From Chitinophaga pinensis DSM 2588 (GTDB taxonomy: Bacteria > Bacteroidota > Bacteroidia > Chitinophagales > Chitinophagaceae), in assembly GCF_000024005.1 (NCBI RefSeq), contig NC_013132.1:7620001-7684000 (forward strand): a stretch of DNA of 64,000 nt, read 5' to 3'. The notes under the pieces were generated by a model. The model was not told the origin of the DNA, ran no database searches, and saw only the letters and a list, made by a program, of their open reading frames with translations. The translations under genes and the position numbers were made by a program. Shown here in pieces: positions 1-64,000 of the stretch (within the stretch, counting starts at the first letter, position 1; every line of letters starts with the position of its first letter).

Positions 1-55
1 TTACGCATACCGGCCAACGACAATATTATTTTCTGAAAATATTCGTTCACAATAT

Positions 56-63
56 TATCTTTA
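56..63 (+). promoter_or_regulatory. possible -7 promoter element
   Basis: TATCTTTA lies just upstream of the first GH43 gene and differs from the Bacteroidota -7 consensus TAnnTTTG at the last base. No convincing -33 TTTG is visible. The first 68 bases hold no other feature I can support. Confidence 0.3.
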
Positions 64-68
64 AAGGT

Positions 69-1028
69 ATGGCTAACCTGAAGATCTCTTTTTTCATCGC
101 ATTCCTTGTGGCCGGTATTGCTTCCAGAAGCCTGGCACAACAACCCTCCGTATTTCTTGCAGATCCCACAATCTTTAAGGATAAAGGGCACTTTTACTTA
201 TATGGGACCGGCAGTAATCAGGGATTTCCTGTATATGTATCAGCAGACCTGAAAACCTGGAAATCAGTAGAAGGTGTAGCTGACGACCTGGCTTTGCGGC
301 GCGGCGACGCATTTGGTAACGGTGGCTTCTGGGCGCCTCAGATCATTACTTATAAAGGCATTTATTATATGGCATACACTGCCGACGAACACATAGCGAT
401 CGCTAAAGCATCCAGTCCGGCAGGGCCCTTTAAACAGGATTCTCTCGTAGCCCTCAGCGGAACAGGCAAACAGATCGATCCATTCCTCTTCTTTGATGAT
501 GATGGGAAAATATACCTTTATCATGTCAAATTACAGAACGGCAACCGCATCTTTGTTACAGAGATGAAACCTGATCTGTCTGACGTCGTAGCCGGCACGG
601 CAAAAGAATGCATATCGGGTACAGCAGGATGGGAAAATACAGCCGCATCAGACTGGCCTGTCACAGAAGGACCTACGATATTAAAACATAAGAAAACTTA
701 TTACCTGATCTATTCTGCAAATGATTTCCGGAATAAAGACTATGCGGTAGGATACGCAACATCGACATCTCCCTACGGACCATGGAAAAAATATGACGGC
801 AACCCGGTCATCAGCAGACATAACATCGGACATAGCGGCAGTGGTCACGGAGACGTATTCACTGACAGCAGGCATAACATATACTACGTACTACATACAC
901 ATAACTCGGAAGAAAAAGTATCACCACGTGCTACAGGTTTATTGAAACTGTCTTTCAAAGATGTAAAAGGAGGACCGGCAGTCCTGGTAGCGGATACAGC
1001 TTCATTCCGTTGGTTACAGAAAAAATAG
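69..1028 (+). CDS. secreted glycoside hydrolase family 43 protein
   Basis: Predicted exported beta-xylosidase or alpha-L-arabinanase-type hydrolase acting on plant polysaccharide fragments. Residues 1-23 form a signal peptide ending in SLA/Q. The GH43 five-bladed propeller signatures are present: ADPTI near the N-terminus gives the catalytic base Asp32, QIDPF gives the pKa-modulating Asp137, and TEGPTI gives the general acid Glu200. A single catalytic domain fills the 319 residues, with no carbohydrate-binding module. It converges on the next gene with an 11-bp gap and has no adjacent SusC/SusD pair, so it does not look like part of a polysaccharide utilisation locus. Family is clear; substrate is not. 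Confidence 0.9.
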   Translation: MANLKISFFIAFLVAGIASRSLAQQPSVFLADPTIFKDKGHFYLYGTGSNQGFPVYVSADLKTWKSVEGVADDLALRRGDAFGNGGFWAPQIITYKGIYYMAYTADEHIAIAKASSPAGPFKQDSLVALSGTGKQIDPFLFFDDDGKIYLYHVKLQNGNRIFVTEMKPDLSDVVAGTAKECISGTAGWENTAASDWPVTEGPTILKHKKTYYLIYSANDFRNKDYAVGYATSTSPYGPWKKYDGNPVISRHNIGHSGSGHGDVFTDSRHNIYYVLHTHNSEEKVSPRATGLLKLSFKDVKGGPAVLVADTASFRWLQKK

Positions 1029-1039
1029 TACCCAACGGC

Positions 1040-2026
1040 TTAGTCATACATCAGTTGGCTATTCCTGAAGATCGCAGTCCATTTGCTGACAAAAGCAGCC
1101 GAAAGTTCTTTTTCCTTTACCGCTACAAAAAGCACATGAAATGCTTTCTTACCCTGCACCAGATAAAAAAGCTGGGATTCAGGGTGAGGGTCGTTGGGAA
1201 AACCTGGTGCTTCTGCTTTAAATAAAGCCCATTTTTGATTAGACTGGTTTACTTCCTTTAATATAGTTACTTTAGTGAGTGCACTCTCTTTCCGGCTTGC
1301 CTCAGCGAAAGTTTGTACCGCTTTGTGGATGCTTTCTACAGCCTGGTCTTTTATAGCAGATTGATACACCATGATTTTCCAGTTTGCCGCTGTTTCGTTC
1401 ACAGGTAACCATTGTATCATATAAGTGGAAGAATCACTTGCTTCATACGCTTTTTGCCAGGACTTTATCTCCGGAAATGCTACTTTAACAAATTCCCGTC
1501 TGCTCGCAATACCTGTTTTAAATGTCTTCCCTATATATTGAAAAAGCGGCTTCGTCTTTACCTCAAGTGTCCGGTCACTCGTAGCAGTATATATGTACGC
1601 CTTACCACTATCACAAACCAGAAATACAGTAGAAAACACCGGATTATTACTTTTTGGCGTTTTGTGATATTCATTCAGCCAAAAGACCTGCTGACCACTA
1701 TTAACGGTTCTTCCAGAATCTATTAACTGAAATTCACTGGCAACTTCGATAGCATTCAACAGTTTATCTTTAGCATCATCGATACCGGCGACTGCGTCAT
1801 CCACTATATTAACATTAATGTTCTCGCGAATTTTCCCTGAGGAATCCGGCGACCAGGCCATCAGCTTTATTGAGGGTAATTCAGTCGCCACCTTATAGGT
1901 CCAACCTGATGGTATACCTATAGAAAAACCATTGACAGAATCCCTGAAATGAAACAGTGACTGTCCATGCGCAGCCATGCTACAGCATAAAGTAAAAAGA
2001 AACACAGAAAAAGCTACACTACGCAT
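1040..2026 (-). CDS. secreted protein, possible PsbP/DcrB-like fold
   Basis: A 328-residue exported protein of unknown function. Residues 1-21 are a signal peptide (ending AHG/Q). Residues about 25-165 carry the pattern FRDSVNGFSIGIPSGW, typical of the PsbP/DcrB (DUF1795-like) fold, in which a protein opens with a strand, a turn and an IPxGW motif. The second half (about 180-328) looks like a diverged repeat of the same fold. It is transcribed convergently with the GH43 gene and divergently from the DUF2200 gene. No catalytic motif is visible. The fold call rests on pattern resemblance only. Confidence 0.75.
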   Translation of the reverse strand: MRSVAFSVFLFTLCCSMAAHGQSLFHFRDSVNGFSIGIPSGWTYKVATELPSIKLMAWSPDSSGKIRENINVNIVDDAVAGIDDAKDKLLNAIEVASEFQLIDSGRTVNSGQQVFWLNEYHKTPKSNNPVFSTVFLVCDSGKAYIYTATSDRTLEVKTKPLFQYIGKTFKTGIASRREFVKVAFPEIKSWQKAYEASDSSTYMIQWLPVNETAANWKIMVYQSAIKDQAVESIHKAVQTFAEASRKESALTKVTILKEVNQSNQKWALFKAEAPGFPNDPHPESQLFYLVQGKKAFHVLFVAVKEKELSAAFVSKWTAIFRNSQLMYD

Positions 2027-2132
2027 ACTTAATAAATGGTTCGGGATGTATAAAAATAAGAATTCATCATTCTATAGTACCTTTAGTCAGCGCCATCAAC
2101 TTTTCAATCATCAGTTCGTCAACTTACACTGT

Positions 2133-2495
2133 ATGGAAACATCCAACACACACAATGAACGTATCGCTAAAATGACCTTCTCCTCCGTCTACCCCATGTA
2201 CATCGCCAAGGTGGAGAAAAAAGGCAGAACAAAAGAAGAATTAGACCAGGTCATAACATGGCTGACAGGTTTCGATGACAGTCAGCTGCTGGAACTGATA
2301 AACGAAAAAGTCACCTTTGACACTTTTTTCCAACGCGCTTCCCTCCACCCTAACGCTCATCTTATTACCGGCATGATCTGCGGATATCGCATAGAAGAGA
2401 TCGAAAATCCATTAACGCAGAAAGTCCGGTACCTGGATAAGTTGGTCGACGAATTAGCAAAGGGCAGGAAAATGGAAAAGATCCTCCGCAGCTAA
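2133..2495 (+). CDS. DUF2200 family protein
   Basis: A small cytoplasmic protein of about 120 residues matching the DUF2200 family. The signatures SSVYPMYIAKVEKKGRTKEE and the later VTWLTGF-like and ICGYRIEEIE segments are characteristic. The reading frame stays open upstream to 1977, but that extension overlaps the divergent gene and does not resemble the family, so the ATG at 2133 is chosen. Function of the family is not established. It converges on the SMP-30-like gene with a 9-bp gap. Confidence 0.85.
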   Translation: METSNTHNERIAKMTFSSVYPMYIAKVEKKGRTKEELDQVITWLTGFDDSQLLELINEKVTFDTFFQRASLHPNAHLITGMICGYRIEEIENPLTQKVRYLDKLVDELAKGRKMEKILRS

Positions 2496-2504
2496 AGAGA
2501 GGCA

Positions 2505-3413
2505 TTACTCCACTCCTTTCACCAGCATCCGCAGCGTATATACGGACTCTGATGCCGTTATAAACAGCGTCTTCCGGTCTTTACCGCCAAAACACACATT
2601 ACCTGTCCAGTTGGCTGATACCGGTATATTGCCCAGCTTCTTCCCTTTGTTGTCGTATATAGTCACGCCTCTTCCGGTAATATACAGATTGCCTTCGCTA
2701 TCCAGCGTCATACCATCAGATCCTTGTGGCACAAACTCCTGGCGGTCCTGCAGACTACCATCCTGCCCGATCGCATAACGATAAGTCTTATTTGCCTGAA
2801 TATCGGCTACATACAGATATTTACCATCCGGTGTCCCAACAATGCCATTCGGTTTTACTACACTGTCCTCAACGATCACCGGCTGCCTCTTTCCCTGTGG
2901 CAGATAATACACCTTCTGGCCCGGAATATCAGGCTGTATACGATCCCAATAGTCGCGCTGGTAATAAGGATCCGTGAAGTAAATTCCCCCTTTAGGATCT
3001 ATCCACAGGTCATTAGGTCCGTTCAGACGTTTGCCTTCGAAATCGCTCAGCAACACTGTTACCTTTTTATCCGGACGAATGGACCACAACTCATCTTTTT
3101 CATCTGCACAGGAGATCAGATTACCCTGCCGGTCAAAATAAAGTCCATTTGAGCGCCCCGTCTTATCCATAAATAAAGACAGTTTGCCATGTATATCATA
3201 CTTCCAGATCTTGTCATTAGGCTGGTCAGTAAAGTAAATATCTCCCCGCTTATTAACAGCTGGTCCTTCAGAAAACGCAAATACGCCATCCACCTTTTTT
3301 AATGCTGCCCCCGGGGCAACTACCCGGAGTGTAGATAACTGCTGTCCAACGACTGTATGAATTGTCGCGGTTAACATGAAACCCAATAACGTGAAAACAC
3401 AAATCCTGTTCAT
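2505..3413 (-). CDS. secreted SMP-30/gluconolactonase/LRE-like protein
   Basis: A 302-residue exported six-bladed beta-propeller of the SMP-30/gluconolactonase family, likely hydrolysing a sugar lactone. A signal peptide covers residues 1-23 (ending VVG/Q). The family motifs are present in order: FSEGPAVN (metal-binding Glu), RLNGPNDLWIDPKGGIYFTD (Asn/Asp metal ligands), VKPNGIVGTPDGKYLYVAD and GSDGMTLDSEGNLYIT. It is divergent from the GH78 gene across about 240 bp. Family members include gluconolactonases and dihydrocoumarin hydrolase, so the true substrate is open. Confidence 0.9.
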   Translation of the reverse strand: MNRICVFTLLGFMLTATIHTVVGQQLSTLRVVAPGAALKKVDGVFAFSEGPAVNKRGDIYFTDQPNDKIWKYDIHGKLSLFMDKTGRSNGLYFDRQGNLISCADEKDELWSIRPDKKVTVLLSDFEGKRLNGPNDLWIDPKGGIYFTDPYYQRDYWDRIQPDIPGQKVYYLPQGKRQPVIVEDSVVKPNGIVGTPDGKYLYVADIQANKTYRYAIGQDGSLQDRQEFVPQGSDGMTLDSEGNLYITGRGVTIYDNKGKKLGNIPVSANWTGNVCFGGKDRKTLFITASESVYTLRMLVKGVE

Positions 3414-3652
3414 ATGTTTATTTTATAAAAAACTATTAGCTATACTTCAGACCCATCGCTTCTTAGCCGGGCATCCCCTTCCTTTCCCTTTTCAGGCACT
3501 TTCACTATACGCTCAATAATAAAGAAAAAGTTTGGGGAGCGGAAAATATTTTAATCCCGCATCGCCAACACGCCCCATAAACAGGACAGTGTAGGATGCA
3601 GGATGTACAATAACAATTATATTACACTTTTAATCAATTTCACGTTTATTGG

Positions 3653-6016
3653 ATGAAGAAATTACTCAGTGTGGTAGCGCTCTGCCTTCTTTTGCTACCC
3701 GACTTCAGCTATGCACAATCCGCTGTGTATGCCTCGCAGAGCAGGCCATGGAATGCCAATTGGATTGCGCCACAGAATGAGTCCGGCAACAATTATGGGG
3801 TCTACTATTTCAGGAAAAAAATTGATCTCCCTGCAAAACCGTCCAGCTTCATTATCCATGTATCAGCCGATAACCGCTATAAGTTATATGTTAATGGCAT
3901 ATTGGTCTCTTTAGGGCCCGCCCGTGGTGATACCTATTACTGGAATTATGAAACGGTAGATCTCGCTCCCTACCTGACTGCCGGTAAAAATATTGTGGCA
4001 GCCCTCGTCTTTAATGAGGCCGAAAACCGTCCTGAAGCACAGATTTCAGTGAGAACGGCTTTTATCTTACAAGGAAAGGGACCGGAAGAAGAAATCTTAA
4101 ATACCAATAATTCCTGGAAATATACACGCGACAACGGCTATCAGCCGATTACCGGCTTCTTTGCCGCCAGTACCGGCGAATTCGTAGATATGAACCAATC
4201 CGTTAAAGACTGGACAAGTCTCGATTTTAATGACCACAACTGGCCTGCCGCCGCTCACCTGTTCCAGGGACATATCAAGGGCGATGGGGATGGTTTAGCC
4301 TGGATGCTGGTACCCTCCTCTTTACCACAGATGGAACTGACGCAGCAACGATTACCGCTTGTCAGGAAGACAACCGGTATTACACTGCCCGAAACTTTCC
4401 CTGCTTCGAAAACAGCCATTACCATTCCTGCTGATACAACAGTATCCTTTATCCTGGACCAGACTTTCCTGACCAATGCCTATATTAACCTGCACTTCAG
4501 TAAGGGTAAAAATGCCGGCATATCCATGCGTTATGCTGAATCCCTTTATGATGATGCGGCAAAGTATGGCGACCGTAAAGGCAACCGCAATGATGTGGAT
4601 GGTAAAGACTTCAAAGGCAGAAAAGACAGCCTGGTATCAGCCGGCGATATGGGACAGTCTTATACGACGCTATACTGGAGAACCTTCCGTTATATCCTGG
4701 TGACAATACATACGCAGCAGGAGCCATTGATAATAGACGACATCTCCGGTGTATTTACCGGCTATCCCTTTACATTTAACGCAGCTTTTAATACACAGGA
4801 TAATGAGTTAAAACAGATATTGGATATCGGCTGGCGTACTGCCCGTCTATGCGCTATGGAGACCTATTTCGATTGTCCTTATTATGAACAGTTGCAGTAC
4901 ATAGGCGATACGCGTATACAGGCGCTGATCAGCTACTACAACAGCGGTGACGACAGACTGGCACGCAATGCCATCGACCTGATGGATCATTCCCGTATTA
5001 CTGAAGGCGCCACACAAAGCCGCTGGCCAACCCGTAGCACGCAGATTATATCCACCTTCTCCTTATGGTATATCGGTATGTTACACGATTTCTGGATGTA
5101 CAGACCTGACAGTAGTTTTATCCGAAGTAAACTGACAGGAGAACGTGCCGTACTCGACTTTTTTAGCCGCTACCAGGGCCAGGACGGTTCCTTGAGAAGT
5201 ACTCCTTACTGGAACTTCATAGACTGGGTCGGTGGCAAAGGATGGAACTTTGCCATGCCGCCTAAAGGCGCAGACGGAGCATCCGCGATCCTTGATCTGC
5301 AATTACTGATGGCCTACCAATGGGCAGCCGAACTCGAAGCCAGCATGGGGATGCCCGCATATGTCGCTTTGTACAAAAGCAAGGCAGCCCTGCTAAAAAC
5401 AACCATCCGGAACAAATACTGGAATGCCGGCAGAAAACTATTCGCAGATACTGACGAAAAAGACGTCTATTCACAACACGCCAATGCACTCGCTATATTG
5501 GCGGGTGTAGCCAATCAGCAGGACCTGTCTGACATCTGCCAGCAACTGCTGACGGATAAATCCCTCACACAATGCACCATCTATTTCAAATATTACCTGC
5601 ACCTGGCACTGGCCAAAGGTGGCCTTGGTAATGATTACATCAAATGGCTGGATGTATGGCGGGACAATATCAAAATGGGATTAACCACCTGGGCCGAAAT
5701 ATCCGATCTGCCCAACAGCCGTTCCGACTGCCACGCATGGGGCGCCAGTCCTAACATCGAATTCTTCCGGATGATCCTGGGCATCGACACCGACGGACCA
5801 GGCTTCCGCAAAATAAAAATAACGCCGCACCTGGGAGATTTGAAGAATATCAGCGGAGAGATCCCGCATCCAAACGGAAAGGTCGCTGCTACTTATACTT
5901 TCGACAGGAATAAGTGGAAAATAAAAATCCACTTACCGGCGAAAACTACCGGCACCCTGCTATGGAAAAACAAAAAGTATCCGCTTAAAACCGGAGAGAA
6001 TTTATTAGAGATCTAA
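3653..6016 (+). CDS. secreted alpha-L-rhamnosidase-like protein (GH78)
   Basis: A 787-residue exported glycoside hydrolase of the GH78 type, expected to release terminal L-rhamnose from pectin or plant glycosides. A signal peptide (1-21, ending SYA/Q) is followed by an N-terminal galactose-binding-like beta-sandwich (about 30-140, with ADNRYKLYVNG), a second beta domain, and the (alpha/alpha)6 barrel from about residue 395. Catalytic-site residues match the family: DCPYYEQLQYIGD supplies Asp407, Glu412 and Asp419, and TTWAE supplies the general base Glu682. A C-terminal beta domain closes the protein. A strong terminator follows. It stands alone, without a SusCD pair. Confidence 0.9.
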   Translation: MKKLLSVVALCLLLLPDFSYAQSAVYASQSRPWNANWIAPQNESGNNYGVYYFRKKIDLPAKPSSFIIHVSADNRYKLYVNGILVSLGPARGDTYYWNYETVDLAPYLTAGKNIVAALVFNEAENRPEAQISVRTAFILQGKGPEEEILNTNNSWKYTRDNGYQPITGFFAASTGEFVDMNQSVKDWTSLDFNDHNWPAAAHLFQGHIKGDGDGLAWMLVPSSLPQMELTQQRLPLVRKTTGITLPETFPASKTAITIPADTTVSFILDQTFLTNAYINLHFSKGKNAGISMRYAESLYDDAAKYGDRKGNRNDVDGKDFKGRKDSLVSAGDMGQSYTTLYWRTFRYILVTIHTQQEPLIIDDISGVFTGYPFTFNAAFNTQDNELKQILDIGWRTARLCAMETYFDCPYYEQLQYIGDTRIQALISYYNSGDDRLARNAIDLMDHSRITEGATQSRWPTRSTQIISTFSLWYIGMLHDFWMYRPDSSFIRSKLTGERAVLDFFSRYQGQDGSLRSTPYWNFIDWVGGKGWNFAMPPKGADGASAILDLQLLMAYQWAAELEASMGMPAYVALYKSKAALLKTTIRNKYWNAGRKLFADTDEKDVYSQHANALAILAGVANQQDLSDICQQLLTDKSLTQCTIYFKYYLHLALAKGGLGNDYIKWLDVWRDNIKMGLTTWAEISDLPNSRSDCHAWGASPNIEFFRMILGIDTDGPGFRKIKITPHLGDLKNISGEIPHPNGKVAATYTFDRNKWKIKIHLPAKTTGTLLWKNKKYPLKTGENLLEI

Positions 6017-6044
6017 AGCTACATACAGCCCACCTGATTACACG

Positions 6045-6078
6045 ATACACCCGCTCCTGTAGCGGGTGTATTGTTGTA
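6045..6078 (+). terminator. rho-independent terminator after the GH78 gene
   Basis: An 11-bp perfect stem (ATACACCCGCT with AGCGGGTGTAT) and a 5-nt loop lie 29 bp after the GH78 stop, followed by a T/G-rich stretch. Confidence 0.8.
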
Positions 6079-6081
6079 TAA

Positions 6082-6391
6082 CTACCTCTCCCATCCTTTC
6101 TGATACCATACAATACCCCTAAAGAAGAACGCAGGATCTTTATGTTTCTGGATCTGAACTCCTCTACCACCATTGCAGAAACACTGGGTGATAAAAGATA
6201 TCACGCATTCCTGAAAGATATATTCACGGACATCACCAATCCTATCCTGGACAAGAAAGGAGAGATCTACCAATACGTAAGTGATGAAGTCATTGTAGCA
6301 TGGCCATTTCGCCGCACAAACTTTAGGTCCGATCAAACTAAAAGGAAAACAAAAAGAAATGCAACGGGTCGCTGTGAAATGGAAAAGTTGA
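6082..6391 (+). pseudogene. class III adenylate/guanylate cyclase remnant with internal deletion
   Basis: A cyclase-domain fragment. From 6100 the frame reads NTPKEERRIFMFLDLNSST, then TIAETLG and GEIYQYVSDEVIVAWP, typical of the N-terminal half of Bacteroidota class III cyclase domains (FLDL with metal-binding Asp, then YVGDE). The normal centre of the domain is missing. After a frame change the sequence reads QTLGPIKLKGKQKEMQRVAV and stops at 6389-6391, matching the usual C-terminal end (LGxIxLKGKxKE). An in-frame stop at 6079-6081 removes the usual N-terminal membrane part. So both ends of the catalytic domain remain, joined by a deletion with frameshift. It abuts the broken permease gene on the opposite strand. 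Confidence 0.75.
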
Positions 6392-6427
6392 ACCCTGCTT
6401 ATTGTCTCTTATCAGCGTTGCCCCTTC

Positions 6428-8847
6428 TTATTCGCTTTTCAGACTTTTTACAGGATTAGCCAATGCCGCTTTTACCGACTGAAAACTAACGGTACATACA
6501 GCAATCAACACCACCAATCCGCCTCCCCAGCCAAAAAGAGACCAGCTCAGAGAAATACGTTATGGATAGTTTTCCAACCATTTACTAGCTGCCAGCCATG
6601 CTAAAGGAATGGCAATGAGCAACGCGATCATCACCAGCTTTACAAACTCCATCGACAAAATAGTAGCAATGCTTTGCACAGATGCGCCCAACACTTTCCT
6701 GATGCCAATTTCTTTAATACGCTTTTCCGCCGCTAACACGGACAAACCAAACAAACCAATACAGGATATAAAAATGGTCAGTATCGCACCGAATAAGATA
6801 ATCTGCTTCCACCTGGCCTCAGACTCATAGCTCCGCTGGTTCACCTCATTTTTAAAGATAGGGGCGTAAGGACTGAAAGGAAAAAACTGTTTGAATTGCT
6901 GCTGAATATATGCCAGACTACGCGTAGCCGAACGAGGACTGATCCTGATATAAAATGTGCCATAAGGATTCGCATTGTTCATGGTAAACAACTGCGGAGC
7001 TATTTTATTGTTAAGCGCCGCATAATGATAGTCCTTTACTACACCGATCACCTCAAAAGTCTTATTGTTCTGAAAATTAAAAACAATCTGTCTGCCAATC
7101 GGATCTTTCCATCCCGCCTCTTTTACAAAAGCCTCGTTTACCAATACCGCATGCGCAGAATCGCCCGGATGCGTAACAGAAAAATTCCTTCCTTGTACCA
7201 AGGGGATCTTTAAGGTCGCTAAATAAGATTCATCTACCGTCTCCCATGCAAACCTGATGGAAGAATCGTTCTCCAGCTGCGCCATCGTTGCCCAGGAACC
7301 ACCATTCTTCGGAGCTACAGACACAATATCAGGATACTTCAGCAACTCTGATTTGAACACAGCAGCATCCTGGTGCGTCATATTTCCCTTATCCAACAGA
7401 ACGATATCATGATCGTCATACCCTAAATCGGCCTTAACAAGATAATTAAACTGGGAATAAATTGTAAAAGTGCCAATGATCAGAAATGAGGCAAGTGTAA
7501 ACTGCAACACCACCAGCGACTGCTGTAAATATCCTTTCCCTTTTAAACGGAACCTGCTATAAAGCGTTTCTACTGGACTATACCCTGATAATACCAGCGC
7601 CGGATAAAAGCCAGCCAGTAAACCAGTCAGCAGAAAGAGCGCAATATATCCTGTGATCAGCCGGGCATCTACGAGATAACCAATGGCCAGTTTCTTATTA
7701 GCGAGTTCATTAAAGACGGGCAGAATCAGTTGCGCTAATGCAATAGCCAGCACAAAAGCAATGCCGCATAAGATAAAAGATTCGCCCAGGAATTGTATGA
7801 TCAACTGTCTTCTGTCGCTTCCAATTGCTTTACGGATACCAATCTCCTTTACCCTTCTTACAGAACGGGCCACCGTCAGATTTACGAAATTAATACTGGC
7901 GATCAGCAGCACGAAAAGCGCCAGTCCGGAAAGGATATAAGCATAGATCGGATTACTGGCTTTCTCCAGACCATTCTGCGCCGGAAACGTTGTACTCATA
8001 TGTATGTCGGCAAAAGGCTGCAAAGCATAAGTACCCATATCACCGCCTTTTTCACCACCAAATTTTAAGGTCATCGCATCAAACGCCCCCCGGGCATCCT
8101 TTTCATAAAATCGCTGCATTTGTGTGGAAACGGTCACCGGATTAACACGTTCTTCCAGCTCAACAAAAGTGTTAAGAAAATAACTAAACCAGTTATCATT
8201 GTTCTGCATGTCGGCCTCGGCCTGCCGGATAGGCAACAGTATTTTATATTGGATAGATGAATTCTGTGGACAGTTCTCCGTTACAGCTGTCACTTCGTAA
8301 GACACAAATGTTTTACCCTCCGCCAGTGTCAGCACTTTACCCACAGCATCTGCAGTACCAAATTGCTTTTCTGCTTCATCCTTTGTCAGTACAACAGTAT
8401 GTGGTTGCTGCAAACAGGTGTTCGCATCACCACGGAGCAGGGGAAAAGAAAATAGTGAGAAGAAATTAGCATCTACAAAAAATACATTCCTGCTTTCAAT
8501 ATCCCCGTCCTTCTTAAAGTCTACCCGTCCATCCTGCACACGCACAAATGACTTAATCCCGGCGACATGTTGGGTGAACCTGGGGCCTTGTAACAAACCA
8601 GTACTGGAAAACTTGCGCGCTTCCCCCCGTTGAAAGAACTAAGCGTTATCCTGTAGATACGCGCACTTTTGTCATGAAAGCGGTCAAAACTGACCTCATC
8701 TTTCACATAAAGCAGGATCAGCATCGCACAGGTTAGACCAATGGTCAGCCCGGCAATATTGATAAAAGAATAAACTTTATTATGGGCCAGATTACGGAGG
8801 GCAATAGTGAAATAGTTCTTAAACATAGGAGACAGTTGGAACATCAA
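6428..8847 (-). pseudogene. FtsX/MacB-type ABC transporter permease, broken by frameshift and nonsense codon
   Basis: A full-length (about 807 codons) permease gene of the Bacteroidota MacB-PCD/FtsX family with two lesions. The start (8847) encodes the usual N-terminus FKNYFTIALRNLAHNKVYSF. At the C6 run 8623-8628 (six G on the coding strand) the frame shifts: with a seventh G the sequence reads NGGEARKFSSTGLLQGPRF, as expected for the family. Translation then continues to KWLENYP, where TAA at 6560-6562 replaces an expected Tyr codon. Beyond it the same frame continues RISLSW to NPVKSLKSE and a stop at 6428, the classic C-terminus. Two periplasmic domains and two FtsX membrane blocks are recognisable. 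An intact paralogue lies at 59579-61987. The frameshift could be a homopolymer sequencing error; the nonsense codon is harder to dismiss. Confidence 0.85.
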
Positions 8848-8979
8848 GCTACGTCAATGCCTATGCCAAATCAAAAAATACTGATTTGCAACCTGTTAAA
8901 GGATATAATTTTAGGAAAACTGTCCGTTTGAGGACAACAGATGTACGAGGCCGGCCATTCCGGTAGCTGAAACAGGTAT

Positions 8980-9711
8980 TTAGGGGAATAGATGCACGTT
9001 TGCCGTGACGAGGTCGTAAAGCCTTTCTATCAGCAAATCCCGCTGTTCTTTATACATCTGCTCGCATTGTCTGTAAATATCACTTTCGTCCAGCTCCCGT
9101 GCTGCTTTTATATAATTTTCATGATTCCCGGTAATCTCATACTTTTTATAAAGTAAATCCGCCAATTCCTGTGTTTGTCTCAGTGCGTCAGCCAATGCAG
9201 AAAGGCCCAACACGGTCTCCAGCTGGTTAGTAATCACCTCCAGTTCGAAAGACAATGCCACATCCAATCCTTCATAGTCTGCATACAGTAGCCATTCATT
9301 AAGCGTCAGCAGGCAATATACCTCCTTGGGAAAAGCGGTAAGCTGTTTAAAATCCAGCCAACTACCCTTGTATACATCATTTTGACCCAGAACTGCAAAC
9401 CTGACCTGATCCACGGCTTCCGCTTTATGCTTATACCGCCTCAAAATGCGCTCTGTCAAAGTAAAACGCTCTTCATCAATACGCTTTACCGTAGCATCAA
9501 TATCAAAGTTATTGCTGATCAGATGTCGCTGAATGACATCCTCGGGCAAACCAATTTTGCGGACCAGGGTTTGTAAAATATCCTCCCTGAATAGGAGCTC
9601 TGCTTTGTTGATGTCTCCGCCTGCGTTTTCAAGCAATTTCAATCCGGATGATAAACCTACAGGAATCCGCTGCCGTAAAAGACTTAATTGCTGTTTACTT
9701 GTTTCGTTCAT
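8980..9711 (-). CDS. hypothetical protein with UBA/TS-N-like N-terminal segment
   Basis: A 243-residue cytoplasmic protein of unknown function. Residues about 10-75 contain GLSSGLKLLENAGGDINKAE, which resembles the UBA/TS-N helical domain at the start of elongation factor Ts, followed by a second similar helical unit (GLPEDVIQRHL...FDIDATVKRI). The remainder is alpha-helical and carries LPKEVYCLLTLNEWLLY-like text, broadly reminiscent of DMP19/DUF4375 proteins that watch over food-intake-like regulators, but I cannot confirm that. It has no signal peptide or membrane segment. It lies alone between the broken permease and queD on the same strand. Confidence 0.7.
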   Translation of the reverse strand: MNETSKQQLSLLRQRIPVGLSSGLKLLENAGGDINKAELLFREDILQTLVRKIGLPEDVIQRHLISNNFDIDATVKRIDEERFTLTERILRRYKHKAEAVDQVRFAVLGQNDVYKGSWLDFKQLTAFPKEVYCLLTLNEWLLYADYEGLDVALSFELEVITNQLETVLGLSALADALRQTQELADLLYKKYEITGNHENYIKAARELDESDIYRQCEQMYKEQRDLLIERLYDLVTANVHLFP

Positions 9712-9845
9712 TTGCTGATCTGTTCAATATCCGATATTAACTGAACAGGAAATGCTCCTGGTAATATCCATAAAGCGAATATCACCTTTTATTCCAATAC
9801 AGTAAAGCAGCCATGAAGTATATTGCTATAGTTTGGTAACTTCTT

Positions 9846-10301
9846 TCAATCAATATTATCACTGGCATACCATTCGGCATATGAAGTATGCGTCTCATAT
9901 AACTTTAGCCTGCAAAGGGTTACCCCGTCCGGCAGCTGCGCAATAATACGTCCGGCGAAATCCAGCACCATATTCTCACAGGTCGGTTGCCAGGGTGTCC
10001 ATACAATCCGGGCAAACAATTCATTATCCACTCCACCCAGAGACAATACACTTCCTTCTTTTAACATCAACGCATGATCCAGCGGCGCAATAATTTCCTC
10101 TTGCACAATCGCTTTCAGATCACCAAAATCCAACACCATACCTTCACTGCTGCGCCCTGGCGTATTATCCGGCTGCCCCTTGATCGTCACTTCCAGTTGA
10201 TAGGAATGTCCGTGAATATGCCTGCAAAGTCCTTTATAACCGGAAAGCGCATGCGCCATCTCAAACCTGAATATCTTGGTGAGTCGTACAATCTGTTTCA
10301 T
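9846..10301 (-). CDS. queD: 6-carboxy-5,6,7,8-tetrahydropterin synthase
   Basis: Catalyses conversion of 7,8-dihydroneopterin triphosphate to 6-carboxytetrahydropterin in queuosine/7-deazaguanine biosynthesis (PTPS family). Zinc ligands and nucleophile fit: FEMAHAL gives His17, CRHIHGHSY gives catalytic Cys26 with zinc ligands His30 and His32, and YETHTSYAEWY near the C-terminus supplies the conserved Glu and the substrate-binding region. The frame is open to an ATG at 10340, but the segment between is not family-like; the ATG at 10301 (MKQIVRLTKIFRFEMAH) gives a normal length of 151 residues. No other que gene is in the window. Confidence 0.9.
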   Translation of the reverse strand: MKQIVRLTKIFRFEMAHALSGYKGLCRHIHGHSYQLEVTIKGQPDNTPGRSSEGMVLDFGDLKAIVQEEIIAPLDHALMLKEGSVLSLGGVDNELFARIVWTPWQPTCENMVLDFAGRIIAQLPDGVTLCRLKLYETHTSYAEWYASDNID

Positions 10302-10459
10302 GAGGAGGGCAAAAGTATCCTGCCTGTTGATAATGACCACTGATCCCGATCAAACAGCAGGCTGATAAACATCATACACCAATTACACTTCCAATCTATA
10401 TACTTTTTGCACTAGCTTTACCACCTTTCTATATCCCATTATTGTATCAATCTTATAAG

Positions 10460-10762
10460 ATGGACGAAAGAAGACGACAGATCTTGCAGGAAATAAAACA
10501 CCAATGCCAGGAATATAACAGCAATGAATTTGAATACTACTTCGAAATATGGGGCCTTAACTGGTATCCCTGGCAACTGGAAGTCTCTCCGGAACAAACC
10601 ATTCAACTCTCCATCAATGATTTGTTAACAGAAGACCTGCAATATCTGGAAGATGCCGGTGAGATCTTCCTTGTCAAAAAATATGAACCGCATGAGGTAG
10701 CAAATGAAACCGAATTTGGAAGAAAAAGATACCGCATCAATAACAATAAAACTACACCTTAA
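10460..10762 (+). CDS. hypothetical protein, about 100 residues
   Basis: A small acidic soluble protein without recognised domain. The sequence begins MDERRRQILQEIKHQCQEY and contains a Trp-rich stretch (IWGLNWYPWQLE). An ATG at 10442 is also in frame; 10460 is preferred because the start then resembles a regular helical N-terminus, but no ribosome-binding site decides it. After the stop the same frame remains open for 37 more codons, which I do not regard as coding. Codon composition resembles neighbouring genes. Confidence 0.55.
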   Translation: MDERRRQILQEIKHQCQEYNSNEFEYYFEIWGLNWYPWQLEVSPEQTIQLSINDLLTEDLQYLEDAGEIFLVKKYEPHEVANETEFGRKRYRINNNKTTP

Positions 10763-10972
10763 ACAATCGCCCATTTAATTCAGACAACAGCTTCCGAACC
10801 AACCGAAAACGTGGTCGGCATAGACACCACATATTTTAGGGAACAAGTCAGCATTCTACATCGTTTTAGCAAATAGACCTGATCACAGGCAGCTCAGTCT
10901 GGCATTTCTCCGCCTTCCATATCTTATCTTACAGTTCCAAAAACATCACTCGGTAACTTTACTTAAAATAAT

Positions 10973-11019
10973 TTTGAGAAACCGATTAGTTGCAAGTATA
11001 TTTGCAACCGAATGGTTTC
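10973..11019 (+). promoter_or_regulatory. Bacteroidota promoter overlapped by a duplicated palindromic operator
   Basis: TTTG at 10973-10976 and TATATTTG at 10997-11004 form a -33/-7 pair with 20-bp spacing. Two 12-bp operator-like sites, AACCGATTAGTT (10980-10991) and AACCGAATGGTT (11006-11017), flank the -7 box at a 26-bp interval. Together they form a larger inverted repeat (GAAACC...GTTGCAA / TTGCAAC...GGTTTC) centred inside the -7 box at 10998/10999. A repressor bound here would block RNA polymerase. No candidate regulator gene is adjacent. Confidence 0.7.
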
Positions 11020-11036
11020 AATAAAAACTAATAACT

Positions 11037-11417
11037 ATGAAAGCGAAAGTTCTTTTTGTTTTATGCTTACTGACAGGTCTGATGTTCCTCAATGCAGGCC
11101 TGGACAAATTCTTCCACTATATGCCTGTTCCCAAGGATATGCCTGAGAAAATGGTAAAAGCAGGCATGGCATTCATGGAGATCGGCTGGCTCATGCCACT
11201 GGTAGGCGCCGTAGAAGCTATTGGCGGCATACTGCTGATATTCAAAAGGACCAGAGCACTTGGAGCCATTGTTATTCTTCCTATACTGGTCGGTATCCTG
11301 CTGACCAATATCACCATGGCCCCTTCCGGTTTACCTATCGTACTGATAATAATCGCTGTTATCACCTGGGTCATCATCGAAAACTGGCACAAATACCTGC
11401 CAATGGTCAAAAAATAA
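11037..11417 (+). CDS. DoxX-like integral membrane protein
   Basis: A 126-residue inner-membrane protein with four predicted hydrophobic helices (about 5-23, 45-70, 75-93, 97-115). The pattern LTGLMFLNAGLDKFFHY followed by PLVGAVEAIGGILLIF matches the DoxX family, whose members are linked to redox or thiol stress but have no settled reaction. It is the first gene after the duplicated operator and probably forms an operon with the SRPBCC gene 41 bp downstream. Confidence 0.8.
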   Translation: MKAKVLFVLCLLTGLMFLNAGLDKFFHYMPVPKDMPEKMVKAGMAFMEIGWLMPLVGAVEAIGGILLIFKRTRALGAIVILPILVGILLTNITMAPSGLPIVLIIIAVITWVIIENWHKYLPMVKK

Positions 11418-11458
11418 TAAAAGACTGTCAATCACCGTCATCCATAAAAGAACAATAA

Positions 11459-11962
11459 ATGAAACACAACCTGCAATTCGATTTTATTGCTGATAAACAG
11501 AAAAATACCCTGACCATCAGACGCGAATTCCTGGCCGACCGGCAATTAGTGTGGGATTGTTATACGAAAAGCGAATTGCTTGACCAATGGTTTGCCCCAG
11601 CCCCGCTATCAACAAAAACAAAATCCATGGATTTTCGCGAAGGCGGTCACTGGCACTACGCAATGATAGATCCCAATGGCACCGAATATTGGGGATATAC
11701 CGACTACGTGAAGATCCATCCTATCGATTATTACACCTCCCTGGATGCGTTCTGTAATGCAGAAGGTGAAATCAATGAAGCACTGCCGCGTGCTGAATGG
11801 TTAGTGACCTTCACTGATAAAGGAGAAAATGCACTGGTAGAAACAGTCGTGACCTATAAATCGCTCTCTGATCTGGAAACCGTTATACAGATGGGCATAG
11901 AACAGGGACTGACCGCAACACTGGAAAAACTGGATGAACTCTTGTTACGCCTGCGTAAATAA
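11459..11962 (+). CDS. SRPBCC (AHSA1-like) domain protein
   Basis: A 167-residue cytoplasmic protein of the START/Bet v1-like AHSA1 family, a hydrophobic-ligand-binding cavity fold. The segments IRREFLADRQLVWDCYTKSE, LDQWFAP and FREGGHWHYAM are typical. In Bacteroidota such genes are commonly co-transcribed with an ArsR-type regulator and a DoxX gene; here only DoxX is present, with the putative operator upstream. A strong terminator follows. Ligand unknown. Confidence 0.85.
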   Translation: MKHNLQFDFIADKQKNTLTIRREFLADRQLVWDCYTKSELLDQWFAPAPLSTKTKSMDFREGGHWHYAMIDPNGTEYWGYTDYVKIHPIDYYTSLDAFCNAEGEINEALPRAEWLVTFTDKGENALVETVVTYKSLSDLETVIQMGIEQGLTATLEKLDELLLRLRK

Positions 11963-11995
11963 ACGAGTATCACTTGATTGTTAATATGCTTAAAT

Positions 11996-12033
11996 AAAGA
12001 GGCTGCGTAATATACGTTTACGCAGCCTCTTTT
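11996..12033. terminator. bidirectional terminator
   Basis: A 15-bp perfect stem (AAAGAGGCTGCGTAA with its complement at 12018-12032) and a 7-nt loop, flanked by A-rich and T-rich tracts. It serves the SRPBCC gene and the converging gene at 12053. Confidence 0.9.
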
Positions 12034-12052
12034 ATTCGTATATCTTACCTGA

Positions 12053-12937
12053 TTATTTCCATCCGATATGCATGATATTTACATTTTCCTTCCTTGAAGA
12101 AGTTACTGCAATCCCGCTTCCTTTACCGGCGCCAGGCATAAAAGTAAATCCTTCTAATTCATCCTCCCTATTGTCAATATCCACTACTTTCACCACTTTC
12201 TGTTTACCCATTGCAATGCTCTCCGCGAGATCCACGTATGTAAACCGCCATTTCCGTCCTTCTATCTGGTTCTGTATCAATACCAACCACCCTTGCTCCG
12301 GCATCCAGTGAACATTCTGTACCCATGCCGTACAGGTATATTTCTTATACAATACCCCTTTATCTGACGTTCGTCTTGCGTTCTTTAACGCAGCATGATC
12401 GTACAACCGTACCTCATTACCTTTATCTCCATAATCTGCTGTAGCAATATACCACTTCTTATTATATTCCACATATTCCGGCCTTGTACCCTGAATACAG
12501 GCGTCATCCTCGATTGTATTAATCAGATTACCATCCAGTGTACCCGTCCGCTGTAACCCTTCCCAATCCACACAGTAAATCACTGCACGCCAGCGGCTGC
12601 CTTCCTTATTCAGCCGGATACTGTTTCCGATAAAGAAAGGCGCCCCTTCATGATAAGCAAAACCTGTAGGATGATTGATGACATCCGTATCATGTAGTGT
12701 CAGCTTCATCTCTTTGTTGGCATAAACAAGGCTGTCTCCCTGCAGTCTGTACTCTCTGATTACGCCAACTTCACGATCCCCATACAGAAAATATTTCCCC
12801 TGCTGATTAGACACTCCCTGACAAGCACCCAGCGAATCCACAGTATAAGCATGTTGGATGTGCATAGTCGGGCCACTCTTTGTCAAGGGCAATAAGGAGC
12901 ATAGCAGTGCCGCTATGCCGGTAGTTATAAATTTCAT
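12053..12937 (-). CDS. secreted protein of unknown function
   Basis: A 294-residue exported protein. A signal peptide spans about residues 1-21. The rest is beta-rich with repeated aromatic/Asp-Gly turns (YFLYGDREVG, WYIATADYGDKG, GFTFMPGAGKG), suggesting a beta-propeller, but I recognise no specific family. It lies directly downstream of the molybdopterin hydroxylase subunit gene on the same strand (72-bp gap) and could be co-transcribed with it. A terminator follows. Confidence 0.7.
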   Translation of the reverse strand: MKFITTGIAALLCSLLPLTKSGPTMHIQHAYTVDSLGACQGVSNQQGKYFLYGDREVGVIREYRLQGDSLVYANKEMKLTLHDTDVINHPTGFAYHEGAPFFIGNSIRLNKEGSRWRAVIYCVDWEGLQRTGTLDGNLINTIEDDACIQGTRPEYVEYNKKWYIATADYGDKGNEVRLYDHAALKNARRTSDKGVLYKKYTCTAWVQNVHWMPEQGWLVLIQNQIEGRKWRFTYVDLAESIAMGKQKVVKVVDIDNREDELEGFTFMPGAGKGSGIAVTSSRKENVNIMHIGWK

Positions 12938-13009
12938 AATTGATCTCTTTGTATTGATGCTCGTCTGACAATAGGTTAACCAACTTCCATAGATGAAGCG
13001 GATGAATAC

Positions 13010-15181
13010 TTAAACCTCTTCCAGTGCAAAAGGCAACTTACGGATCCTCTTTCCTGTAAGATCAAAAATCGCATTACATAATGCAGGCGCAAAAGCCGGC
13101 AAACCTGGTTCACCTACACCTCCCGGATTTTCATTATTCTCCATAATATGTACGGCTATTGCAGGCACCTCATAAATACGCGGCATAGGATAAGTATTGA
13201 AGTTCTTCTCAACAGCCTTTCCTACTTTAAAATGAGTCGCATGATGTACTGCCGCTCCCAGGCCCATAACAATACTTCCCTCTACCTGCGCCCGGATGAT
13301 ATCAGGATTGACATACCAGCCACAATCTATAACAGCAAACACCTTATCAATCTTAACACCCTTATCTTTGGCATAAGACACCTTCACGACCTGTCCTACC
13401 CGACTACCAAAACATTCCGTAATAGCGACGCCCCAACCTGCGTTCCGTTCCCGTGTATTCCACTTGCTGAAGGCAGCCAGTTGATCGATCATCGCCTGAT
13501 AACGCGCAGAATTAAGATGTCGTTTCCTGAATACCAGAGGGTCCTCCTGGGCAAGATGCGCCAGTTCATCGATAAAACTCTCACTGGCAAATAAATCCAC
13601 ATTTGCGCCAGGTGCACGCCACCACATAGTTGGTATTGGCGACCGGGTAGAGATCCCTCCAAAACTATAATGTGGTATCGTTTTATAGTAATCTTCCGCC
13701 AGCCCAGCCGAATTTCCACCATTAACTGGTAACGCCTCCGGTGTCGAATCCTGCAACTGCCCAGGCCCTATATATTGCGAAGCAGAAACAATCTGTAATG
13801 CGCCAATCTTTTTATCCATTGTCACACCTCCCCTGCACCGGTACACCGCACCGGCACGAAAAGGCCCCATCGTCATGTCATCTTCTCTCGTACAAAGCAA
13901 CTGCACCGGCGCCTTTATTTCCTTTGATATAAGCGCCGCTTCCAGCGGATAGTCTGTAAATGCTTTACGCCCGAAACCACCGCCTAAAAACGTCATATGT
14001 ACATGAACATTTTCAACGGGAATATGCAAGTGTTCACTCAGACTAGCCTGTATCCAGTTCGCTTCCTGTATCGGCCCCCAGATTGTTATACTATTCTCCT
14101 TTACGTCTGCCGTACAATTCACAGGCTCCATACAGCTATGCGATTGATACGGCGCTTCATAAATGGCTTCAAAACCGGCACTCGTTTCCTTTAATGCAAT
14201 ATCAAAAGCAGCCGATGGCGGCAGCTTATACAGATCTTCCCGCATCCTTGTATACAACTGCTCAGAATCAAGGTGCTCAAATCCTTCATCATCCCATTCC
14301 ACCTTCAACATTTTCCGCCCCTGCATGGCTGCCCAGGAAGAATTGGCCACAACAGCTACGCCTTCAAACAATAATCCGAACACATCCCGCTTTACTTTCA
14401 GCACATGCGTTACACCATGTACCGCCCTTACAGCTGTATCATTAAAACTTTTTACTTTTCCCCTGAACCGTGGATTACGTTCCACCACTGCATACAACAT
14501 CCCCGGCAACTTTTTATCCATACCAAATATGGCGCTGCCATTCGTTTTCAGCAGGGTATCATTCCTATGCAAAGGTTTACCTATGATTTTATAATCCTTA
14601 CGGGCTTTTAATGTAACATCCGCTGGTGGAGTCAACTGTGAAGCCGCTTTTACCAGCTGCCCATACCCTAACGCTCTCCCCGTTGCACGATGTATCACCT
14701 GTCCATTCTCTGCATAACACGCCTTTACCTCCACCTTCCATTGTTGCGCAGCGGCCTGAATCAGCATCTCCCGGGCGGAAGCGCCAACGCGTAATAACTG
14801 CTGATACCAGCCACGAATGGAAAAACTACCTTCCTGCGGCTGCGGACCATACTTTTTAGGATCAGCCGCCGGCGAACGTACAGATACCTGATCCATACTT
14901 ACTTCCAGTTCTTCTGCAATGATTTGTGGTATCGCCTGCCAGGTACCCTGTCCCATCTCCGAACGGTGATTACAGATGGTCACCCTCCCTGTACTGTCAA
15001 TTGATATCCAGTACATCAATTCCGTCACCGCATGGGCTACCTCGCTGGCACTGATAATTTTACTACCATTTCTTCCCAATGCAGGCCAGCAAAGCCCGAT
15101 TGTTAAAGCGACTCCGGACATACCGGTATTACGCAGGAAAGTTCTCCGGGAAAGACGTCTATGCTCCGCCATCAGAAACAT
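13010..15181 (-). CDS. xanthine dehydrogenase-family molybdopterin-binding subunit (IorB-like)
   Basis: The large, molybdenum-cofactor-binding subunit of a periplasmic hydroxylase/dehydrogenase of the isoquinoline 1-oxidoreductase beta type. A Tat signal (LSRRTFLRN) starts at about residue 10, indicating folded export after cofactor insertion. Cofactor-binding motifs are present: LGGGFGRKAFTDY, WWRAPGANVDLFASES and GGVGEPGLPAF, in which Glu691 is the expected catalytic glutamate. At 723 residues it has family length. An internal start at 15172 is equally possible. The partner [2Fe-2S] small subunit (IorA-like) and a cytochrome are normally adjacent; neither is present here. Substrate unknown. 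Confidence 0.9.
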   Translation of the reverse strand: MFLMAEHRRLSRRTFLRNTGMSGVALTIGLCWPALGRNGSKIISASEVAHAVTELMYWISIDSTGRVTICNHRSEMGQGTWQAIPQIIAEELEVSMDQVSVRSPAADPKKYGPQPQEGSFSIRGWYQQLLRVGASAREMLIQAAAQQWKVEVKACYAENGQVIHRATGRALGYGQLVKAASQLTPPADVTLKARKDYKIIGKPLHRNDTLLKTNGSAIFGMDKKLPGMLYAVVERNPRFRGKVKSFNDTAVRAVHGVTHVLKVKRDVFGLLFEGVAVVANSSWAAMQGRKMLKVEWDDEGFEHLDSEQLYTRMREDLYKLPPSAAFDIALKETSAGFEAIYEAPYQSHSCMEPVNCTADVKENSITIWGPIQEANWIQASLSEHLHIPVENVHVHMTFLGGGFGRKAFTDYPLEAALISKEIKAPVQLLCTREDDMTMGPFRAGAVYRCRGGVTMDKKIGALQIVSASQYIGPGQLQDSTPEALPVNGGNSAGLAEDYYKTIPHYSFGGISTRSPIPTMWWRAPGANVDLFASESFIDELAHLAQEDPLVFRKRHLNSARYQAMIDQLAAFSKWNTRERNAGWGVAITECFGSRVGQVVKVSYAKDKGVKIDKVFAVIDCGWYVNPDIIRAQVEGSIVMGLGAAVHHATHFKVGKAVEKNFNTYPMPRIYEVPAIAVHIMENNENPGGVGEPGLPAFAPALCNAIFDLTGKRIRKLPFALEEV

Positions 15182-15386
15182 GATTTACAAGCCTAAAAAA
15201 CAGGACTAATCGCCCATTAAATTAGTCATTCACACACAACCTGGCAACCCTGATTGACGAGCTGTCAACTATACTATACCAACGGTCATTCTTAAACGGC
15301 CATCTTCTGTCCCATTTACCTGCACTTACATCACATATTCACCCGGGAATCTGATAATCTGCCGACATTGTTGCTTAAAAAGCCTC

Positions 15387-16601
15387 ATGAGACAACTATT
15401 CCTCCTCGTCCTCCTGCTACCATTAATAGCATCCGCCCAAACGCCTAAGCAGCTGGTTTCTTTCGGACAACCCGACAGCATTTACTCTGACATTCTCAAA
15501 GAAAAAAGGGAGCTTTGGATCTATAGCCCCAATAGTGACACCAGTTTCTTTGCAAAAGCAGCCTACCCGGTACTATATGTATTGGATGGGGACGCTCATT
15601 TCTCCTACCTCCAGACCATAATCCGGCAAATGAGCGAGAACGGCGTTACTGCCCTCCCGCAAATGATCATCGTTGGCATCGCCAGTACAAACGGTAATCG
15701 TATGCACGACCTTACTCCTACTGTTGATCCTAAAATGCCCGGTTCTGGTGGCGGTGAACAGTTTACCGCCTTCATCGAAAAAGAACTCATCCCCTATATT
15801 GATAATAAATATCCTACCGCCCCTTACAGGGTCTATTCCGGTCATTCCCTGGGAGGACTGATGGTTATTAATACCCTCCTCCATCATCCGTCCCTGTTTA
15901 ACGCCTATATCGCCTCAGATCCGAGCATTTCCTGGAATGATAGCCGCATCCTTCAGGCCCTCGACAGTTTACTGGAACACCAGGACTTCAACAACAAACG
16001 TTTCTATCTGGCCATTGCCCATACAATGAATGCAAGCCTTGATACCATTCAGGTAAAAAAAGATAACACGATGGGCTCCATACATACCAGCGCCATCCTG
16101 CAACTGGCCAGTAAACTCAAACAACATCCCCGCAATCATCTCAACTGGGCCTATAACTATTACCCCAACGACTACCACAATTCCATTCCGCTGATTGCCC
16201 AGTACGACGGTCTGCGGACAATCTTCCGCGCTTACTGGTTTCCCACTTACCTCTACCCGGATAAGTCAGGAAATACAGACTCATTACGCGCACTGATTAC
16301 CACACACTACAAAACACTCAGCAAAGAAATGGGATACAATGTGCTTCCATACGAATGGGAATTCAATAGTTTGGGCTACCACCATTTATCCATAAAGAAT
16401 TACGCAAAATCACAAATGTTCTTTGAGCTCAACATCGCATATTTCCCGGCAAGCTACAATACCTATGATAGCATGGGCGATTATTACATGGAAAAAGGAG
16501 ACTCAGCCCAGGCGGTCATTTACTGGAAAAAATCCTTGGCGCTAAGACACGTGCAACGTGTACAGGAAAAAGTAGATAAGGTTGCTTTATCCACAAGATA
16601 A
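15387..16601 (+). CDS. secreted esterase-type alpha/beta hydrolase with C-terminal TPR-like tail
   Basis: A 404-residue exported hydrolase of the Fes/esterase D-like family. Residues 1-17 are a signal peptide (ending ASA/Q). YPVLYVLDGDAHF and QMIIVGIASTNGNR mark the esterase core; SGHSLGGL gives the nucleophile Ser154, and NDYHNSIPL probably supplies the catalytic His. Residues about 325-400 (SLGYHHLSIKNYAKSQMFFELN..., YDSMGDYYMEKGDSAQAVIYWKKSL) form one to two TPR-like repeats, a common appendage in Bacteroidota homologues. Related proteins hydrolyse siderophore or acyl-sugar esters; the substrate here is not evident. Confidence 0.85.
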   Translation: MRQLFLLVLLLPLIASAQTPKQLVSFGQPDSIYSDILKEKRELWIYSPNSDTSFFAKAAYPVLYVLDGDAHFSYLQTIIRQMSENGVTALPQMIIVGIASTNGNRMHDLTPTVDPKMPGSGGGEQFTAFIEKELIPYIDNKYPTAPYRVYSGHSLGGLMVINTLLHHPSLFNAYIASDPSISWNDSRILQALDSLLEHQDFNNKRFYLAIAHTMNASLDTIQVKKDNTMGSIHTSAILQLASKLKQHPRNHLNWAYNYYPNDYHNSIPLIAQYDGLRTIFRAYWFPTYLYPDKSGNTDSLRALITTHYKTLSKEMGYNVLPYEWEFNSLGYHHLSIKNYAKSQMFFELNIAYFPASYNTYDSMGDYYMEKGDSAQAVIYWKKSLALRHVQRVQEKVDKVALSTR

Positions 16602-16792
16602 CTTATGGTATATAAATAGCACGCAGGGAGGGATTACCGCATAAAAAGCAGTAAATTTAATAACCCGTTAGCCACTGTATTTAACCTGTAATATGGCCCC
16701 GCTGATTGCTTACAACGCACCTTTTTTCACCAAGGGATAGCCGAAAACCTTTAAAAAAGAGTAGGCATTTATTTCCTCCTAAATAACCGTCC

Positions 16793-16927
16793 ATGAAAAA
16801 GAAAACAAAGAAAAAACTGAACATCAGTAAATTGAAGATCGCACGACTGAGTGAAACCGCCGAAAAGAAAATGCAGGCTGTCACCATTCCTCCTAACACA
16901 TTCTGGTGTACTACTACCGGGCTATAA
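16793..16927 (+). CDS. 44-residue peptide resembling a class I lanthipeptide precursor
   Basis: A short gene read directly from the sequence. The leader-like part runs MKKKTKKKLNISKLKIARL and then SETAEKKMQAV; the core-like end is TIPPNTFWCTTTGL. The Lys-rich start followed by LxxxKxxIAxL resembles the leader of Bacteroidota class I lanthipeptide/RiPP precursors, and the core has one Cys and several Thr that could form a (methyl)lanthionine ring. There is no GG cleavage site and no LanB/LanC-like enzyme anywhere in the window, so it would be an orphan or a trans-acting substrate. Its own terminator (16939-16971) supports it being a transcribed unit. It could instead be a cationic small protein. 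Confidence 0.5.
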   Translation: MKKKTKKKLNISKLKIARLSETAEKKMQAVTIPPNTFWCTTTGL

Positions 16928-16938
16928 TGCCATCAATA

Positions 16939-16971
16939 CGATCATCCGGCATTGACATTACCGGATGATCG
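16939..16971 (+). terminator. terminator after the small peptide gene
   Basis: An 11-bp perfect stem CGATCATCCGG / CCGGATGATCG with an 11-nt loop, 11 bp after the peptide stop codon. Only a short T tract follows. Confidence 0.7.
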
Positions 16972-17011
16972 CTTTCCGCATAATATTTCCTCTGACATTT
17001 TGCGCATTAAC

Positions 17012-17019
17012 TATCTTTG
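17012..17019 (+). promoter_or_regulatory. -7 promoter element TATCTTTG
   Basis: An exact TAnnTTTG match followed by C, 28 bp before the ATG at 17047. Its position argues that the in-frame ATG at 17017, inside this box, is not the start of the downstream gene. Confidence 0.6.
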
Positions 17020-17046
17020 CGGCTCCCTAAAACCTTTGAAATTATT

Positions 17047-18063
17047 ATGCGCCTTATCTATGCATCCCTGTTAGCTTTTTGCCTGCTGATACCCGATATA
17101 CTATCTGCCCAAGCCCCATCCATGAACGAAACAATAATGGCGACTTTTGAGAAAGTATTAAGGAAAAAGCGGGACGAATGGTCTAAAAGCAACTTCAACA
17201 GTATTATTCTCGTACCGGATGCCGGCCTTAAACAGGCAGTCGTATTCAGTCAGCTAAAAACCACCAGCTTTGACAGTATTGCCCTGCTCCTGACCGCACA
17301 GGACAAAGCCCGGAAGTTCCTGTATTTCTCTCCGGCCCCCGTAGATACAGTTATGAATAATGGAGAAGTACAGATTAAATTCCCTACAGGCGGTTTTTCT
17401 TATATAGAAGAAAAAGAACTGGCCAACAACCTCACGTTTAAAGGGGATACCATCATCTACAAAACAGACAGCGCCAAATCTGTAAAATACCCTGGTTCTT
17501 ATGGCATCCGTATAATGGACGACAAGGAAGTCACCCGTAGTATCAACAGCCGCTTATCTTATGCCTGGTATCTGCCCGAAGATTATGAATACCTCTCCTA
17601 TACCTGTAATAAAAAAGGTTACTGGCAACGAAAAGGCAGTCTGATTCATTTTGTAGGCGATTTTGATGAAAATAATTTCCTCTTTGATATCCGTTTCCGG
17701 AAAAAACATGCACAACCCACCATACTACAAGGCAGGAAAGTTGATTTCACAAAGACGATCCAGGTAAATGGTGATCACGTCGACGTCTTTATAAACGATG
17801 CCCAAAAAGAAGATGGGGACATTATCTCGCTTAACCTGAATGGTGAATGGATCATAAAAGGATTGGTGGTATCAAAAGCCGGTGCGAAGATTGTTGTACC
17901 CTTGATACATAAAAAGAACTACCTCGTCATGCACGCGGAAAACCTGGGATCAATTCCGCCTAACACAGCCTCCATGCAGATCAACGACGGCGCCAAAGTA
18001 CACCAGATTATCCTTAATTCCGACGCAGGGAAAAGCGAGGGTATTCTGTTCACCCGACCTTAA
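17047..18063 (+). CDS. secreted protein of unknown function
   Basis: A 338-residue exported protein with a signal peptide at residues 1-20 (ending LSA/Q). The body is mixed alpha/beta with no domain I recognise; segments such as SYAWYLPEDYEYLSYTCN and GYWQRKGSLIHFVGDFDENN suggest an outer beta-rich C-terminal half in the style of OmpA-leader or carbohydrate-binding modules, without catalytic signature. The start at 17047 is chosen over 17017 because the latter falls in the promoter. A 70-bp perfect palindrome follows the stop codon. Confidence 0.7.
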   Translation: MRLIYASLLAFCLLIPDILSAQAPSMNETIMATFEKVLRKKRDEWSKSNFNSIILVPDAGLKQAVVFSQLKTTSFDSIALLLTAQDKARKFLYFSPAPVDTVMNNGEVQIKFPTGGFSYIEEKELANNLTFKGDTIIYKTDSAKSVKYPGSYGIRIMDDKEVTRSINSRLSYAWYLPEDYEYLSYTCNKKGYWQRKGSLIHFVGDFDENNFLFDIRFRKKHAQPTILQGRKVDFTKTIQVNGDHVDVFINDAQKEDGDIISLNLNGEWIIKGLVVSKAGAKIVVPLIHKKNYLVMHAENLGSIPPNTASMQINDGAKVHQIILNSDAGKSEGILFTRP

Positions 18064-18076
18064 TCACTCAACTATC

Positions 18077-18146
18077 ATACATAGATATACCAGCAGGGGC
18101 CACTGATACAATTGTATCAGTGGCCCCTGCTGGTATATCTATGTAT
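18077..18146. repeat. 70-bp perfect palindrome between convergent genes
   Basis: Two 35-bp arms (18077-18111 and 18112-18146) are exact reverse complements with no spacer; the centre is ACAATTGT. It lies 13 bp after the gene ending at 18063 and 10 bp before the stop of the converging glycosylase gene. It probably works as a shared transcription end, but it lacks a T tract and a loop, unlike the other terminators here. It could form a cruciform. Confidence 0.9.
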
Positions 18147-18156
18147 CACTTACGCT

Positions 18157-18858
18157 TTATTTACTATAGGCAGCAAAAGCTTCCAGGTATTTGGTAATAT
18201 ATTCTTCTTTACGCTTCAGCCGGTACTGCATAACAAACCGTGGATGTTCCAACGGAACAATCGTTTTAAAAAACTGTTCCTTGGCATTCAGTTGTTGCAG
18301 GAAAGCAGCATTCTTTCCCGTTCCAAAACAATAACACACATCTGTATCAATACCAAAAGCCAGTTGTTCACGGATACTGCTCACCATAAAGTCATACACC
18401 GCATTTGTCAGGGCTTTGCTATCGTAGTAGTTATAATTAACCTCCGAACCGTCCGCTTTCACAGATGTAAATCCCAGCGGAGAAACAGAAGCAAAATAAA
18501 AATCCTTATAAAAGGCTGTTGGTCCGCCGTAAGCACTGATAACATCATACACAAACACCGAGGAAGGTTCATGCGTCTTCACCCCTTCAATACCAATATC
18601 AAGCACCTCTGTCAACCGCTTTGTATCAGTAAAAGGAATACCTGTTGCTCCGGATCCCAGTCTGCCAGGATTAATTCCCATTATCATACGGCGTTGATGA
18701 TGATCGCCATAATATTTACGGTAAAATTGCCGCATAATATCCATTACCTGCGGCTGTTCACGAAACGGATTCATGATCCGGATGCCGGGAGGCAGTATAC
18801 CCGTATAATGCAGATGACTGTTGAATGCAATAACCTGTTCGGCAAATGTATGCATCAT
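18157..18858 (-). CDS. SMUG2-type uracil-DNA glycosylase family protein (DUF4918)
   Basis: A 233-residue DNA repair enzyme of the uracil-DNA glycosylase superfamily, removing uracil or oxidised pyrimidines from DNA. MIMGINPGRLGSGATGIPFT is the active-site motif 1 (GINPG) and LEHPRFVMQYR is motif 2 with the catalytic-loop His. CYCFGTGKN forms the central strand. The size matches Bacteroidota SMUG2 proteins. The gene follows the SEC-C protein gene by 17 bp, so the two are probably co-transcribed. Confidence 0.85.
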   Translation of the reverse strand: MMHTFAEQVIAFNSHLHYTGILPPGIRIMNPFREQPQVMDIMRQFYRKYYGDHHQRRMIMGINPGRLGSGATGIPFTDTKRLTEVLDIGIEGVKTHEPSSVFVYDVISAYGGPTAFYKDFYFASVSPLGFTSVKADGSEVNYNYYDSKALTNAVYDFMVSSIREQLAFGIDTDVCYCFGTGKNAAFLQQLNAKEQFFKTIVPLEHPRFVMQYRLKRKEEYITKYLEAFAAYSK

Positions 18859-18875
18859 GATTACATTAGATGTGA

Positions 18876-19523
18876 TCAGCTATTTACTTTTGTAACATTC
18901 TTCCTGTCATTTTCCATCGCAGACAAAAGGTTCTTGCCATGACATTGACTGTAAGGCTTCGAACTCTTACAATAACACGGTGTACCAGACTTACCGCCTT
19001 CTCTTATGTAAAGTTCTATATTATCACACAAGGTATTATAGTGATTATACACATTACCCGTATAGGTATTGAAGTGAATGTTATCATCATCCACACGTGT
19101 AGAAAACTGCCTCAGAAAGTCCTTCATCTCAGATAACAGGATGAAATGTTCTATCAGGGGATTACTACCAATACCCACTCTCACATTACTGATATACTTC
19201 CCTTCATAGGCATACCTGTCATCAGGAATAAACAACAGTTGTTCCGGTGCTCCGAGATGCGGCGTAACATCAATCAGATGCCCATCTTCATCCTCCCACA
19301 CAGCATGGTGCTCTCCCTCACAGATAAAATCACCCAACCATACCGCCCAGCCATACACCAGGTTTCCACCATCTTTAGCCATTTTCTGCTGTACATTAAC
19401 ATAACAGTGCCCTGCCTTTGCCGCCGGATCAGGCTGTACAGGAATCATCTCATGCATATATGCTGCCCCAATCCGGTCTATCAGTTGCTGAACCGGTATC
19501 GTAATCTCAATTGGACTTATCAT
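18876..19523 (-). CDS. SEC-C metal-binding motif protein
   Basis: A 215-residue protein ending in a SEC-C type zinc-binding motif: CYCKSSKPYSQCHGKN (residues about 182-197; CxC...C-H pattern), the motif also found at the end of SecA. The first 150 residues (HCYVNVQQKMAKDGG, VYGWAVWLGDFICEGEHHAVWED) form a domain seen in other SEC-C proteins of unknown role. It starts a two-gene unit with the glycosylase. Upstream lies a 490-bp non-coding stretch with a structured repeat and a minus-strand promoter, which may form its leader. Confidence 0.75.
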   Translation of the reverse strand: MISPIEITIPVQQLIDRIGAAYMHEMIPVQPDPAAKAGHCYVNVQQKMAKDGGNLVYGWAVWLGDFICEGEHHAVWEDEDGHLIDVTPHLGAPEQLLFIPDDRYAYEGKYISNVRVGIGSNPLIEHFILLSEMKDFLRQFSTRVDDDNIHFNTYTGNVYNHYNTLCDNIELYIREGGKSGTPCYCKSSKPYSQCHGKNLLSAMENDRKNVTKVNS

Positions 19524-19554
19524 ACTATTAAATAAACGCTGTAATTATCAATAA

Positions 19555-19700
19555 TCTCCTGCCTCTCCCTCGATCCCCGATATTCATCCCCCCTCACAAA
19601 TCCAATCTTCATCCTCCACCACCAATCCCCAATATTCATCATCCCCATCAATCCAGATCAATTATCATCAATCTCCACCTACACTCCTAAATCGTCACCC
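19555..19700. repeat. pyrimidine-rich low-complexity stretch
   Basis: Degenerate C/T-rich sequence with two copies of an ATCCCCrATATTCATC unit (about 19574 and 19626). A comparable low-complexity stretch accompanies the second structured element (29384-29514). No coding potential. Confidence 0.6.
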
Positions 19701-19722
19701 CTCCATTACCCATACTGACCGC

Positions 19723-19887
19723 GGGAATAAGCGAAGGCTTTCAGATGATAAAGCGGACCTTAGCCCGTCCCCTGCACAAAGCTAAAGCCCCAGCAAAGCC
19801 TCAACCCACAGTCCTTCACCAACCGCCCAATCCACCTACTTAACGGGCGTCAGTCCGCGGCATCATCTGAAACCGCAGCGTATCCCC
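19723..19887. repeat. structured repeat element, copy A
   Basis: A long hairpin-forming element shared with 29561-29717. Paired segments: TTTCAGATGAT (19739-19749) with ATCATCTGAAA; GCGGAC with GTCCGC; GCCCGT with ACGGGC. A conserved CTTA/GTCA internal loop and a roughly 80-nt apical region that includes CCCCTGCA and CCGCCCAATCC complete it. The outer stem differs from copy B by paired changes, as expected of a conserved structure. It lies downstream of a minus-strand promoter (20013) and upstream of the SEC-C gene, so it may act as RNA on the minus strand. Confidence 0.75.
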
Positions 19888-19995
19888 CACGTCCCTCCCT
19901 ACCACCAAAAAGTCCGCGGCATCATGTGGAACCGCAGCGTATCCCAACGTCCCTCCCCCTGACAGACATCAATCAGCGGCCTGAAACCGCAGCGA
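19852..19995. repeat. three tandem partial copies of the element's right arm
   Basis: AGTCCGCGGCATCAT...ACCGCAGCGTATCCC occurs at 19852-19886 and again, nearly identical, at 19911-19945. A shorter third copy (CAGCGG...CTGAAACCGCAGCG) lies at 19974-19994. Copy B has no such amplification. Confidence 0.8.
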
Positions 19996-20012
19996 ACATG
20001 TAAAATCGGGCG

Positions 20013-20020
20013 CAAAGATA
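20013..20020 (-). promoter_or_regulatory. -7 promoter element TATCTTTG on the minus strand
   Basis: CAAAGATA on the plus strand reads TATCTTTG on the minus strand, an exact TAnnTTTG match. A T-rich segment about 20 bp further upstream may act as the -33 element. Transcription would run leftward through the repeat element towards the SEC-C gene. Confidence 0.55.
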
Positions 20021-20311
20021 CAACTTAATCCCCCTTAAAACGGCTTTCATCACAAGCCCCCCTTATTTACCTGACACAGTCAACCTAACACACCAAAGAC
20101 AAAAAAACACCACAAAAATGTTAATATTCAATCAAATAAATAAGCACTACCAAAGAAAAGATAGATTTATAACACCACACCTTCCAACCACCCCCAAATG
20201 GCACAAAAACATAAAAATCATACACTTAAATATACCAATTACTCACTCCACCAACTCCCATTCCTACCATATTCTTGGAACAATACTGTAAGAGTTAGTA
20301 TATTTATGCCC

Positions 20312-20467
20312 ATGAACTATACTATGAGTAATCTGGCTGCGATGACTGGGCTGTCCTCAACAGCTACAATCATCATACACACATCACTCTTTAAAAATCG
20401 ACCAACCGGTACCGCGGCACGCTTTCTATCCGCAACCGGCGCTCAACGTTATTCAGCAGAGGAATAA
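20312..20467 (+). CDS. hypothetical 51-residue protein, weakly MerR-HTH-like
   Basis: A short frame starting MNYTMSNLAAMTGLSSTAT and ending GAQRYSAEE before two adjacent TAA stops. The beginning resembles a helix-turn-helix (YTxxxLAxxTGLS), and the end resembles the RRYSxED close of MerR-type DNA-binding domains, so it may be a stand-alone or truncated HTH protein. The middle does not fit well. A TATATTTA sequence shortly upstream could be its -7 element. An in-frame ATG at 20198 would add 38 residues of low-complexity sequence and is rejected. Confidence 0.35.
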   Translation: MNYTMSNLAAMTGLSSTATIIIHTSLFKNRPTGTAARFLSATGAQRYSAEE

Positions 20468-20575
20468 TAACCGGGAATCCCCGGATAAGGACAATGCATG
20501 CAGAAAAACCATCTACAAGCAGCAGTTGTCAGGTGCAACAATCTAAAATAATCAATATCGTTAATAAGGTTTAAC

Positions 20576-21199
20576 ATGGCTGAAGACGCAAAGCAGGAGA
20601 AAGAAATACTCGCTGAACTGAAAAAAGATTTCCCGCTGACTAAAGAGTCGCTGAAAGAAATCGATCTAAGTCAATTTTCTTCACTCCACAGAAGTGAGCA
20701 TTTCAGAGTGACTTATGCCTGGAAATTCACCAGCTTTTTACAACGGGTTTACTTTGTAAAGTACCGCAATTCACACAAAACCACGACAACACCCTCACAG
20801 GCAGATCTGACACTTCCTGCTGATACCACAGTGAAGTACGCAGGTATCTACGTAAAGTTCGATCAGCCAATGCCCGATTTTATTATCAGGGCAAATACAC
20901 AGGGTGATAAATTCCTGAACCTGTATTTCCCGAATTCTGTTAAAGTGAAAACAGTACCGGCCTTTAATCACAAATATATTTTGGAATCCGAAGAGGCAGG
21001 CACGATAGAACAGGTAATAGGTGTCGAATTGTTTAACACCATGTTGAATGCAGGAGATGTGAATGTGGAGGTAAAAGACAATAAATGCTTCATCTATGGC
21101 TTAAAGCCATTTGGCTACAATTATGCCAGATTGCTGATCAGTATAGCCGAAGACGTCATAAAAAGAAATGTCGGACAACCAGACATGGTGACAGAATAA
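20576..21199 (+). CDS. hypothetical protein, 207 residues
   Basis: A soluble protein of unknown family, no signal peptide. The N-terminal 40 residues are charged and helical (KQEKEILAELKKDFPLTKESL); the remainder alternates beta strands with a conserved-looking PDFIIRANTQGDKFLNLYFPN and CFIYGLKPFGYNYARLLISIAED end. It is monocistronic, with a clear terminator after the stop. No motif suggests a reaction. Confidence 0.75.
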   Translation: MAEDAKQEKEILAELKKDFPLTKESLKEIDLSQFSSLHRSEHFRVTYAWKFTSFLQRVYFVKYRNSHKTTTTPSQADLTLPADTTVKYAGIYVKFDQPMPDFIIRANTQGDKFLNLYFPNSVKVKTVPAFNHKYILESEEAGTIEQVIGVELFNTMLNAGDVNVEVKDNKCFIYGLKPFGYNYARLLISIAEDVIKRNVGQPDMVTE

Positions 21200-21212
21200 A
21201 TAAAGTGGTTTA

Positions 21213-21239
21213 AGCCGGAGAAACCTTCTCCGGTTTTTT
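21213..21239 (+). terminator. rho-independent terminator
   Basis: An 8-bp stem CCGGAGAA / TTCTCCGG with a 3-nt loop followed by six T, 15 bp after the preceding stop codon. Confidence 0.9.
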
Positions 21240-21258
21240 ATTGCCCACTTTTGCAGCC

Positions 21259-21624
21259 TCAATGCTGCTTGCTCAACATATTATCGATGACACTATATAA
21301 GGTCTTTAAGGAAAACGGCTTATTCAACACAGCATCAGCCCCACTCTCCACTACAGAATCTTTCGAATAAGTCTGCGCAGAAAATAAAATCACCCATAAT
21401 TGATCAGATAATTGACTCTCCTTTAGCCGGCGACAGATCTTACGTCCATCATAACCGCCGAGAAAAATATCCATGAGCAGTAAAACAGGTTGATGTAAGG
21501 CGATATTCTTTTCCAGGTCAGCGGGATCCCGCAGAGCAATTACCTCCATTTGTTTTCTCCTTAGCACCAACGACACAGCCTCAAGGATGCCTTCATTGTC
21601 GTCTAGTACAATTATCTTTTGCAT
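21259..21624 (-). CDS. single-domain response regulator
   Basis: A 121-residue CheY-like receiver domain without output domain. Acidic pocket Asp8/Asp9, phospho-acceptor Asp52 (LLLMDIFLGG), the Ser of ILFSAQ and the Lys of LNKPF are all present, so it should be phosphorylatable. No histidine kinase is adjacent; it is an orphan that would act through protein contact or a phosphorelay. Confidence 0.9.
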   Translation of the reverse strand: MQKIIVLDDNEGILEAVSLVLRRKQMEVIALRDPADLEKNIALHQPVLLLMDIFLGGYDGRKICRRLKESQLSDQLWVILFSAQTYSKDSVVESGADAVLNKPFSLKTLYSVIDNMLSKQH

Positions 21625-21896
21625 AAATAAGGATATATTCTCTTAATGGCTTAATCTGGATGTAACAGCTATAACATAGCTACAGTAAACATTCGCAGGC
21701 TCTCTACGGATTATTTAAAGATAGAGATACGAATCAAAATAAACAAAAAAAACATATAGCACAGCCTGTATAAGTATATGATTTTCAATAATGATACAAC
21801 GGCACTTCATTTACATTTCTTTAATTTTAACCAGACTGGAGCATTTCCTATCTTGCATCATCAAATGCAGACCCGATCTGCCTTAAACCCAACCTT

Positions 21897-22331
21897 ATGA
21901 AACGTATAAGCTTATTGACATGTGCCATCGCGCTGCTTTTTGTTACCTGTAAGAAAGACGACCATCTTTCCCCTGTTCCCGACGAATTCAAAGCCCTCGT
22001 AGGCCGATGGAAACTGGTCGCAACCTATGATTATATCAATGACGACCAACCAATCCTCTGGACGCCCACTACGGGAGAGAAAGAGATGACACTTAACGCA
22101 AATGGCAGTATGACGGGAGATTATTACAGACATGATTACAATGCCTTCAAAGTCGGTACCAACTACAATTACGTACGACCATTCGACAGTGTAATATTTG
22201 TATACCAACATAATGGTACCCCAAAAGATACGATGAGATACATCATACGAAAACTAGACGCTGATACCCTGACACTGAACGGATTCTGCATCGAATTATG
22301 CGGACAAAAATATGCCAGGATTAAGCAGTAA
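21897..22331 (+). CDS. lipocalin-like lipoprotein
   Basis: A 144-residue predicted outer-membrane lipoprotein: signal peptide and lipobox FVTC with Cys18, followed by KKDD, the charged stretch often linked to surface export in Bacteroidota. The mature part (VGRWKLVATYDY..., TLNANGSMTG, YIIRKLDADTLTLNG) matches the beta-barrel pattern of Bacteroidota lipocalin-like domains. Ligand unknown. A terminator follows at 22369. Confidence 0.8.
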   Translation: MKRISLLTCAIALLFVTCKKDDHLSPVPDEFKALVGRWKLVATYDYINDDQPILWTPTTGEKEMTLNANGSMTGDYYRHDYNAFKVGTNYNYVRPFDSVIFVYQHNGTPKDTMRYIIRKLDADTLTLNGFCIELCGQKYARIKQ

Positions 22332-22368
22332 TCACAACATATAACAATCACACATATAATATCTCCTG

Positions 22369-22412
22369 AGCACAGCCGGCGCTATAAATTATAACGCCAG
22401 CTGTGCTTTTTT
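22369..22412 (+). terminator. rho-independent terminator
   Basis: Stem AGCACAGC / GCTGTGCT extended inward by GGCG/CGCC, ending in a run of T. Confidence 0.85.
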
Positions 22413-22529
22413 AATAGACATCCTCCACAAAATCAGCATAAATTCCTCATTTTTAATTTTAACTTTATTCCCCTTAATCAGCCGGAAACAACCTGATTCC
22501 ACATTTTCATATTCATTAACCAGAACCAC

Positions 22530-24035
22530 ATGTATCGGACTAAAAAGTATCTTGCTCTACTGCTTTCGTTTGTTTGTCTGTCAATGTGTGCCACGCTCCA
22601 CGCTCAGTCCACAACAGGCCCTGTTATCGCAGGCGACCTGGCAGATCCATCCATCATAAAAGTCGACAGCGTCTACTATGCAACAGGTACCTCCTCAGAA
22701 TGGGCGCCTTATTATCCTGTCTACAAGTCGTCTAACCTGAAAGACTGGCGACAGACAGGCTACGTGTTTGACAAAGCACCGGATTGGACAGTAGGCTCCT
22801 TCTGGGCGCCGGAATATTATCAAATAGGCGACACCTATTACATGTATTATACCGCCAGACGAAAGTCGGACAACCAATCCTTTATCGGTGTCGCAACATC
22901 CCGCTACCCCGATCATGGATTTATTGACCATGGCGTCATCATCGAACATGGAAAAGAAGCCATCGATGCTTTTATCTACGATGACAATGGCCAACGATAT
23001 ATCACATTTAAGGCATACGGACTGGAAAACAGACCCATTGAAATACTTGGGTATAAATTGTCTGCCGACGGACTGAAAACGGAAGGCGAAGCATTCACCT
23101 TACTGAAAGATGATAACCGCGCAGGCATGGAAGGACAAAGCATCCTGAAAAAAGATAATTATTATTATCTCTTTTACTCTGCCGGCAATTGCTGCGGCGG
23201 TGGATGTACCTATTCTGTAAACGTCGCCCGCTCCACCAGCTTCAAAGGCCCTTATGAATACTTTACAGGCAACCCTGTCCTCAGTGAAAACGACAGCTGG
23301 AAATGTATGGGACACGGTACCTTCGTTACCGCTGATGATAATCAGACCTACTACCTGCACCATGCGTACAATAAGAAAAGCACCGTGTTCACAGGGCGAG
23401 AAGCACTCCTCTCCCGGTTATCCTGGCAAACACCTTCTGGCTGGCCCGCACTGAAAACAGTCGATATCAGCACAACAACACCGGTAGATCTTTACGATCC
23501 GTTTGATGGAAAAAAAACAGAGAAATACTGGCAATGGGACTTCCGCCACTCTACCCCTTCCATACAACAACAGAAAGGAACGCTTCGCTTATCAGGTGTA
23601 GCAACAAAAGAAAATCCAGCCGGTATCGTACTGACAGTAAGACCAACTGCCGATAACTTTGAAATGTCCACCAGCGTAACGAATCACAACAAAGCCCTCA
23701 AGGGACTGGTCATCTATGGGGACGCAAACGCCGCCATTGGTATCGGTGTAGAAGGAGACAGTGTAAAAGTCTGGAAAACTGAAAACAAACAACGTATCAC
23801 CATAAAGGCAGCCGCTGTGCCGTCCTCCGCTATCGGACTGAAAATAGCCATGTCTGGCGGCAGCAACTGCGAGTTCTTTTATCAAACGGACGACGCTACC
23901 TGGATACCGCTGGCTACCGGCTTAGCAACAGGATCTTTAGCGCAATGGGACAGAAGTCCACGACTGGGTCTGCAATACAGCGGCAATAAAAACGAAAACG
24001 CGCAGTTTGCCTTCTTCAGATTGCACAACAAATAA
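22530..24035 (+). CDS. secreted glycoside hydrolase family 43 protein with C-terminal beta-sandwich
   Basis: A 501-residue exported beta-xylosidase/arabinofuranosidase-type enzyme. The signal peptide ends at about residue 25 (LHA/Q). Catalytic residues are visible: Asp39 (ADPSI), Asp146 (EAIDAFIYDD) and Glu201 (GMEGQSI). An unusual CCGGGC cluster follows in the propeller. Residues about 325-500 form a second beta-sandwich of the DUF1349/XynB C-terminal type, absent from the smaller GH43 at the window start. It is monocistronic, with a terminator immediately after the stop. Confidence 0.9.
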   Translation: MYRTKKYLALLLSFVCLSMCATLHAQSTTGPVIAGDLADPSIIKVDSVYYATGTSSEWAPYYPVYKSSNLKDWRQTGYVFDKAPDWTVGSFWAPEYYQIGDTYYMYYTARRKSDNQSFIGVATSRYPDHGFIDHGVIIEHGKEAIDAFIYDDNGQRYITFKAYGLENRPIEILGYKLSADGLKTEGEAFTLLKDDNRAGMEGQSILKKDNYYYLFYSAGNCCGGGCTYSVNVARSTSFKGPYEYFTGNPVLSENDSWKCMGHGTFVTADDNQTYYLHHAYNKKSTVFTGREALLSRLSWQTPSGWPALKTVDISTTTPVDLYDPFDGKKTEKYWQWDFRHSTPSIQQQKGTLRLSGVATKENPAGIVLTVRPTADNFEMSTSVTNHNKALKGLVIYGDANAAIGIGVEGDSVKVWKTENKQRITIKAAAVPSSAIGLKIAMSGGSNCEFFYQTDDATWIPLATGLATGSLAQWDRSPRLGLQYSGNKNENAQFAFFRLHNK

Positions 24036-24040
24036 TATTA

Positions 24041-24075
24041 AAAGAGGCTGTCTCAACATATTGAGCAGCCTCTTT
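24041..24075. terminator. bidirectional terminator
   Basis: AAAGAGGCTG...CAGCCTCTTT stem with additional CTCAA/TTGAG pairing, between the GH43 gene and the converging SDR remnant. Confidence 0.85.
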
Positions 24076-24236
24076 CACTTAACTATCTGACAAAAGCTTT
24101 TTTTCTCAGTCCTACTAATTCCTGCCGGCCATCTGTTTCTCGCCAATATAGCCACACTGATTCCCTGGTTAAGCAATAACTCTGCGGTTGCCCTGCCCAT
24201 GCCTGTGGTACCTCCTGCTATTAATGCTTCTTTCAT
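24075..24236 (-). pseudogene. short-chain dehydrogenase remnant
   Basis: The frame starts MKEALIAGGTTGMGRATAEL, with the TGxxxGxG nucleotide-binding motif of an NAD(P)-dependent SDR, and continues LLNQGISVAILARN. It then leaves family-like sequence and stops after 53 residues, where about 250 are expected. In another frame the junction is followed by EKQMAGRN and a stop, which could be the gene's original end, so a large internal deletion is likely. It lies 104 bp downstream of the AraC gene on the same strand. Confidence 0.7.
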
Positions 24237-24248
24237 TTTTAATATGCT

Positions 24249-24286
24249 TTTTGCCTTGTAAAAAGTAAAATATTTACAAGGCAAAA
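24249..24286. promoter_or_regulatory. 14-bp perfect inverted repeat upstream of the SDR remnant
   Basis: TTTTGCCTTGTAAA (24249-24262) and TTTACAAGGCAAAA (24273-24286) around a 10-bp AT-rich centre, 13 bp before the remnant's start codon. It could be an operator or the terminator of the AraC gene; it lacks a T tract in that direction. Confidence 0.6.
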
Positions 24287-24340
24287 TTCTGACTTCACAC
24301 GCCTTCTGAAAATGGACAGACGGGAAAACAAGTGGTAAAT

Positions 24341-25240
24341 TCAGGAAACAGCCTTCCTGAACTCCGACGGAGAAATAATCGTATGTTTCTTAAAATACTT
24401 GACAAAATAAGAAGGATCATCAAAACCCAGTCTGTAACCAATCTGGTTGATATTAAGACTGGAATGAAGCAACAAACGTTTCGCCTCCAGGATAATCCGC
24501 TCCTGGATCATTAATGAGGGCGTTTTATTCAGCAGCTGACTGGTCAGGTCAGATAAAGTCCTGGAAGAGATATGCATCAGCCGGGCATACTCTGCCACCG
24601 ATAGCCCCTTCATATAATTATCGTCAATAAAATTCACAAACTGCACCAGTTGCAACCTTTTCTCGTCTACCATAAACGGCGTCTTTCCTTCCGTCTGCTC
24701 AAAAGCATTCTTCCGGCGCTGTACCTGTACCAGGAACGCCTTCAGGTAGATCTTCAATAACTCTTCCCGGCCAAACTCCTCTCCATCTTCCAGCTCACGG
24801 CGGATCTGTTGTATATAGCTTTCCAATACGGTTTCAATGCCCTTGCCTATACAACAGGATGGCTGCCGATAAGGATTATTGAACAGACTGCATTTCAGAA
24901 AATAGGCCACCTCATTACTATCCTGCACTAGAAAAGATTCATTAAAATGGATCAGCATCCCCTTATAATCACTGCTACTGTCAAAATAATGGACCTGATT
25001 CATTGCAATGAAGAATATCGCATTATCAAACACCTCATATTCCTGGAAATCAACAAAGTGTTTGCCGTTACCAGACTGAAACCAGATAATCTGATAAAAA
25101 CTGTGTATATGCGGTCTGGAGGCATTACCATGATGCTGCTGCAAATATTCTTGCAGATCATGAATGGCAAATTGCGGTTTTTGAGGTTGGTGCTGATGCA
25201 GATGATATTCACTGATAATATTTGCCTTCTCCTTAGCCAT
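24341..25240 (-). CDS. AraC family transcriptional regulator
   Basis: A 299-residue regulator with an N-terminal cupin-like sensor (HIHSFYQIIWFQSGNGKHFVD) and a C-terminal AraC double helix-turn-helix (about 205-299: GLSVAEYARLMHISSRTLSD and NQIGYRLGFDDPSYFVKYFKKH). ATG 25240 (MAKEKANIISEYHLH) is chosen; an upstream ATG at 25288 would add 16 atypical residues. It is divergent from the flavoprotein gene. Its natural target may have been the downstream SDR, now only a remnant. Confidence 0.9.
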   Translation of the reverse strand: MAKEKANIISEYHLHQHQPQKPQFAIHDLQEYLQQHHGNASRPHIHSFYQIIWFQSGNGKHFVDFQEYEVFDNAIFFIAMNQVHYFDSSSDYKGMLIHFNESFLVQDSNEVAYFLKCSLFNNPYRQPSCCIGKGIETVLESYIQQIRRELEDGEEFGREELLKIYLKAFLVQVQRRKNAFEQTEGKTPFMVDEKRLQLVQFVNFIDDNYMKGLSVAEYARLMHISSRTLSDLTSQLLNKTPSLMIQERIILEAKRLLLHSSLNINQIGYRLGFDDPSYFVKYFKKHTIISPSEFRKAVS

Positions 25241-25362
25241 ATGGTAGATATTCAATTCTAAATTACAAAGATCCCTCACCCTGACCATAATTTGCCGATA
25301 ATTACCATGAATTCTCCGGTAAGTACAATACTAAACCAACTACGATTGTACATCTTTACAAG

Positions 25363-26424
25363 ATGAAAACGGATAAAAGGATTGTCATTATCGGAGCCGG
25401 ACTCAGTGGTCTTACCCTGGCCTATACATTAAAGAAGAAAGGAATTAACGCAACCATACTGGAAGCTGCTGACAGACCCGGAGGCAGGATCCATACGCAG
25501 ATAGGCGTAGCAGGCACTCCACTGGAGCTGGGCGCCACCTGGTTCTCCGACCAGCATCCACAAATGATAGCACTATTACAGGAACTGCATCTGCAAAAGT
25601 TCCCGCAATTCTCCGAAGGTATTTCCCTGTTTCTAACCAAATCATTTGAACCACCGCAACAGTTCTTTATACCAGCAGGCGAAGCGCCTTCTTACAGAAT
25701 AACCGGAGGAACGGAACAACTCATAAAAACATTACAGACCCAAATACCGGCAGATCGGCTGTTATTAAATACAAAGGTCACGGCAATAAAAGAAAGGCCG
25801 GAAAACCTGCTCATAATAACAGAAAATGGGAATGAATTCGAGGCTGATATTGTGATAAGTTGTATGCCCCCTAAGACGGCGGTATCATTGATAGAATTCT
25901 CTCCTGCGCTGCCAGAAGATGTCCGATCGATACTACATCGTGTACAAACCTGGATGGCCGGCGCTATAAAATTCGTCCTGGAATTCGAATCTCCATTCTG
26001 GCGGAAAAAAGGCTTTTCCGGCATGTTGTTCAGCCATACCGGCATCATCTCCGAAATGTATGATCATACAAATGCAACAGAAAACAGATTTGGATTTACA
26101 GGTTTCCTGAACGGCGCTACCGCTGTTTATAGCCAGGAAGAAAGAAAAGTATATGTAATAAAACAGCTGCAGGATCTCCTGGGAGAGGATGTCCTGCGTA
26201 TGACGGCCTACTATGACAAAGTATGGGTGGATGAAGACCTGCTCTACAGCAATTCACCCGATTTCCGGCCACACCAGTACAACGGTCATCCGGTGCTACA
26301 CGAAGCATATCTGAACAACAGGTTCTATTTCTGCGGCACAGAAACAGCCGCCTTACATCCTGGTTATATGGAAGGAGCCGTACTATCAGCGATAACAGTA
26401 GCAGAAAAGCTAAACATGCAATAA
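25363..26424 (+). CDS. FAD-dependent amine oxidase-like oxidoreductase
   Basis: A 353-residue flavoprotein of the amine oxidase superfamily. Residues 7-40 contain the Rossmann motif (IVIIGAGLSGLTLAY) and the ribose-binding Glu, followed by RPGGRIHT, the FAD-pyrophosphate motif. The C-terminal FAD segment is FYFCGTETAALHPGYMEGAVLSA. At 353 residues it is shorter than typical monoamine oxidases (about 450), as in the bacterial short form. The 122-bp divergent region to the AraC gene suggests control by that regulator. Confidence 0.85.
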   Translation: MKTDKRIVIIGAGLSGLTLAYTLKKKGINATILEAADRPGGRIHTQIGVAGTPLELGATWFSDQHPQMIALLQELHLQKFPQFSEGISLFLTKSFEPPQQFFIPAGEAPSYRITGGTEQLIKTLQTQIPADRLLLNTKVTAIKERPENLLIITENGNEFEADIVISCMPPKTAVSLIEFSPALPEDVRSILHRVQTWMAGAIKFVLEFESPFWRKKGFSGMLFSHTGIISEMYDHTNATENRFGFTGFLNGATAVYSQEERKVYVIKQLQDLLGEDVLRMTAYYDKVWVDEDLLYSNSPDFRPHQYNGHPVLHEAYLNNRFYFCGTETAALHPGYMEGAVLSAITVAEKLNMQ

Positions 26425-26440
26425 GGAACATAACTTCGAC

Positions 26441-26970
26441 CTATTCCTGCTCATCCAGTTTTTCCCGGACAGTTTTATAAACAGCTTCCATCAGTTCATT
26501 CGCCGGCATACGTTTTGCATCACGCGATATTGATATTGTTGACCAGTCCCAATCCTATTTCAAGGTTCTTCGGAATAGGCAGGAAACATGCTCCAGAAAC
26601 TGGAATGATAAAATACACAGGCATTTACATCCTGAGAAAGATATATTTTCTTGGGAAACCGGGTATTCGTCTCGTTCGTCTCCACTCTTGCCTCTTTTTC
26701 ATCTTTGGAAACAGTAAAAACGAACTTTACCATGAAGAATACAACAGCACCGCCCAGCACGAGCAGACCAAGCCCCGCGATAATAGTCATAACGCCTGGT
26801 ACCTTAGTTGCCAGCCAACACCCTATATAACAACACAATACAGCAAAAGCTACAGATGCAGCCAGTAAAATCAGGTAGGTTATCAGAAATAACACGATAG
26901 TGCTGATAACTTTAATCGCCTGTTTACGAAATCCGACAGAGGGTTGTAACTTCTCTGCATAAACATTCAC
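26441..26970 (-). pseudogene. M48-family metalloprotease gene remnant
   Basis: The start (MNVYAEKLQPSVGFRKQAIK, two membrane helices, then FPKKIYLSQDVNACVFY) matches the N-terminus of large Bacteroidota membrane-bound M48 zinc proteases. About 20 residues usual before FPKKIYL are missing. A 1-bp shift after SSFWSMF puts the expected LPIPKNLEIGLGLVNNINIA into another frame. The whole catalytic part including HExxH is absent, and a short tail ending AVYKTVREKLDEQE and TAG (26441-26443) may be the old C-terminus. The gene is therefore non-functional: truncation, frameshift and internal deletion together. Confidence 0.75.
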
Positions 26971-27040
26971 AGGACCTGTGGGGATATAACAATTCCTTCA
27001 TATGGTATAGTACGTCTTAGAACAATGGATTAGATATAAC

Positions 27041-27068
27041 AAAAAAGCCGGCATTCACATGCCGGCCT
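27041..27068 (-). terminator. terminator of the msr operon
   Basis: On the minus strand GCCGGCAT / ATGCCGGC with a 4-nt loop and a following run of six T, 18 bp past the MsrB stop codon. Confidence 0.9.
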
Positions 27069-27085
27069 TAACACAAATATTCACC

Positions 27086-27601
27086 TTACTTCACATCCGG
27101 ATCAAAGTCCAATGATACGGAGTTCATACAAAACCTTTTATACGTGGGTGCGGGACCGTCATCAAAGATATGCCCCAGGTGAGAGTTACATCTGGCACAC
27201 TCTACTTCGATACGATGCATACCATACGAGTTATCATCCTTATAGATCACGCTGTTCTCCCGCACTGGTTCAAAGAAACTCGGCCAGCCACAACTGCTTG
27301 CAAATTTCGCATCAGATCTGAACAGTTTATTACCGCACACCGCACAGTAGTAAGTACCTTTCGCTTCACTATCCCAGTATTCACCGGTAAAGGCGCGCTC
27401 AGTACCCTGCTCCCTGGATACGTTATAGAGATCCGAAGGCAGAATCTTCTTCCATTCTGCATTGCTTACATTCAGATGGCTCGTGTCAGTACGTGAGTAG
27501 TATGGGTTGTTTTCCTTGTTCATATCTTTCTTCTTTTGTGCATTCCCCTGACAGGCTGATAGCAGCAGGGAAACGAATACAATGATAAATCCTGCTTTCA
27601 T
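27086..27601 (-). CDS. msrB: peptide-methionine (R)-S-oxide reductase, lipoprotein
   Basis: Reduces the R-epimer of methionine sulfoxide in proteins. Lipobox LLSAC with Cys17 predicts anchoring outside the cytoplasm. Structural zinc cysteines Cys86/Cys89 (CAVC) and Cys135/Cys138 (CARC) and catalytic Cys158 (RFCMNS) are present, with SSCGWPSF supplying the substrate pocket. It is the last gene of a three-gene unit: thioredoxin-like, MsrA, MsrB, spaced 44 and 22 bp apart. Confidence 0.95.
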   Translation of the reverse strand: MKAGFIIVFVSLLLSACQGNAQKKKDMNKENNPYYSRTDTSHLNVSNAEWKKILPSDLYNVSREQGTERAFTGEYWDSEAKGTYYCAVCGNKLFRSDAKFASSCGWPSFFEPVRENSVIYKDDNSYGMHRIEVECARCNSHLGHIFDDGPAPTYKRFCMNSVSLDFDPDVK

Positions 27602-27623
27602 GTTTATATGATTTAATCAAACA

Positions 27624-28310
27624 TCATTCCTGTTTTAATTTTCCCTTGAAAGCCGCTCTAAACTTGTCTCTCTTAGGTTTGATCACGAACTGACAATACG
27701 GCGCCTTTGAATTGGATGCGTAATAGTTCTGGTGATAATCCTCCGCTTTGTAGAATTGCTTATATGGAGTCACTTCCGTTACGATCGGGTCATCATACGC
27801 CTTTTCATCATCCAGCCTTTTGATATAATACTGTGCCAGTTTGTGCTGTTCTTCATTATGATAGAAGATAGCTGAGCGGTACTGGGTACCTTCATCATTT
27901 CCCTGGCGGTTCAACGTAGTAGGATTATGCGCTACAAAGAAAGCCGCAAGTAATTCATCATAAGATATCTTCGATGGGTCGTAGACGATATTACATGCCT
28001 CCGCATGCCCTGTTGTACCCGTACATACCAGTTCATAACTCGGATTAGGCACTTTACCACCTGTAAAACCAGACTCCACACTAATGACACCTTCCAGCTG
28101 TTTAAACTGCTCTTCCACACACCAGAAGCAACCCGCCGCAAAGGTAGCGGTATCGGCCTTGTTACCCGTATGTTTTGCCTCCCCGGCCTTTTCCATTTCT
28201 TTAAAAGTCCCGCTTTTGCTGATATCCGGATGTGACTGCGCACATGCCATAAAAGGAGCAAAAAATAACAGGAAAAAATAACTACCCATCTGCCTGATCA
28301 ATGTTTTCAT
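27624..28310 (-). CDS. msrA: peptide-methionine (S)-S-oxide reductase, lipoprotein
   Basis: Reduces the S-epimer of methionine sulfoxide in proteins. A signal peptide with lipobox FMAC (Cys23) predicts envelope location. Catalytic GCFWCVE with nucleophile Cys61 is followed by GVISVESGFTGG, GHAEACNIVYDP and DEGTQYRSAIFY, all typical. The gene lies between the exported thioredoxin-like protein, a plausible electron donor, and MsrB. Confidence 0.95.
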   Translation of the reverse strand: MKTLIRQMGSYFFLLFFAPFMACAQSHPDISKSGTFKEMEKAGEAKHTGNKADTATFAAGCFWCVEEQFKQLEGVISVESGFTGGKVPNPSYELVCTGTTGHAEACNIVYDPSKISYDELLAAFFVAHNPTTLNRQGNDEGTQYRSAIFYHNEEQHKLAQYYIKRLDDEKAYDDPIVTEVTPYKQFYKAEDYHQNYYASNSKAPYCQFVIKPKRDKFRAAFKGKLKQE

Positions 28311-28354
28311 CTTTTTAACTTTTTAAATCCAAAAATTTTCAGACCATCCGGTTT

Positions 28355-28801
28355 TTACTTTGCAGCCACTGGTCGTTGTACTGCACTTTCCTTACCCCAG
28401 CCCAGTAATCGATCTGCGTTCACATATCCGATCTGCCGGGATACAATCTTTCCCTCCGCATTCACTAGTAATAGAGTGGGATACGCCCTTACCTTCCATT
28501 GCTCTGCCAGGGTCTCCCCTTCTCCTTTTTCCGCATCTACACTATAACTGATAAAATGCTGATTAAAATAGGTAGCAACACCTTCATCCTTAAATGTAGT
28601 CGACTTCAGCAACCTGCAGGGACCACACCAGGTCGTATTGACATCTACAAATATGAGTTTACCGCTTTTAGCAGCCTGCGCAGTCACTTCCTTCCAGCTA
28701 CCATTTGTGAAATTGATCTCCTGCGCAAACACTCCACTATTAAATACGAGAAACAGCACACTGGTGATCAAAATTTTACTGCTTAATCTAAATTTTAACA
28801 T
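28355..28801 (-). CDS. exported thioredoxin-like protein
   Basis: A 148-residue thioredoxin-fold protein with signal peptide (residues 1-26, ending VFA/Q) and active site WCGPC (Cys59, Cys62), plus the cis-Pro in AYPTLLLV. First gene of the unit with MsrA and MsrB; it probably recycles those reductases or receives electrons from a membrane CcdA/DsbD-like protein not seen here. No frame interruption. Confidence 0.9.
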   Translation of the reverse strand: MLKFRLSSKILITSVLFLVFNSGVFAQEINFTNGSWKEVTAQAAKSGKLIFVDVNTTWCGPCRLLKSTTFKDEGVATYFNQHFISYSVDAEKGEGETLAEQWKVRAYPTLLLVNAEGKIVSRQIGYVNADRLLGWGKESAVQRPVAAK

Positions 28802-29047
28802 GATACTAACTTTTTAATGACTCCTGACAGACGCCGGCATATGCCCATCCTGATAAGAACACCGTTAGCCATTATCTCGCCGGATATTTACAACAAATAT
28901 AATTGTACCTATCCGCAACGACCATGACAGATTTTCCCTTTTTAATGCCTGTTTTTCCCTTTTCTCCACCACTGCTTCCTTCAACCCGTCCAGCAATAAC
29001 CGCGATGATTACCATCACATTCCTGTCAATCCAACCTGCCCCAACAC

Positions 29048-29078
29048 GACAAAGCGGCCCCTCATCATGAAGGACCGC
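29048..29078 (-). terminator. possible terminator after the CPVC protein gene
   Basis: An imperfect stem (AGCGGTCCTT...AGGGGCCGCT on the minus strand) with a short T tract follows the stop at 29104. The remaining part of 28802-29047 shows nothing I can support. Confidence 0.45.
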
Positions 29079-29103
29079 TCCGCCTGCAACACACAGATAA
29101 TAC

Positions 29104-29334
29104 TTACTTCAGATCATCTATAGATGCACCAAAGTTAATATGCAGCACATTCCCGTTCGCCAGCACCAATGCCGGTACAGATTTCACACCAGCCGCATCA
29201 GCATCCTTCACTTTTCCCTTCTCTGTACCCAGATGCACCACCTCTACCTGCTCAGCCAGTATTAATTGCAAAATATCCTGTTCAGCACTCACACAAACCG
29301 GACAACCCGCATGATAAAAAACTGCTTTTCCCAT
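29104..29334 (-). CDS. small thioredoxin/glutaredoxin-like protein
   Basis: A 76-residue cytoplasmic thioredoxin-fold protein with redox motif CPVC (Cys11, Cys14) and cis-Pro in KSVPALVLANG. It has no signal peptide. The reduced size (no N-terminal beta-alpha unit) is typical of glutaredoxin-like proteins of Bacteroidota. Its upstream region carries the G-rich tandem repeats and structured element copy B. Confidence 0.8.
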   Translation of the reverse strand: MGKAVFYHAGCPVCVSAEQDILQLILAEQVEVVHLGTEKGKVKDADAAGVKSVPALVLANGNVLHINFGASIDDLK

Positions 29335-29383
29335 TTTACTTAATTTTAAAATTTAGATATGATGTTTAAATAATTCACCTTCA

Positions 29384-29514
29384 TCATTCGCCTTATAATT
29401 CGCTCCCATAACTCTCCCCCTCCATTCGCTCCCATAACTCGCCCCGATAACTCACTGCCATAATTCGCTCCCTAAAATCGCTCCCATCATTCACTCCCAT
29501 CATTCGCTCTCACA
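29384..29514. repeat. degenerate 13-15-bp tandem repeats
   Basis: About eight imperfect copies of ATTCGCTCCCATAACT (for example at 29398, 29424, 29463 and 29501). On the minus strand they read GCGAATTATGGGA. They separate structured element B from the CPVC gene. Confidence 0.75.
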
Positions 29515-29560
29515 CTCCCCCTCCCAATTACCCTCAACCACCCTACCGCCCACCTTAGGC

Positions 29561-29717
29561 GCTTTTGCTGCGGTTTCAGATGCCTACGCGGACCTTAGCC
29601 CGTCCCCTGCATCCAGCTACCCTCCCCCAAAGTCTCCACCGCACAGCCCAACTCCCACCGCCCAATCCTCTTAAAAACGGGCGTCAGTCCGCTAGGTATC
29701 TGAACCACAGCAAAAGC
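29561..29717. repeat. structured repeat element, copy B
   Basis: Second copy of the element at 19723-19887. Arms GCTTTTGCTG (29561-29570) and CAGCAAAAGC (29708-29717) pair, followed by GGTTTCAGAT/ATCTGAACC, CCTA/TAGG, GCGGAC/GTCCGC and GCCCGT/ACGGGC, with the same CTTA/GTCA internal loop. CCTA/TAGG replaces the GAT/ATC pairing of copy A, a paired change. It is again upstream of a minus-strand gene and downstream of a minus-strand -7-like box. Confidence 0.75.
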
Positions 29718-29786
29718 AGCCACCCCAAACTCCCTCCACCACCCTTAAAAACAACTATCAATCCACAGCAAAGACAAACTCTTCCA

Positions 29787-29805
29787 CAAAACTACCGTAC
29801 ATTTG
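29787..29805. promoter_or_regulatory. overlapping divergent -7 elements
   Basis: Minus strand: TAGTTTTG at 29787-29794 fits TAnnTTTG and would transcribe structured element B. Plus strand: TACATTTG at 29798-29805 fits the same consensus, 44 bp before the MocR start codon. Their proximity suggests coordinated or mutually exclusive firing. Confidence 0.5.
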
Positions 29806-29848
29806 GCCCATCAATCTGATACAGTTTTCACAAAAACAACTAGTCCAG

Positions 29849-31267
29849 ATGCTAAGACCCTGGCAATTAGAAATACAACTCGACACTACCGCCGACAAAG
29901 CAATCTACCTCCAGATCGCCGACGCGATTATCAAAGACATTCACTCCGGCCGACTAAAAGCCGGCGATGCCCTCCCCGGCAGCAGAAACCTCGCGCAACT
30001 ACTACATGTCAACAGAAACACCGTAGTAGAAGCATTCAACGTACTGATCAATGAAGAATGGGTCGTATCCCGCGAACGCAAAGGCATCTTCGTATCTGCA
30101 GTACTCCCAGCCCTTATCCCGAAAAAAGACAGTAACCACCCGCCGGCAGAGAAATCAGCAAAAGCACAAGGTCATCATATCAATTTCGACGACGGCCATC
30201 CAGACAGTAAAATCGCACCTATCACCGAACTCGCCAGAGCCTACCGCCAGATCTTCAACCAGAAAGCCCGCTGGCAGATGATGGGTTATGGCGATGAATA
30301 TGGCGATACCGACTTCCGGAAAGCTATTGTCCAGATGCTGAACCAACAGAGAGGACTAGACACCCATGAACACGCTATATGCATTACAAGGGGCAGTCAG
30401 ATGGCCATGTACCTGGCCACCCAATGCCTGATAGAAAAAGGAGATTATGTAATGGTAGAAAATCCGGGCTATAAACCCGCCTGGCAAACAGTAGCAAACG
30501 CAGGAGCCAAACTCCTGCCTGTCAGCGTGGACAAAGACGGACTGATCATAGAGGAAGTGATCGCTCACCTGCAGGCCCGTAAAAAGATCAAAGCGATCTA
30601 TACCACGCCGCACCGGCAATATCCCACGACCGTGACCCTCAGCCTGCAACGAAGACTGGAACTGGTGAAATTATCCAACGAATACGGATTCACTATCATT
30701 GAAGACGACTATGACAATGAATTCTGCTTCGGATACCGCCCTGTCCTCCCGATTTCCAGTTTCCCTGAACTGAAGAACTATATCTATATCGGCACCATGA
30801 GTAAAGTCGTAGCCCCTGCATTACGCATCGGCTATCTCGTCAGCAATAATCCGGAATTGATCGAAAAAGTAGGAACACTGCGAAAGATCATCGATGTACA
30901 GGGAGATACAATCATGGAACAGGCCGTACTGCAACTGATCAAAGACGGCACTATAAAAAGGCATATCAGAAAAGCCACCCATCACTACAAAGCCAAAAGA
31001 GACTTCACTGCAGCACTGCTGGAAAAACAAATAGGTGATAAAGTGAGTTATACACTTCCTGAAGGCGGACTTGCCTTCTGGCTGACCCCGGAAAAAGATA
31101 TCAACTGGACTGAGGTATTGGACAAACTAAAAGTCAAAGGCGTCAGCATCATCCCTCCCGACACTTATAGCATCGATCAACCTGTCAACGGTCTCAGACT
31201 GAGCTATGGGTCACTTTCAGAAGAACAGTTGACCGAAGGGATCACCCTACTGGGTAAGTATCTCTGA
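29849..31267 (+). CDS. MocR-family regulator (GntR HTH fused to aminotransferase domain)
   Basis: A 472-residue PLP-dependent transcription factor. Residues about 15-80 form a GntR-type winged helix (KAIYLQIADAIIKDI, LPGSRNLAQLLHVNRNTV); residues about 110-470 form a type I aminotransferase-like domain with PLP lysine Lys319 (GTMSKVVAPALRIGYLV) and ITRGSQMAMYLATQCL, TPHRQYP. MocR proteins control vitamin B6, GABA or taurine genes, usually divergent neighbours; here the divergent gene is the CPVC protein, so the target is unclear. Confidence 0.9.
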   Translation: MLRPWQLEIQLDTTADKAIYLQIADAIIKDIHSGRLKAGDALPGSRNLAQLLHVNRNTVVEAFNVLINEEWVVSRERKGIFVSAVLPALIPKKDSNHPPAEKSAKAQGHHINFDDGHPDSKIAPITELARAYRQIFNQKARWQMMGYGDEYGDTDFRKAIVQMLNQQRGLDTHEHAICITRGSQMAMYLATQCLIEKGDYVMVENPGYKPAWQTVANAGAKLLPVSVDKDGLIIEEVIAHLQARKKIKAIYTTPHRQYPTTVTLSLQRRLELVKLSNEYGFTIIEDDYDNEFCFGYRPVLPISSFPELKNYIYIGTMSKVVAPALRIGYLVSNNPELIEKVGTLRKIIDVQGDTIMEQAVLQLIKDGTIKRHIRKATHHYKAKRDFTAALLEKQIGDKVSYTLPEGGLAFWLTPEKDINWTEVLDKLKVKGVSIIPPDTYSIDQPVNGLRLSYGSLSEEQLTEGITLLGKYL

Positions 31268-31623
31268 TGCTGCCAGATTGACCTGATTTACGCGTCATAG
31301 GGAGATCCAGTATAGATGCGTCGTATATACGCCGTATATAAAGCATGTATATATCGTATCAAGCCTATTTTTCAGAAAATGAGGGGCATTCAGGACAATC
31401 AAACCATAACATTATAATAGTCAACACAAAACACATACACTAGCTTATAACTACGGGCCAATTTACTTCCGGAATTCCGAAACTACGAGCACAAAACACT
31501 GTCAAAGTGACGTAGTTTTCCCGAATGAGAAATACCAGGGAAACACGCTATACGTTGCATAGAAGAATAATTTACCTTGCAGTGGAAAAGATCCATTTCT
31601 GTTAACTACCCACAAACGAACTT
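31268..31623. other. 356-bp intergenic region
   Basis: No gene is supported. It contains a near-palindrome TATATACGcCGTATATA (about 31324-31340) and an inverted pair AAACTACG/CGTAGTTT with a 24-nt spacer (about 31484-31523). TTTACCTTGC about 50 bp before the next start codon is a weak -7-like box. Confidence 0.5.
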
Positions 31624-32382
31624 ATGAAAAGAGTATTCATCGCCATCTTATTACTGGCCACCAGTTTTGTGGCAGTACAGGCACAGGAAACAACAGCTGA
31701 ACATCAGAAAGTAATTGCCGAATTTATCAGCAACGTAAAACAACAAAACAAGGAAGCACTGGCTGCTAAAGTAGCATTCCCCCTAAGAAGAGATGCACCT
31801 ATCCCACCGGTAAAAACAAAGGAAGAATTCCTGGAGAGATATAACGAGATCTTTGATGAATCACTCATAAAAGCAATCGTCAATTCCAAACCAGATAAAG
31901 ACTGGATAGCAATGGGATGGCGTGGCATAATGCTTGAACACGGTAAAGTATGGCTGGATGATAATGGTAAACTGATTGCAGTGAATTATCAATCCACTAT
32001 TGAAAAAAGAAAACAAGCCGCACTGATCTCCAGCGATAAAAAAGAACTGGACAAATCAGTCAGAAAATATAAACGACCGGTGTACCTGCTGGAAACACAA
32101 AAGTTCCGCATCAGGATCGATAATATGGGAAAAGACCAGTATCGCTATTCTTCCTGGAAATTACAAAGCAAGATGAATGAGACGCCTGACCTCGTAATAG
32201 ATGGTGGCAAAGTTGTCTTTGAAGGTACAGGTGGTAATCATTACTACGAATTCGTCAACAATGGCTACACCTACGAATGCGTATTCACCGTATTAGGCGA
32301 AAAAGAGGCTCCGCCAGCCCTTGTAAAGATCACCAAAGACGGTAAAGAACTGCTGTCGCAAAATGCCACTATCATCAGATAG
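31624..32382 (+). CDS. secreted protein of unknown function
   Basis: A 252-residue exported protein with signal peptide (1-20, ending VQA/Q). The first half (VIAEFISNVKQQNKEALAAK, FLERYNEIFDESLIKAI) has the helix-strand layout of NTF2/SnoaL-like folds; the second half (residues about 150-250) is beta-rich with LVIDGGKVVFEGTGGNHYYEF. No active-site signature. Monocistronic, with a terminator 28 bp past the stop codon. Confidence 0.7.
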   Translation: MKRVFIAILLLATSFVAVQAQETTAEHQKVIAEFISNVKQQNKEALAAKVAFPLRRDAPIPPVKTKEEFLERYNEIFDESLIKAIVNSKPDKDWIAMGWRGIMLEHGKVWLDDNGKLIAVNYQSTIEKRKQAALISSDKKELDKSVRKYKRPVYLLETQKFRIRIDNMGKDQYRYSSWKLQSKMNETPDLVIDGGKVVFEGTGGNHYYEFVNNGYTYECVFTVLGEKEAPPALVKITKDGKELLSQNATIIR

Positions 32383-32410
32383 CAATCAGAACTTAAAAAA
32401 TTATAAAAAA

Positions 32411-32439
32411 AACGTCCTGCCAACAGCGGACGCTTTTTT
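32411..32439 (+). terminator. rho-independent terminator
   Basis: Short stem CGTCC / GGACG extended by AA/CT, 10-nt loop and a run of six T. Confidence 0.75.
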
Positions 32440-32536
32440 ATTCATACCACAAAACGGAACGCACATTTATTGTGACTTCTCCCATCTCCTGTATGGCTAT
32501 CACCTAATTCTTAATTCTTTTCCGTACTTTCGCTCC

Positions 32537-32708
32537 TGCAAATGGTTGCCCGCACTCCGGGCATTAAAAGGGAATCCGGTGCAAAACCGGAGCTATCCCC
32601 GTAGCTGTAACCTGAGTATCATTTCGGTTCTCTCTTTGCCACTGTCTCGCCTCAGGCGGACGGGAAGGCCACCGGAACATCAGGGAGCCAGAAGACCTGC
32701 CCCTTGCA
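32537..32708 (+). ncRNA. cobalamin (B12) riboswitch
   Basis: The cobalamin aptamer hallmarks occur in order: AGGGAATCCGGTGCAAAACCGG (interrupted here: GGGAATCCGGTG then AAAACCGG), GCTATCCCCGTAGC, GTAAC, and the 3' AGCCAGAAGACCTGCC. Terminal pairing is TGCAAATGG with CCCCTTGCA. A hairpin CGCTTTC-gggt-GAAAGGCG follows at about 32721 and may belong to the expression platform. A TACTTTCG box at 32525 may be the -7 element. It is oriented to control the two lipoprotein genes at 33144 and 34329. Confidence 0.95.
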
Positions 32709-32813
32709 ACTTCATTCAAGCGCTTTCGGGTGAAAGGCGAAGAGTGTAGCCTGTAAAGGTTCTATATTCTTTTCTGGTGTTTATTTACCCCCTTTGCGCA
32801 TACTGCATTAGCT

Positions 32814-33085
32814 GTCGTGTGTGTGATGTGATTGTTATATGTATGCTCCTGTGCCACTATCTGTAGCAAACAGGCATACATATACGCCATGTTACATGTA
32901 CACCGCAATTGTTGCCGTGTGTAATGTGATTGTTGATTCGTACGCCCGCCTATGCTGCTAACAACAGCTGACAGGCATACGTATGACCATATCACATACA
33001 TACCGTGTGTGTAAGAGATGATTGATACGTATTCCCACCTATGCCGTTATCAACAGTAGACAGGCATACGTATGACTACATTTCA
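32814..33085 (+). repeat. three tandem hairpin repeats between riboswitch and first gene
   Basis: Units begin at 32814, 32914 and 33002 (periods 100 and 88 bp) with a shared (C)CGTGTGTG...GATTG head, followed by a hairpin: ATATGTATG/CATACATAT in unit 1 and ATACGTAT/ATACGTAT in unit 3, with an inner CCT/AGG pairing and an AACAG-containing loop. Stem bases change in both arms between unit 1 and unit 3. They place the first start codon about 435 nt downstream of the aptamer. Confidence 0.85.
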
Positions 33086-33143
33086 AACTCGGTCGCATCA
33101 TTGAATGAAGGGTATGGATGTGCTTAATCACTCAACCCTTTAT

Positions 33144-34250
33144 ATGAAAATCAAACATTACCTGCTCGTACTCGTAGCACTACTGCCTTTACTGCACGCA
33201 TGCAGAAAAGATGAAACAGAACAACTGTCCCTGCCCGCTATCGCAGCTAACAATGCCATCGCTGCTACCGGTTTCGCGAACGGCTTCTTTATCGCCAATG
33301 AAGGCTGGTACGGACACGGTTCCGGTGACCTGCACTTCTACGACTACAGTGCCGATACCCTGCGACTCAACATTTACGCAGCCGCAAACCCCGGCAAAAC
33401 ATTAGGTGGCGCTACCAGTACTTTACAGTTCGCCACTACGTTCAGAAACAAAATGTACATCGTTGTCAAAGCTGGCGGTCCGCTGGTTGTAACAGACGCT
33501 AACACCATGGTGGAAACAGCCCGGCTGACGACTATGCCCGACAATGACGGACACGCCTTCCTCGGACTTGACAGTACCAAAGGCTTACTCACCACCAGCG
33601 GTGGCGTATATCCGATTGCCCTCCCCGGACTCACTGCCGGCGCCAAACTGCCTGGTATCAGCAGCTATAGCGGCGATATGATCAAAGCAGGCAATTATAT
33701 CTTTGTACATGCACAAACAGAAGGTATCGTCGCCTACAACGCTTCCTCACTCACAGTAGCACGTTCCTTCGGTACGGCAAACCTTTGTTTTGCACTGGGT
33801 AAAGACGGCGCAGTATATGCCGCTAACACAGACTCCCTGATCCGTATCAACTCCACTACCCTGGCACGTAGCGCCGTTAAACTGCCATTCTCCACACCAT
33901 CTCCATGGGGGGCATGGCGCCATTCCGCGATTACGTCTTCTACGACAGACAGCAGCATTTTTATCGTACGTAACAATGGCTTCATGGGTGGCACCACGCT
34001 CTATCGTTACGTTATCGGTAACACCGCTTCACTGTCTACACCGTTCATTACACTGCCATCCGGACAATACTTCTACGGCGCAGGTACTGCCTACGACAAG
34101 AGTAACAATACACTCGTCGTAACCACCGTCAATGGGCCATTTACCGGTAGCGTTAACACGGTCCTCCGCTACAACGCAAGCACTGGTGCACTGATTAACT
34201 CAAATGTCTTCAATGGCTGGTACTTCCCTGCCATGCCCGTATTTCATTAA
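33144..34250 (+). CDS. BtuG-like beta-propeller surface lipoprotein (DUF5074/YncE-like)
   Basis: A 368-residue lipoprotein with lipobox LLHAC followed by RKDE, a surface-export-like charge pattern. The mature part is a seven-bladed YncE-type propeller (GFFIANEGWYGHGSGDL, GDLHFYDYS, MYIVVKAGGPLVVTDANTM, VYAANTDSLIRINS). In Bacteroides, BtuG is a propeller of this kind that captures cobalamin and caps the BtuB transporter. The upstream B12 riboswitch supports the same job here. The start at 33144 gives a standard signal peptide; an in-frame ATG at 33105 would add 13 residues before it. BtuB is absent from the window. Confidence 0.8.
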   Translation: MKIKHYLLVLVALLPLLHACRKDETEQLSLPAIAANNAIAATGFANGFFIANEGWYGHGSGDLHFYDYSADTLRLNIYAAANPGKTLGGATSTLQFATTFRNKMYIVVKAGGPLVVTDANTMVETARLTTMPDNDGHAFLGLDSTKGLLTTSGGVYPIALPGLTAGAKLPGISSYSGDMIKAGNYIFVHAQTEGIVAYNASSLTVARSFGTANLCFALGKDGAVYAANTDSLIRINSTTLARSAVKLPFSTPSPWGAWRHSAITSSTTDSSIFIVRNNGFMGGTTLYRYVIGNTASLSTPFITLPSGQYFYGAGTAYDKSNNTLVVTTVNGPFTGSVNTVLRYNASTGALINSNVFNGWYFPAMPVFH

Positions 34251-34260
34251 CTCATAAACC

Positions 34261-34300
34261 CTCCGTGTTTCTTCATCACCTGATAGAAGAGACACGGAGT
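34261..34300 (+). other. intercistronic hairpin in the B12 operon
   Basis: CTCCGTGT with ACACGGAG plus CTTC/GAAG internal pairing forms a stem of about 12 bp between the two lipoprotein genes. No T tract follows, so it is more likely an mRNA processing or stability element than a terminator. Confidence 0.55.
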
Positions 34301-34328
34301 CATTTACCATTTAACAAAAAAGATTATC

Positions 34329-35501
34329 ATGCGAAAAATTCTACTCGCTGCAACAGCGATTACGCTTATCATCAGCAGTTGTTCGAAAGATGAAGATGTA
34401 CAACAACCGCCTGCCGAAGCGCCTAAAATCACCATTACCACTCCCGACGGCGGTTTCGCGGTGGATAACAGGAAATGGTTCAAAGTAAACCCCGCCGTAG
34501 TAAGCGATTCCGTCTCTACCACCTACACCTGGGTATTGAATAATGATACCATCAGTACAGCAAAAAATCTGCTGTATGCATTCGGTGATGCAGGCACCTT
34601 TACGCTCACCTTTACCGCAAAAAATAACGCCGGCAGCACACAGCAACAGATTACTGTAAAAGTGACGGGAAAGACGTACACAGGCGCTGTAACGGTGTTT
34701 GATTACTTCCCCGCGCCAGGACAGTTCACCAACGGTCTGCCTCCCTGGGAAGAAGGTAACACAGATAAAGAAATGATCGCAAAAGCGCAGGAACAGCTGA
34801 ATACAAATGGCATGATCTCCCTCGGTGGCTTCGGCGGTTATGTTGTACTCGGAACAGATCATACGATCATCAGCAAAAAAGAGGAATATGATTTCCTCCT
34901 GAAAAGTAATGCCTTTCCTAACTGGTCTGAAGCCGGTATCGTGATGGTGGCTATAGATGCCAATGGCAACGGACTACCCGATGATGAATGGTACGAGATC
35001 GCTGGCTCCGATTATAACAGCCCCGAGACGACACACGGCTATCAGATCACCTATTACAAACCGGACGAAAACAAAGAACAGAAACCCGATGGTATGTACA
35101 TGCTCGATACTACCTATATCCGGTGGAAAGATAACCGGGGCAAATCAGGATTTCTCTCTAAAAACGTATTCAATACAGCCCCTTATTATCCGCAATGGAA
35201 AGGCGACAGCATTTCCTTCACCGGCACATTGCTCACCAGCAACAACATAGAAGACCAGTCAGGAAACGGTACTTACTTCGTTAGTAAACCCTTTGCCTGG
35301 GGCTATGCAGATAATGTAGGCGACGCCGAAGAAAATGCAGCTATCAAGATCAGTTGGGCGGTCGACAAAAACGGTAATACTGTAGACCTCCCAGGTGTTG
35401 ACTTCATAAAAGTATATACCGGTATGCGCGCAGAAGCAGGCTGGTTAGGTGAGATATCCACAGAAGTAACAGGATTGCTGGACCTCCACATGAAAAAATA
35501 A
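34329..35501 (+). CDS. PKD-like domain surface lipoprotein of the B12 locus
   Basis: A 390-residue lipoprotein (lipobox ISSC, then SKDED). Residues about 30-110 form a PKD/Ig-like domain (TYTWVLNNDTIS, YAFGDAGTFTLTFTAKN). Residues about 120-385 (GGFGGYVVLGTDHTI, VAIDANGNGLPDDEWYEIAGSDY, FAWGYADN) match the cell-surface protein found beside BtuB/BtuG in Bacteroidota cobalamin loci. The DxNxNGxPDDEW stretch looks like a calcium-binding loop. Likely role: handling of corrinoids at the cell surface, inferred from the riboswitch. A terminator follows. Confidence 0.75.
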   Translation: MRKILLAATAITLIISSCSKDEDVQQPPAEAPKITITTPDGGFAVDNRKWFKVNPAVVSDSVSTTYTWVLNNDTISTAKNLLYAFGDAGTFTLTFTAKNNAGSTQQQITVKVTGKTYTGAVTVFDYFPAPGQFTNGLPPWEEGNTDKEMIAKAQEQLNTNGMISLGGFGGYVVLGTDHTIISKKEEYDFLLKSNAFPNWSEAGIVMVAIDANGNGLPDDEWYEIAGSDYNSPETTHGYQITYYKPDENKEQKPDGMYMLDTTYIRWKDNRGKSGFLSKNVFNTAPYYPQWKGDSISFTGTLLTSNNIEDQSGNGTYFVSKPFAWGYADNVGDAEENAAIKISWAVDKNGNTVDLPGVDFIKVYTGMRAEAGWLGEISTEVTGLLDLHMKK

Positions 35502-35539
35502 AAACAAGACATACTTACCATGTCCTTATCTGACCCCGG

Positions 35540-35567
35540 GCCGTTCAATAAATGAACGGCTTTTTTT
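35540..35567 (+). terminator. rho-independent terminator of the B12 operon
   Basis: Perfect 8-bp stem GCCGTTCA / TGAACGGC, 5-nt loop, seven T. Confidence 0.95.
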
Positions 35568-35745
35568 ATCTTGATATCCTGTCCGGATGACACTTTTATA
35601 ACACATTTTCAACATATGTACAAAACGCATTACTTTTCCAAAGAAGTTATTACATTTGTTACATAGTAATGTAGTGCCGCAACGCCAAAACTAACTATTC
35701 AGGCCCCAGGCTTTCGTCAAAAATCAACCAGTATTAGTATATCAT

Positions 35746-36003
35746 GTGAAATGACCTTTCGCATCTTTCATCCTGAAACCAAGATTCCCTGTCAGCAACG
35801 ATCCGACGAATCGGAAAAGACAGTCACCAAAGGTGAAATGAGCTTTCACTCCTTTCTTCGTAAAACGGAGAATCCCTGTCCATAACGACCAGACAAATCG
35901 CCAAAGACAGTCTATCAGGTGAAGTGATCTTTCACACGCATCTTCGTAAACGAAGATTTCCCGTCAGCAAAGACCAGGTAAATCAGAAAAGACACTATAT
36001 GAC
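35746..36003 (+). repeat. three tandem 86-87-bp repeats
   Basis: Units begin GTGAAATGA at 35746, GTGAAATGA at 35833 and GTGAAGTGA at 35919. Each has a small hairpin (GTGAAA...TTTCAC in unit 2), a CTTCGTAAA segment, CCCTGTC, an ACGACCAGACAAATC-like stretch, and GACAGTC, so CTGTC/GACAG can pair within each unit. The array ends about 95 bp before the outer-membrane protein gene. The rest of 35568-35745 shows nothing else I can support. Confidence 0.85.
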
Positions 36004-36097
36004 TTAAATACATGCAACAGCTCCAGGCTTCATTCCCCGCTACACGCAGGGAAAAAGCTGACTTATCTTATACTTTTATAACCTCCAATTATCTCCC

Positions 36098-36808
36098 ATG
36101 AAAAACAAGCACAGTCGAATCCCTGCAAGCGGGATCTTCGCGTTACTCATGTCCGCCGTATGCTGGTTCGCGACCATCCAGGTATGTTCCGCACAACAGA
36201 TCGATCCGGCGCAAAGCATGAAAAAACACGTTCCTTATACACTTAAAATCAACAAAGGATCCTGGTGGGTAGGCGGTGGCCTCGGCCTGACCGGCTCCGT
36301 TGTGCCCATGGGACAGTACATCGGAACAGCAGCCCAGCTATCAGCCAGAGCTGGTTACCATTTTATCGATAAAATGTCTATCGGTTTCAGCGTAACAGGT
36401 GGTCTCAGCGTCGCCAGCAAGAAAAGCGCCGGCGTGTACAACAGGGGAGTCAACCTACTCGTTGGGCCTATAGCCCAATACATCATCCCGGTAACCAAAT
36501 CCTTCTTCCTGCAACCGATTATCGGAGCAACCTGGGGTCCCATGAATATCAAATCCATGGTGTCTCCTGCCGGAGCAGAAGAAGCCTACGTCAAAGTAAA
36601 AGGACATGCCTTCTGCGAACTGGCTGGAATAGGCCCGTATTTTGAAGTAATACCAGGAATAGCGAGCTTTGGAGCACAGTTCCTTGTTTCATCTATTCAG
36701 CAGACCACCAACGTATATACCGACGGTGGTGATAAGGTGCCCGGTACCGAAATAAAAGACCGGAAAACCGGACCTGCCCTGATGATGGAATTCAGGTTGC
36801 ACTTATAA
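36098..36808 (+). CDS. outer-membrane beta-barrel protein
   Basis: A 236-residue exported protein with signal peptide (1-33, ending CSA/Q). The mature part has alternating amphipathic strands (WWVGGGLGLTGSVVP, SARAGYHFIDKMSIGFSVTGGLSV, FLQPIIGATWG) and ends in the aromatic/hydrophobic strand LMMEFRLHL, typical of an eight- to ten-stranded barrel. No ligand suggestion. It lies 27 bp before the DUF3095 gene and is probably co-transcribed with it. Confidence 0.75.
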   Translation: MKNKHSRIPASGIFALLMSAVCWFATIQVCSAQQIDPAQSMKKHVPYTLKINKGSWWVGGGLGLTGSVVPMGQYIGTAAQLSARAGYHFIDKMSIGFSVTGGLSVASKKSAGVYNRGVNLLVGPIAQYIIPVTKSFFLQPIIGATWGPMNIKSMVSPAGAEEAYVKVKGHAFCELAGIGPYFEVIPGIASFGAQFLVSSIQQTTNVYTDGGDKVPGTEIKDRKTGPALMMEFRLHL

Positions 36809-36835
36809 CAACAGAAAAAGCGGCAGTAATAGTTT

Positions 36836-37996
36836 ATGACAGTCAACAGCGATCAGTTTTATTCCCGGTTACCGGTCAACCGTATTCCACTAAGCGAATT
36901 ACTCACGGAAGACCACCTCTTCTACAAAATACCGGAAGACTGGTTCGTGATTGTCACCGACATCAAAGGATCCACTGCCGTGGTACAAAGCGGACAACAC
37001 GAAACCGTCAACCTGGTTGCTACAGGAAGTATCGTTGCCGTACTGAACATCAGTTTTAAAGCCAATATTACCGTACCTTTTTTCTTCGGAGGTGATGGAG
37101 CGACCTTCATTATCCCTCCCTCAGTAAAAGATGCGGCCATCAAAGCCCTCCTGCTGTATAAAAAGAATACGCAGGAGAGCTTTGATATCAACCTCCGGAT
37201 CGGCGTCGTAGCCGTAAATGATATTTATGCCGCCGGTCATACACTCAGGGTCAGTAAATTCAATAGCAGCGGTAACTTTCATATTCCGGTTGTCCTGGGC
37301 AACGGACTGAACTATGCCGAAAGACTGATCAAAGGAGAAGACTACCTCCTCCCCGGCGACCTCCTGGCAGATGATGAAGTTGACCTCAGTGGAATGCAAT
37401 GCCGCTGGGATAAGATCAAACCACCGGAAAGCAATTATGAGGTCGTATCACTGATCGTAATGGCCACCAAACCCGAAGAACAGGCCAGCGCCTTCCGGCA
37501 GGTCATTACACATATCGACGCTATTTACGGCGCCCCTGAAAAAAGACAGCCAATCTCTATCCCGCAACTACGCCTGAAAACCACCTTCGCAGAGCTGGGT
37601 CTCGAACTACGCGCCCGATTCGGCCGCAAACGACTATTCAAACTGATCCAGTCATGGTTTACTACATTTTTAGGCTATATCTACTTCCGCACCAGGCAAG
37701 GTAAGTCCTACCTCACACGCCTCGTCGAAATGTCAGACACGCTGGTCATTGACGGCAAAATCAATACCGTGATCACCGGTACCGAAACCCAGCGCCTCCA
37801 GCTCGTAAAACACCTTAATCAACTGGAAGAAGCCGGCAGGATCTTTTATGCTTTCTACGTCAGCAAAGAGTCCGTCATGTCCTGTTATGTACGCGACTTC
37901 AAACAGGAACATATCCACTTCGTAGATGGCGCGGAAGGCGGCTACACAAAAGCGGCCGGTGTATTGAAGCTCAAAATTGTCCACCTCTCCCACTAA
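36836..37996 (+). CDS. DUF3095 protein, class III nucleotidyl cyclase-like
   Basis: A 386-residue soluble protein of the DUF3095 family. FVIVTDIKGSTAVVQSG resembles the first metal-binding strand of class III adenylate cyclases, and FFFGGDGATFIIP resembles the second (GGD). The middle (about 220-300) and C-terminal alpha/beta parts (TGTETQRLQLVKHLNQLEEAGRIFYAFY) are family-typical. Enzymatic activity has not been settled for the family as far as I know. It precedes a LytS/LytTR pair, a plausible signalling context. Confidence 0.8.
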   Translation: MTVNSDQFYSRLPVNRIPLSELLTEDHLFYKIPEDWFVIVTDIKGSTAVVQSGQHETVNLVATGSIVAVLNISFKANITVPFFFGGDGATFIIPPSVKDAAIKALLLYKKNTQESFDINLRIGVVAVNDIYAAGHTLRVSKFNSSGNFHIPVVLGNGLNYAERLIKGEDYLLPGDLLADDEVDLSGMQCRWDKIKPPESNYEVVSLIVMATKPEEQASAFRQVITHIDAIYGAPEKRQPISIPQLRLKTTFAELGLELRARFGRKRLFKLIQSWFTTFLGYIYFRTRQGKSYLTRLVEMSDTLVIDGKINTVITGTETQRLQLVKHLNQLEEAGRIFYAFYVSKESVMSCYVRDFKQEHIHFVDGAEGGYTKAAGVLKLKIVHLSH

Positions 37997-38036
37997 TCCG
38001 CCCGGTTCACGACCGCAAATGCCTGACTAGCTGGAA

Positions 38037-38056
38037 TTAGCCATATCTTTGGCTAA
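38037..38056 (+). promoter_or_regulatory. promoter with palindrome over the -7 box
   Basis: TTAGCCA-tatctt-TGGCTAA is a perfect 7+7-bp palindrome containing TATCTTTG (38044-38051), an exact TAnnTTTG box, 38 bp before the GTG start of the histidine kinase. Confidence 0.65.
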
Positions 38057-38089
38057 AGAGCATTATATTTCATAAGTCAATTATTTACA

Positions 38090-39121
38090 GTGACTAACAA
38101 GCGTTCATTTAAAGTGTCGCCGCTCATTATCTGGGTCAGTTCCATCTTTCTAGGAATACTGGCATCTGTACCCAAAATAGCGGAACACCATTTCAATACA
38201 AAAGAAGCCGTAGTCAATTCTGCGGTCACCGCCATCTTCGCATTGGTCGTATGGTATTACAATATCTATACACTACCTACCTATTCCAGAAAGGATATCT
38301 ATAAAGGCATTTCCCTGACACGCCTCATGGGAAGCCTGGTCTTCGGTATGGCAGTCATGCTGCTGCTCGCATTTATCCAGCAATTGCTCATATCCACCCT
38401 CAGTTTCGGACCGGTGATGCTCATGATCGAAGTCAGAGGTATCCTGATCAACCTGATGTTCTATATGTTCCTCCACCTGCTCTACCAGAACTACCACAAC
38501 CAACGGGTAAGCATAGAACTGGAACGCAGTAAATCCGATAACCTGGGCGCACAGTATGAACTCCTCAAACAGCAGATCAATCCTCACTTCCTGTTCAACA
38601 GTCTGAACACACTAAAAACAATGATCGAAGTGAACGATAAACAATCTGTTGACTTCGTATTGAAGCTCTCTGAATTCTACCGGTTCACACTGGAAAGTCG
38701 TAAACTGGACCTTATACAGCTTTCAGAAGAACTGGACATCATCTCTGCCTATATGTTCCTCCTGAAAGCCAGATTCGAAGATGGTATCCGCATGAGAAAC
38801 GACATTCCTGCAAAATACCAGCACACCATGATCCCTCCGTTCACGTTACAGCTGCTCATAGAAAACTGTGTAAAGCACAACGTGGTATCACTGGAAGAAC
38901 CACTGGAAATAAGACTGTATGTGGAAAAGGACTTTATCGTAATAGAAAACGATCTGCAGCCTAAAATGGACCCCGCAGAAACTTCCCTGCATGTAGGACT
39001 CAATAACGTCCATGAAAGGTATCATCACCTGCTGGACAAAGACATTGTTGTAGAAGAAACTGATAAAATTTTCAAGGTAAAACTACCAGTAATCTATGAA
39101 TATACTGATCATCGAAGATGA
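38090..39121 (+). CDS. LytS-type sensor histidine kinase
   Basis: A 343-residue membrane sensor kinase with GTG start. Four hydrophobic helices (about 10-27, 40-60, 80-104, 110-132) form the sensor. The His_kinase dimerisation motif QQINPHFLFNSLNT contains phospho-acceptor His166. The ATPase region (LLIENCVKHNVV as N-box; GLNNVHERY) is degenerate in the way usual for this family. It overlaps its response regulator by 26 bp, so the two are translationally linked. Confidence 0.95.
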   Translation: MTNKRSFKVSPLIIWVSSIFLGILASVPKIAEHHFNTKEAVVNSAVTAIFALVVWYYNIYTLPTYSRKDIYKGISLTRLMGSLVFGMAVMLLLAFIQQLLISTLSFGPVMLMIEVRGILINLMFYMFLHLLYQNYHNQRVSIELERSKSDNLGAQYELLKQQINPHFLFNSLNTLKTMIEVNDKQSVDFVLKLSEFYRFTLESRKLDLIQLSEELDIISAYMFLLKARFEDGIRMRNDIPAKYQHTMIPPFTLQLLIENCVKHNVVSLEEPLEIRLYVEKDFIVIENDLQPKMDPAETSLHVGLNNVHERYHHLLDKDIVVEETDKIFKVKLPVIYEYTDHRR

Positions 39122-39857
39122 GATCAAAGCAGCTACCTCGCTGGCTACACTGATCGGCAAAATAAAGCCGGAAGCCCGTATCGTAGCACAACTGCAAAGC
39201 GTAAAAAGCAGCGTCGCCTGGTTGTCAGAACATGAACAACCAGACCTGATCTTCATGGATATACAGCTGTCCGACGGACTAAGTTTCAACATCTTCAAAA
39301 CAGCTAAAGTATCCGCACCCGTGGTATTCTGTACCGCATATGACGAATATACCCTGGAAGCATTCAAGGCAAACGGCGTTGACTATGTACTGAAACCTTT
39401 CTCTCAGCAGGACATTGAAAACGCCTTTAAAAAGGTAGACGAACTGAAGAACTTTTTTCAGCAGAATCCCCTCCCGCAGTTAAACGATCTGCTGGCGAAA
39501 GTCGCAGGTACCGCCGGTAAGAAAAACTTCCTGGTCTTTAAGCAGAACAAATACCTCAATATCGCAACCGATACAATCGCCTTTTTCTATATCAAACACG
39601 AAGCGACCATGATCAAAACCTTTGATCAGCAGGAATACAGCATAAACCAGTCGCTCGATCAGATCTATAGTCTGCTGGCGCCGGAACAGTTCTTCCGGCT
39701 GAACAGACAATACCTTGTCAATTTCCATGCAGTAAAAGAAGTAGAACACTACTTTGCGCGAAAACTGCTGGTTACCCTAAGCATTCCAACACCTGAGAAA
39801 TTATTGGTCAATAAGGAAAAAGTACAGAACTTCCTGACCTGGATGGAGAACCGGTAA
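39096..39857 (+). CDS. LytTR-type response regulator
   Basis: A 253-residue cognate regulator of the kinase before it. Receiver domain with phospho-acceptor Asp55 (LIFMDIQL), Thr of FCTAYD and Lys of LKPFS; residues about 150-250 form a LytTR DNA-binding domain (KQNKYLNIATDTIAFFYIK, FFRLNRQYLVN). Targets unknown. Confidence 0.95.
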   Translation: MNILIIEDEIKAATSLATLIGKIKPEARIVAQLQSVKSSVAWLSEHEQPDLIFMDIQLSDGLSFNIFKTAKVSAPVVFCTAYDEYTLEAFKANGVDYVLKPFSQQDIENAFKKVDELKNFFQQNPLPQLNDLLAKVAGTAGKKNFLVFKQNKYLNIATDTIAFFYIKHEATMIKTFDQQEYSINQSLDQIYSLLAPEQFFRLNRQYLVNFHAVKEVEHYFARKLLVTLSIPTPEKLLVNKEKVQNFLTWMENR

Positions 39858-39866
39858 GTATTAATT

Positions 39867-40739
39867 ATGACAACAACACTTTCTCCCGAAATCACAAACC
39901 CGGTTGACGGCAGTTTGGGTTTCCGGATCAAACATTTCACCAGTGACGCCGACTTTAATGAAGTACAGAAAATCGGCCTCTTTTCTATTATATGGATTCT
40001 GGAAGGTAACGGCTCCCTGAAGGCCGACTTCACGTCTTATGACCTGAAACCAGGCACAATGCTGTTCTTTATGCCCTTCCAGCCTTTCCAGATCACAGGA
40101 ACGGACATCAAGGGCGTAATCCTTAATTTCCATCATGACTTCTTCTGCATTATCAAACATCACCGGGAAGTAGCCTGCGACGGTATCCTGTTCAATAACA
40201 TCGATCAGTCGCCCATCGTGAATATTCCTGTGAATGAAGCGCCTATGCTGGAACAGGTACTGGATCAGATCCAGCAGGAATTGCAGGTAGCCGGACTGGC
40301 GCAACATGACCTGATCACCTCCTACCTGAAAATACTGCTGATCAACGTTACGCGCATTAAGATGGCCCAATCCACAGAACAGGCGCCTTTCAGTGAAAAA
40401 AGTACCGAATCGGTGCTGCTCCATTCCTTTAAAACTTACATCGAACAGTACTTCAGGGAAAAACACAGTCCCGGCGATTACGCCGAACTGCTGAATACCT
40501 CTGTTAAGAACCTGGGAAGAGTGGTGAAGGAATATAATCAGAAAACGCCGACCGATCTGATCGCAACCCGCATCATCGTGGAAGCCAAACGTGAACTGTA
40601 CCTGACCGATAAAGCCATCAAGGAAATCGCGTATGATCTTGGTTTTAAAGATGAATATCATTTCAGCAGGTACTTTAAGAATATCACGCAAACTTCTCCG
40701 CAGACATATAGAAACTCTCTGAAAAAAGCCTGGGGATAA
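39867..40739 (+). CDS. AraC family transcriptional regulator
   Basis: A 290-residue regulator: N-terminal cupin-like domain (FSIIWILEGNGSLKADF, GTMLFFMPFQPFQ) and C-terminal double HTH (DYAELLNTSVKNLGRVVKEY and IKEIAYDLGFKDEYHFSRYFK). It begins 9 bp after the LytTR gene and ends at a terminator, so kinase, response regulator and AraC regulator form one unit. The same layout is common in Bacteroidota. Confidence 0.9.
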   Translation: MTTTLSPEITNPVDGSLGFRIKHFTSDADFNEVQKIGLFSIIWILEGNGSLKADFTSYDLKPGTMLFFMPFQPFQITGTDIKGVILNFHHDFFCIIKHHREVACDGILFNNIDQSPIVNIPVNEAPMLEQVLDQIQQELQVAGLAQHDLITSYLKILLINVTRIKMAQSTEQAPFSEKSTESVLLHSFKTYIEQYFREKHSPGDYAELLNTSVKNLGRVVKEYNQKTPTDLIATRIIVEAKRELYLTDKAIKEIAYDLGFKDEYHFSRYFKNITQTSPQTYRNSLKKAWG

Positions 40740-40746
40740 AAATGTG

Positions 40747-40775
40747 TAAAGGCCGTAATAACGGCCTTTACTTTT
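40747..40775 (+). terminator. rho-independent terminator
   Basis: Perfect 10-bp stem TAAAGGCCGT / ACGGCCTTTA, 4-nt loop, followed by CTTTTT. Confidence 0.9.
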
Positions 40776-40811
40776 TGGCAGATGTCTGTCTTTGATGGTA
40801 ACCCTCTACAC

Positions 40812-41600
40812 TTATTTTCCCTCAGCCGCCTCAATAATCACTTTCGCCACTTCCGCCGGTTTAGACATAAATATTACATGACTGCCTTTTACTTCTGTTA
40901 CTTTCGCACCTGAACGTTTGTACATATTACGCTCTACATCAGGTACGATACTTTTATCTTCAGTAGCCACAATCGCATAACTTGGTTTTGTTCTCCACGC
41001 AGCGTCAGTTACCGGTGTACCGAAACTGGCAGCAGCGATAGGTTGCTGGGAAGCATACATAAAATCAGTTTCTGCTGTAGGCAGGTCTCCCGCAAAACCA
41101 TCATGGAATTTAGCCTTGTCATAATATACAAATCCTTTATCGTCCGGAGCCAGGATACCGTTTTCAGGCGCCGCTGGTGCTGATTTTACCCACTGAATCG
41201 TATTTTCTCCCTTATCAGGCTGGAATGCAGCCACATATACAAGAGAAGCCACTTTATCGTGTGTACCCGCCTGGGTAATCACAGTACCACCCCAGGAGTG
41301 CCCCACCAGTACCACAGGACCATCCTGTTTATCTAACACATTCTTGGTAGCTGTTACGTCATTTTCCAGAGAGGTCAGCGGATTCTGTACAATGGACACA
41401 TGATACCCCTTCTTCACCAGTATCTCATACACTTTCTTCCATCCTGAACCATCGGCAAACGCGCCATGAACGATTACAATATTTTTAGCTGTTTTTTTCT
41501 GGGCAAGTGCAGCAGATGCTGCGAAAAGGTTCATTACTACCATTACTACCGCGAGCAGTGCGCCATTGATATACCATTTTGTTGTTGCAGATGTTGTCAT
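40812..41600 (-). CDS. exported alpha/beta hydrolase
   Basis: A 262-residue hydrolase with a long signal peptide (1-33, ending ALA/Q). NIVIVHGAFADGSGW supplies the oxyanion region, VLVGHSWGG the nucleophile Ser102, and VKGSHVIFMSKP the catalytic His. It resembles the EstC/salicylate-esterase-like group of small alpha/beta hydrolases. ATG 41600 is chosen since it yields a normal signal peptide; an upstream in-frame ATG (41708) adds 36 atypical residues. Substrate unknown. Confidence 0.85.
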   Translation of the reverse strand: MTTSATTKWYINGALLAVVMVVMNLFAASAALAQKKTAKNIVIVHGAFADGSGWKKVYEILVKKGYHVSIVQNPLTSLENDVTATKNVLDKQDGPVVLVGHSWGGTVITQAGTHDKVASLVYVAAFQPDKGENTIQWVKSAPAAPENGILAPDDKGFVYYDKAKFHDGFAGDLPTAETDFMYASQQPIAAASFGTPVTDAAWRTKPSYAIVATEDKSIVPDVERNMYKRSGAKVTEVKGSHVIFMSKPAEVAKVIIEAAEGK

Positions 41601-41696
41601 TGTTTTGTGTTTTTGTGTGATACAAAATTGCATCAAAGTGACCTGCGGAAGAATGACGGTATTTCCATACCTGATGGATAATTTTCCCGGACAATA

Positions 41697-41725
41697 AAAA
41701 ACCGGCACCTTTTAAAGATGCCGGC
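41697..41725 (-). terminator. terminator for the small secreted protein gene
   Basis: On the minus strand AGCCGGCA...TGCCGGT followed by a T-rich run; it lies 23 bp past the stop at 41748. Confidence 0.85.
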
Positions 41726-41747
41726 TGCTCATTAAATAATGTTGCTG

Positions 41748-42059
41748 CTATTCGCAGGAAGCCATCCAGTCTACTACGACTGCCCCTCTTACCACATTAG
41801 CGCCATACGCAGTACTCAAACAGGTAGTTGTCCTGAATGTACCCGGAGCCAATGTATAAGAGAAAGTCTCACCACCGCAGGCCTGTACCTGTACAACCGC
41901 AGTATCCGTACCCGGATTGGCTAAAAATGCCTGTCTGCAGGGAAAAGGATCCGCACTGGTGTTAGTGGAGGCCACAGCTTGTCTGGTAGCTGAAGAAGAA
42001 GCAGGGATAAATGTGGCACTTGACACAGCGCCGAAAACAAGCACTAATAATGCTTTCAT
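41748..42059 (-). CDS. small secreted protein of unknown function
   Basis: A 103-residue exported protein. The signal peptide ends about residue 24. Four cysteines in the mature part (PFPCRQAF, VQACGG, TTTCLSTAY, ASCE) could form two disulfides. The repeated V/T-rich strands suggest a compact beta protein. Flanked by terminators on both sides, so monocistronic. Confidence 0.7.
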   Translation of the reverse strand: MKALLVLVFGAVSSATFIPASSSATRQAVASTNTSADPFPCRQAFLANPGTDTAVVQVQACGGETFSYTLAPGTFRTTTCLSTAYGANVVRGAVVVDWMASCE

Positions 42060-42195
42060 GGTAAAGGAATTGTGGGTTAAAAAAACTGTTTAAAATATAC
42101 GGTTAACACGTACCCGAATATACGACCAAGTACTGTTGTTAGGATGTTAAATCTACCAGCAGAACTTATTATTGAGGGTTGCTACCTAATACGAA

Positions 42196-42235
42196 AATGC
42201 CTTGTAAAACACATCTACATGTGTTACAAGGCATT
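42196..42235 (-). terminator. hairpin overlapping the stop codon of the zincin gene
   Basis: AATGCCTTGTAA...TTACAAGGCATT with inner ACACAT/ATGTGT pairing. The stop codon of the gene ending at 42224 lies inside the right arm. It probably ends the three-gene operon. Confidence 0.75.
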
Positions 42236-43528
42236 AAATTTTTCAAGGGCCGACCATTTAGCATGGGGAATCGGGGGTGTAGTTGCAGTAGCCACTTTTT
42301 CATCAAGTAGCTTTTTCACGCTTTCAATGATAAAGTCCATCTTAGCGCTTTCATTCTCTACACTTTGCAAATAAAGAGGATGCGACTGCCTGATCAGATT
42401 TAATAAACTGGCTTTCCGTAAAAACGCGTAAGGATGACTTTCTTTGGCGGCTATCGCCGTAAGGGCTAGTACGCTTCCATCGTAAGTAGCCAGTTTATCC
42501 ACGAAGTCGGGATCATTCAACAGGAATAGCAGGTGTTGAATCAACTCTGCCATCACAAAAAAGAGAAGCGCCCCTTTTACAGATGCAGTAAATGTTCTTT
42601 GCTTCTCACCCATCATCATCACAACCTGAAATGCGGCAAAATCCGCAAGCAGTTCCTCTTGTTGTGCATAGTAAATGCGTTCAAACTGATCATACGTTAA
42701 TTTGTCATTATCTGGCAGGACACTTGCAAGGTGTCGCTCATAGAACTGCCACATTTGTTCGTAACGTTTGTCAAACGGATGTTTACCATGCACCCCGTTA
42801 CTATGCCACCAATCGATATGAAAACACTCATGTTCCAGCACAAAAAGTATAAAATCCTGCCTGAGTACATGCCTTATGGAAAAATCTTCTTCGCTGGTTG
42901 CACCCACCGGACCAGGCAATGTACTATATCCCTCGATAATATATTGCCAGATAACCTCCGCCAGGTAATCGAGCGTTTCTTTATTAGCTTCAATATGCTG
43001 TTTCAATTCATCTCCCTCCAACTCACAGTATCTGCCATCTTCCAGTTTTTCATAGAAAAGAAATGCGAGTTCGTTAGCATAATGACTGGCAACATTCAGT
43101 AATCCGTCTTCAAGTATAATACCACTCTCGGTTTCACCTGGTAGCGCAATTGCATTAAATAGTCCCGTAGGAGCCGTTGCCAGGATTATATTAGATAGCC
43201 CTTTTTGTGTGCGCCCTGTTTTCTCATTACAGTACCTGACGGTATCCTGTAGCCATGTGTATAGATACGGATGCTGATAAGGCAGTCCAGGAACATCATC
43301 CACAAATCTTTTTGAGAGATCCGTTTCGAGATAGTGAAGAGAAGGATCACGTGCAAGTAGTTCTTCTTCGGAACGTAGATAGCCAGGATTATCGACATTA
43401 AATTGCCGGATCCTTTCCTGCTCTCTTTTGTAAAATGACTGCACATCATAATACGTCATTCCACTTGCAGCAAATGCCTCCTCCTGTAAAAGCGTAATAG
43501 CTTCTCTGGTTGTAATCGTATTGTTCAT
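42224..43528 (-). CDS. putative zincin metallopeptidase (HExxH...ExxAD)
   Basis: A 434-residue cytoplasmic protein of no family I recognise, with a full gluzincin-like zinc-peptidase signature: LEHECFHIDW gives His233, Glu234 and His237; EELLADFAAF gives Glu292 as a likely third ligand with Asp296, as in the ExxAD pattern of M48/M56-like enzymes. A flanking hydrophobic segment follows (about 318-337). No signal peptide. It is the last gene of a tight operon, 5 bp after the gasdermin-like gene. By analogy with bacterial gasdermin operons it could cleave its neighbour, but no experimental basis is visible. Confidence 0.75.
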   Translation of the reverse strand: MNNTITTREAITLLQEEAFAASGMTYYDVQSFYKREQERIRQFNVDNPGYLRSEEELLARDPSLHYLETDLSKRFVDDVPGLPYQHPYLYTWLQDTVRYCNEKTGRTQKGLSNIILATAPTGLFNAIALPGETESGIILEDGLLNVASHYANELAFLFYEKLEDGRYCELEGDELKQHIEANKETLDYLAEVIWQYIIEGYSTLPGPVGATSEEDFSIRHVLRQDFILFVLEHECFHIDWWHSNGVHGKHPFDKRYEQMWQFYERHLASVLPDNDKLTYDQFERIYYAQQEELLADFAAFQVVMMMGEKQRTFTASVKGALLFFVMAELIQHLLFLLNDPDFVDKLATYDGSVLALTAIAAKESHPYAFLRKASLLNLIRQSHPLYLQSVENESAKMDFIIESVKKLLDEKVATATTPPIPHAKWSALEKFNAL

Positions 43529-43533
43529 AAATA

Positions 43534-44211
43534 TTATTCTTCAGGAATAGCGTTCATGTAAGGTGCCAGTACCCAGGCATTTCTATCCGGCACCCCATGT
43601 TCCAGGTGTTTAAATGAATCCCCCTGTTCTTTGAGTTGGTGCAGCCTTACGCTAAGTGGTCCATTCCCCCCGACAATTTTCAGATTGATCGCTCCCGTCA
43701 ATTTCACTGCTGAAGCATTGTCGGATCTACCCTCCAGGAATTCATCCACCGCATTGGCTTCCCCTTCGATAGACATATTAAGATCTTTGGAAATCACCAA
43801 TACAAATCTTCCCGCTGTCCTGACAGAGGTCACTACAAACCAGGACCTGTCCCATCGCTCTTCAGCAGCAATAAGCCTTGCCGTCTTTTGCAATTCCAGA
43901 AAAGTATTTACCTGTACTTCCCTGGCAGACAATAACACACCATTGTTTTTCTTAAACTGATAATTCAGATTGACGATATCCTTTTGGTTACTGCGTTCCA
44001 CATCGTAGTCCGACCGGACCGAAACCTCCCCCAATTCATTGGCTTTAGCCTTGATCTCCGTATCGGAAATGTAGTCCCTGATATTCCCGATCCGTTCAAA
44101 ACAATTGTCCCTGATAACGCCGAAATCGCCCAATGCGACGATATCCCCTGGCTGCCAGATGGCGTATTCCCGTAACATTTTCCAGATAGTGTGACCGTAA
44201 TTCTTTTTCAT
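43534..44211 (-). CDS. hypothetical protein, possible gasdermin-like pore former
   Basis: A 225-residue protein without signal peptide. Its beta-rich layout resembles gasdermin N-terminal domains by eye: GDIVALGDF...FERIGNIRDYI at 22-48, a strand at 62-70, SAREVQVNTFLEL at 95-107, WFVVTSVRTAGRFVLVI at 124-140 (compare VVTEV/VVMESI strands in gasdermins), and AINLKIVGGNGPLSVRLHQL at 174-193. About 30 residues follow, the length expected of the small autoinhibitory tail of bacterial gasdermins. There is no N-terminal Cys for palmitoylation. It overlaps the HNH-like gene by 4 bp (ATGA) and precedes a putative protease. Alternative: an unrelated beta-rich defence or transport protein. CDS certain; fold tentative. 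Confidence 0.6.
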   Translation of the reverse strand: MKKNYGHTIWKMLREYAIWQPGDIVALGDFGVIRDNCFERIGNIRDYISDTEIKAKANELGEVSVRSDYDVERSNQKDIVNLNYQFKKNNGVLLSAREVQVNTFLELQKTARLIAAEERWDRSWFVVTSVRTAGRFVLVISKDLNMSIEGEANAVDEFLEGRSDNASAVKLTGAINLKIVGGNGPLSVRLHQLKEQGDSFKHLEHGVPDRNAWVLAPYMNAIPEE

Positions 44212-45341
44212 ATATTTTCTGCAATGGAATTATCTGATACCGGTATAATCGTGCGGATGTTGGTTGGTAAAGCTGATCCATATACAGCAGACATCTCATA
44301 CAGGATCATGCCAATTGTCTTTTTAAATGCTGATAATGTATAGCCCATCTGGCTGTTACTGGTATAGGCAGTCATCCTAATAAATCCATCGCTGACGGCA
44401 TACAGGGCATCCGTTTGTTGTTGCAGCCTGCTGTATGGGTCTATCTCGATGTCTTTCTCCATAAGAAATGCCACAATATCTGCCACCGTATCTTTTATGT
44501 TTTGAGGTGGCTGCGTGCCCCACGGGGCAAATAAGGCGTACTGTGCATCCAAATATCCCAGTATAAGGTTCGCCATCGTCTCCTGACGATGATCGGAAGG
44601 ACCTGCAGGCACATTCGCCTTGCTTTTCCCTTTGAGCAGGTCCTGCATCAGTTGTTCATGAATACCCTTCCATGATGCCAGTATTTCAGCAGAATATTCC
44701 CTCCCTTCATGTTGATTGATCATTGCTGCGTGATGTGCACAAAGCCAGATGCCATTCCCGATTGCATCTTCTCCCGCAATGCCCGCTTTGTCATATCTGA
44801 TGTCTCCTGCTTTCGTCCCCCTGATCAGACAAGCTTGTCCAGCTGGACGCGTATCTGCATGTCCGGCAAGTGAAGACCCCGATGTAAGCTGATAACATTC
44901 GGGGTAGCAGCAAAGATGCGCGGCACGATAACATAATTCATCAATAGTCGCCTGAGAAAAGGGCGACCTTGACGCAACCGGATCGGAAATAACCCCGGCG
45001 TCAGTAAGAGGTGCTATAACAATATGTTCAATGCTGTCCTGGTACGTTTCAATATATCTGTCCAGTATTTTCTCCAGATAGGGATGATTAGCCCGGGGTA
45101 ATTCTCCGTTCTCCTCATACAATAACCGCCTTAATGACGACTCGCCGGGAAAATGCTTCGTTCCGATATTCCTATACAGGTTATTGTCAATGTTGATCAG
45201 CACCTCTTTAATAAAATCACGCAGGGATGCCGCAAGTTTATCCCGGGAGTCCCCTTTTTTAAGTACAGAACAGATACGCAATATTTTCTCCTTTCGTACC
45301 TCGTCGATAATGATTTTAGCTTTCACGTGGGCGATTTCCAA
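44208..45341 (-). CDS. protein with degenerate HNH nuclease-like domain
   Basis: A 377-residue cytoplasmic protein, first of the three-gene operon. Residues about 1-120 form a helical domain of unknown type. Residues about 136-230 have the HNH layout often seen in defence proteins: CCYPEC (Cys144/145, Cys149), GQACLIRGTKAGDIRYD, NGIWLCAHHAAMI (Cys201, His203, His204) and ILASWKGIHEQL. Where family members have AAHI before the conserved IRYD/PRYD, this one has ACLI, so the usual first catalytic His is missing. It may bind nucleic acid without cutting, and could be a sensor. Residues 250-377 are helical. Function unknown. Confidence 0.7.
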   Translation of the reverse strand: MEIAHVKAKIIIDEVRKEKILRICSVLKKGDSRDKLAASLRDFIKEVLINIDNNLYRNIGTKHFPGESSLRRLLYEENGELPRANHPYLEKILDRYIETYQDSIEHIVIAPLTDAGVISDPVASRSPFSQATIDELCYRAAHLCCYPECYQLTSGSSLAGHADTRPAGQACLIRGTKAGDIRYDKAGIAGEDAIGNGIWLCAHHAAMINQHEGREYSAEILASWKGIHEQLMQDLLKGKSKANVPAGPSDHRQETMANLILGYLDAQYALFAPWGTQPPQNIKDTVADIVAFLMEKDIEIDPYSRLQQQTDALYAVSDGFIRMTAYTSNSQMGYTLSAFKKTIGMILYEMSAVYGSALPTNIRTIIPVSDNSIAENI

Positions 45342-45356
45342 TTATTAATGATAAGC

Positions 45357-45395
45357 TGACCGGTCAAATCCGGCCAGTGCTGGTCAGAACTGGTC
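45357..45395 (-). promoter_or_regulatory. TGGTCA/TGACC repeats upstream of the three-gene operon
   Basis: TGACCGGTCA (45357-45366) is a 10-bp perfect palindrome; CCAGTGCTGG (45374-45383) is a second one; CTGGTCA and CTGGTCT direct repeats follow at 45380 and 45390. They lie 16-54 bp upstream of the operon's first codon, where an operator or activator site would be expected. No clean TAnnTTTG box is visible on the minus strand. Confidence 0.5.
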
Positions 45396-45640
45396 TATTT
45401 TTTCTAAACATTCCGGGGTGTCGTTACTTTGAAATCAGAAAGAAGGATGGCACCTGATCATATACTTCGCTTGCTAAGTTAACAATTTATATGTTTTGGT
45501 GCGGCGCCCGTTCTTCAACTACAAACAGCGGCTGTGAAAAGTGTGTAGCGTTGCGACTTATCAGGGGATAGACAGTCCGGCAGGCCAACCGGATAGCAAC
45601 ACCTCACACAGCCTCAAATCTCCCCGATTATTTCTTCATC

Positions 45641-45708
45641 AGCAGCGGCATGAAGCCGTTACATCAAACTGTCCTTGCCGGACAGACCGGGACCGCCATG
45701 CCGCTGCT
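45641..45708 (+). other. long nested hairpin in the leader of the lipoprotein gene
   Basis: AGCAGCGGCATG (45641-45652) pairs perfectly with CATGCCGCTGCT (45697-45708); inside, CTGTCC (45669-45674) pairs with GGACAG (45680-45685). The structure ends 17 bp before the start codon at 45726. The leader from about 45440 holds no gene and has further short G/C-rich inverted repeats. Confidence 0.75.
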
Positions 45709-45725
45709 TTCTAAAACGCAAAAAA

Positions 45726-46133
45726 ATGAACTTCAAACTGATATTGGCCTTTGTTGCCATAATGACCACTCTCATGACCTCCTGCCAGAAAGGAGATGTA
45801 ATGCCTGCTCCTGCCAATCAGGGAACCGAAAGAGCCGAAACATTCGCTAATGCACGGCGTGGGGGTGATGATGATGACGATCCCATCATCATGCACAAAG
45901 TAGTAAGAAGCAACGGAACGCCTATTCCGCTGGCTGACGTAAAAATGATCGATGAGAACGAAACAGACAGTATCCAGCTGTCTACCAACCTCGCCGGTGA
46001 ATGCACATTCACCTTGCCAGGAAATGGAATCTTTCACCTCAAAATAAACAGTTCCGGCTACCAGGAGATCGATACGATGATCAATGTGGTGGACTCCTTC
46101 AGCGTAAGAGTGAATGAGCTGATCGAACAATAG
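45726..46133 (+). CDS. lipoprotein with carboxypeptidase-regulatory-like domain
   Basis: A 135-residue predicted lipoprotein: lipobox LMTSC, Cys20. A run of five Asp (GGDDDDDP) precedes a CarboxypepD_reg/transthyretin-like beta-sandwich (GTPIPLADVKMIDEN, STNLAGECTFTLPGNGIFHLKI, GYQEIDT). The start at 45726 gives the standard signal; the upstream in-frame ATG at 45675 lies inside the leader hairpin. Such domains often bind sugars or act as adaptors at the surface. A terminator follows at 46154. Confidence 0.8.
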   Translation: MNFKLILAFVAIMTTLMTSCQKGDVMPAPANQGTERAETFANARRGGDDDDDPIIMHKVVRSNGTPIPLADVKMIDENETDSIQLSTNLAGECTFTLPGNGIFHLKINSSGYQEIDTMINVVDSFSVRVNELIEQ

Positions 46134-46153
46134 TATCTTTTGTTCGCAGCACA

Positions 46154-46184
46154 ACGCCCCGGGACTTGCTTCCGGGGCGTTTGT
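46154..46184. terminator. bidirectional terminator
   Basis: Perfect 10-bp stem AACGCCCCGG / CCGGGGCGTT, 9-nt loop, then TTTG; it separates the lipoprotein gene from the converging LytTR gene. Confidence 0.85.
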
Positions 46185-46931
46185 CTATTCCTGTTTACCT
46201 TGCGTAATTTTCTTAAGGCGACTCAACACATTAAACTTGTACTTTTTACCCATCGGCACTTCATTCCTGTTCACAATAAGCGTATCATGTCTTATACTAT
46301 CAATACGATGAATATTGACATAAAATGACCGGTTGGTTTGTACGATCCACGGACAGGCAAGTTGAGCAACCACCTTATTCGACGGAAGCGAGATAGTATA
46401 CTCTTTATTCATAGCACAATACATAACCGTAGACATTCCGTCTGCTTTCAGATATAGAATATCGGCAAATAATACCTTCACATACTGATTATGCAGGTAA
46501 ATAAAAATACCATCCGAAACCCGGTCGTCCATTGGCTTAGGAGTAGCCGGATTACCCGCTGCAACAGGTTGATGAATGGCCATCTCAACAGCCTGTAAGA
46601 GCGCTATATCAGTATATGGCTTGCTGAGATAATTCTGTGGGAAAGCGATCATCGCATGTTGAAATACATTGGTATCCTGCTGCTCCGTTACAAAAATAAT
46701 GGGACTGTCATATTGCTTGCGGATAATACTGGCCGCAGAGATTCCATCAATTTTACCATCAAGTCCGATATCCATTAATATAAGATCCGGCTCATAAGTA
46801 TCCAGTGCATTAATAGCCTGCTCCCCGGATGTAACGACCATACAATCGTAATTCTTCCTGCTAAGTGTAAGCGTCATACTGGTACTTACAATAATTTCAT
46901 CTTCAACAATAAGTATCTTTTTCTTTTCCAT
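46185..46931 (-). CDS. LytTR-type response regulator
   Basis: A 248-residue regulator with receiver domain (Glu10/Asp11 pocket, phospho-acceptor Asp54 in LILMDIGL, Lys of LSKPY) and LytTR DNA-binding domain (about 145-245; ILYLKADGMSTVMYC, IVQTNRSFYVN). The ATG at 46931 (MEKKKILIVEDE) is chosen; a longer frame from 46988 would overlap the kinase gene. It starts 10 bp after the kinase stop codon and is its likely partner. Confidence 0.9.
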   Translation of the reverse strand: MEKKKILIVEDEIIVSTSMTLTLSRKNYDCMVVTSGEQAINALDTYEPDLILMDIGLDGKIDGISAASIIRKQYDSPIIFVTEQQDTNVFQHAMIAFPQNYLSKPYTDIALLQAVEMAIHQPVAAGNPATPKPMDDRVSDGIFIYLHNQYVKVLFADILYLKADGMSTVMYCAMNKEYTISLPSNKVVAQLACPWIVQTNRSFYVNIHRIDSIRHDTLIVNRNEVPMGKKYKFNVLSRLKKITQGKQE

Positions 46932-46941
46932 AACCTGGGGA

Positions 46942-48921
46942 TTAAACATTGCTAAAACGAATGCGATGAATAGTGATCTCATTTTCACGACAAGACAGCC
47001 AGGACGCTTTAAGTTGCTTCACCAGCATATCTACTAATAACAAACCAAGTCCGCTGCTTTGCATCCTGGCAGCCTGCACATCCCAGGCCAACCCGTCATC
47101 ACTGATAAGCAGAAGGTAGCCCTCCCCTTCTTGTCGCATTTGCACACGGATAGATAAATGACCGGCAACAGCAGGTTGACTGTATTTGTAGATATTCGTC
47201 AGCAATTCATTCGTAATAAGCCCTAAGGGAATCGCCAGATCTTCATCTAACAGGATGTCATCCACACCTGATATAACAGATGCCTGCCGCCCGTGGCCAT
47301 GAAACGCCAGCTCCACATTCTTTACTATCTCACTAATAAAAGCTTGCATATTGATATTACCGGTATAAGCCTGCCGGTATAGCAGATTATGAACAATACT
47401 GATAGACTGTACACGACTTTTACCCGCTTCAATCAGCGCGCGCTCCTTAGGAGAATCTACTGTAGCAGTCTGCAGATTCATAATATCTGAAATGATCTGT
47501 AGATTATTCTTCACACGGTGGTTGAGTTCTTTCATCAGCAACTCTGTGCGTTCACGGGCTTTTTTTCTGAGTTTGCCGGAAAGAAATAAAAGGTATGAGA
47601 CCACCAGCAGTAATAAGATAATGGTCCCCAGTAATAACAGGAATCTGTGCTGCATACCGATCTGCTGTTGCTGAATAATAGCATTCTTCCCTGCCAGTTC
47701 CAATTGCTGCTCTTTTTCTTCTACCCTGAAACGCGCATCCATGGATGCTATGGCCGTAGACATATCAGTATTGAACAGGCTATCTTTTAAACCCAATGCT
47801 ATCCCTGACTGTATTAAAGCATTAGCATAATCTTTCTCCTGCAAATAGATTTCTTTCAGCAGCAAGGTATTTTTCAGTCGTTGGTTCACATAGATAGATG
47901 CATCCGCAATTTTTGCCACATACAACGCCAGTTCCTTTGCTTTGGCGGTTTCCTGACGAGCCACATAAATGCGGATAAGACGGTTCGCAGATGTCATCCA
48001 GCCGTCTTTGTCCTTGTTTTCATCCCGCATACCTAATGCTTCCTGCTCATATTGTTCGGCCATGGTGTATTGTTCCATGCCAATATAAGCTTCCACGATA
48101 TTATCAATAGTAGTGACCACCGATCGCTTCGAACCCGCTTTCCTCTTTATTTCCAAAGCCTGCAGATAATATTGCAATGCACGTGCATATTCTCCTGTCT
48201 CCTTATACACGTTCCCTATATTGTTCAATGAACTCCCGATACCCGTACTGTCATTCAGCCCTCGCCGGATCGTCATTGCCCTGTTGTGGTACTGTAATGA
48301 CTCACCGGGCCGGTGCAGATCCTTCATGGTATTCCCAAGCGTATTATATGCAGTGGCCAGGTCTGCTGAGGTTTTCATCTTCTCCATCATACCGGCTGCA
48401 TCCATGGAAATACTGAATGCCTTCTCATAAGCGCCAATATTCTTATAAGCGATTCCCGTATTGACATTACCCTGAACGACACGCAAAGTATCGCCGATAT
48501 GTCTGAATAGTTTACCTGCCTGCTCAAAATAAATAATCGCACTGTCGTACGCCGACCTCTCAATCATAATAGAGCCTATGTTATTAAGCCCCATACCCTG
48601 ATTCTCCTCATCACCCGCATTTGCCGCCAATGTAACCACCTGCCGATAGGTAGACAACGCTTCATCTGTACTATCCATTTTCAGATATACGACGCCTCTT
48701 GTACGCAGACTTTCAAGCTGTCCGGAAACATCCCCTTGTTGTTTCGCAAATGCATATGCCCGCCGGATCGCAGAAAGCCGTACAGCGAACTTTTCCTTTT
48801 CGTTGTTTGCTGTTGACATTAACAGTTTAAAAGACTCACAATTGATCGGAACGTCTGTTTTAGTATCACGGCAGGCTAATAATGAAAGTGATAACAAGGC
48901 GAGGGTCCGGGGTAAAGACAT
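46942..48921 (-). CDS. TPR-containing sensor histidine kinase (HisKA_2)
   Basis: A 659-residue membrane sensor. Signal peptide with possible lipobox LLAC (Cys17); residues about 60-395 contain tandem tetratricopeptide repeats (for example AYNTLGNTMKDLHRPGESLQYH, SLNNIGNVYKETGEYARALQYY); a coiled coil precedes one membrane helix at about 426-447; KELNHRVKNNLQII at 465-478 is a HisKA_2 dimerisation motif with phospho-acceptor His468, followed by a HATPase domain (NELLTNIYKYS, LLLISDDGLAWD, GLGLLLVDML). It partners the LytTR gene immediately downstream. Confidence 0.95.
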   Translation of the reverse strand: MSLPRTLALLSLSLLACRDTKTDVPINCESFKLLMSTANNEKEKFAVRLSAIRRAYAFAKQQGDVSGQLESLRTRGVVYLKMDSTDEALSTYRQVVTLAANAGDEENQGMGLNNIGSIMIERSAYDSAIIYFEQAGKLFRHIGDTLRVVQGNVNTGIAYKNIGAYEKAFSISMDAAGMMEKMKTSADLATAYNTLGNTMKDLHRPGESLQYHNRAMTIRRGLNDSTGIGSSLNNIGNVYKETGEYARALQYYLQALEIKRKAGSKRSVVTTIDNIVEAYIGMEQYTMAEQYEQEALGMRDENKDKDGWMTSANRLIRIYVARQETAKAKELALYVAKIADASIYVNQRLKNTLLLKEIYLQEKDYANALIQSGIALGLKDSLFNTDMSTAIASMDARFRVEEKEQQLELAGKNAIIQQQQIGMQHRFLLLLGTIILLLLVVSYLLFLSGKLRKKARERTELLMKELNHRVKNNLQIISDIMNLQTATVDSPKERALIEAGKSRVQSISIVHNLLYRQAYTGNINMQAFISEIVKNVELAFHGHGRQASVISGVDDILLDEDLAIPLGLITNELLTNIYKYSQPAVAGHLSIRVQMRQEGEGYLLLISDDGLAWDVQAARMQSSGLGLLLVDMLVKQLKASWLSCRENEITIHRIRFSNV

Positions 48922-49282
48922 AAAGGGGTAGTTTACGGCAAGATATGTAAAAAGTTGAAACGGCAGACTCCGCGATTAGCTATTTTTTTAATTCTACACG
49001 TAATGTAATACATTGAAAATAAGACAGATATATCCACTTCATATAGAAGCACTTTGCTCCTCACAAGTTAGATCCCCCATCTTCAAAAGGTCAAATAAGC
49101 TATTCGGCAGGTGCAGAGAACGATATCAAAGCAATTATTCCATATTGCAGTGAGCAAATTTTTAACTCCAAACACCTGATATTCCCAGGTAGAATAATTG
49201 TGATATCGATTTTCAGCAGCAGCGGAGATAAGAGGTTGCACTGTAACTGACATCTGATTTATTACCAAACCGAAATCTTTTT
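48922..49282. other. 361-bp divergent intergenic region
   Basis: Separates the histidine kinase from the ABC transporter operon. AT-rich, with no open frame I support and no exact -7 box on either strand. Promoters of both units must lie here. Confidence 0.5.
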
Positions 49283-50143
49283 ATGCTGATCCAGTTGCTC
49301 AACGGTCTTTTCTGGGGTTCGCTGATTGCATTGATAGCCCTTGGTCTTTGCATGATATATGGACAACTGGGAATTATCAACCTCGCCCATGGCGAATGTT
49401 ATATGCTCGGAGCAGTCATCGCATTTTATGTTATCAGTATCACAGGGTCCTTTTGGTTGTCATTAATTATCGCGCCGGCACTGGTGACGATCCTGGGCTT
49501 ACTGATAGAGAGATTTGTGCTGCGAAAGATAGAACGGGACATCTCTGCAACCCTCATTGCTACCTACGCGGTTTCTCTTTGTCTGCAATATATCGTATTA
49601 TATTTCTTTGGAGGAGCCCCACAACGGATCGCAGATCCCATCGGCATTATATTCAATCTGGGCGGTACAGGGTATCCGGCTTACAGGATATTCATTATTA
49701 TCATGGCTTGTATCCTGTTTGCAGGGTTTACCTACTTTCTTAACTATACCAGGTATGGATTATGGGTGAAAGGCGCAGGACAGGACCCATACCTGGCGAA
49801 GGTATCAGGCGTTCCTATAAAAAGTATTTATTTAATCACGTTTGGTTTAAGTAGCGGCTTTGCCGCATTAGCCGGCGTACTGGCTGCTCCGATCACCGCC
49901 GTTGAATTCAGAATGGGGACAGATATCATTGTGCTTGCCTTCATGGCAGTCATCATCGGAGGCTTTGGAAGTCTGCAGGGCACATTTATAGCCTCCGTCA
50001 TCATCGGCATTATTGAATGTGAACTGACCTCCATTATGGAAGCTGCATATGCAAAAGTGCTGCTCCTGCTACTAACCTGCCTGTTTATCTTTTTCAGACC
50101 TGAAGGCCTCTTCGTAGTTCCCAAATCAGCAAGACGATTATAA
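49283..50143 (+). CDS. branched-chain amino acid/urea-type ABC permease (LivH/UrtB-like)
   Basis: A 286-residue inner-membrane permease of the HAAT family with about eight helices. GLNxGxLFWGSLIALIALGL-like start, IYGQLGIINLAHGECYMLGA (the family's EAA-like N-terminal motif) and GLSSGFAALAGVLAAPI, VIIGGFGSLQG are typical of LivH. It is the first gene of a six-gene operon, 1 bp before the permease-ATPase fusion. Substrate (branched-chain amino acid, urea or amide) cannot be read from the sequence. Confidence 0.9.
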   Translation: MLIQLLNGLFWGSLIALIALGLCMIYGQLGIINLAHGECYMLGAVIAFYVISITGSFWLSLIIAPALVTILGLLIERFVLRKIERDISATLIATYAVSLCLQYIVLYFFGGAPQRIADPIGIIFNLGGTGYPAYRIFIIIMACILFAGFTYFLNYTRYGLWVKGAGQDPYLAKVSGVPIKSIYLITFGLSSGFAALAGVLAAPITAVEFRMGTDIIVLAFMAVIIGGFGSLQGTFIASVIIGIIECELTSIMEAAYAKVLLLLLTCLFIFFRPEGLFVVPKSARRL

Positions 50144-50144
50144 A

Positions 50145-51992
50145 ATGCATACAGTCAGAACCTATATTCCATTTTTTCTGTTGTTCATTCCGTTGACAGC
50201 TGGTGCATTTGCCAATGCATATTTCCAGTCATTTATCATGGAAATATTTATCTGGTCACTATTCGCGATGTCATTCAACATCATTTATGGCTATACAGGG
50301 CTGTTGAGTTTTGGCGTCTCTCTTTTTTTTGGCGCAGGCTGTTACGGCTTTGCCCTATCGCTGATACACTGGCAACTTTCAATCCCGGGCGCCCTCCTTT
50401 TTGCTATTGCACTGACAACCGCTTTGGCCACCCTGACAGGTTTGCTCGTCCTTAAAATCAGAAGTCACTATTTTGTAATCGTATCAGTATTGCTTACATT
50501 GATACCGTTCTACCTCGCCAATCATTTCCCACAGATTACAGGAGGAGACGATGGCATTTCAGTTCAGTTATCAGATAAGCTTATTCCTGGTACAGGTCTG
50601 TCCCCCTATAACCCCAGGCATATGTATTGGACGGTTTGTTCACTTGCCATCCTCGTCCTTTTCCTTTGTTACAGATTTCTGAAATCTCCGGTCGGCCTTA
50701 TCTTAAAAGGTCTGCGCGAGAACGAAGTACGTGCACAGTTTTTAGGCTACAATACACATAGGTACCAGTTCCTGGCGTATATCGTCAGTGCTGTTCTTGC
50801 CGGCATTGCCGGCAGCTTATATGTGCTCGCATTCAAGTATACCAGCAGCATCTTCTTTCTCTGGAGTTTATCCGGGGAGGCTATCATCTGGACAATATCC
50901 GGTGGAAGAGGTACTTTCCTCGGACCTTTTATCGGCACTGCCGGATTCCTTTTATTTAAAGACGAATTGAGCAGCCGGGTTGAATATTATCCGCTGATAG
51001 TAGGCATCTGCCTGATCCTCCTGATCAGGTACCGAAAGAATGGTCTCATGGGCATGATCCCCCTACCCCCCGGATGGATAAACAATTACGCCGGAAAAAG
51101 ACAGCTGACACAGCCAGCCACCACCGCCCCTCCATCACCATCCAATAATACAGGATTGCATTTTATTCTTTCCACAGATGACCTGGGCATTTCCTTCGAT
51201 GGCATGAAAGCCGTTAAAGGAGTAACACTGGAACTCTCCTGCCGTGAAATAAAAATAAAAACAAATACACCCTCCGGTACGGAATGGTTTCTTAAAGAGA
51301 ACAATAATGAACATTTCCCCTGCCTGACGATGATAGGATTAAACGGCGCCGGCAAAACAACCTTATTCAATATCCTGAGTGGTGTGTATACCAAGGCGCA
51401 TGGCCAGATGAAATTGCTGAACGAAGAGCTGTTTGTCAAAGAAAAAGGCTATTCAAAAATCAAATACAGTCAACACGAGATCGTTGAAAAAGGACTGACA
51501 AGAACCTTTCAGCAGGTACAACTATTCCCCGAACTGACAGTACTTGAAAATTTTCAGATTGCCGCGCAGGCAAAGATCAATAAATGGGATTATAGCACTG
51601 ACAGAGAACAGGCAGCACAGCGTCTTACAATCGTCGAAGAAATCATTTCACTGGTCAATCTGACGGAAGAAAAATACACAGCAGCACAACATCTTTCCTA
51701 CGGCAGACAAAAAATGCTCGACATAGGACTCTCTATTGCATCTGGCGGTCAGATATTATTACTGGACGAACCAACGGCAGGTGTAAGCCCACATGAAATA
51801 GTACTCATAACGAATCTCCTGTTAAGATTGTCATCAACACATACGCTCATTTTGATAGAGCACGACCTGGAGGTGGTACGAAAACTGGGCTTCACCACCT
51901 GCTTTATGGCAGATGGTGAGATTATAGCAGCTGGTCCCCCTGATCAGATCTTTCAGTTAAACTATGTAAAAGAGAAGTTCTATGCCTCCTGA
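50145..51992 (+). CDS. LivM-LivG fusion: ABC permease joined to ABC ATPase
   Basis: A 615-residue fusion. Residues 1 to about 305 are a LivM-type permease (NIIYGYTGLLSFGVSLFFGAG, GLRENEVRAQFLGYN, LAGIAGSLYVLAF). Residues about 335-615 are a LivG-type ATPase: Walker A GLNGAGKT (398-405), signature LSYGRQKMLDIGL, Walker B LLLDEPTAG near 540, and the H-loop in LIEHDLEVV. An extra segment of about 25 residues (SCREIKIKTNTPSGTEWFLK onward) separates the first strand from Walker A, which is unusual. It overlaps the LivF gene by 11 bp. Confidence 0.9.
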   Translation: MHTVRTYIPFFLLFIPLTAGAFANAYFQSFIMEIFIWSLFAMSFNIIYGYTGLLSFGVSLFFGAGCYGFALSLIHWQLSIPGALLFAIALTTALATLTGLLVLKIRSHYFVIVSVLLTLIPFYLANHFPQITGGDDGISVQLSDKLIPGTGLSPYNPRHMYWTVCSLAILVLFLCYRFLKSPVGLILKGLRENEVRAQFLGYNTHRYQFLAYIVSAVLAGIAGSLYVLAFKYTSSIFFLWSLSGEAIIWTISGGRGTFLGPFIGTAGFLLFKDELSSRVEYYPLIVGICLILLIRYRKNGLMGMIPLPPGWINNYAGKRQLTQPATTAPPSPSNNTGLHFILSTDDLGISFDGMKAVKGVTLELSCREIKIKTNTPSGTEWFLKENNNEHFPCLTMIGLNGAGKTTLFNILSGVYTKAHGQMKLLNEELFVKEKGYSKIKYSQHEIVEKGLTRTFQQVQLFPELTVLENFQIAAQAKINKWDYSTDREQAAQRLTIVEEIISLVNLTEEKYTAAQHLSYGRQKMLDIGLSIASGGQILLLDEPTAGVSPHEIVLITNLLLRLSSTHTLILIEHDLEVVRKLGFTTCFMADGEIIAAGPPDQIFQLNYVKEKFYAS

Positions 51993-52773
51993 GAATGTCT
52001 TATTACTTGCAGAAAATATCTCCGCAGGATATGAAAAATTAAAGATCCTGGATGATGTCTCTTTTACAGTTGGCAGCGGACAACTGCTGGCATTGATAGG
52101 AAGAAACGGAGCAGGTAAATCGACCTTGTTCAATGTCATTGCCGGCATCACCGATAAATGGGAAGGCCGCGTTGTCATAAATCAGCTGGACATCACCAAC
52201 AGAACTTCTCATTTTATCTACCAGCATGGTATTTCTTATATGCCGCAGGGAGGCAGGATCTTCAACCAGCTGACAGTGCTGGAAAATCTTCTTTTCAATG
52301 TAAAAGGAAATACCATCAGGAAGCAAAATATAGTAGCAGTCATAGAAAAGGTGATCGCCCAACATGCACCCGTCTTATGGGAACATTTCAGGAACAGGAT
52401 ATTACCCAGGATGAACAGGAACGCCGGTTGCCTCAGTGGTGGTGAACGCCAGGCAGTATCATTGATCCGGACAATCATCAACGACAGCCCCGTTTATTTC
52501 TTTGATGAACCCACCAGCGGACTCTCACTACCTGTAATGACAGAACTGCAAAAACTATTGCATGAAAAATCGAAAGCAGGATGCGCCATCGTGTTTATCG
52601 AACAAAAGATTAACTGGTCTCTGAGCATGTGTAATAAGGTAATGGTAATGCAAAGAGGCCGGCTCGTATACACAGGCGAACCTGATTACCTCCTCAACAA
52701 CGAAACAGTATTATCCGGCCTGCTGGGCGCAGTTCCGGAGAATCAACCTAACAACAAAATCCTCCATATATGA
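51982..52773 (+). CDS. branched-chain amino acid/urea-type ABC ATPase (LivF-like)
   Basis: A 263-residue ATPase: Walker A GRNGAGKST (40-48), signature LSGGERQAVSLIR, Walker B YFFDEPTSGLS and H-region IVFIEQKI. In the latter the usual His is replaced (EQKI rather than EHNL), as is common in LivF proteins that have Gln. It pairs with the ATPase half of the preceding fusion. It overlaps the binding-protein gene by 4 bp. Confidence 0.9.
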   Translation: MPPENVLLLAENISAGYEKLKILDDVSFTVGSGQLLALIGRNGAGKSTLFNVIAGITDKWEGRVVINQLDITNRTSHFIYQHGISYMPQGGRIFNQLTVLENLLFNVKGNTIRKQNIVAVIEKVIAQHAPVLWEHFRNRILPRMNRNAGCLSGGERQAVSLIRTIINDSPVYFFDEPTSGLSLPVMTELQKLLHEKSKAGCAIVFIEQKINWSLSMCNKVMVMQRGRLVYTGEPDYLLNNETVLSGLLGAVPENQPNNKILHI

Positions 52774-54050
52774 ACAAAAACTTAACCCGGAAAGAATTTA
52801 TTACCCAGTCCTCCACACTGACGGGTGGACTTCTTCTGAGCACCATTTTGGGGACAACGTTCAGAAGCTGTATTGGTGGACAGGAAAATGGTCCCATCAT
52901 AGTCGGCCACCAGGCAGATCTTACCGGCGGTATTTCTTCCTGGGGCTACTGGATCCATAAGGCTGCGGTTGCAGCAGTTGACGAAATCAATAAGGTAGGA
53001 GGCATCAATGACAGACAACTTAAATTAGTGGTAGAAGACACGGAAACCAACCCGACGGTAGGGCAAAGGAAATTCAGAAAATTGGTCAATGACCATCGCG
53101 CGGACTTTGTCATAGGATCAGTCCATTCAGGTGTGATGATGGCCACCGTTCCGCTCGCCAAAGAATTGAAGACACTATATATGCCCATTGCCATGGCATG
53201 TGAGGCAACATCAGAAAAAGGTAACCGGTACATATACCGGATGGAAAGTGAAGTATGCACCCAGGCGCAGGCCAGCACTGAATGGATGGTGAAACAACTG
53301 GCAAAAAAATGGACAATTGTTGTTGCCGACTATTCATGGGGATGGTCACACGAAGAAATGTTCTCCCATGACATTGCCAAAAAGGGTGGAGAGGTACTGG
53401 CAAAAATCCGTGTACCTGTAGGCACAAAAGACTTTTCACCACACTTGAGTAAAATACCCAAAGACACAGAAGGCATCTATTTCATTTTCTTCGGAGCAGA
53501 CAGCACCGGCTTTATTCAGCAACTGTATGAACATGGATACCGCAAACAGAAATTCACAATGATATGTACGCTGGAAGCGATTGATGTAGCCTCTCTCGGT
53601 GCAGCAGTAGAAGGAATGTATCTCGTCGAATATTTCCCCAGACAATTACAATACGCAGATAATGCATTTAATAAAAAACTCAGATCCCTGGTGAATGTAG
53701 ACAACGAAGGATATGAGATCGGCAACCGTCAACGGGTACTGGCTGGCTCCCACTACTGGGCATCTTTCCAGCATATCAACCTGGTGGCAGAAATAATGAA
53801 GAAAATTGAATATAAGAACAAAAAAGAGGATACGAACAGACTCATTGAAGCACTGGAAGACACCACTTCCATTAAACAATCTTACGCCTATCCACAAGGC
53901 GATATGATATTAAGACCACAGGATCATCAGGGCTTCCATAAACACTGGATGTCAAAAGTGGTGAATGGAAAATTAGAAGTGCAGTTTGCAATTGAGCCAT
54001 CGCAGGTGCTGTATAATACTACAGTAGATTTTACAAAAGAAACTTTTTAA
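52770..54050 (+). CDS. periplasmic substrate-binding protein (Peripla_BP_6, UrtA/LivK-like)
   Basis: A 426-residue type I binding protein. The N-terminus (LTRKEFITQSSTLTGGLLLS) is a Tat-like or lipoprotein signal with a possible lipobox FRSC. The two-lobed fold is recognisable: GHQADLTGGISSWG, AAVAAVDEINKVGGINDRQL, ADFVIGSVHSGVMMATVP and IYFIFFGADSTGFIQQLYEHG. Length and the long N-terminal helix suit UrtA-type urea/amide-binding proteins as well as LivK. Fourth gene of the operon, binding-protein partner of the permeases. Confidence 0.85.
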   Translation: MNKNLTRKEFITQSSTLTGGLLLSTILGTTFRSCIGGQENGPIIVGHQADLTGGISSWGYWIHKAAVAAVDEINKVGGINDRQLKLVVEDTETNPTVGQRKFRKLVNDHRADFVIGSVHSGVMMATVPLAKELKTLYMPIAMACEATSEKGNRYIYRMESEVCTQAQASTEWMVKQLAKKWTIVVADYSWGWSHEEMFSHDIAKKGGEVLAKIRVPVGTKDFSPHLSKIPKDTEGIYFIFFGADSTGFIQQLYEHGYRKQKFTMICTLEAIDVASLGAAVEGMYLVEYFPRQLQYADNAFNKKLRSLVNVDNEGYEIGNRQRVLAGSHYWASFQHINLVAEIMKKIEYKNKKEDTNRLIEALEDTTSIKQSYAYPQGDMILRPQDHQGFHKHWMSKVVNGKLEVQFAIEPSQVLYNTTVDFTKETF

Positions 54051-54054
54051 TCTT

Positions 54055-55026
54055 ATGGCAAATAAAATTGACAACAAAGAGTCGTATGTGGAATCCGGGA
54101 TAGGAACGAAAACTACCTTAATTGCGTTGATTTGTTTGATCATGGGGGTAGTTGCATATTTAATAGGGCATGAGCTTGAGCCAAACCTGATTTACTCCGG
54201 AACTATCATTAAAGTACCTGATGCCAATGACACCGTAAGACTGGAACAAGACCCTACAAATGGACACGGTCTATCGATGTTATTTTACCACATTGCCGTC
54301 ATCCTGGCAACAGCTGCAATAGTGGATCTGATTTATAAAGTCTCCTACAAAAAGGATTTCAATGAAAAAGTAGAGTCCATTTTATCCAGGTATGTACCCT
54401 CATTTGATAGTTATTACAGGCATCGTGTCTTAGGCATCTATGACGAACTACCCAGTATACGGGAGCTGATCGCCAATTCAAAAAAGGAAATCGTAATCAT
54501 CCAGACCTACATTCCCGGACTGGATAATTATTACCAGGATTTCATACGCGCCTTCGCGCATAACTCGAACCTGAAGCTGAAATTATATCTACTAAATCCC
54601 GAATCCCCCATCACCGTATTCAGATCAGAAGGAATAACTCCTCTGAACGCCGCTGCCGGGGAAATTGATAAGGATCTTGTAAAAGAAAAGATAAAAACCA
54701 ATAGAGATACAATAAAAACACTGTTCAATGAGATAAAAACCAGGCATCATTGCAATGCCGATAACCTGATCGCCATGCAATATGACTTAATGCCGCTCTT
54801 CTCCATGTATAAATTTGATGACGAAGTATACATTGGCTTTTACAGATATGGATATGAAGCCATTCACAGTACGCAGGTAAAATTGGATTTCACAGCTGGC
54901 ATCGGATTACAGCAGTTCCAGGAGCACCTTGATTATCTGGACGCCCACCCTTCAACCAAACCTTTCATCACCCATGGAAAACACGTTTCAGAAACTATCA
55001 ATACAAACGGGAGTATTATACACTAA
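54055..55026 (+). CDS. membrane protein with phospholipase D-like domain lacking HKD motifs
   Basis: A 323-residue inner-membrane protein: two hydrophobic helices (about 22-41 and 77-94), then a soluble part. IVIIQTYIPGLDNYYQDFIRA followed by LKLKLYLLNPESPITVFRSEG has the layout of PLD-superfamily domains that have lost the HxKxxxxD motifs. The segment at 262-285 (MQYDLMPLFSMYKFDDEVYIGFY) continues this resemblance. It is embedded in the transporter operon with 4-bp spacing. Function unknown. Confidence 0.7.
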   Translation: MANKIDNKESYVESGIGTKTTLIALICLIMGVVAYLIGHELEPNLIYSGTIIKVPDANDTVRLEQDPTNGHGLSMLFYHIAVILATAAIVDLIYKVSYKKDFNEKVESILSRYVPSFDSYYRHRVLGIYDELPSIRELIANSKKEIVIIQTYIPGLDNYYQDFIRAFAHNSNLKLKLYLLNPESPITVFRSEGITPLNAAAGEIDKDLVKEKIKTNRDTIKTLFNEIKTRHHCNADNLIAMQYDLMPLFSMYKFDDEVYIGFYRYGYEAIHSTQVKLDFTAGIGLQQFQEHLDYLDAHPSTKPFITHGKHVSETINTNGSIIH

Positions 55027-55648
55027 TGCCGATAGAACCCCCAATTATTCCATTATCGGGGTCAGCGGCAATAAAATCTCCTTGCCGCCCGGTGTTGCTT
55101 ATTTCGGAATCGTTTATCAGGGACATATCACAGTGACTGATAAATTCGGTACCTGTACACTCAGCGCCGGAATGAGCTTTGTCGTATCAGAAGGAGAAGT
55201 GGATGCGTCCAGACTACCCGACGGACAAGGCATCATTATCCGGATGGAAAACTACAAAGGACTCAGGCAATTTTGCGGCCCTATCGAAGATGAGGGCCGC
55301 TTAAAATATCTCGACAATTGTTATGATACCATCATCGTATCGCCCGCAAAATCAGGCGATCCCTGTCTGAATCACTTACATATTCCCAAACAGGTAAAAC
55401 AAACACCGCATACACATCCTTCAGACCGTGTCGGCATTGTCATTAAAGGACAAGCCGAATGCATACTGAAGAATGAAACAACAATGTTACAGCCCGGACA
55501 CCTGTGGGTAATTCCGCCCGATTGCCTGCATTCATTCAATACATACAATGAAGCCATAGACCTTATCACCTGGCATCCGGATAGCGATTTTGGCCCTACA
55601 GACGATAATCATCCGATGATTAACCGGACAGTACCTGTTAACAAATAA
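54974..55648 (+). CDS. cupin-domain protein
   Basis: A 224-residue bicupin. The second barrel is clear: TPHTHPSDRVGIVIKGQAEC...LQPGHLWVIPPDCLHSF, with metal-type His residues. The first barrel (SLPPGVAYFGIVYQGHITVT, TLSAGMSFVV) lacks them. The ATG at 54974 is chosen over 54929. It overlaps the preceding gene by 53 bp in another frame, implying translational coupling. It ends the transporter operon and may modify or sense the imported compound. Confidence 0.8.
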   Translation: MENTFQKLSIQTGVLYTNADRTPNYSIIGVSGNKISLPPGVAYFGIVYQGHITVTDKFGTCTLSAGMSFVVSEGEVDASRLPDGQGIIIRMENYKGLRQFCGPIEDEGRLKYLDNCYDTIIVSPAKSGDPCLNHLHIPKQVKQTPHTHPSDRVGIVIKGQAECILKNETTMLQPGHLWVIPPDCLHSFNTYNEAIDLITWHPDSDFGPTDDNHPMINRTVPVNK

Positions 55649-55714
55649 AACAATCATAGCAAACGATATCCCGTCACACTACACCACTGCACCAAATCCA
55701 TCATGCCTGATTAT

Positions 55715-56473
55715 TTACTGTTTCGGGTACCAGTCACGCAGACGTACTTCTATTGCCTTAGATCCCGCATTCACCTTCTCTTTAAATGCATTAACATCAC
55801 TCAGTCCTTTCTGACCACGGTAATGATACGGATATACAATCTTGGGTTTAAACGCCAGCACAGCATCTGCAGCTTCCGGTACATCCATCGTGTAAGGCAG
55901 GTTCATACACACAAACGCTACACTGATGTTTCTTAATGAACGCATTTCCGGTATGCCCTGGGTATCACCGGAAAGATAGATACGCGTACCTCCTGCAGTC
56001 AGTATATAACCATTTCCTCTTCCCTTCGGATGTTTGGAATCAGGTGTTTCAGGAAGATTATACATCGGGATCGCATTGATCGTAATACCATTCTGTGTTG
56101 TAACGCCGAAGTTCTTTAACACAATCACTGAAGGTTTATAAGAAGCAGGCAGTTTATCAGCTACCGCCTGCGGCACAATCAGCTTTGTTTTAGCTGCCTT
56201 CAATGTCGCAATAGCCGATGAATCAAAGTGATCGCCATGTATATCCGTGATCAGGATGAAGTCAGGCGCCGCCAGTCCCTTAAACAGTTCTTTTTTACCC
56301 GCCGGATCAGCATAGATAACGTTGCCGGCTACCGTAAATACAACGCTCGCATGTTCAACAGGTTGAATCACCAATGGTCCTTTCCCTGTCCTGATCGTAT
56401 CTGGTGTACTGAGTTGCGCGTTTGCATTTCCTATAAATGCAGCAAGGCAGAAAGCCAATATTCTGAATTTCAT
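55715..56473 (-). CDS. exported MBL-fold metal-dependent hydrolase
   Basis: A 252-residue metallo-beta-lactamase-fold protein with signal peptide (1-19, ending ANA/Q). ILITDIHGDHFD is the metal motif (first His of HxHxDH replaced by Asp, as in the UPF0173-related branch); LSGDTQG, NLPYTMDVPEAADAV and YPYHYRG supply the remaining ligands. The start at 56473 gives a proper signal peptide; an in-frame ATG at 56530 adds 19 residues. Substrate unknown. Confidence 0.85.
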   Translation of the reverse strand: MKFRILAFCLAAFIGNANAQLSTPDTIRTGKGPLVIQPVEHASVVFTVAGNVIYADPAGKKELFKGLAAPDFILITDIHGDHFDSSAIATLKAAKTKLIVPQAVADKLPASYKPSVIVLKNFGVTTQNGITINAIPMYNLPETPDSKHPKGRGNGYILTAGGTRIYLSGDTQGIPEMRSLRNISVAFVCMNLPYTMDVPEAADAVLAFKPKIVYPYHYRGQKGLSDVNAFKEKVNAGSKAIEVRLRDWYPKQ

Positions 56474-56630
56474 AATGATGGTGTTGAGTGTTGGAAGAAA
56501 CAATGATACGATATTAAGGAAAGTATCCAAAACCGCACTTCATATTATGCGAATTCTTATATTTATAAATATTGAAAAGCCCGGTAGCATAACTCAAAAT
56601 ATCCTTTTAGAGAACGATTCTCACCCTTAA

Positions 56631-56834
56631 AATAGAGGTCATGGCTATGGCATGGTGACAGCTATGCTGATCTATGACATGAATGGAAAACAGGTGGCCA
56701 CTATATTCAGGGAACATCTCGCTGCCGGCAGCTACAACAGATCGTTCTCTGCCGCGCACCTGCCAGGTGGAGTCTATATTATGAAACTAATACACAACAA
56801 TGAGCATGTGACGAAGAAAGTGATCATGAAATAA
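56631..56834 (+). pseudogene. orphan type IX secretion sorting-domain remnant
   Basis: The frame after an in-frame stop (56628-56630) reads VTAMLIYDMNGKQVATIF, then LAAGSYNRSFSAAHLPGGVY and IMKLIHNNEHVTKKVIMK. This is the complete pattern of a T9SS type A C-terminal sorting domain, which normally closes a much larger secreted protein. The cargo part is missing. A terminator follows, so it is the preserved 3' end of a lost gene. Confidence 0.7.
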
Positions 56835-56844
56835 TCTTACAAAA

Positions 56845-56877
56845 GCAAACGCCCGGCAATAATTACCGGGCGTTTCA
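56845..56877. terminator. bidirectional terminator
   Basis: Perfect 10-bp stem AAACGCCCGG / CCGGGCGTTT with a 9-nt loop, between the sorting-domain remnant and the converging membrane protein gene. Confidence 0.85.
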
Positions 56878-56880
56878 CTA

Positions 56881-57180
56881 TTATCGGATAAATACTTTCC
56901 AAAGTATAAAACCAGCCATCATCATGATCGTTTGCACGATCCATATAATCCTGCCTCTGTCCTCATGCTGATACAGAAACACCCTGGAGCCAATATCTCC
57001 AAACAATGCCAACAACAGCGCTGGCAGGAAAAGGATTCTCATCCAGATAGCCTCTATTGCTCCGCCAGGCCTCAACAACGGCAGTACAATGATAGTAGTC
57101 AGCAATATTGTAATAAATAAACAGGGAGTAAGAATAAAAAACCAGTCTCTCTTCCGCTTCGGAGGAATCTCTTGTTCCAT
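56881..57180 (-). CDS. small integral membrane protein of unknown function
   Basis: A 99-residue protein beginning MEQEIPPKRKRDWFF, followed by three hydrophobic segments (about 15-38, 46-64, 78-97). No family recognised. The ATG at 57180 is preferred over 57210 because it opens a charged cytoplasmic start typical of small membrane proteins. Confidence 0.65.
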   Translation of the reverse strand: MEQEIPPKRKRDWFFILTPCLFITILLTTIIVLPLLRPGGAIEAIWMRILFLPALLLALFGDIGSRVFLYQHEDRGRIIWIVQTIMMMAGFILWKVFIR

Positions 57181-57264
57181 AGGTAAGGATATTTGCAGCA
57201 ATATACACATTGTCCTGATAAAGTTCTCCCCAAAAAACAGTACCTTACTGTAAACAGCCCCCCC

Positions 57265-57519
57265 ATGACAACCAAAGAATCTTTCTCACTCAACGGAGAA
57301 CAACTGCTCAAAAAAGTAAAGGAACTCATTGCGGAAGGCAATGTCAGAAAAATCACCATCACTGATAAAGCAGGCAAAGAATTAATGACATTCCCGCTCA
57401 CCATCGGCGTAGTAGGTCTGCTCGTAGCGCCTGTACTGGCAGCAGTAGGCGCACTGGCAGCGCTCGTCGGAGAATGTACCATCACAGTAGAAAGAGAAGA
57501 AACTCCCAAAGAGGAATAA
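57265..57519 (+). CDS. DUF4342 domain protein
   Basis: An 84-residue protein. Residues 1-45 (FSLNGEQLLKKVKELIAEGN, VRKITITDKAGKELMTFPL) and the following hydrophobic glycine-rich helix match DUF4342, a small domain of unknown role often found with a trailing membrane segment. The ATG at 57265 is chosen over 57193. Its stop codon abuts, without spacing, the stop of the converging gene. Confidence 0.8.
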   Translation: MTTKESFSLNGEQLLKKVKELIAEGNVRKITITDKAGKELMTFPLTIGVVGLLVAPVLAAVGALAALVGECTITVEREETPKEE

Positions 57520-58068
57520 TCATTCACTATCCGGCAGCTGCTTACGGATGATCTGCTGTTGCTGCTTACGTTCTTTTCTATTTTGCATGGACTTCATTTT
57601 CCCTGTCCATCGGGGTTTATCTGAATCAAAATACATCTCCGCTTCAGTTATTTTACTTCCCTGCCTGATCATCAGTCCATTCAGATGACAGGTATCATAG
57701 CCGCAACCATGTTTTGAATAGACGCCAAAGTTTCTATGCTTCAGTCGCTTACGCGCCAGTATTTTTTGCTGATCTCTTCTGAGATCATCCCATAATTGCC
57801 TTCTCTCCGGCTTGCGCACATCCATGCCCAGTGTTGATACGTCCAGGTAAGTGTCTGGATCTTTTACCTGTAAGAAATCATAAAATTTATGGAAATACTG
57901 ATTCGCATAATCTCTTACAGCAATCTTTTCTTCAATAGAAAGCCGTTCATTCTCGGTAAGCGAGCGGTACAAACCCAGTGTATTGAAGTCTGTATACTTT
58001 TTGTGATGATCAATGTAGTAGAAATACTCTTTTAGCGTAAGCTGCTTAAATTGCTTATCAATTTTCAT
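57520..58068 (-). CDS. hypothetical protein, 182 residues
   Basis: A basic soluble protein of unknown family, beginning MKIDKQFKQLTLKEYFYYID. It contains HGCGYDTCHLNG and ends in a Lys/Arg/Gln-rich helical tail (NRKERKQQQQIIRKQ), suggesting nucleic-acid or ribosome contact. Chosen start 58068; an in-frame ATG at 58134 exists. It converges directly on the DUF4342 gene (adjacent stop codons at 57519/57520). Confidence 0.7.
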   Translation of the reverse strand: MKIDKQFKQLTLKEYFYYIDHHKKYTDFNTLGLYRSLTENERLSIEEKIAVRDYANQYFHKFYDFLQVKDPDTYLDVSTLGMDVRKPERRQLWDDLRRDQQKILARKRLKHRNFGVYSKHGCGYDTCHLNGLMIRQGSKITEAEMYFDSDKPRWTGKMKSMQNRKERKQQQQIIRKQLPDSE

Positions 58069-58195
58069 ATCGATATCAAAGATTATCTCAAAGTAAAAAT
58101 AAGTATAGGCAAGAGAATGATCTCTCCTATCCAAAGATATAACACTTTTCTTTTCTCCTTTCTCGTCATCATTCTCATGCCTACAGCAAAACCGG

Positions 58196-59314
58196 CTATT
58201 TCAGGTCTACTTTCTTTCCGGTTTTCACCGCCAGATAGATCGCATCTATGATCTTCAGATCACGCACCCCTTCCTCCCCGCTCACATCCACTACCGGCTG
58301 CTTACCATGCAGAATAATATCCGACATCTCTTCCATCTGCACTGTCTGATGCACGACCACAGGTTGATCCAGCTCCCCTTTATGCGTACGCCCTTTAATA
58401 GGACCATACCCCGTAGAAGGCAGCATTTCCGCAAACCCCTTATCTCCGTTCAGGAAGAACCTGTCCAGGTTGTTCATACTGTAGGTGGACAAACAGGACG
58501 CCACTGCCCCACTGGGAAAACCCAGCTGGAACTGAATGGTTTCGTCCACTCCCTCTTTGAATTTCTGCGGATCGGTTTTCGTCTCCTGTGCCGTCACCCA
58601 CACCGGTTCCTCTCCAATCATATAACGGGCTCCATTCAACGCATAGATACCAATATCCATCATCGAACCACCACCTGCTAATTTTTTGTTCAGACGCCAC
58701 TGATTAGGATCACCCGACTTGAAACCACACAATCCCTGAAAGAAGAGTATCTTCCCGAACTCCCCTGCTTTCCGCATCCGGATCACTTCCAGTGTATGCG
58801 GTTCAAAGTGCATACGATACCCTACCAGCAATTTCACATTATTCTTCTTACAGGCATCCACCATTTCCTGCCCTTCTTTGGCGTTCAGGGCCATTGGCTT
58901 TTCACAGATCGCATGTTTGCCCGCATTCGCCACCCTGATCACCTGGTCGTGGTGCAGCGCATTGGGTGTGATCACATACACCGCATCGATATCCGGATTA
59001 TCCTTGATCTTGTCGAAGTTCTCGTAGTTATAACAGTTCTTCTCAGGGATACCATACTTCTCCTGCCAGGTTTTGATCTTGGAAGGCGTTCCACTGATAA
59101 CACCTACCAGTTTAGCCTTTTTACAGGATTGCATGGCCTCTGCCACACGGGTGCCATAACCACCCAGTCCCATAATAGCCACCCGCAATACAGGGCCGTC
59201 ATATGGCTTTTCTGTCAGATCTGGTATGCCTGCCATTCCCAGGCGGGGTATAACGGTCAATGCAATAGCGGAAGCAGTAATTTTGTGCAAAAAGTGTCTT
59301 CTTGTGTTTTTCAT
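58196..59314 (-). CDS. exported Gfo/Idh/MocA-family oxidoreductase
   Basis: A 372-residue NAD(P)-dependent oxidoreductase with Tat-like signal (TRRHFLHKITASA). RVAIMGLGGYGTRVAEAM is the Rossmann motif and HAICEKPMALN the family's catalytic EKP motif; GGGSMMDIGIYALNGARYMIG supplies the substrate-binding His/Asp region (DxGxH-like, with Tyr instead of His). The family acts on sugars and inositols, and exported members are frequent in Bacteroidota sugar metabolism. Monocistronic. Confidence 0.9.
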   Translation of the reverse strand: MKNTRRHFLHKITASAIALTVIPRLGMAGIPDLTEKPYDGPVLRVAIMGLGGYGTRVAEAMQSCKKAKLVGVISGTPSKIKTWQEKYGIPEKNCYNYENFDKIKDNPDIDAVYVITPNALHHDQVIRVANAGKHAICEKPMALNAKEGQEMVDACKKNNVKLLVGYRMHFEPHTLEVIRMRKAGEFGKILFFQGLCGFKSGDPNQWRLNKKLAGGGSMMDIGIYALNGARYMIGEEPVWVTAQETKTDPQKFKEGVDETIQFQLGFPSGAVASCLSTYSMNNLDRFFLNGDKGFAEMLPSTGYGPIKGRTHKGELDQPVVVHQTVQMEEMSDIILHGKQPVVDVSGEEGVRDLKIIDAIYLAVKTGKKVDLK

Positions 59315-59578
59315 AACAAGGGCTGGGTTTTAAAAAAGATGAGTACAAGTAAGATATTCATAAATTCAGGCTTCAGCAACCCGTTCATGTAAAACTCAAT
59401 GCACAATTTTCATACCCGGACATGCCGCTGAAATCGGACACGCCCTATATCAAAAGCGGACAGTTCTATGAGCAAATACGCACTAAATAACTCATTATCA
59501 ACACCCTTACAAATTGGCATTCCTTTGGGTTCCTGTGAAACGTATATTTAAAGGATCATTTCCCCTAAATGAAAACAC

Positions 59579-61987
59579 ATGTTTAAGTATTATTATAAGA
59601 TAGCCACACGCAATCTCTGGAGGAATAAGGGCTTTTCCGCCATTACCATTATGGGACTGGCTATCGGACTAGCCACCTGCCTGTTGATCGCGCTTTTTGT
59701 AATAGATGAAATGCGCTATGATGCTTATAATAAGGATGCCAACCGTATTTATCGTATCAATGCCGACTTCCTGGTGAATGGCAGCGCATTCCGGGAAAGA
59801 TATGCACCTTCCCAGTTTGGCCCTGTACTAAAACAGGATTATCCGCAGATTGAGGAGTATGTACGCCTCGCTCAACAAAGCAACATACTGGTGAAAAAAG
59901 GGCAACAGACCCTGCTGGAAAACAATGTCTGTTATGCCGACTCCAGCATCTTTGACATGTTCGACCTGAAAATGATTGCCGGCGATCCACTAACGGCCCT
60001 GCGCAATCCTAACTCCATGGTCATCTCCGAAAGCATGGCAAAGAAATACTTCAATTCCATTGATGTCGTAGGGAAAATCCTGGAAACAGATAATATCTAC
60101 ACCTATACCGTCACAGGCGTCATCAAAGACGTACCGGCACAGGCGCACCTGCACTTTGACTTCCTCAGGGCAATGTCCGGTCGGGAAGACAGCAGAAAGA
60201 CAGAATGGATGTCCGATAACTTCACGACCTATGTACGGCTGCGTCCGGGTATCACAGAAACACAACTGAATGGCTACCTGCGTCAGGCTACCAAAAAGTA
60301 TATGGAACAGGATCTCCGCCGCCTTACCGGCAGCGGTATGGAGGACCTGGAAAAGAAAGGCGGACATTTTGGATACAAAGCAATTGCCCTGAGAAAAATA
60401 CATCTCTACTCTGACCTTTCCAGCGAACAGGAAACCTCCGGCAACATACAGTACGTATACATCTTTATCATTACCGCCATCATCATCCTGCTGATCGCCT
60501 GTATTAACTTCATGAACCTTTCTACAGCCCGTTCTGCAGGAAGAGCCAAAGAAGTCGGATTACGGAAAGTAATGGGCTCCGAACGCGGTACCCTCATTAT
60601 ACAGTTCCTCGCCGAATCTGTAATCACCAGTTTCTGTGCCATGCTGATCGCCATCGTCATCGCCGCACTACTGGTACCCTACCTGAATGACCTCTCCGGC
60701 AAATCGCTGGCCATTACACCACTTGCACTCACCTGGATACTACCGCTCTTACTGGTCATCGTCGTTGTAGTCGGTTTGCTCGCAGGTAGTTATCCGGCTT
60801 TCTTCCTGTCGTCCTTTGAACCGGTGAAAGTATTGAAAGGTAAACTGGCCTCCGGCTTTAAAAACAGCTGGCTACGCAATAGCCTGGTTATATTCCAGTT
60901 TGCCGCAGCCATCCTGCTCCTGGTAGGTACCCTGGTCATCTACAATCAACTGAGCTATATCCGTAATAAACAACTGGGTTATGACCGTCAGCAGGTATTA
61001 GTCCTGGACAATACACAGGCTTTGTGGATCCATGCAAAAGGGTTTAAAGAAGAGGTACAGAAACTGCCGGGAATAACTGCAGGTACCATGACCCGCAGTC
61101 TGCCGACCGAAACAAGTCACGATACCAATATCTTTTCAAAAGATGCCGCCAGAAGCGAAGGCCAGGTATTAGGTATCAACGAATGGTACATCGATACAGA
61201 CTACTTCCCTACACTTGGTATGCACATGGCCAGTGGCAGGAATTTTTCTCCGGATATGCCGACTGATTCCAATACGCTTATCCTCAATGAAACAGCAGCC
61301 AGACTCTTAGGCTTTAATGATATCACAGACAAATATCTCTACAGGGGTAACCAGAAAATGCAGGTGATTGGTGTGGTCAAAGATTTCAATGCCGGTTCTT
61401 TACGCGATAAGATCCCGCCAGCTGTCTTTACACTGGGAGAATACACGTCCAGGATGGCATTCCGCATCAATACCAATAACATCCAGGCAACGATTAAAAA
61501 AATTGAAGAACTCTATCACGCAAGGCCATCCATGCAGGGTCAGCCCTTCCATTATTCCTTCATGGATGATGATTTTAATCGCCTGTACCAGTCGGAAGAC
61601 CGCACCGGTAAGATCTTTATTTCCTTTGCGATTCTCGCCATTCTTATTGCGTCCCTGGGTGTATTCGGATTGATCACCTATGCGGCAGAACAACGTAAAA
61701 AAGAGATTGGTATCCGCAAGGTATTGGGGGCTTCTGTTTCCAGTATTGTAGCAATGCTTTCTGCGGATTTTGTCAAACTCATTGCATTTGCAGCTGTCAT
61801 CGCAGTGCCACTCTCCTGGTTACTGATGAATAAGTGGTTGCAGAGCTTCGCCTACCGGATCAATATCAACTGGGTAGTCTTTGTATTATCCATTTTACTG
61901 ATGGTCATCGTCACACTGGCGACTGTCAGTATCAAAGCCATCAGGGCAGCCACGATCAATCCTGTGAAGAGTTTACGTTCGGAATAA
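59579..61987 (+). CDS. FtsX/MacB-type ABC transporter permease
   Basis: An 802-residue intact permease of the Bacteroidota double-FtsX type. YKIATRNLWRNKGFSAITIMGL opens the first membrane helix; a MacB-type periplasmic domain, three helices with RAKEVGLRKVMGSERGTLI, a second periplasmic domain, then RKKEIGIRKVLGASVSSIV and three helices follow, ending INPVKSLRSE. No ATPase partner is adjacent, as is common for this group. It is the intact counterpart of the broken gene at 6428-8847. Confidence 0.95.
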   Translation: MFKYYYKIATRNLWRNKGFSAITIMGLAIGLATCLLIALFVIDEMRYDAYNKDANRIYRINADFLVNGSAFRERYAPSQFGPVLKQDYPQIEEYVRLAQQSNILVKKGQQTLLENNVCYADSSIFDMFDLKMIAGDPLTALRNPNSMVISESMAKKYFNSIDVVGKILETDNIYTYTVTGVIKDVPAQAHLHFDFLRAMSGREDSRKTEWMSDNFTTYVRLRPGITETQLNGYLRQATKKYMEQDLRRLTGSGMEDLEKKGGHFGYKAIALRKIHLYSDLSSEQETSGNIQYVYIFIITAIIILLIACINFMNLSTARSAGRAKEVGLRKVMGSERGTLIIQFLAESVITSFCAMLIAIVIAALLVPYLNDLSGKSLAITPLALTWILPLLLVIVVVVGLLAGSYPAFFLSSFEPVKVLKGKLASGFKNSWLRNSLVIFQFAAAILLLVGTLVIYNQLSYIRNKQLGYDRQQVLVLDNTQALWIHAKGFKEEVQKLPGITAGTMTRSLPTETSHDTNIFSKDAARSEGQVLGINEWYIDTDYFPTLGMHMASGRNFSPDMPTDSNTLILNETAARLLGFNDITDKYLYRGNQKMQVIGVVKDFNAGSLRDKIPPAVFTLGEYTSRMAFRINTNNIQATIKKIEELYHARPSMQGQPFHYSFMDDDFNRLYQSEDRTGKIFISFAILAILIASLGVFGLITYAAEQRKKEIGIRKVLGASVSSIVAMLSADFVKLIAFAAVIAVPLSWLLMNKWLQSFAYRININWVVFVLSILLMVIVTLATVSIKAIRAATINPVKSLRSE

Positions 61988-62000
61988 ACGAAATAATATA

Positions 62001-62033
62001 AAGGGCCGTCCACATTACAGCGGAACGGCCCTT
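62001..62033. terminator. bidirectional terminator
   Basis: Perfect 9-bp stem AAGGGCCGT / ACGGCCCTT with a 15-nt loop, between the permease and the converging GH99-like gene. Confidence 0.85.
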
Positions 62034-62050
62034 CCTCCATATATGCAGTC

Positions 62051-63655
62051 TTAATTCTGCAAAGTCCACTGACCACTCTCAAAATTAGCCGGAACATTAG
62101 TGCATTGCGCCAGACCGCTTTGATTCTCCAGGTTCAGGTAAGTATTCTGCCACTCATTTCTCAAACGGGTATAACCATTGTAACTTTCCAGGGCCCAGTA
62201 ACTGCTGTAAAAGGTATCAGGCACATTAGAACTTTCCACATAGTTATACAGGTGCTCGATGTTCAGGTAATTGCCGGTAGCCGCATTCTTAAAGCGGATA
62301 TGCCCGTTTACCGTTTCCTGTATCCAGCGATACTGATTACCCGTATTGCTGGTATTATATCTTACCTGTCCGTTCTGTTCATACAGGTAAGTGTTCAGCC
62401 ACCTGTTTTTGATCAGTACTCCCGTAGCAGGCGGATTACCCGGATTGTTGCCACCACTGATACTGTTCAATAGGTTCTCGGCATTTCCCACCTGCAAATT
62501 CGCCAGGTAAGAGAATACCTGGTTCAGCTGCTGCTGTATACTGCCATTACCCGAATATTGCTTTCTGTATTGATAGAGACGGTAGATCACCTCCAGTTCA
62601 TGCTGACCATAAGGTACCCCCAGTTTCTGCTGCATAACGGTCAGGAAAGAATAACCAAACTCCTCTGTAGGTTCGATAATAGTACCTTCCCCATAGTCAT
62701 TCCAGGTAGCAAACTGTATGATCTTCACACTGGAAGCCAACGCCTTATCCAGCATGGTAGAGAAGGTAGAAGTGCCATTGTGTGCAATCTGCCAGGTAGG
62801 GCCATCAGCACCGCCTGCCTGATAAAAAGATTTAAACCCAGGATATACCACACCGATAGACAGCGGGAAGCTGGCTGCCTGTGTGTAGTAACGGTCTACT
62901 ACACCCGGATGCTCCTGGTAGATCCAGGGGAATTCTCCACCGGCATTGTTCGCCCCTACTTCATTGGTAAAGCCAAACAACGGAATGATCTTAGGACGCG
63001 GATTAATCCCATTCAGCATGGTATTCCACTCTGAAGGCTGATGAAAGGTGATAGGTCCGAAGTTCAGTACAACAGGCTCATTACTGCTGTTACGCAGGTA
63101 ATTACCCTGATTGAAATAGTTATTCTGCATGTATACGAAATCGCCATTGGCATTCGCAGCCATACCCGGATCCCAGTTTCTGTCTTCGTGTACGATGGAG
63201 AATTGTAAACCGACAGCATTCAGTTTACTGATCAGCGCATTGGAATTAGCCAGATTATCCGGGTAATCATACCGCTGTCTGGTACCCGGCCAGTCAATGA
63301 ATACACCATCTGCACCGGCATACTTCATCAGCAGGAGCTGATATTCGATGATGTCCGGATCAGCGGAAGCATAAGGCCCCGTCTTAGGATAAAAATAAGC
63401 GGCAATCTGTCTTTTACCATTGACGATAATGTCAGGATTCTGGTTGTTCATTTTCCAGTGATAACCCCAGGCGCCTCTGGATGCAGGTGTTTCAAACCAG
63501 GGCATCCAATGAATAAAGATCTTCTTGCTGGTCGTTTTGGTGACTGGTACAACGGCTTTCAGATCAGCTTTCAGACGTGGAGTGACAGGTTCGAGTGACG
63601 ATTTGTTACACGCGAACAACAGAAGGGCACACAAGGCCCATAATAGCGTTCTCAT
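62051..63655 (-). CDS. GH99-like (endo-mannosidase-type) lipoprotein with beta-trefoil module
   Basis: A 534-residue lipoprotein (signal peptide, lipobox LLFAC). Residues about 40-370 match the GH71/GH99-like barrel: KIFIHWMPWFETP, AAYFYPKTGPYASADPDIIEYQ, YAGADGVFIDWPG and IQFATWNDYGEGTIIEPTEE, where WNDYGEG holds the likely catalytic acids. Residues about 410-534 contain three Trp/Tyr-rich repeats (WLNTYLYEQNGQV, YLNIEHLYNYVES, YLNLENQS) of a ricin-like carbohydrate-binding trefoil. Start 63655 is chosen for the lipoprotein signal. Probably surface alpha-mannan or related glycan cleavage. Confidence 0.85.
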   Translation of the reverse strand: MRTLLWALCALLLFACNKSSLEPVTPRLKADLKAVVPVTKTTSKKIFIHWMPWFETPASRGAWGYHWKMNNQNPDIIVNGKRQIAAYFYPKTGPYASADPDIIEYQLLLMKYAGADGVFIDWPGTRQRYDYPDNLANSNALISKLNAVGLQFSIVHEDRNWDPGMAANANGDFVYMQNNYFNQGNYLRNSSNEPVVLNFGPITFHQPSEWNTMLNGINPRPKIIPLFGFTNEVGANNAGGEFPWIYQEHPGVVDRYYTQAASFPLSIGVVYPGFKSFYQAGGADGPTWQIAHNGTSTFSTMLDKALASSVKIIQFATWNDYGEGTIIEPTEEFGYSFLTVMQQKLGVPYGQHELEVIYRLYQYRKQYSGNGSIQQQLNQVFSYLANLQVGNAENLLNSISGGNNPGNPPATGVLIKNRWLNTYLYEQNGQVRYNTSNTGNQYRWIQETVNGHIRFKNAATGNYLNIEHLYNYVESSNVPDTFYSSYWALESYNGYTRLRNEWQNTYLNLENQSGLAQCTNVPANFESGQWTLQN

Positions 63656-63857
63656 TTGAGGGAAATTTGATGAATAAATAAATGGTTCTTTTGAGAATTG
63701 GAATGATATGGCTTTTCCGCGGTGAAAATACTTATCAGGTGTCAACCACGGTGAGAGTATATGAAAAATATAGAAGAAAAAAGAAGGACGGAAGTCTGAA
63801 AATATTAATAATCAAAACATTAAAAGCAAAACCCTCTTCACAAAATATAGGCTCAAT

Positions 63858-63941
63858 CAATTAGGAATCAGGAATTACGAATGGGGAATTAAGCCGTTTG
63901 ATTGTGCTTATTCCTAATTTGTAATTCCTGATTCCTGATTG
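63858..63941. repeat. 84-bp imperfect inverted repeat of AATTAGGAATT type
   Basis: Left arm 63858-63894 (CAATTAGGAATCAGGAATTAC...) and right arm 63906-63941 pair with few mismatches around an 11-nt loop. Such GGAATTA-type repeats recur between genes in Chitinophaga-like genomes. The last 58 bases hold nothing I can assign; a minus-strand frame ending at 63959 is too short to judge. Confidence 0.8.
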
Positions 63942-64000
63942 CAATAAACTAATGTCTTTTACGTTTCAGGAAAGCCGCTTACAAAAACCTCAACGAACTG

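Follow-up and report, generated by a model that had tools for sequence, protein, structure and literature searches.

A candidate gasdermin system with a predicted M48-like metallopeptidase partner in Chitinophaga pinensis and its relatives

Introduction

Gasdermins are pore proteins that bring about cell suicide during infection, in bacteria as well as in animals. The bacterial gasdermins studied to date are freed when a short C-terminal part is removed, and in the Runella system a caspase-like protease activates its gasdermin by cleavage (PMC9079055, partial text). For the majority of microbial gasdermins, clustering with protease genes is reported (PMC12881547, partial text). A palmitoylated N-terminal cysteine near residue 3 is reported for most bacterial members, so that it is not a strictly defining feature. 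Unannotated gasdermin-like clusters have additionally been found by structure clustering (PMC10584675, partial text), and the gasdermin family described herein may be among them.

The subject of this study is a three-gene locus in a 64,000-nucleotide stretch of the Chitinophaga pinensis DSM 2588 genome (hereafter the window). The bacterial gasdermins of Runella, Bradyrhizobium, Vitiosangium and Lysobacter resemble its middle gene (gene 2) in predicted N-domain fold, in small size, in having a short tail instead of a large C-terminal domain, and in the presence of a protease gene next door. They differ in that the partner here (gene 3) is an HExxH peptidase rather than a caspase-like or trypsin-like enzyme, and in that gene 2 has no N-terminal cysteine. 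The fungal HET-Q1 and its subtilase HET-Q2 likewise combine a small, short-tailed gasdermin with a non-caspase protease, although that protease is a serine protease and the setting is fungal allorecognition (PMC10989679, partial text). RCD-1 is also a small gasdermin with a short tail, but becomes active when two allelic variants are co-expressed (PMC10197012, partial text). From outside the gasdermins, ShdB of the Shield system is comparable in that it partners a defence effector and is predicted to resemble a metallopeptidase; it is, however, M15-like and a negative regulator, and its effector carries an RmuC domain rather than a gasdermin (PMC10270631, partial text). Within the literature searched, we found no report of a metallopeptidase-gated bacterial gasdermin, an absence limited to that literature, and the string 'metallo' does not occur in the available main text of PMC13305819, PMC10989679, PMC13236601, PMC12881547, PMC10197012 or PMC12948488. 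As such, the pairing of a gasdermin with a protease is already known, and within this limited coverage the metallopeptidase partner is the new element.

Results

The three genes lie head to tail on the minus strand, spanning positions 45341-42224 of the window, and all coordinates given below for these genes and their parts refer to that strand. Gene 1 (44208..45341) encodes a 377-aa protein with a degenerate HNH domain, gene 2 (43534..44211) a 225-aa protein assigned to the gasdermins by fold search, profile search and tree, and gene 3 (42224..43528) a 434-aa predicted M48-like zinc metallopeptidase. A first-pass annotation had described three tightly coupled genes, and its ORFs, the 4 bp overlap of genes 1 and 2 (44208-44211) and the 5 bp gap between genes 2 and 3 (43529-43533) were all confirmed, as were the positions that it gave for two motifs of gene 3 (HECFH at 233-237 and ELLAD at 292-296). 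The exact start of gene 1 is unsure because it is read from a TTG codon. The locus is present as a single copy in its own 9.13-Mb genome. In the protein database, gene 2 is represented by 9 and gene 3 by 11 proteins of conserved length, the window's own included in each case; these conserved lengths, together with the invariant HExxH and EExxAD of gene 3, argue that the locus is more than a chance arrangement. None of the three genes matched Pfam at E-values up to 10, and for genes 2 and 3 nothing was listed by either Pfam or PADLOC.

As a single sequence, gene 2 yielded nothing useful from Pfam, PADLOC, NCBIfam, PHROGs or PDB, with no bacterial gasdermin matched in the latter, and its gasdermin kinship is visible by profile and fold only. 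For the predicted structure, the 10 best Foldseek matches and the 20 best VIA entries were all gasdermins or RCD-1, at the low TM-scores of a moderate model; an unrelated fold, which would have spoken against the assignment, was not what this comparison showed. The first four hits of a wide-family profile were likewise all gasdermins (7n50, E-value 7.4e-4; 8sl0, 0.0055; 7n51, 0.0063; 9v2s, 0.063). A profile of the 9 close relatives gave a weak link to a caspase-linked gasdermin (hhalign probability 48 %, E-value 1.8e-4, 65 columns) and, when searched against 24 sources, found 12 of 18 more distant gasdermin loci (E-values 3e-18 to 1e-3), those not found being L024, L025 and L075-L078. Taken with relatives that stand in caspase, subtilisin and trypsin operons, the predicted fold and the profile match support gene 2 as a bacterial gasdermin, so that a call first made by eye was borne out. 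The first cysteine of gene 2 is residue 37 in all 9 close relatives and in the related protein of Tropicibacter naphthalenivorans, and none of the 22 members of the wide gasdermin alignment (A5), three caspase-linked ones included, has a cysteine within the first 36 residues. These wide-family gasdermins perhaps form a branch apart from the palmitoylated ones.

Column entropies of the 9-member alignment divide the tail of gene 2 into distinct parts. A conserved strand end is followed by a conserved F(R/K)HLE block, then by a variable loop (residues 205-212; 43576..43599), and then by a conserved LAP block. The loop is a candidate cleavage site, and pLDDT falls below 50 for residues 197-208. 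Behind it, residues 213-225 (43537..43575) form a C-terminal cap and candidate inhibitory tail, in which residues 214-217 are nearly constant and P217 and E224 are invariant.

Gene 3 carries conserved peptidase motifs. The HECFH motif (residues 233-237; 42818..42832), the proposed zinc and catalytic site, has H233, E234 and H237 in every one of 12 sequences, and the EELLAD motif (residues 291-296; 42641..42658), the proposed region of the third zinc ligand, has E291, E292, A295 and D296 invariant in the same set. Also without exception are S364, H365, P366, Y367 and R371 of SHPYAFLR (residues 364-371; 42416..42439), which we take to correspond to the HP motif found in M48 peptidases. NAIALPG (residues 125-131; 43136..43156), in which A126 and A128 are invariant and N125 and G131 nearly so across the 12-member alignment, was aligned by hhalign to an M48-like neighbour and presumably corresponds to the NAxALPG strand that precedes the M48 active helix. 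Gene 3 thereby shares HExxH, ExxAD, NAxALPG-like and SHP-like motifs with M48 peptidases such as BepA and Ste24p and with the wider gluzincins, in what we assume to be the M48 order, and both BepA and Ste24p are among the four best VIA entries for its model. In contrast to M48 enzymes, the model has large helical additions, only a single helix is hydrophobic (best mean hydropathy over 19 residues, 1.34-2.03 across the 12 members), and none of the 12 members matched the Pfam M48 family (PF01435) at E-values up to 10; because of this last result we file gene 3 as M48-like rather than M48. Searches of PDB sequences with gene 3, singly or as a profile, gave chance hits only. We describe gene 3 as a putative M48-like zinc peptidase. 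A separate M48-like gene (324-326 aa, with HEIGH and HPHP; 53 % identical) adjoins gene 3 in Taibaiella koreensis (L002 11301-12275) and gene 1 in genome G469 (L049 4363-5343).

A pattern scan of 84,980 species, at one genome per species, returned two relatives of gene 3: one in Taibaiella koreensis, which belongs to the Chitinophagaceae like the window's genome, and one, 29 % identical, in the alphaproteobacterium Tropicibacter naphthalenivorans. In both, a gasdermin lies directly upstream of gene 3, and in Tropicibacter (L003) the two genes overlap by ATGA. The pairing of a gasdermin with an HExxH protein, which had been suggested from the window, is thus conserved in all three genomes read and across two phyla, and the gasdermin has a protease gene as its neighbour, provided that gene 3 encodes an active enzyme. 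Of the gene-2 proteins in the database, five are on contigs longer than 2 kb, and for each there is a contig of equal size in the gene-3 list; the contigs of the other four (1.0-1.2 kb) are too short for both genes. Counting against the pairing, no gene 2 was seen on the contigs of 6 of the 11 gene-3 proteins. A search with the gene-3 profile drew no match from the remaining 21 of 24 sources, all 18 distant gasdermin loci among them, and in 395 sampled genomes of the phylum gene 3 was found in the window's own only. In viral contigs, neither gene 2 (37 pattern stretches) nor gene 3 (45) had a relative, and plasmids held no gene 3; the plasmid search with gene 2 gave two distant gasdermins.

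In a gasdermin tree of 44 rows, whose bootstrap had not settled, ten gasdermins of the window type formed one supported clade (100/99; 100 % of 200 bootstrap trees), for which a gene-3 partner was seen in three and is likely, from matching contig sizes, in three. Besides the 9 close relatives and the protein from Tropicibacter, the rows held 16 loci, two fusion-protein segments and a further 16 proteins (every seventh from P0022 on). The protein search had found 237 proteins in all, of which 120 were listed. The Tropicibacter branch is long and of odd composition, and was flagged by the tool as possibly misplaced.

Further afield, matches to A3 were present in 10 of 294 genomes of the family and matches to A5 in 10 of 395 genomes of the phylum. 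With L017 being the same locus as L002 and counted once, a recognised protease was adjacent or fused to the gasdermin in 6 of the 18 more distant loci whose surroundings were read: Peptidase_C14 adjoins it in L020, L021 and L023 and is fused to it in L024, in L018 Peptidase_S8 adjoins a fusion of nuclease and gasdermin, and L025 has a Trypsin_2-Endonuclease_NS protein beside its gasdermin. Homologues standing mostly without a protease partner would have counted against the proposal; for the close clade this check did not refute it, whereas in the distant loci such a partner is recognised in the minority just listed. CHAT proteins are found near the gasdermin in L073 (a divergent neighbour) and L029 (2.5 kb away), and in L074 the gasdermin is followed by SIR2_2-EAD11 and nSTAND1 proteins (7183-11676). 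CHAT and nSTAND1 also stand beside the gasdermin of L020 (1112-5955). No recognised protease was seen near the gasdermin in L019 and L028, whose next genes were run through Pfam, or in L022, L026 and L027, as judged by reading. Endonuclease_NS is fused to the gasdermin in L018 (5272-7131) and to the trypsin-type protease in L025 (7351-9507), which suggests systems of nuclease plus pore. The remaining four loci share a common cluster type and encode gasdermin-profile proteins of 307-317 aa (L075 6177-7100, L076 6408-7331, L077 6603-7526, L078 5993-6946; E-values 2e-12 to 7e-7) that form their own clade (100/99), far from gene 2. In L075 the gene is directly followed by an AAA ATPase, with an eCIS_core protein further downstream, and these proteins are possibly delivered gasdermins.

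Gene 1 matches PADLOC HNH-type models over residues 124-241 (best E-value 1.5e-10, residues 128-236), as well as PHROGs labelled 'unknown function' over about the same residues; PDB sequences gave no hits. The models are of CBASS-type HNH effectors (SAVED-HNH and related), and for the rest of these models no match was listed. Within the degenerate HNH region (residues 125-240; 44622..44969), ACLI replaces AAHI, the histidine of which we take to be the catalytic HNH histidine, and MIN replaces the following (I/V)D. The three locus members (gene 1 and its counterparts in Taibaiella and G469) read ACLI, ACAI and ACLI, with the aspartate missing in all, whilst all 16 other HNH relatives examined have (A/G)AHI and the later (I/V)D (all 11 other places of one search and 5 of 130 plasmid records). 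An active nuclease is consequently unlikely on these residue losses, and we rejected that role. We likewise rejected gene 1 as a fixed partner: in G469 it is present at the same locus with genes 2 and 3 not there, and next to genes 2 and 3 of Tropicibacter no copy was observed, which makes it an accessory, possibly a sensor or scaffold. What was originally called an HNH-like gene is accordingly a degenerate HNH gene and an inconstant partner.

Discussion

We favour, at a probability of roughly 60 %, a reading in which a bacterial gasdermin cell-death system has genes 2 and 3 at its core, with gene 3 as the activating protease and gene 1 as an accessory. Gene 2 would be a pore-forming gasdermin kept inactive by its own short C-terminal tail until that tail is cut. 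On an infection signal, gene 3, as a dedicated M48-like zinc peptidase, would cut the variable loop before the tail, a site proposed by analogy with the studied bacterial gasdermins, which become free once a short C-terminal part is removed (PMC9079055, partial text). The freed N-domain would then form membrane pores and kill the cell before phage release. Gene 1, having lost the AAHI histidine, would serve in the Chitinophagaceae, most simply as a sensor or scaffold. The fuller proposal of a class of gasdermin systems with a zinc-metallopeptidase death switch, in which an M48-like enzyme cuts the tail on infection and a catalytically dead HNH protein acts as sensor in the Chitinophagaceae, is more tentative, and we would put it at slightly less than even odds.

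The main rival explanation reverses the role of gene 3, making it a brake: much like a proteolytic antitoxin, the peptidase would break down or restrain the gasdermin as long as the cell is healthy, and loss of its function during infection would free the pore. The metallopeptidase-like ShdB acts as a negative regulator and probably degrades its effector, and the same source mentions antitoxins for which metallopeptidase activity is predicted (PMC10270631, partial text). The tight coupling of genes 2 and 3, with ATGA in L003, would suit a toxin-antitoxin pair, and autoinhibition by the gene 2 tail is itself a proposal. Nevertheless, some relatives of gene 2 stand with proteases of caspase, subtilisin and trypsin types, the Runella caspase-like protease activates its gasdermin by cleavage (PMC9079055, partial text), and in gene 2 the variable loop precedes a conserved cap, as expected of a cleavable inhibitor. 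We consider a brake unlikely on this balance.

Less probable still is a function of the gasdermin and peptidase outside phage defence, for example in antagonism or developmental lysis, perhaps with control by neighbouring genes. Read by eye, the gene list around the window gave no clear sign of a defence island. In the window (45675-48921), Taibaiella (L002 4416-7807) and G469 (L049 6987-10446), the locus has a lipoprotein, a TPR histidine kinase and a LytTR-type regulator beside it, the cluster also being recorded in L061 and L062, and the distant L075-L078 proteins share a cluster type that in L075 includes the eCIS_core protein. The clade of the latter is, however, far removed from gene 2. 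Moreover, the kinase, found in 5 of 195 genomes searched (E-value 1e-60), is beside gene 1 in three, but the stretches read of the remaining two (G515 and G463) contain the kinase without gene 1, and none of the kind was observed in the Tropicibacter locus. That gene 2 belongs to another branch of the pore-former superfamily, of CDC or MACPF type, and merely resembles a gasdermin is very improbable, given that the best structural matches and the leading profile hits are all gasdermins or RCD-1 and that the size and protease company of its relatives suit a gasdermin.

Should gene 3 prove to activate gene 2 by cleavage, metalloproteases would join the proteases able to gate gasdermin pores, as a third catalytic type after cysteine (caspase) and serine (trypsin, subtilisin) enzymes. 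This would suggest that gasdermins pair freely with unrelated proteases, a design rule that two small genes make testable. Current family models miss such systems, with genes 2 and 3 listed by neither Pfam nor PADLOC.
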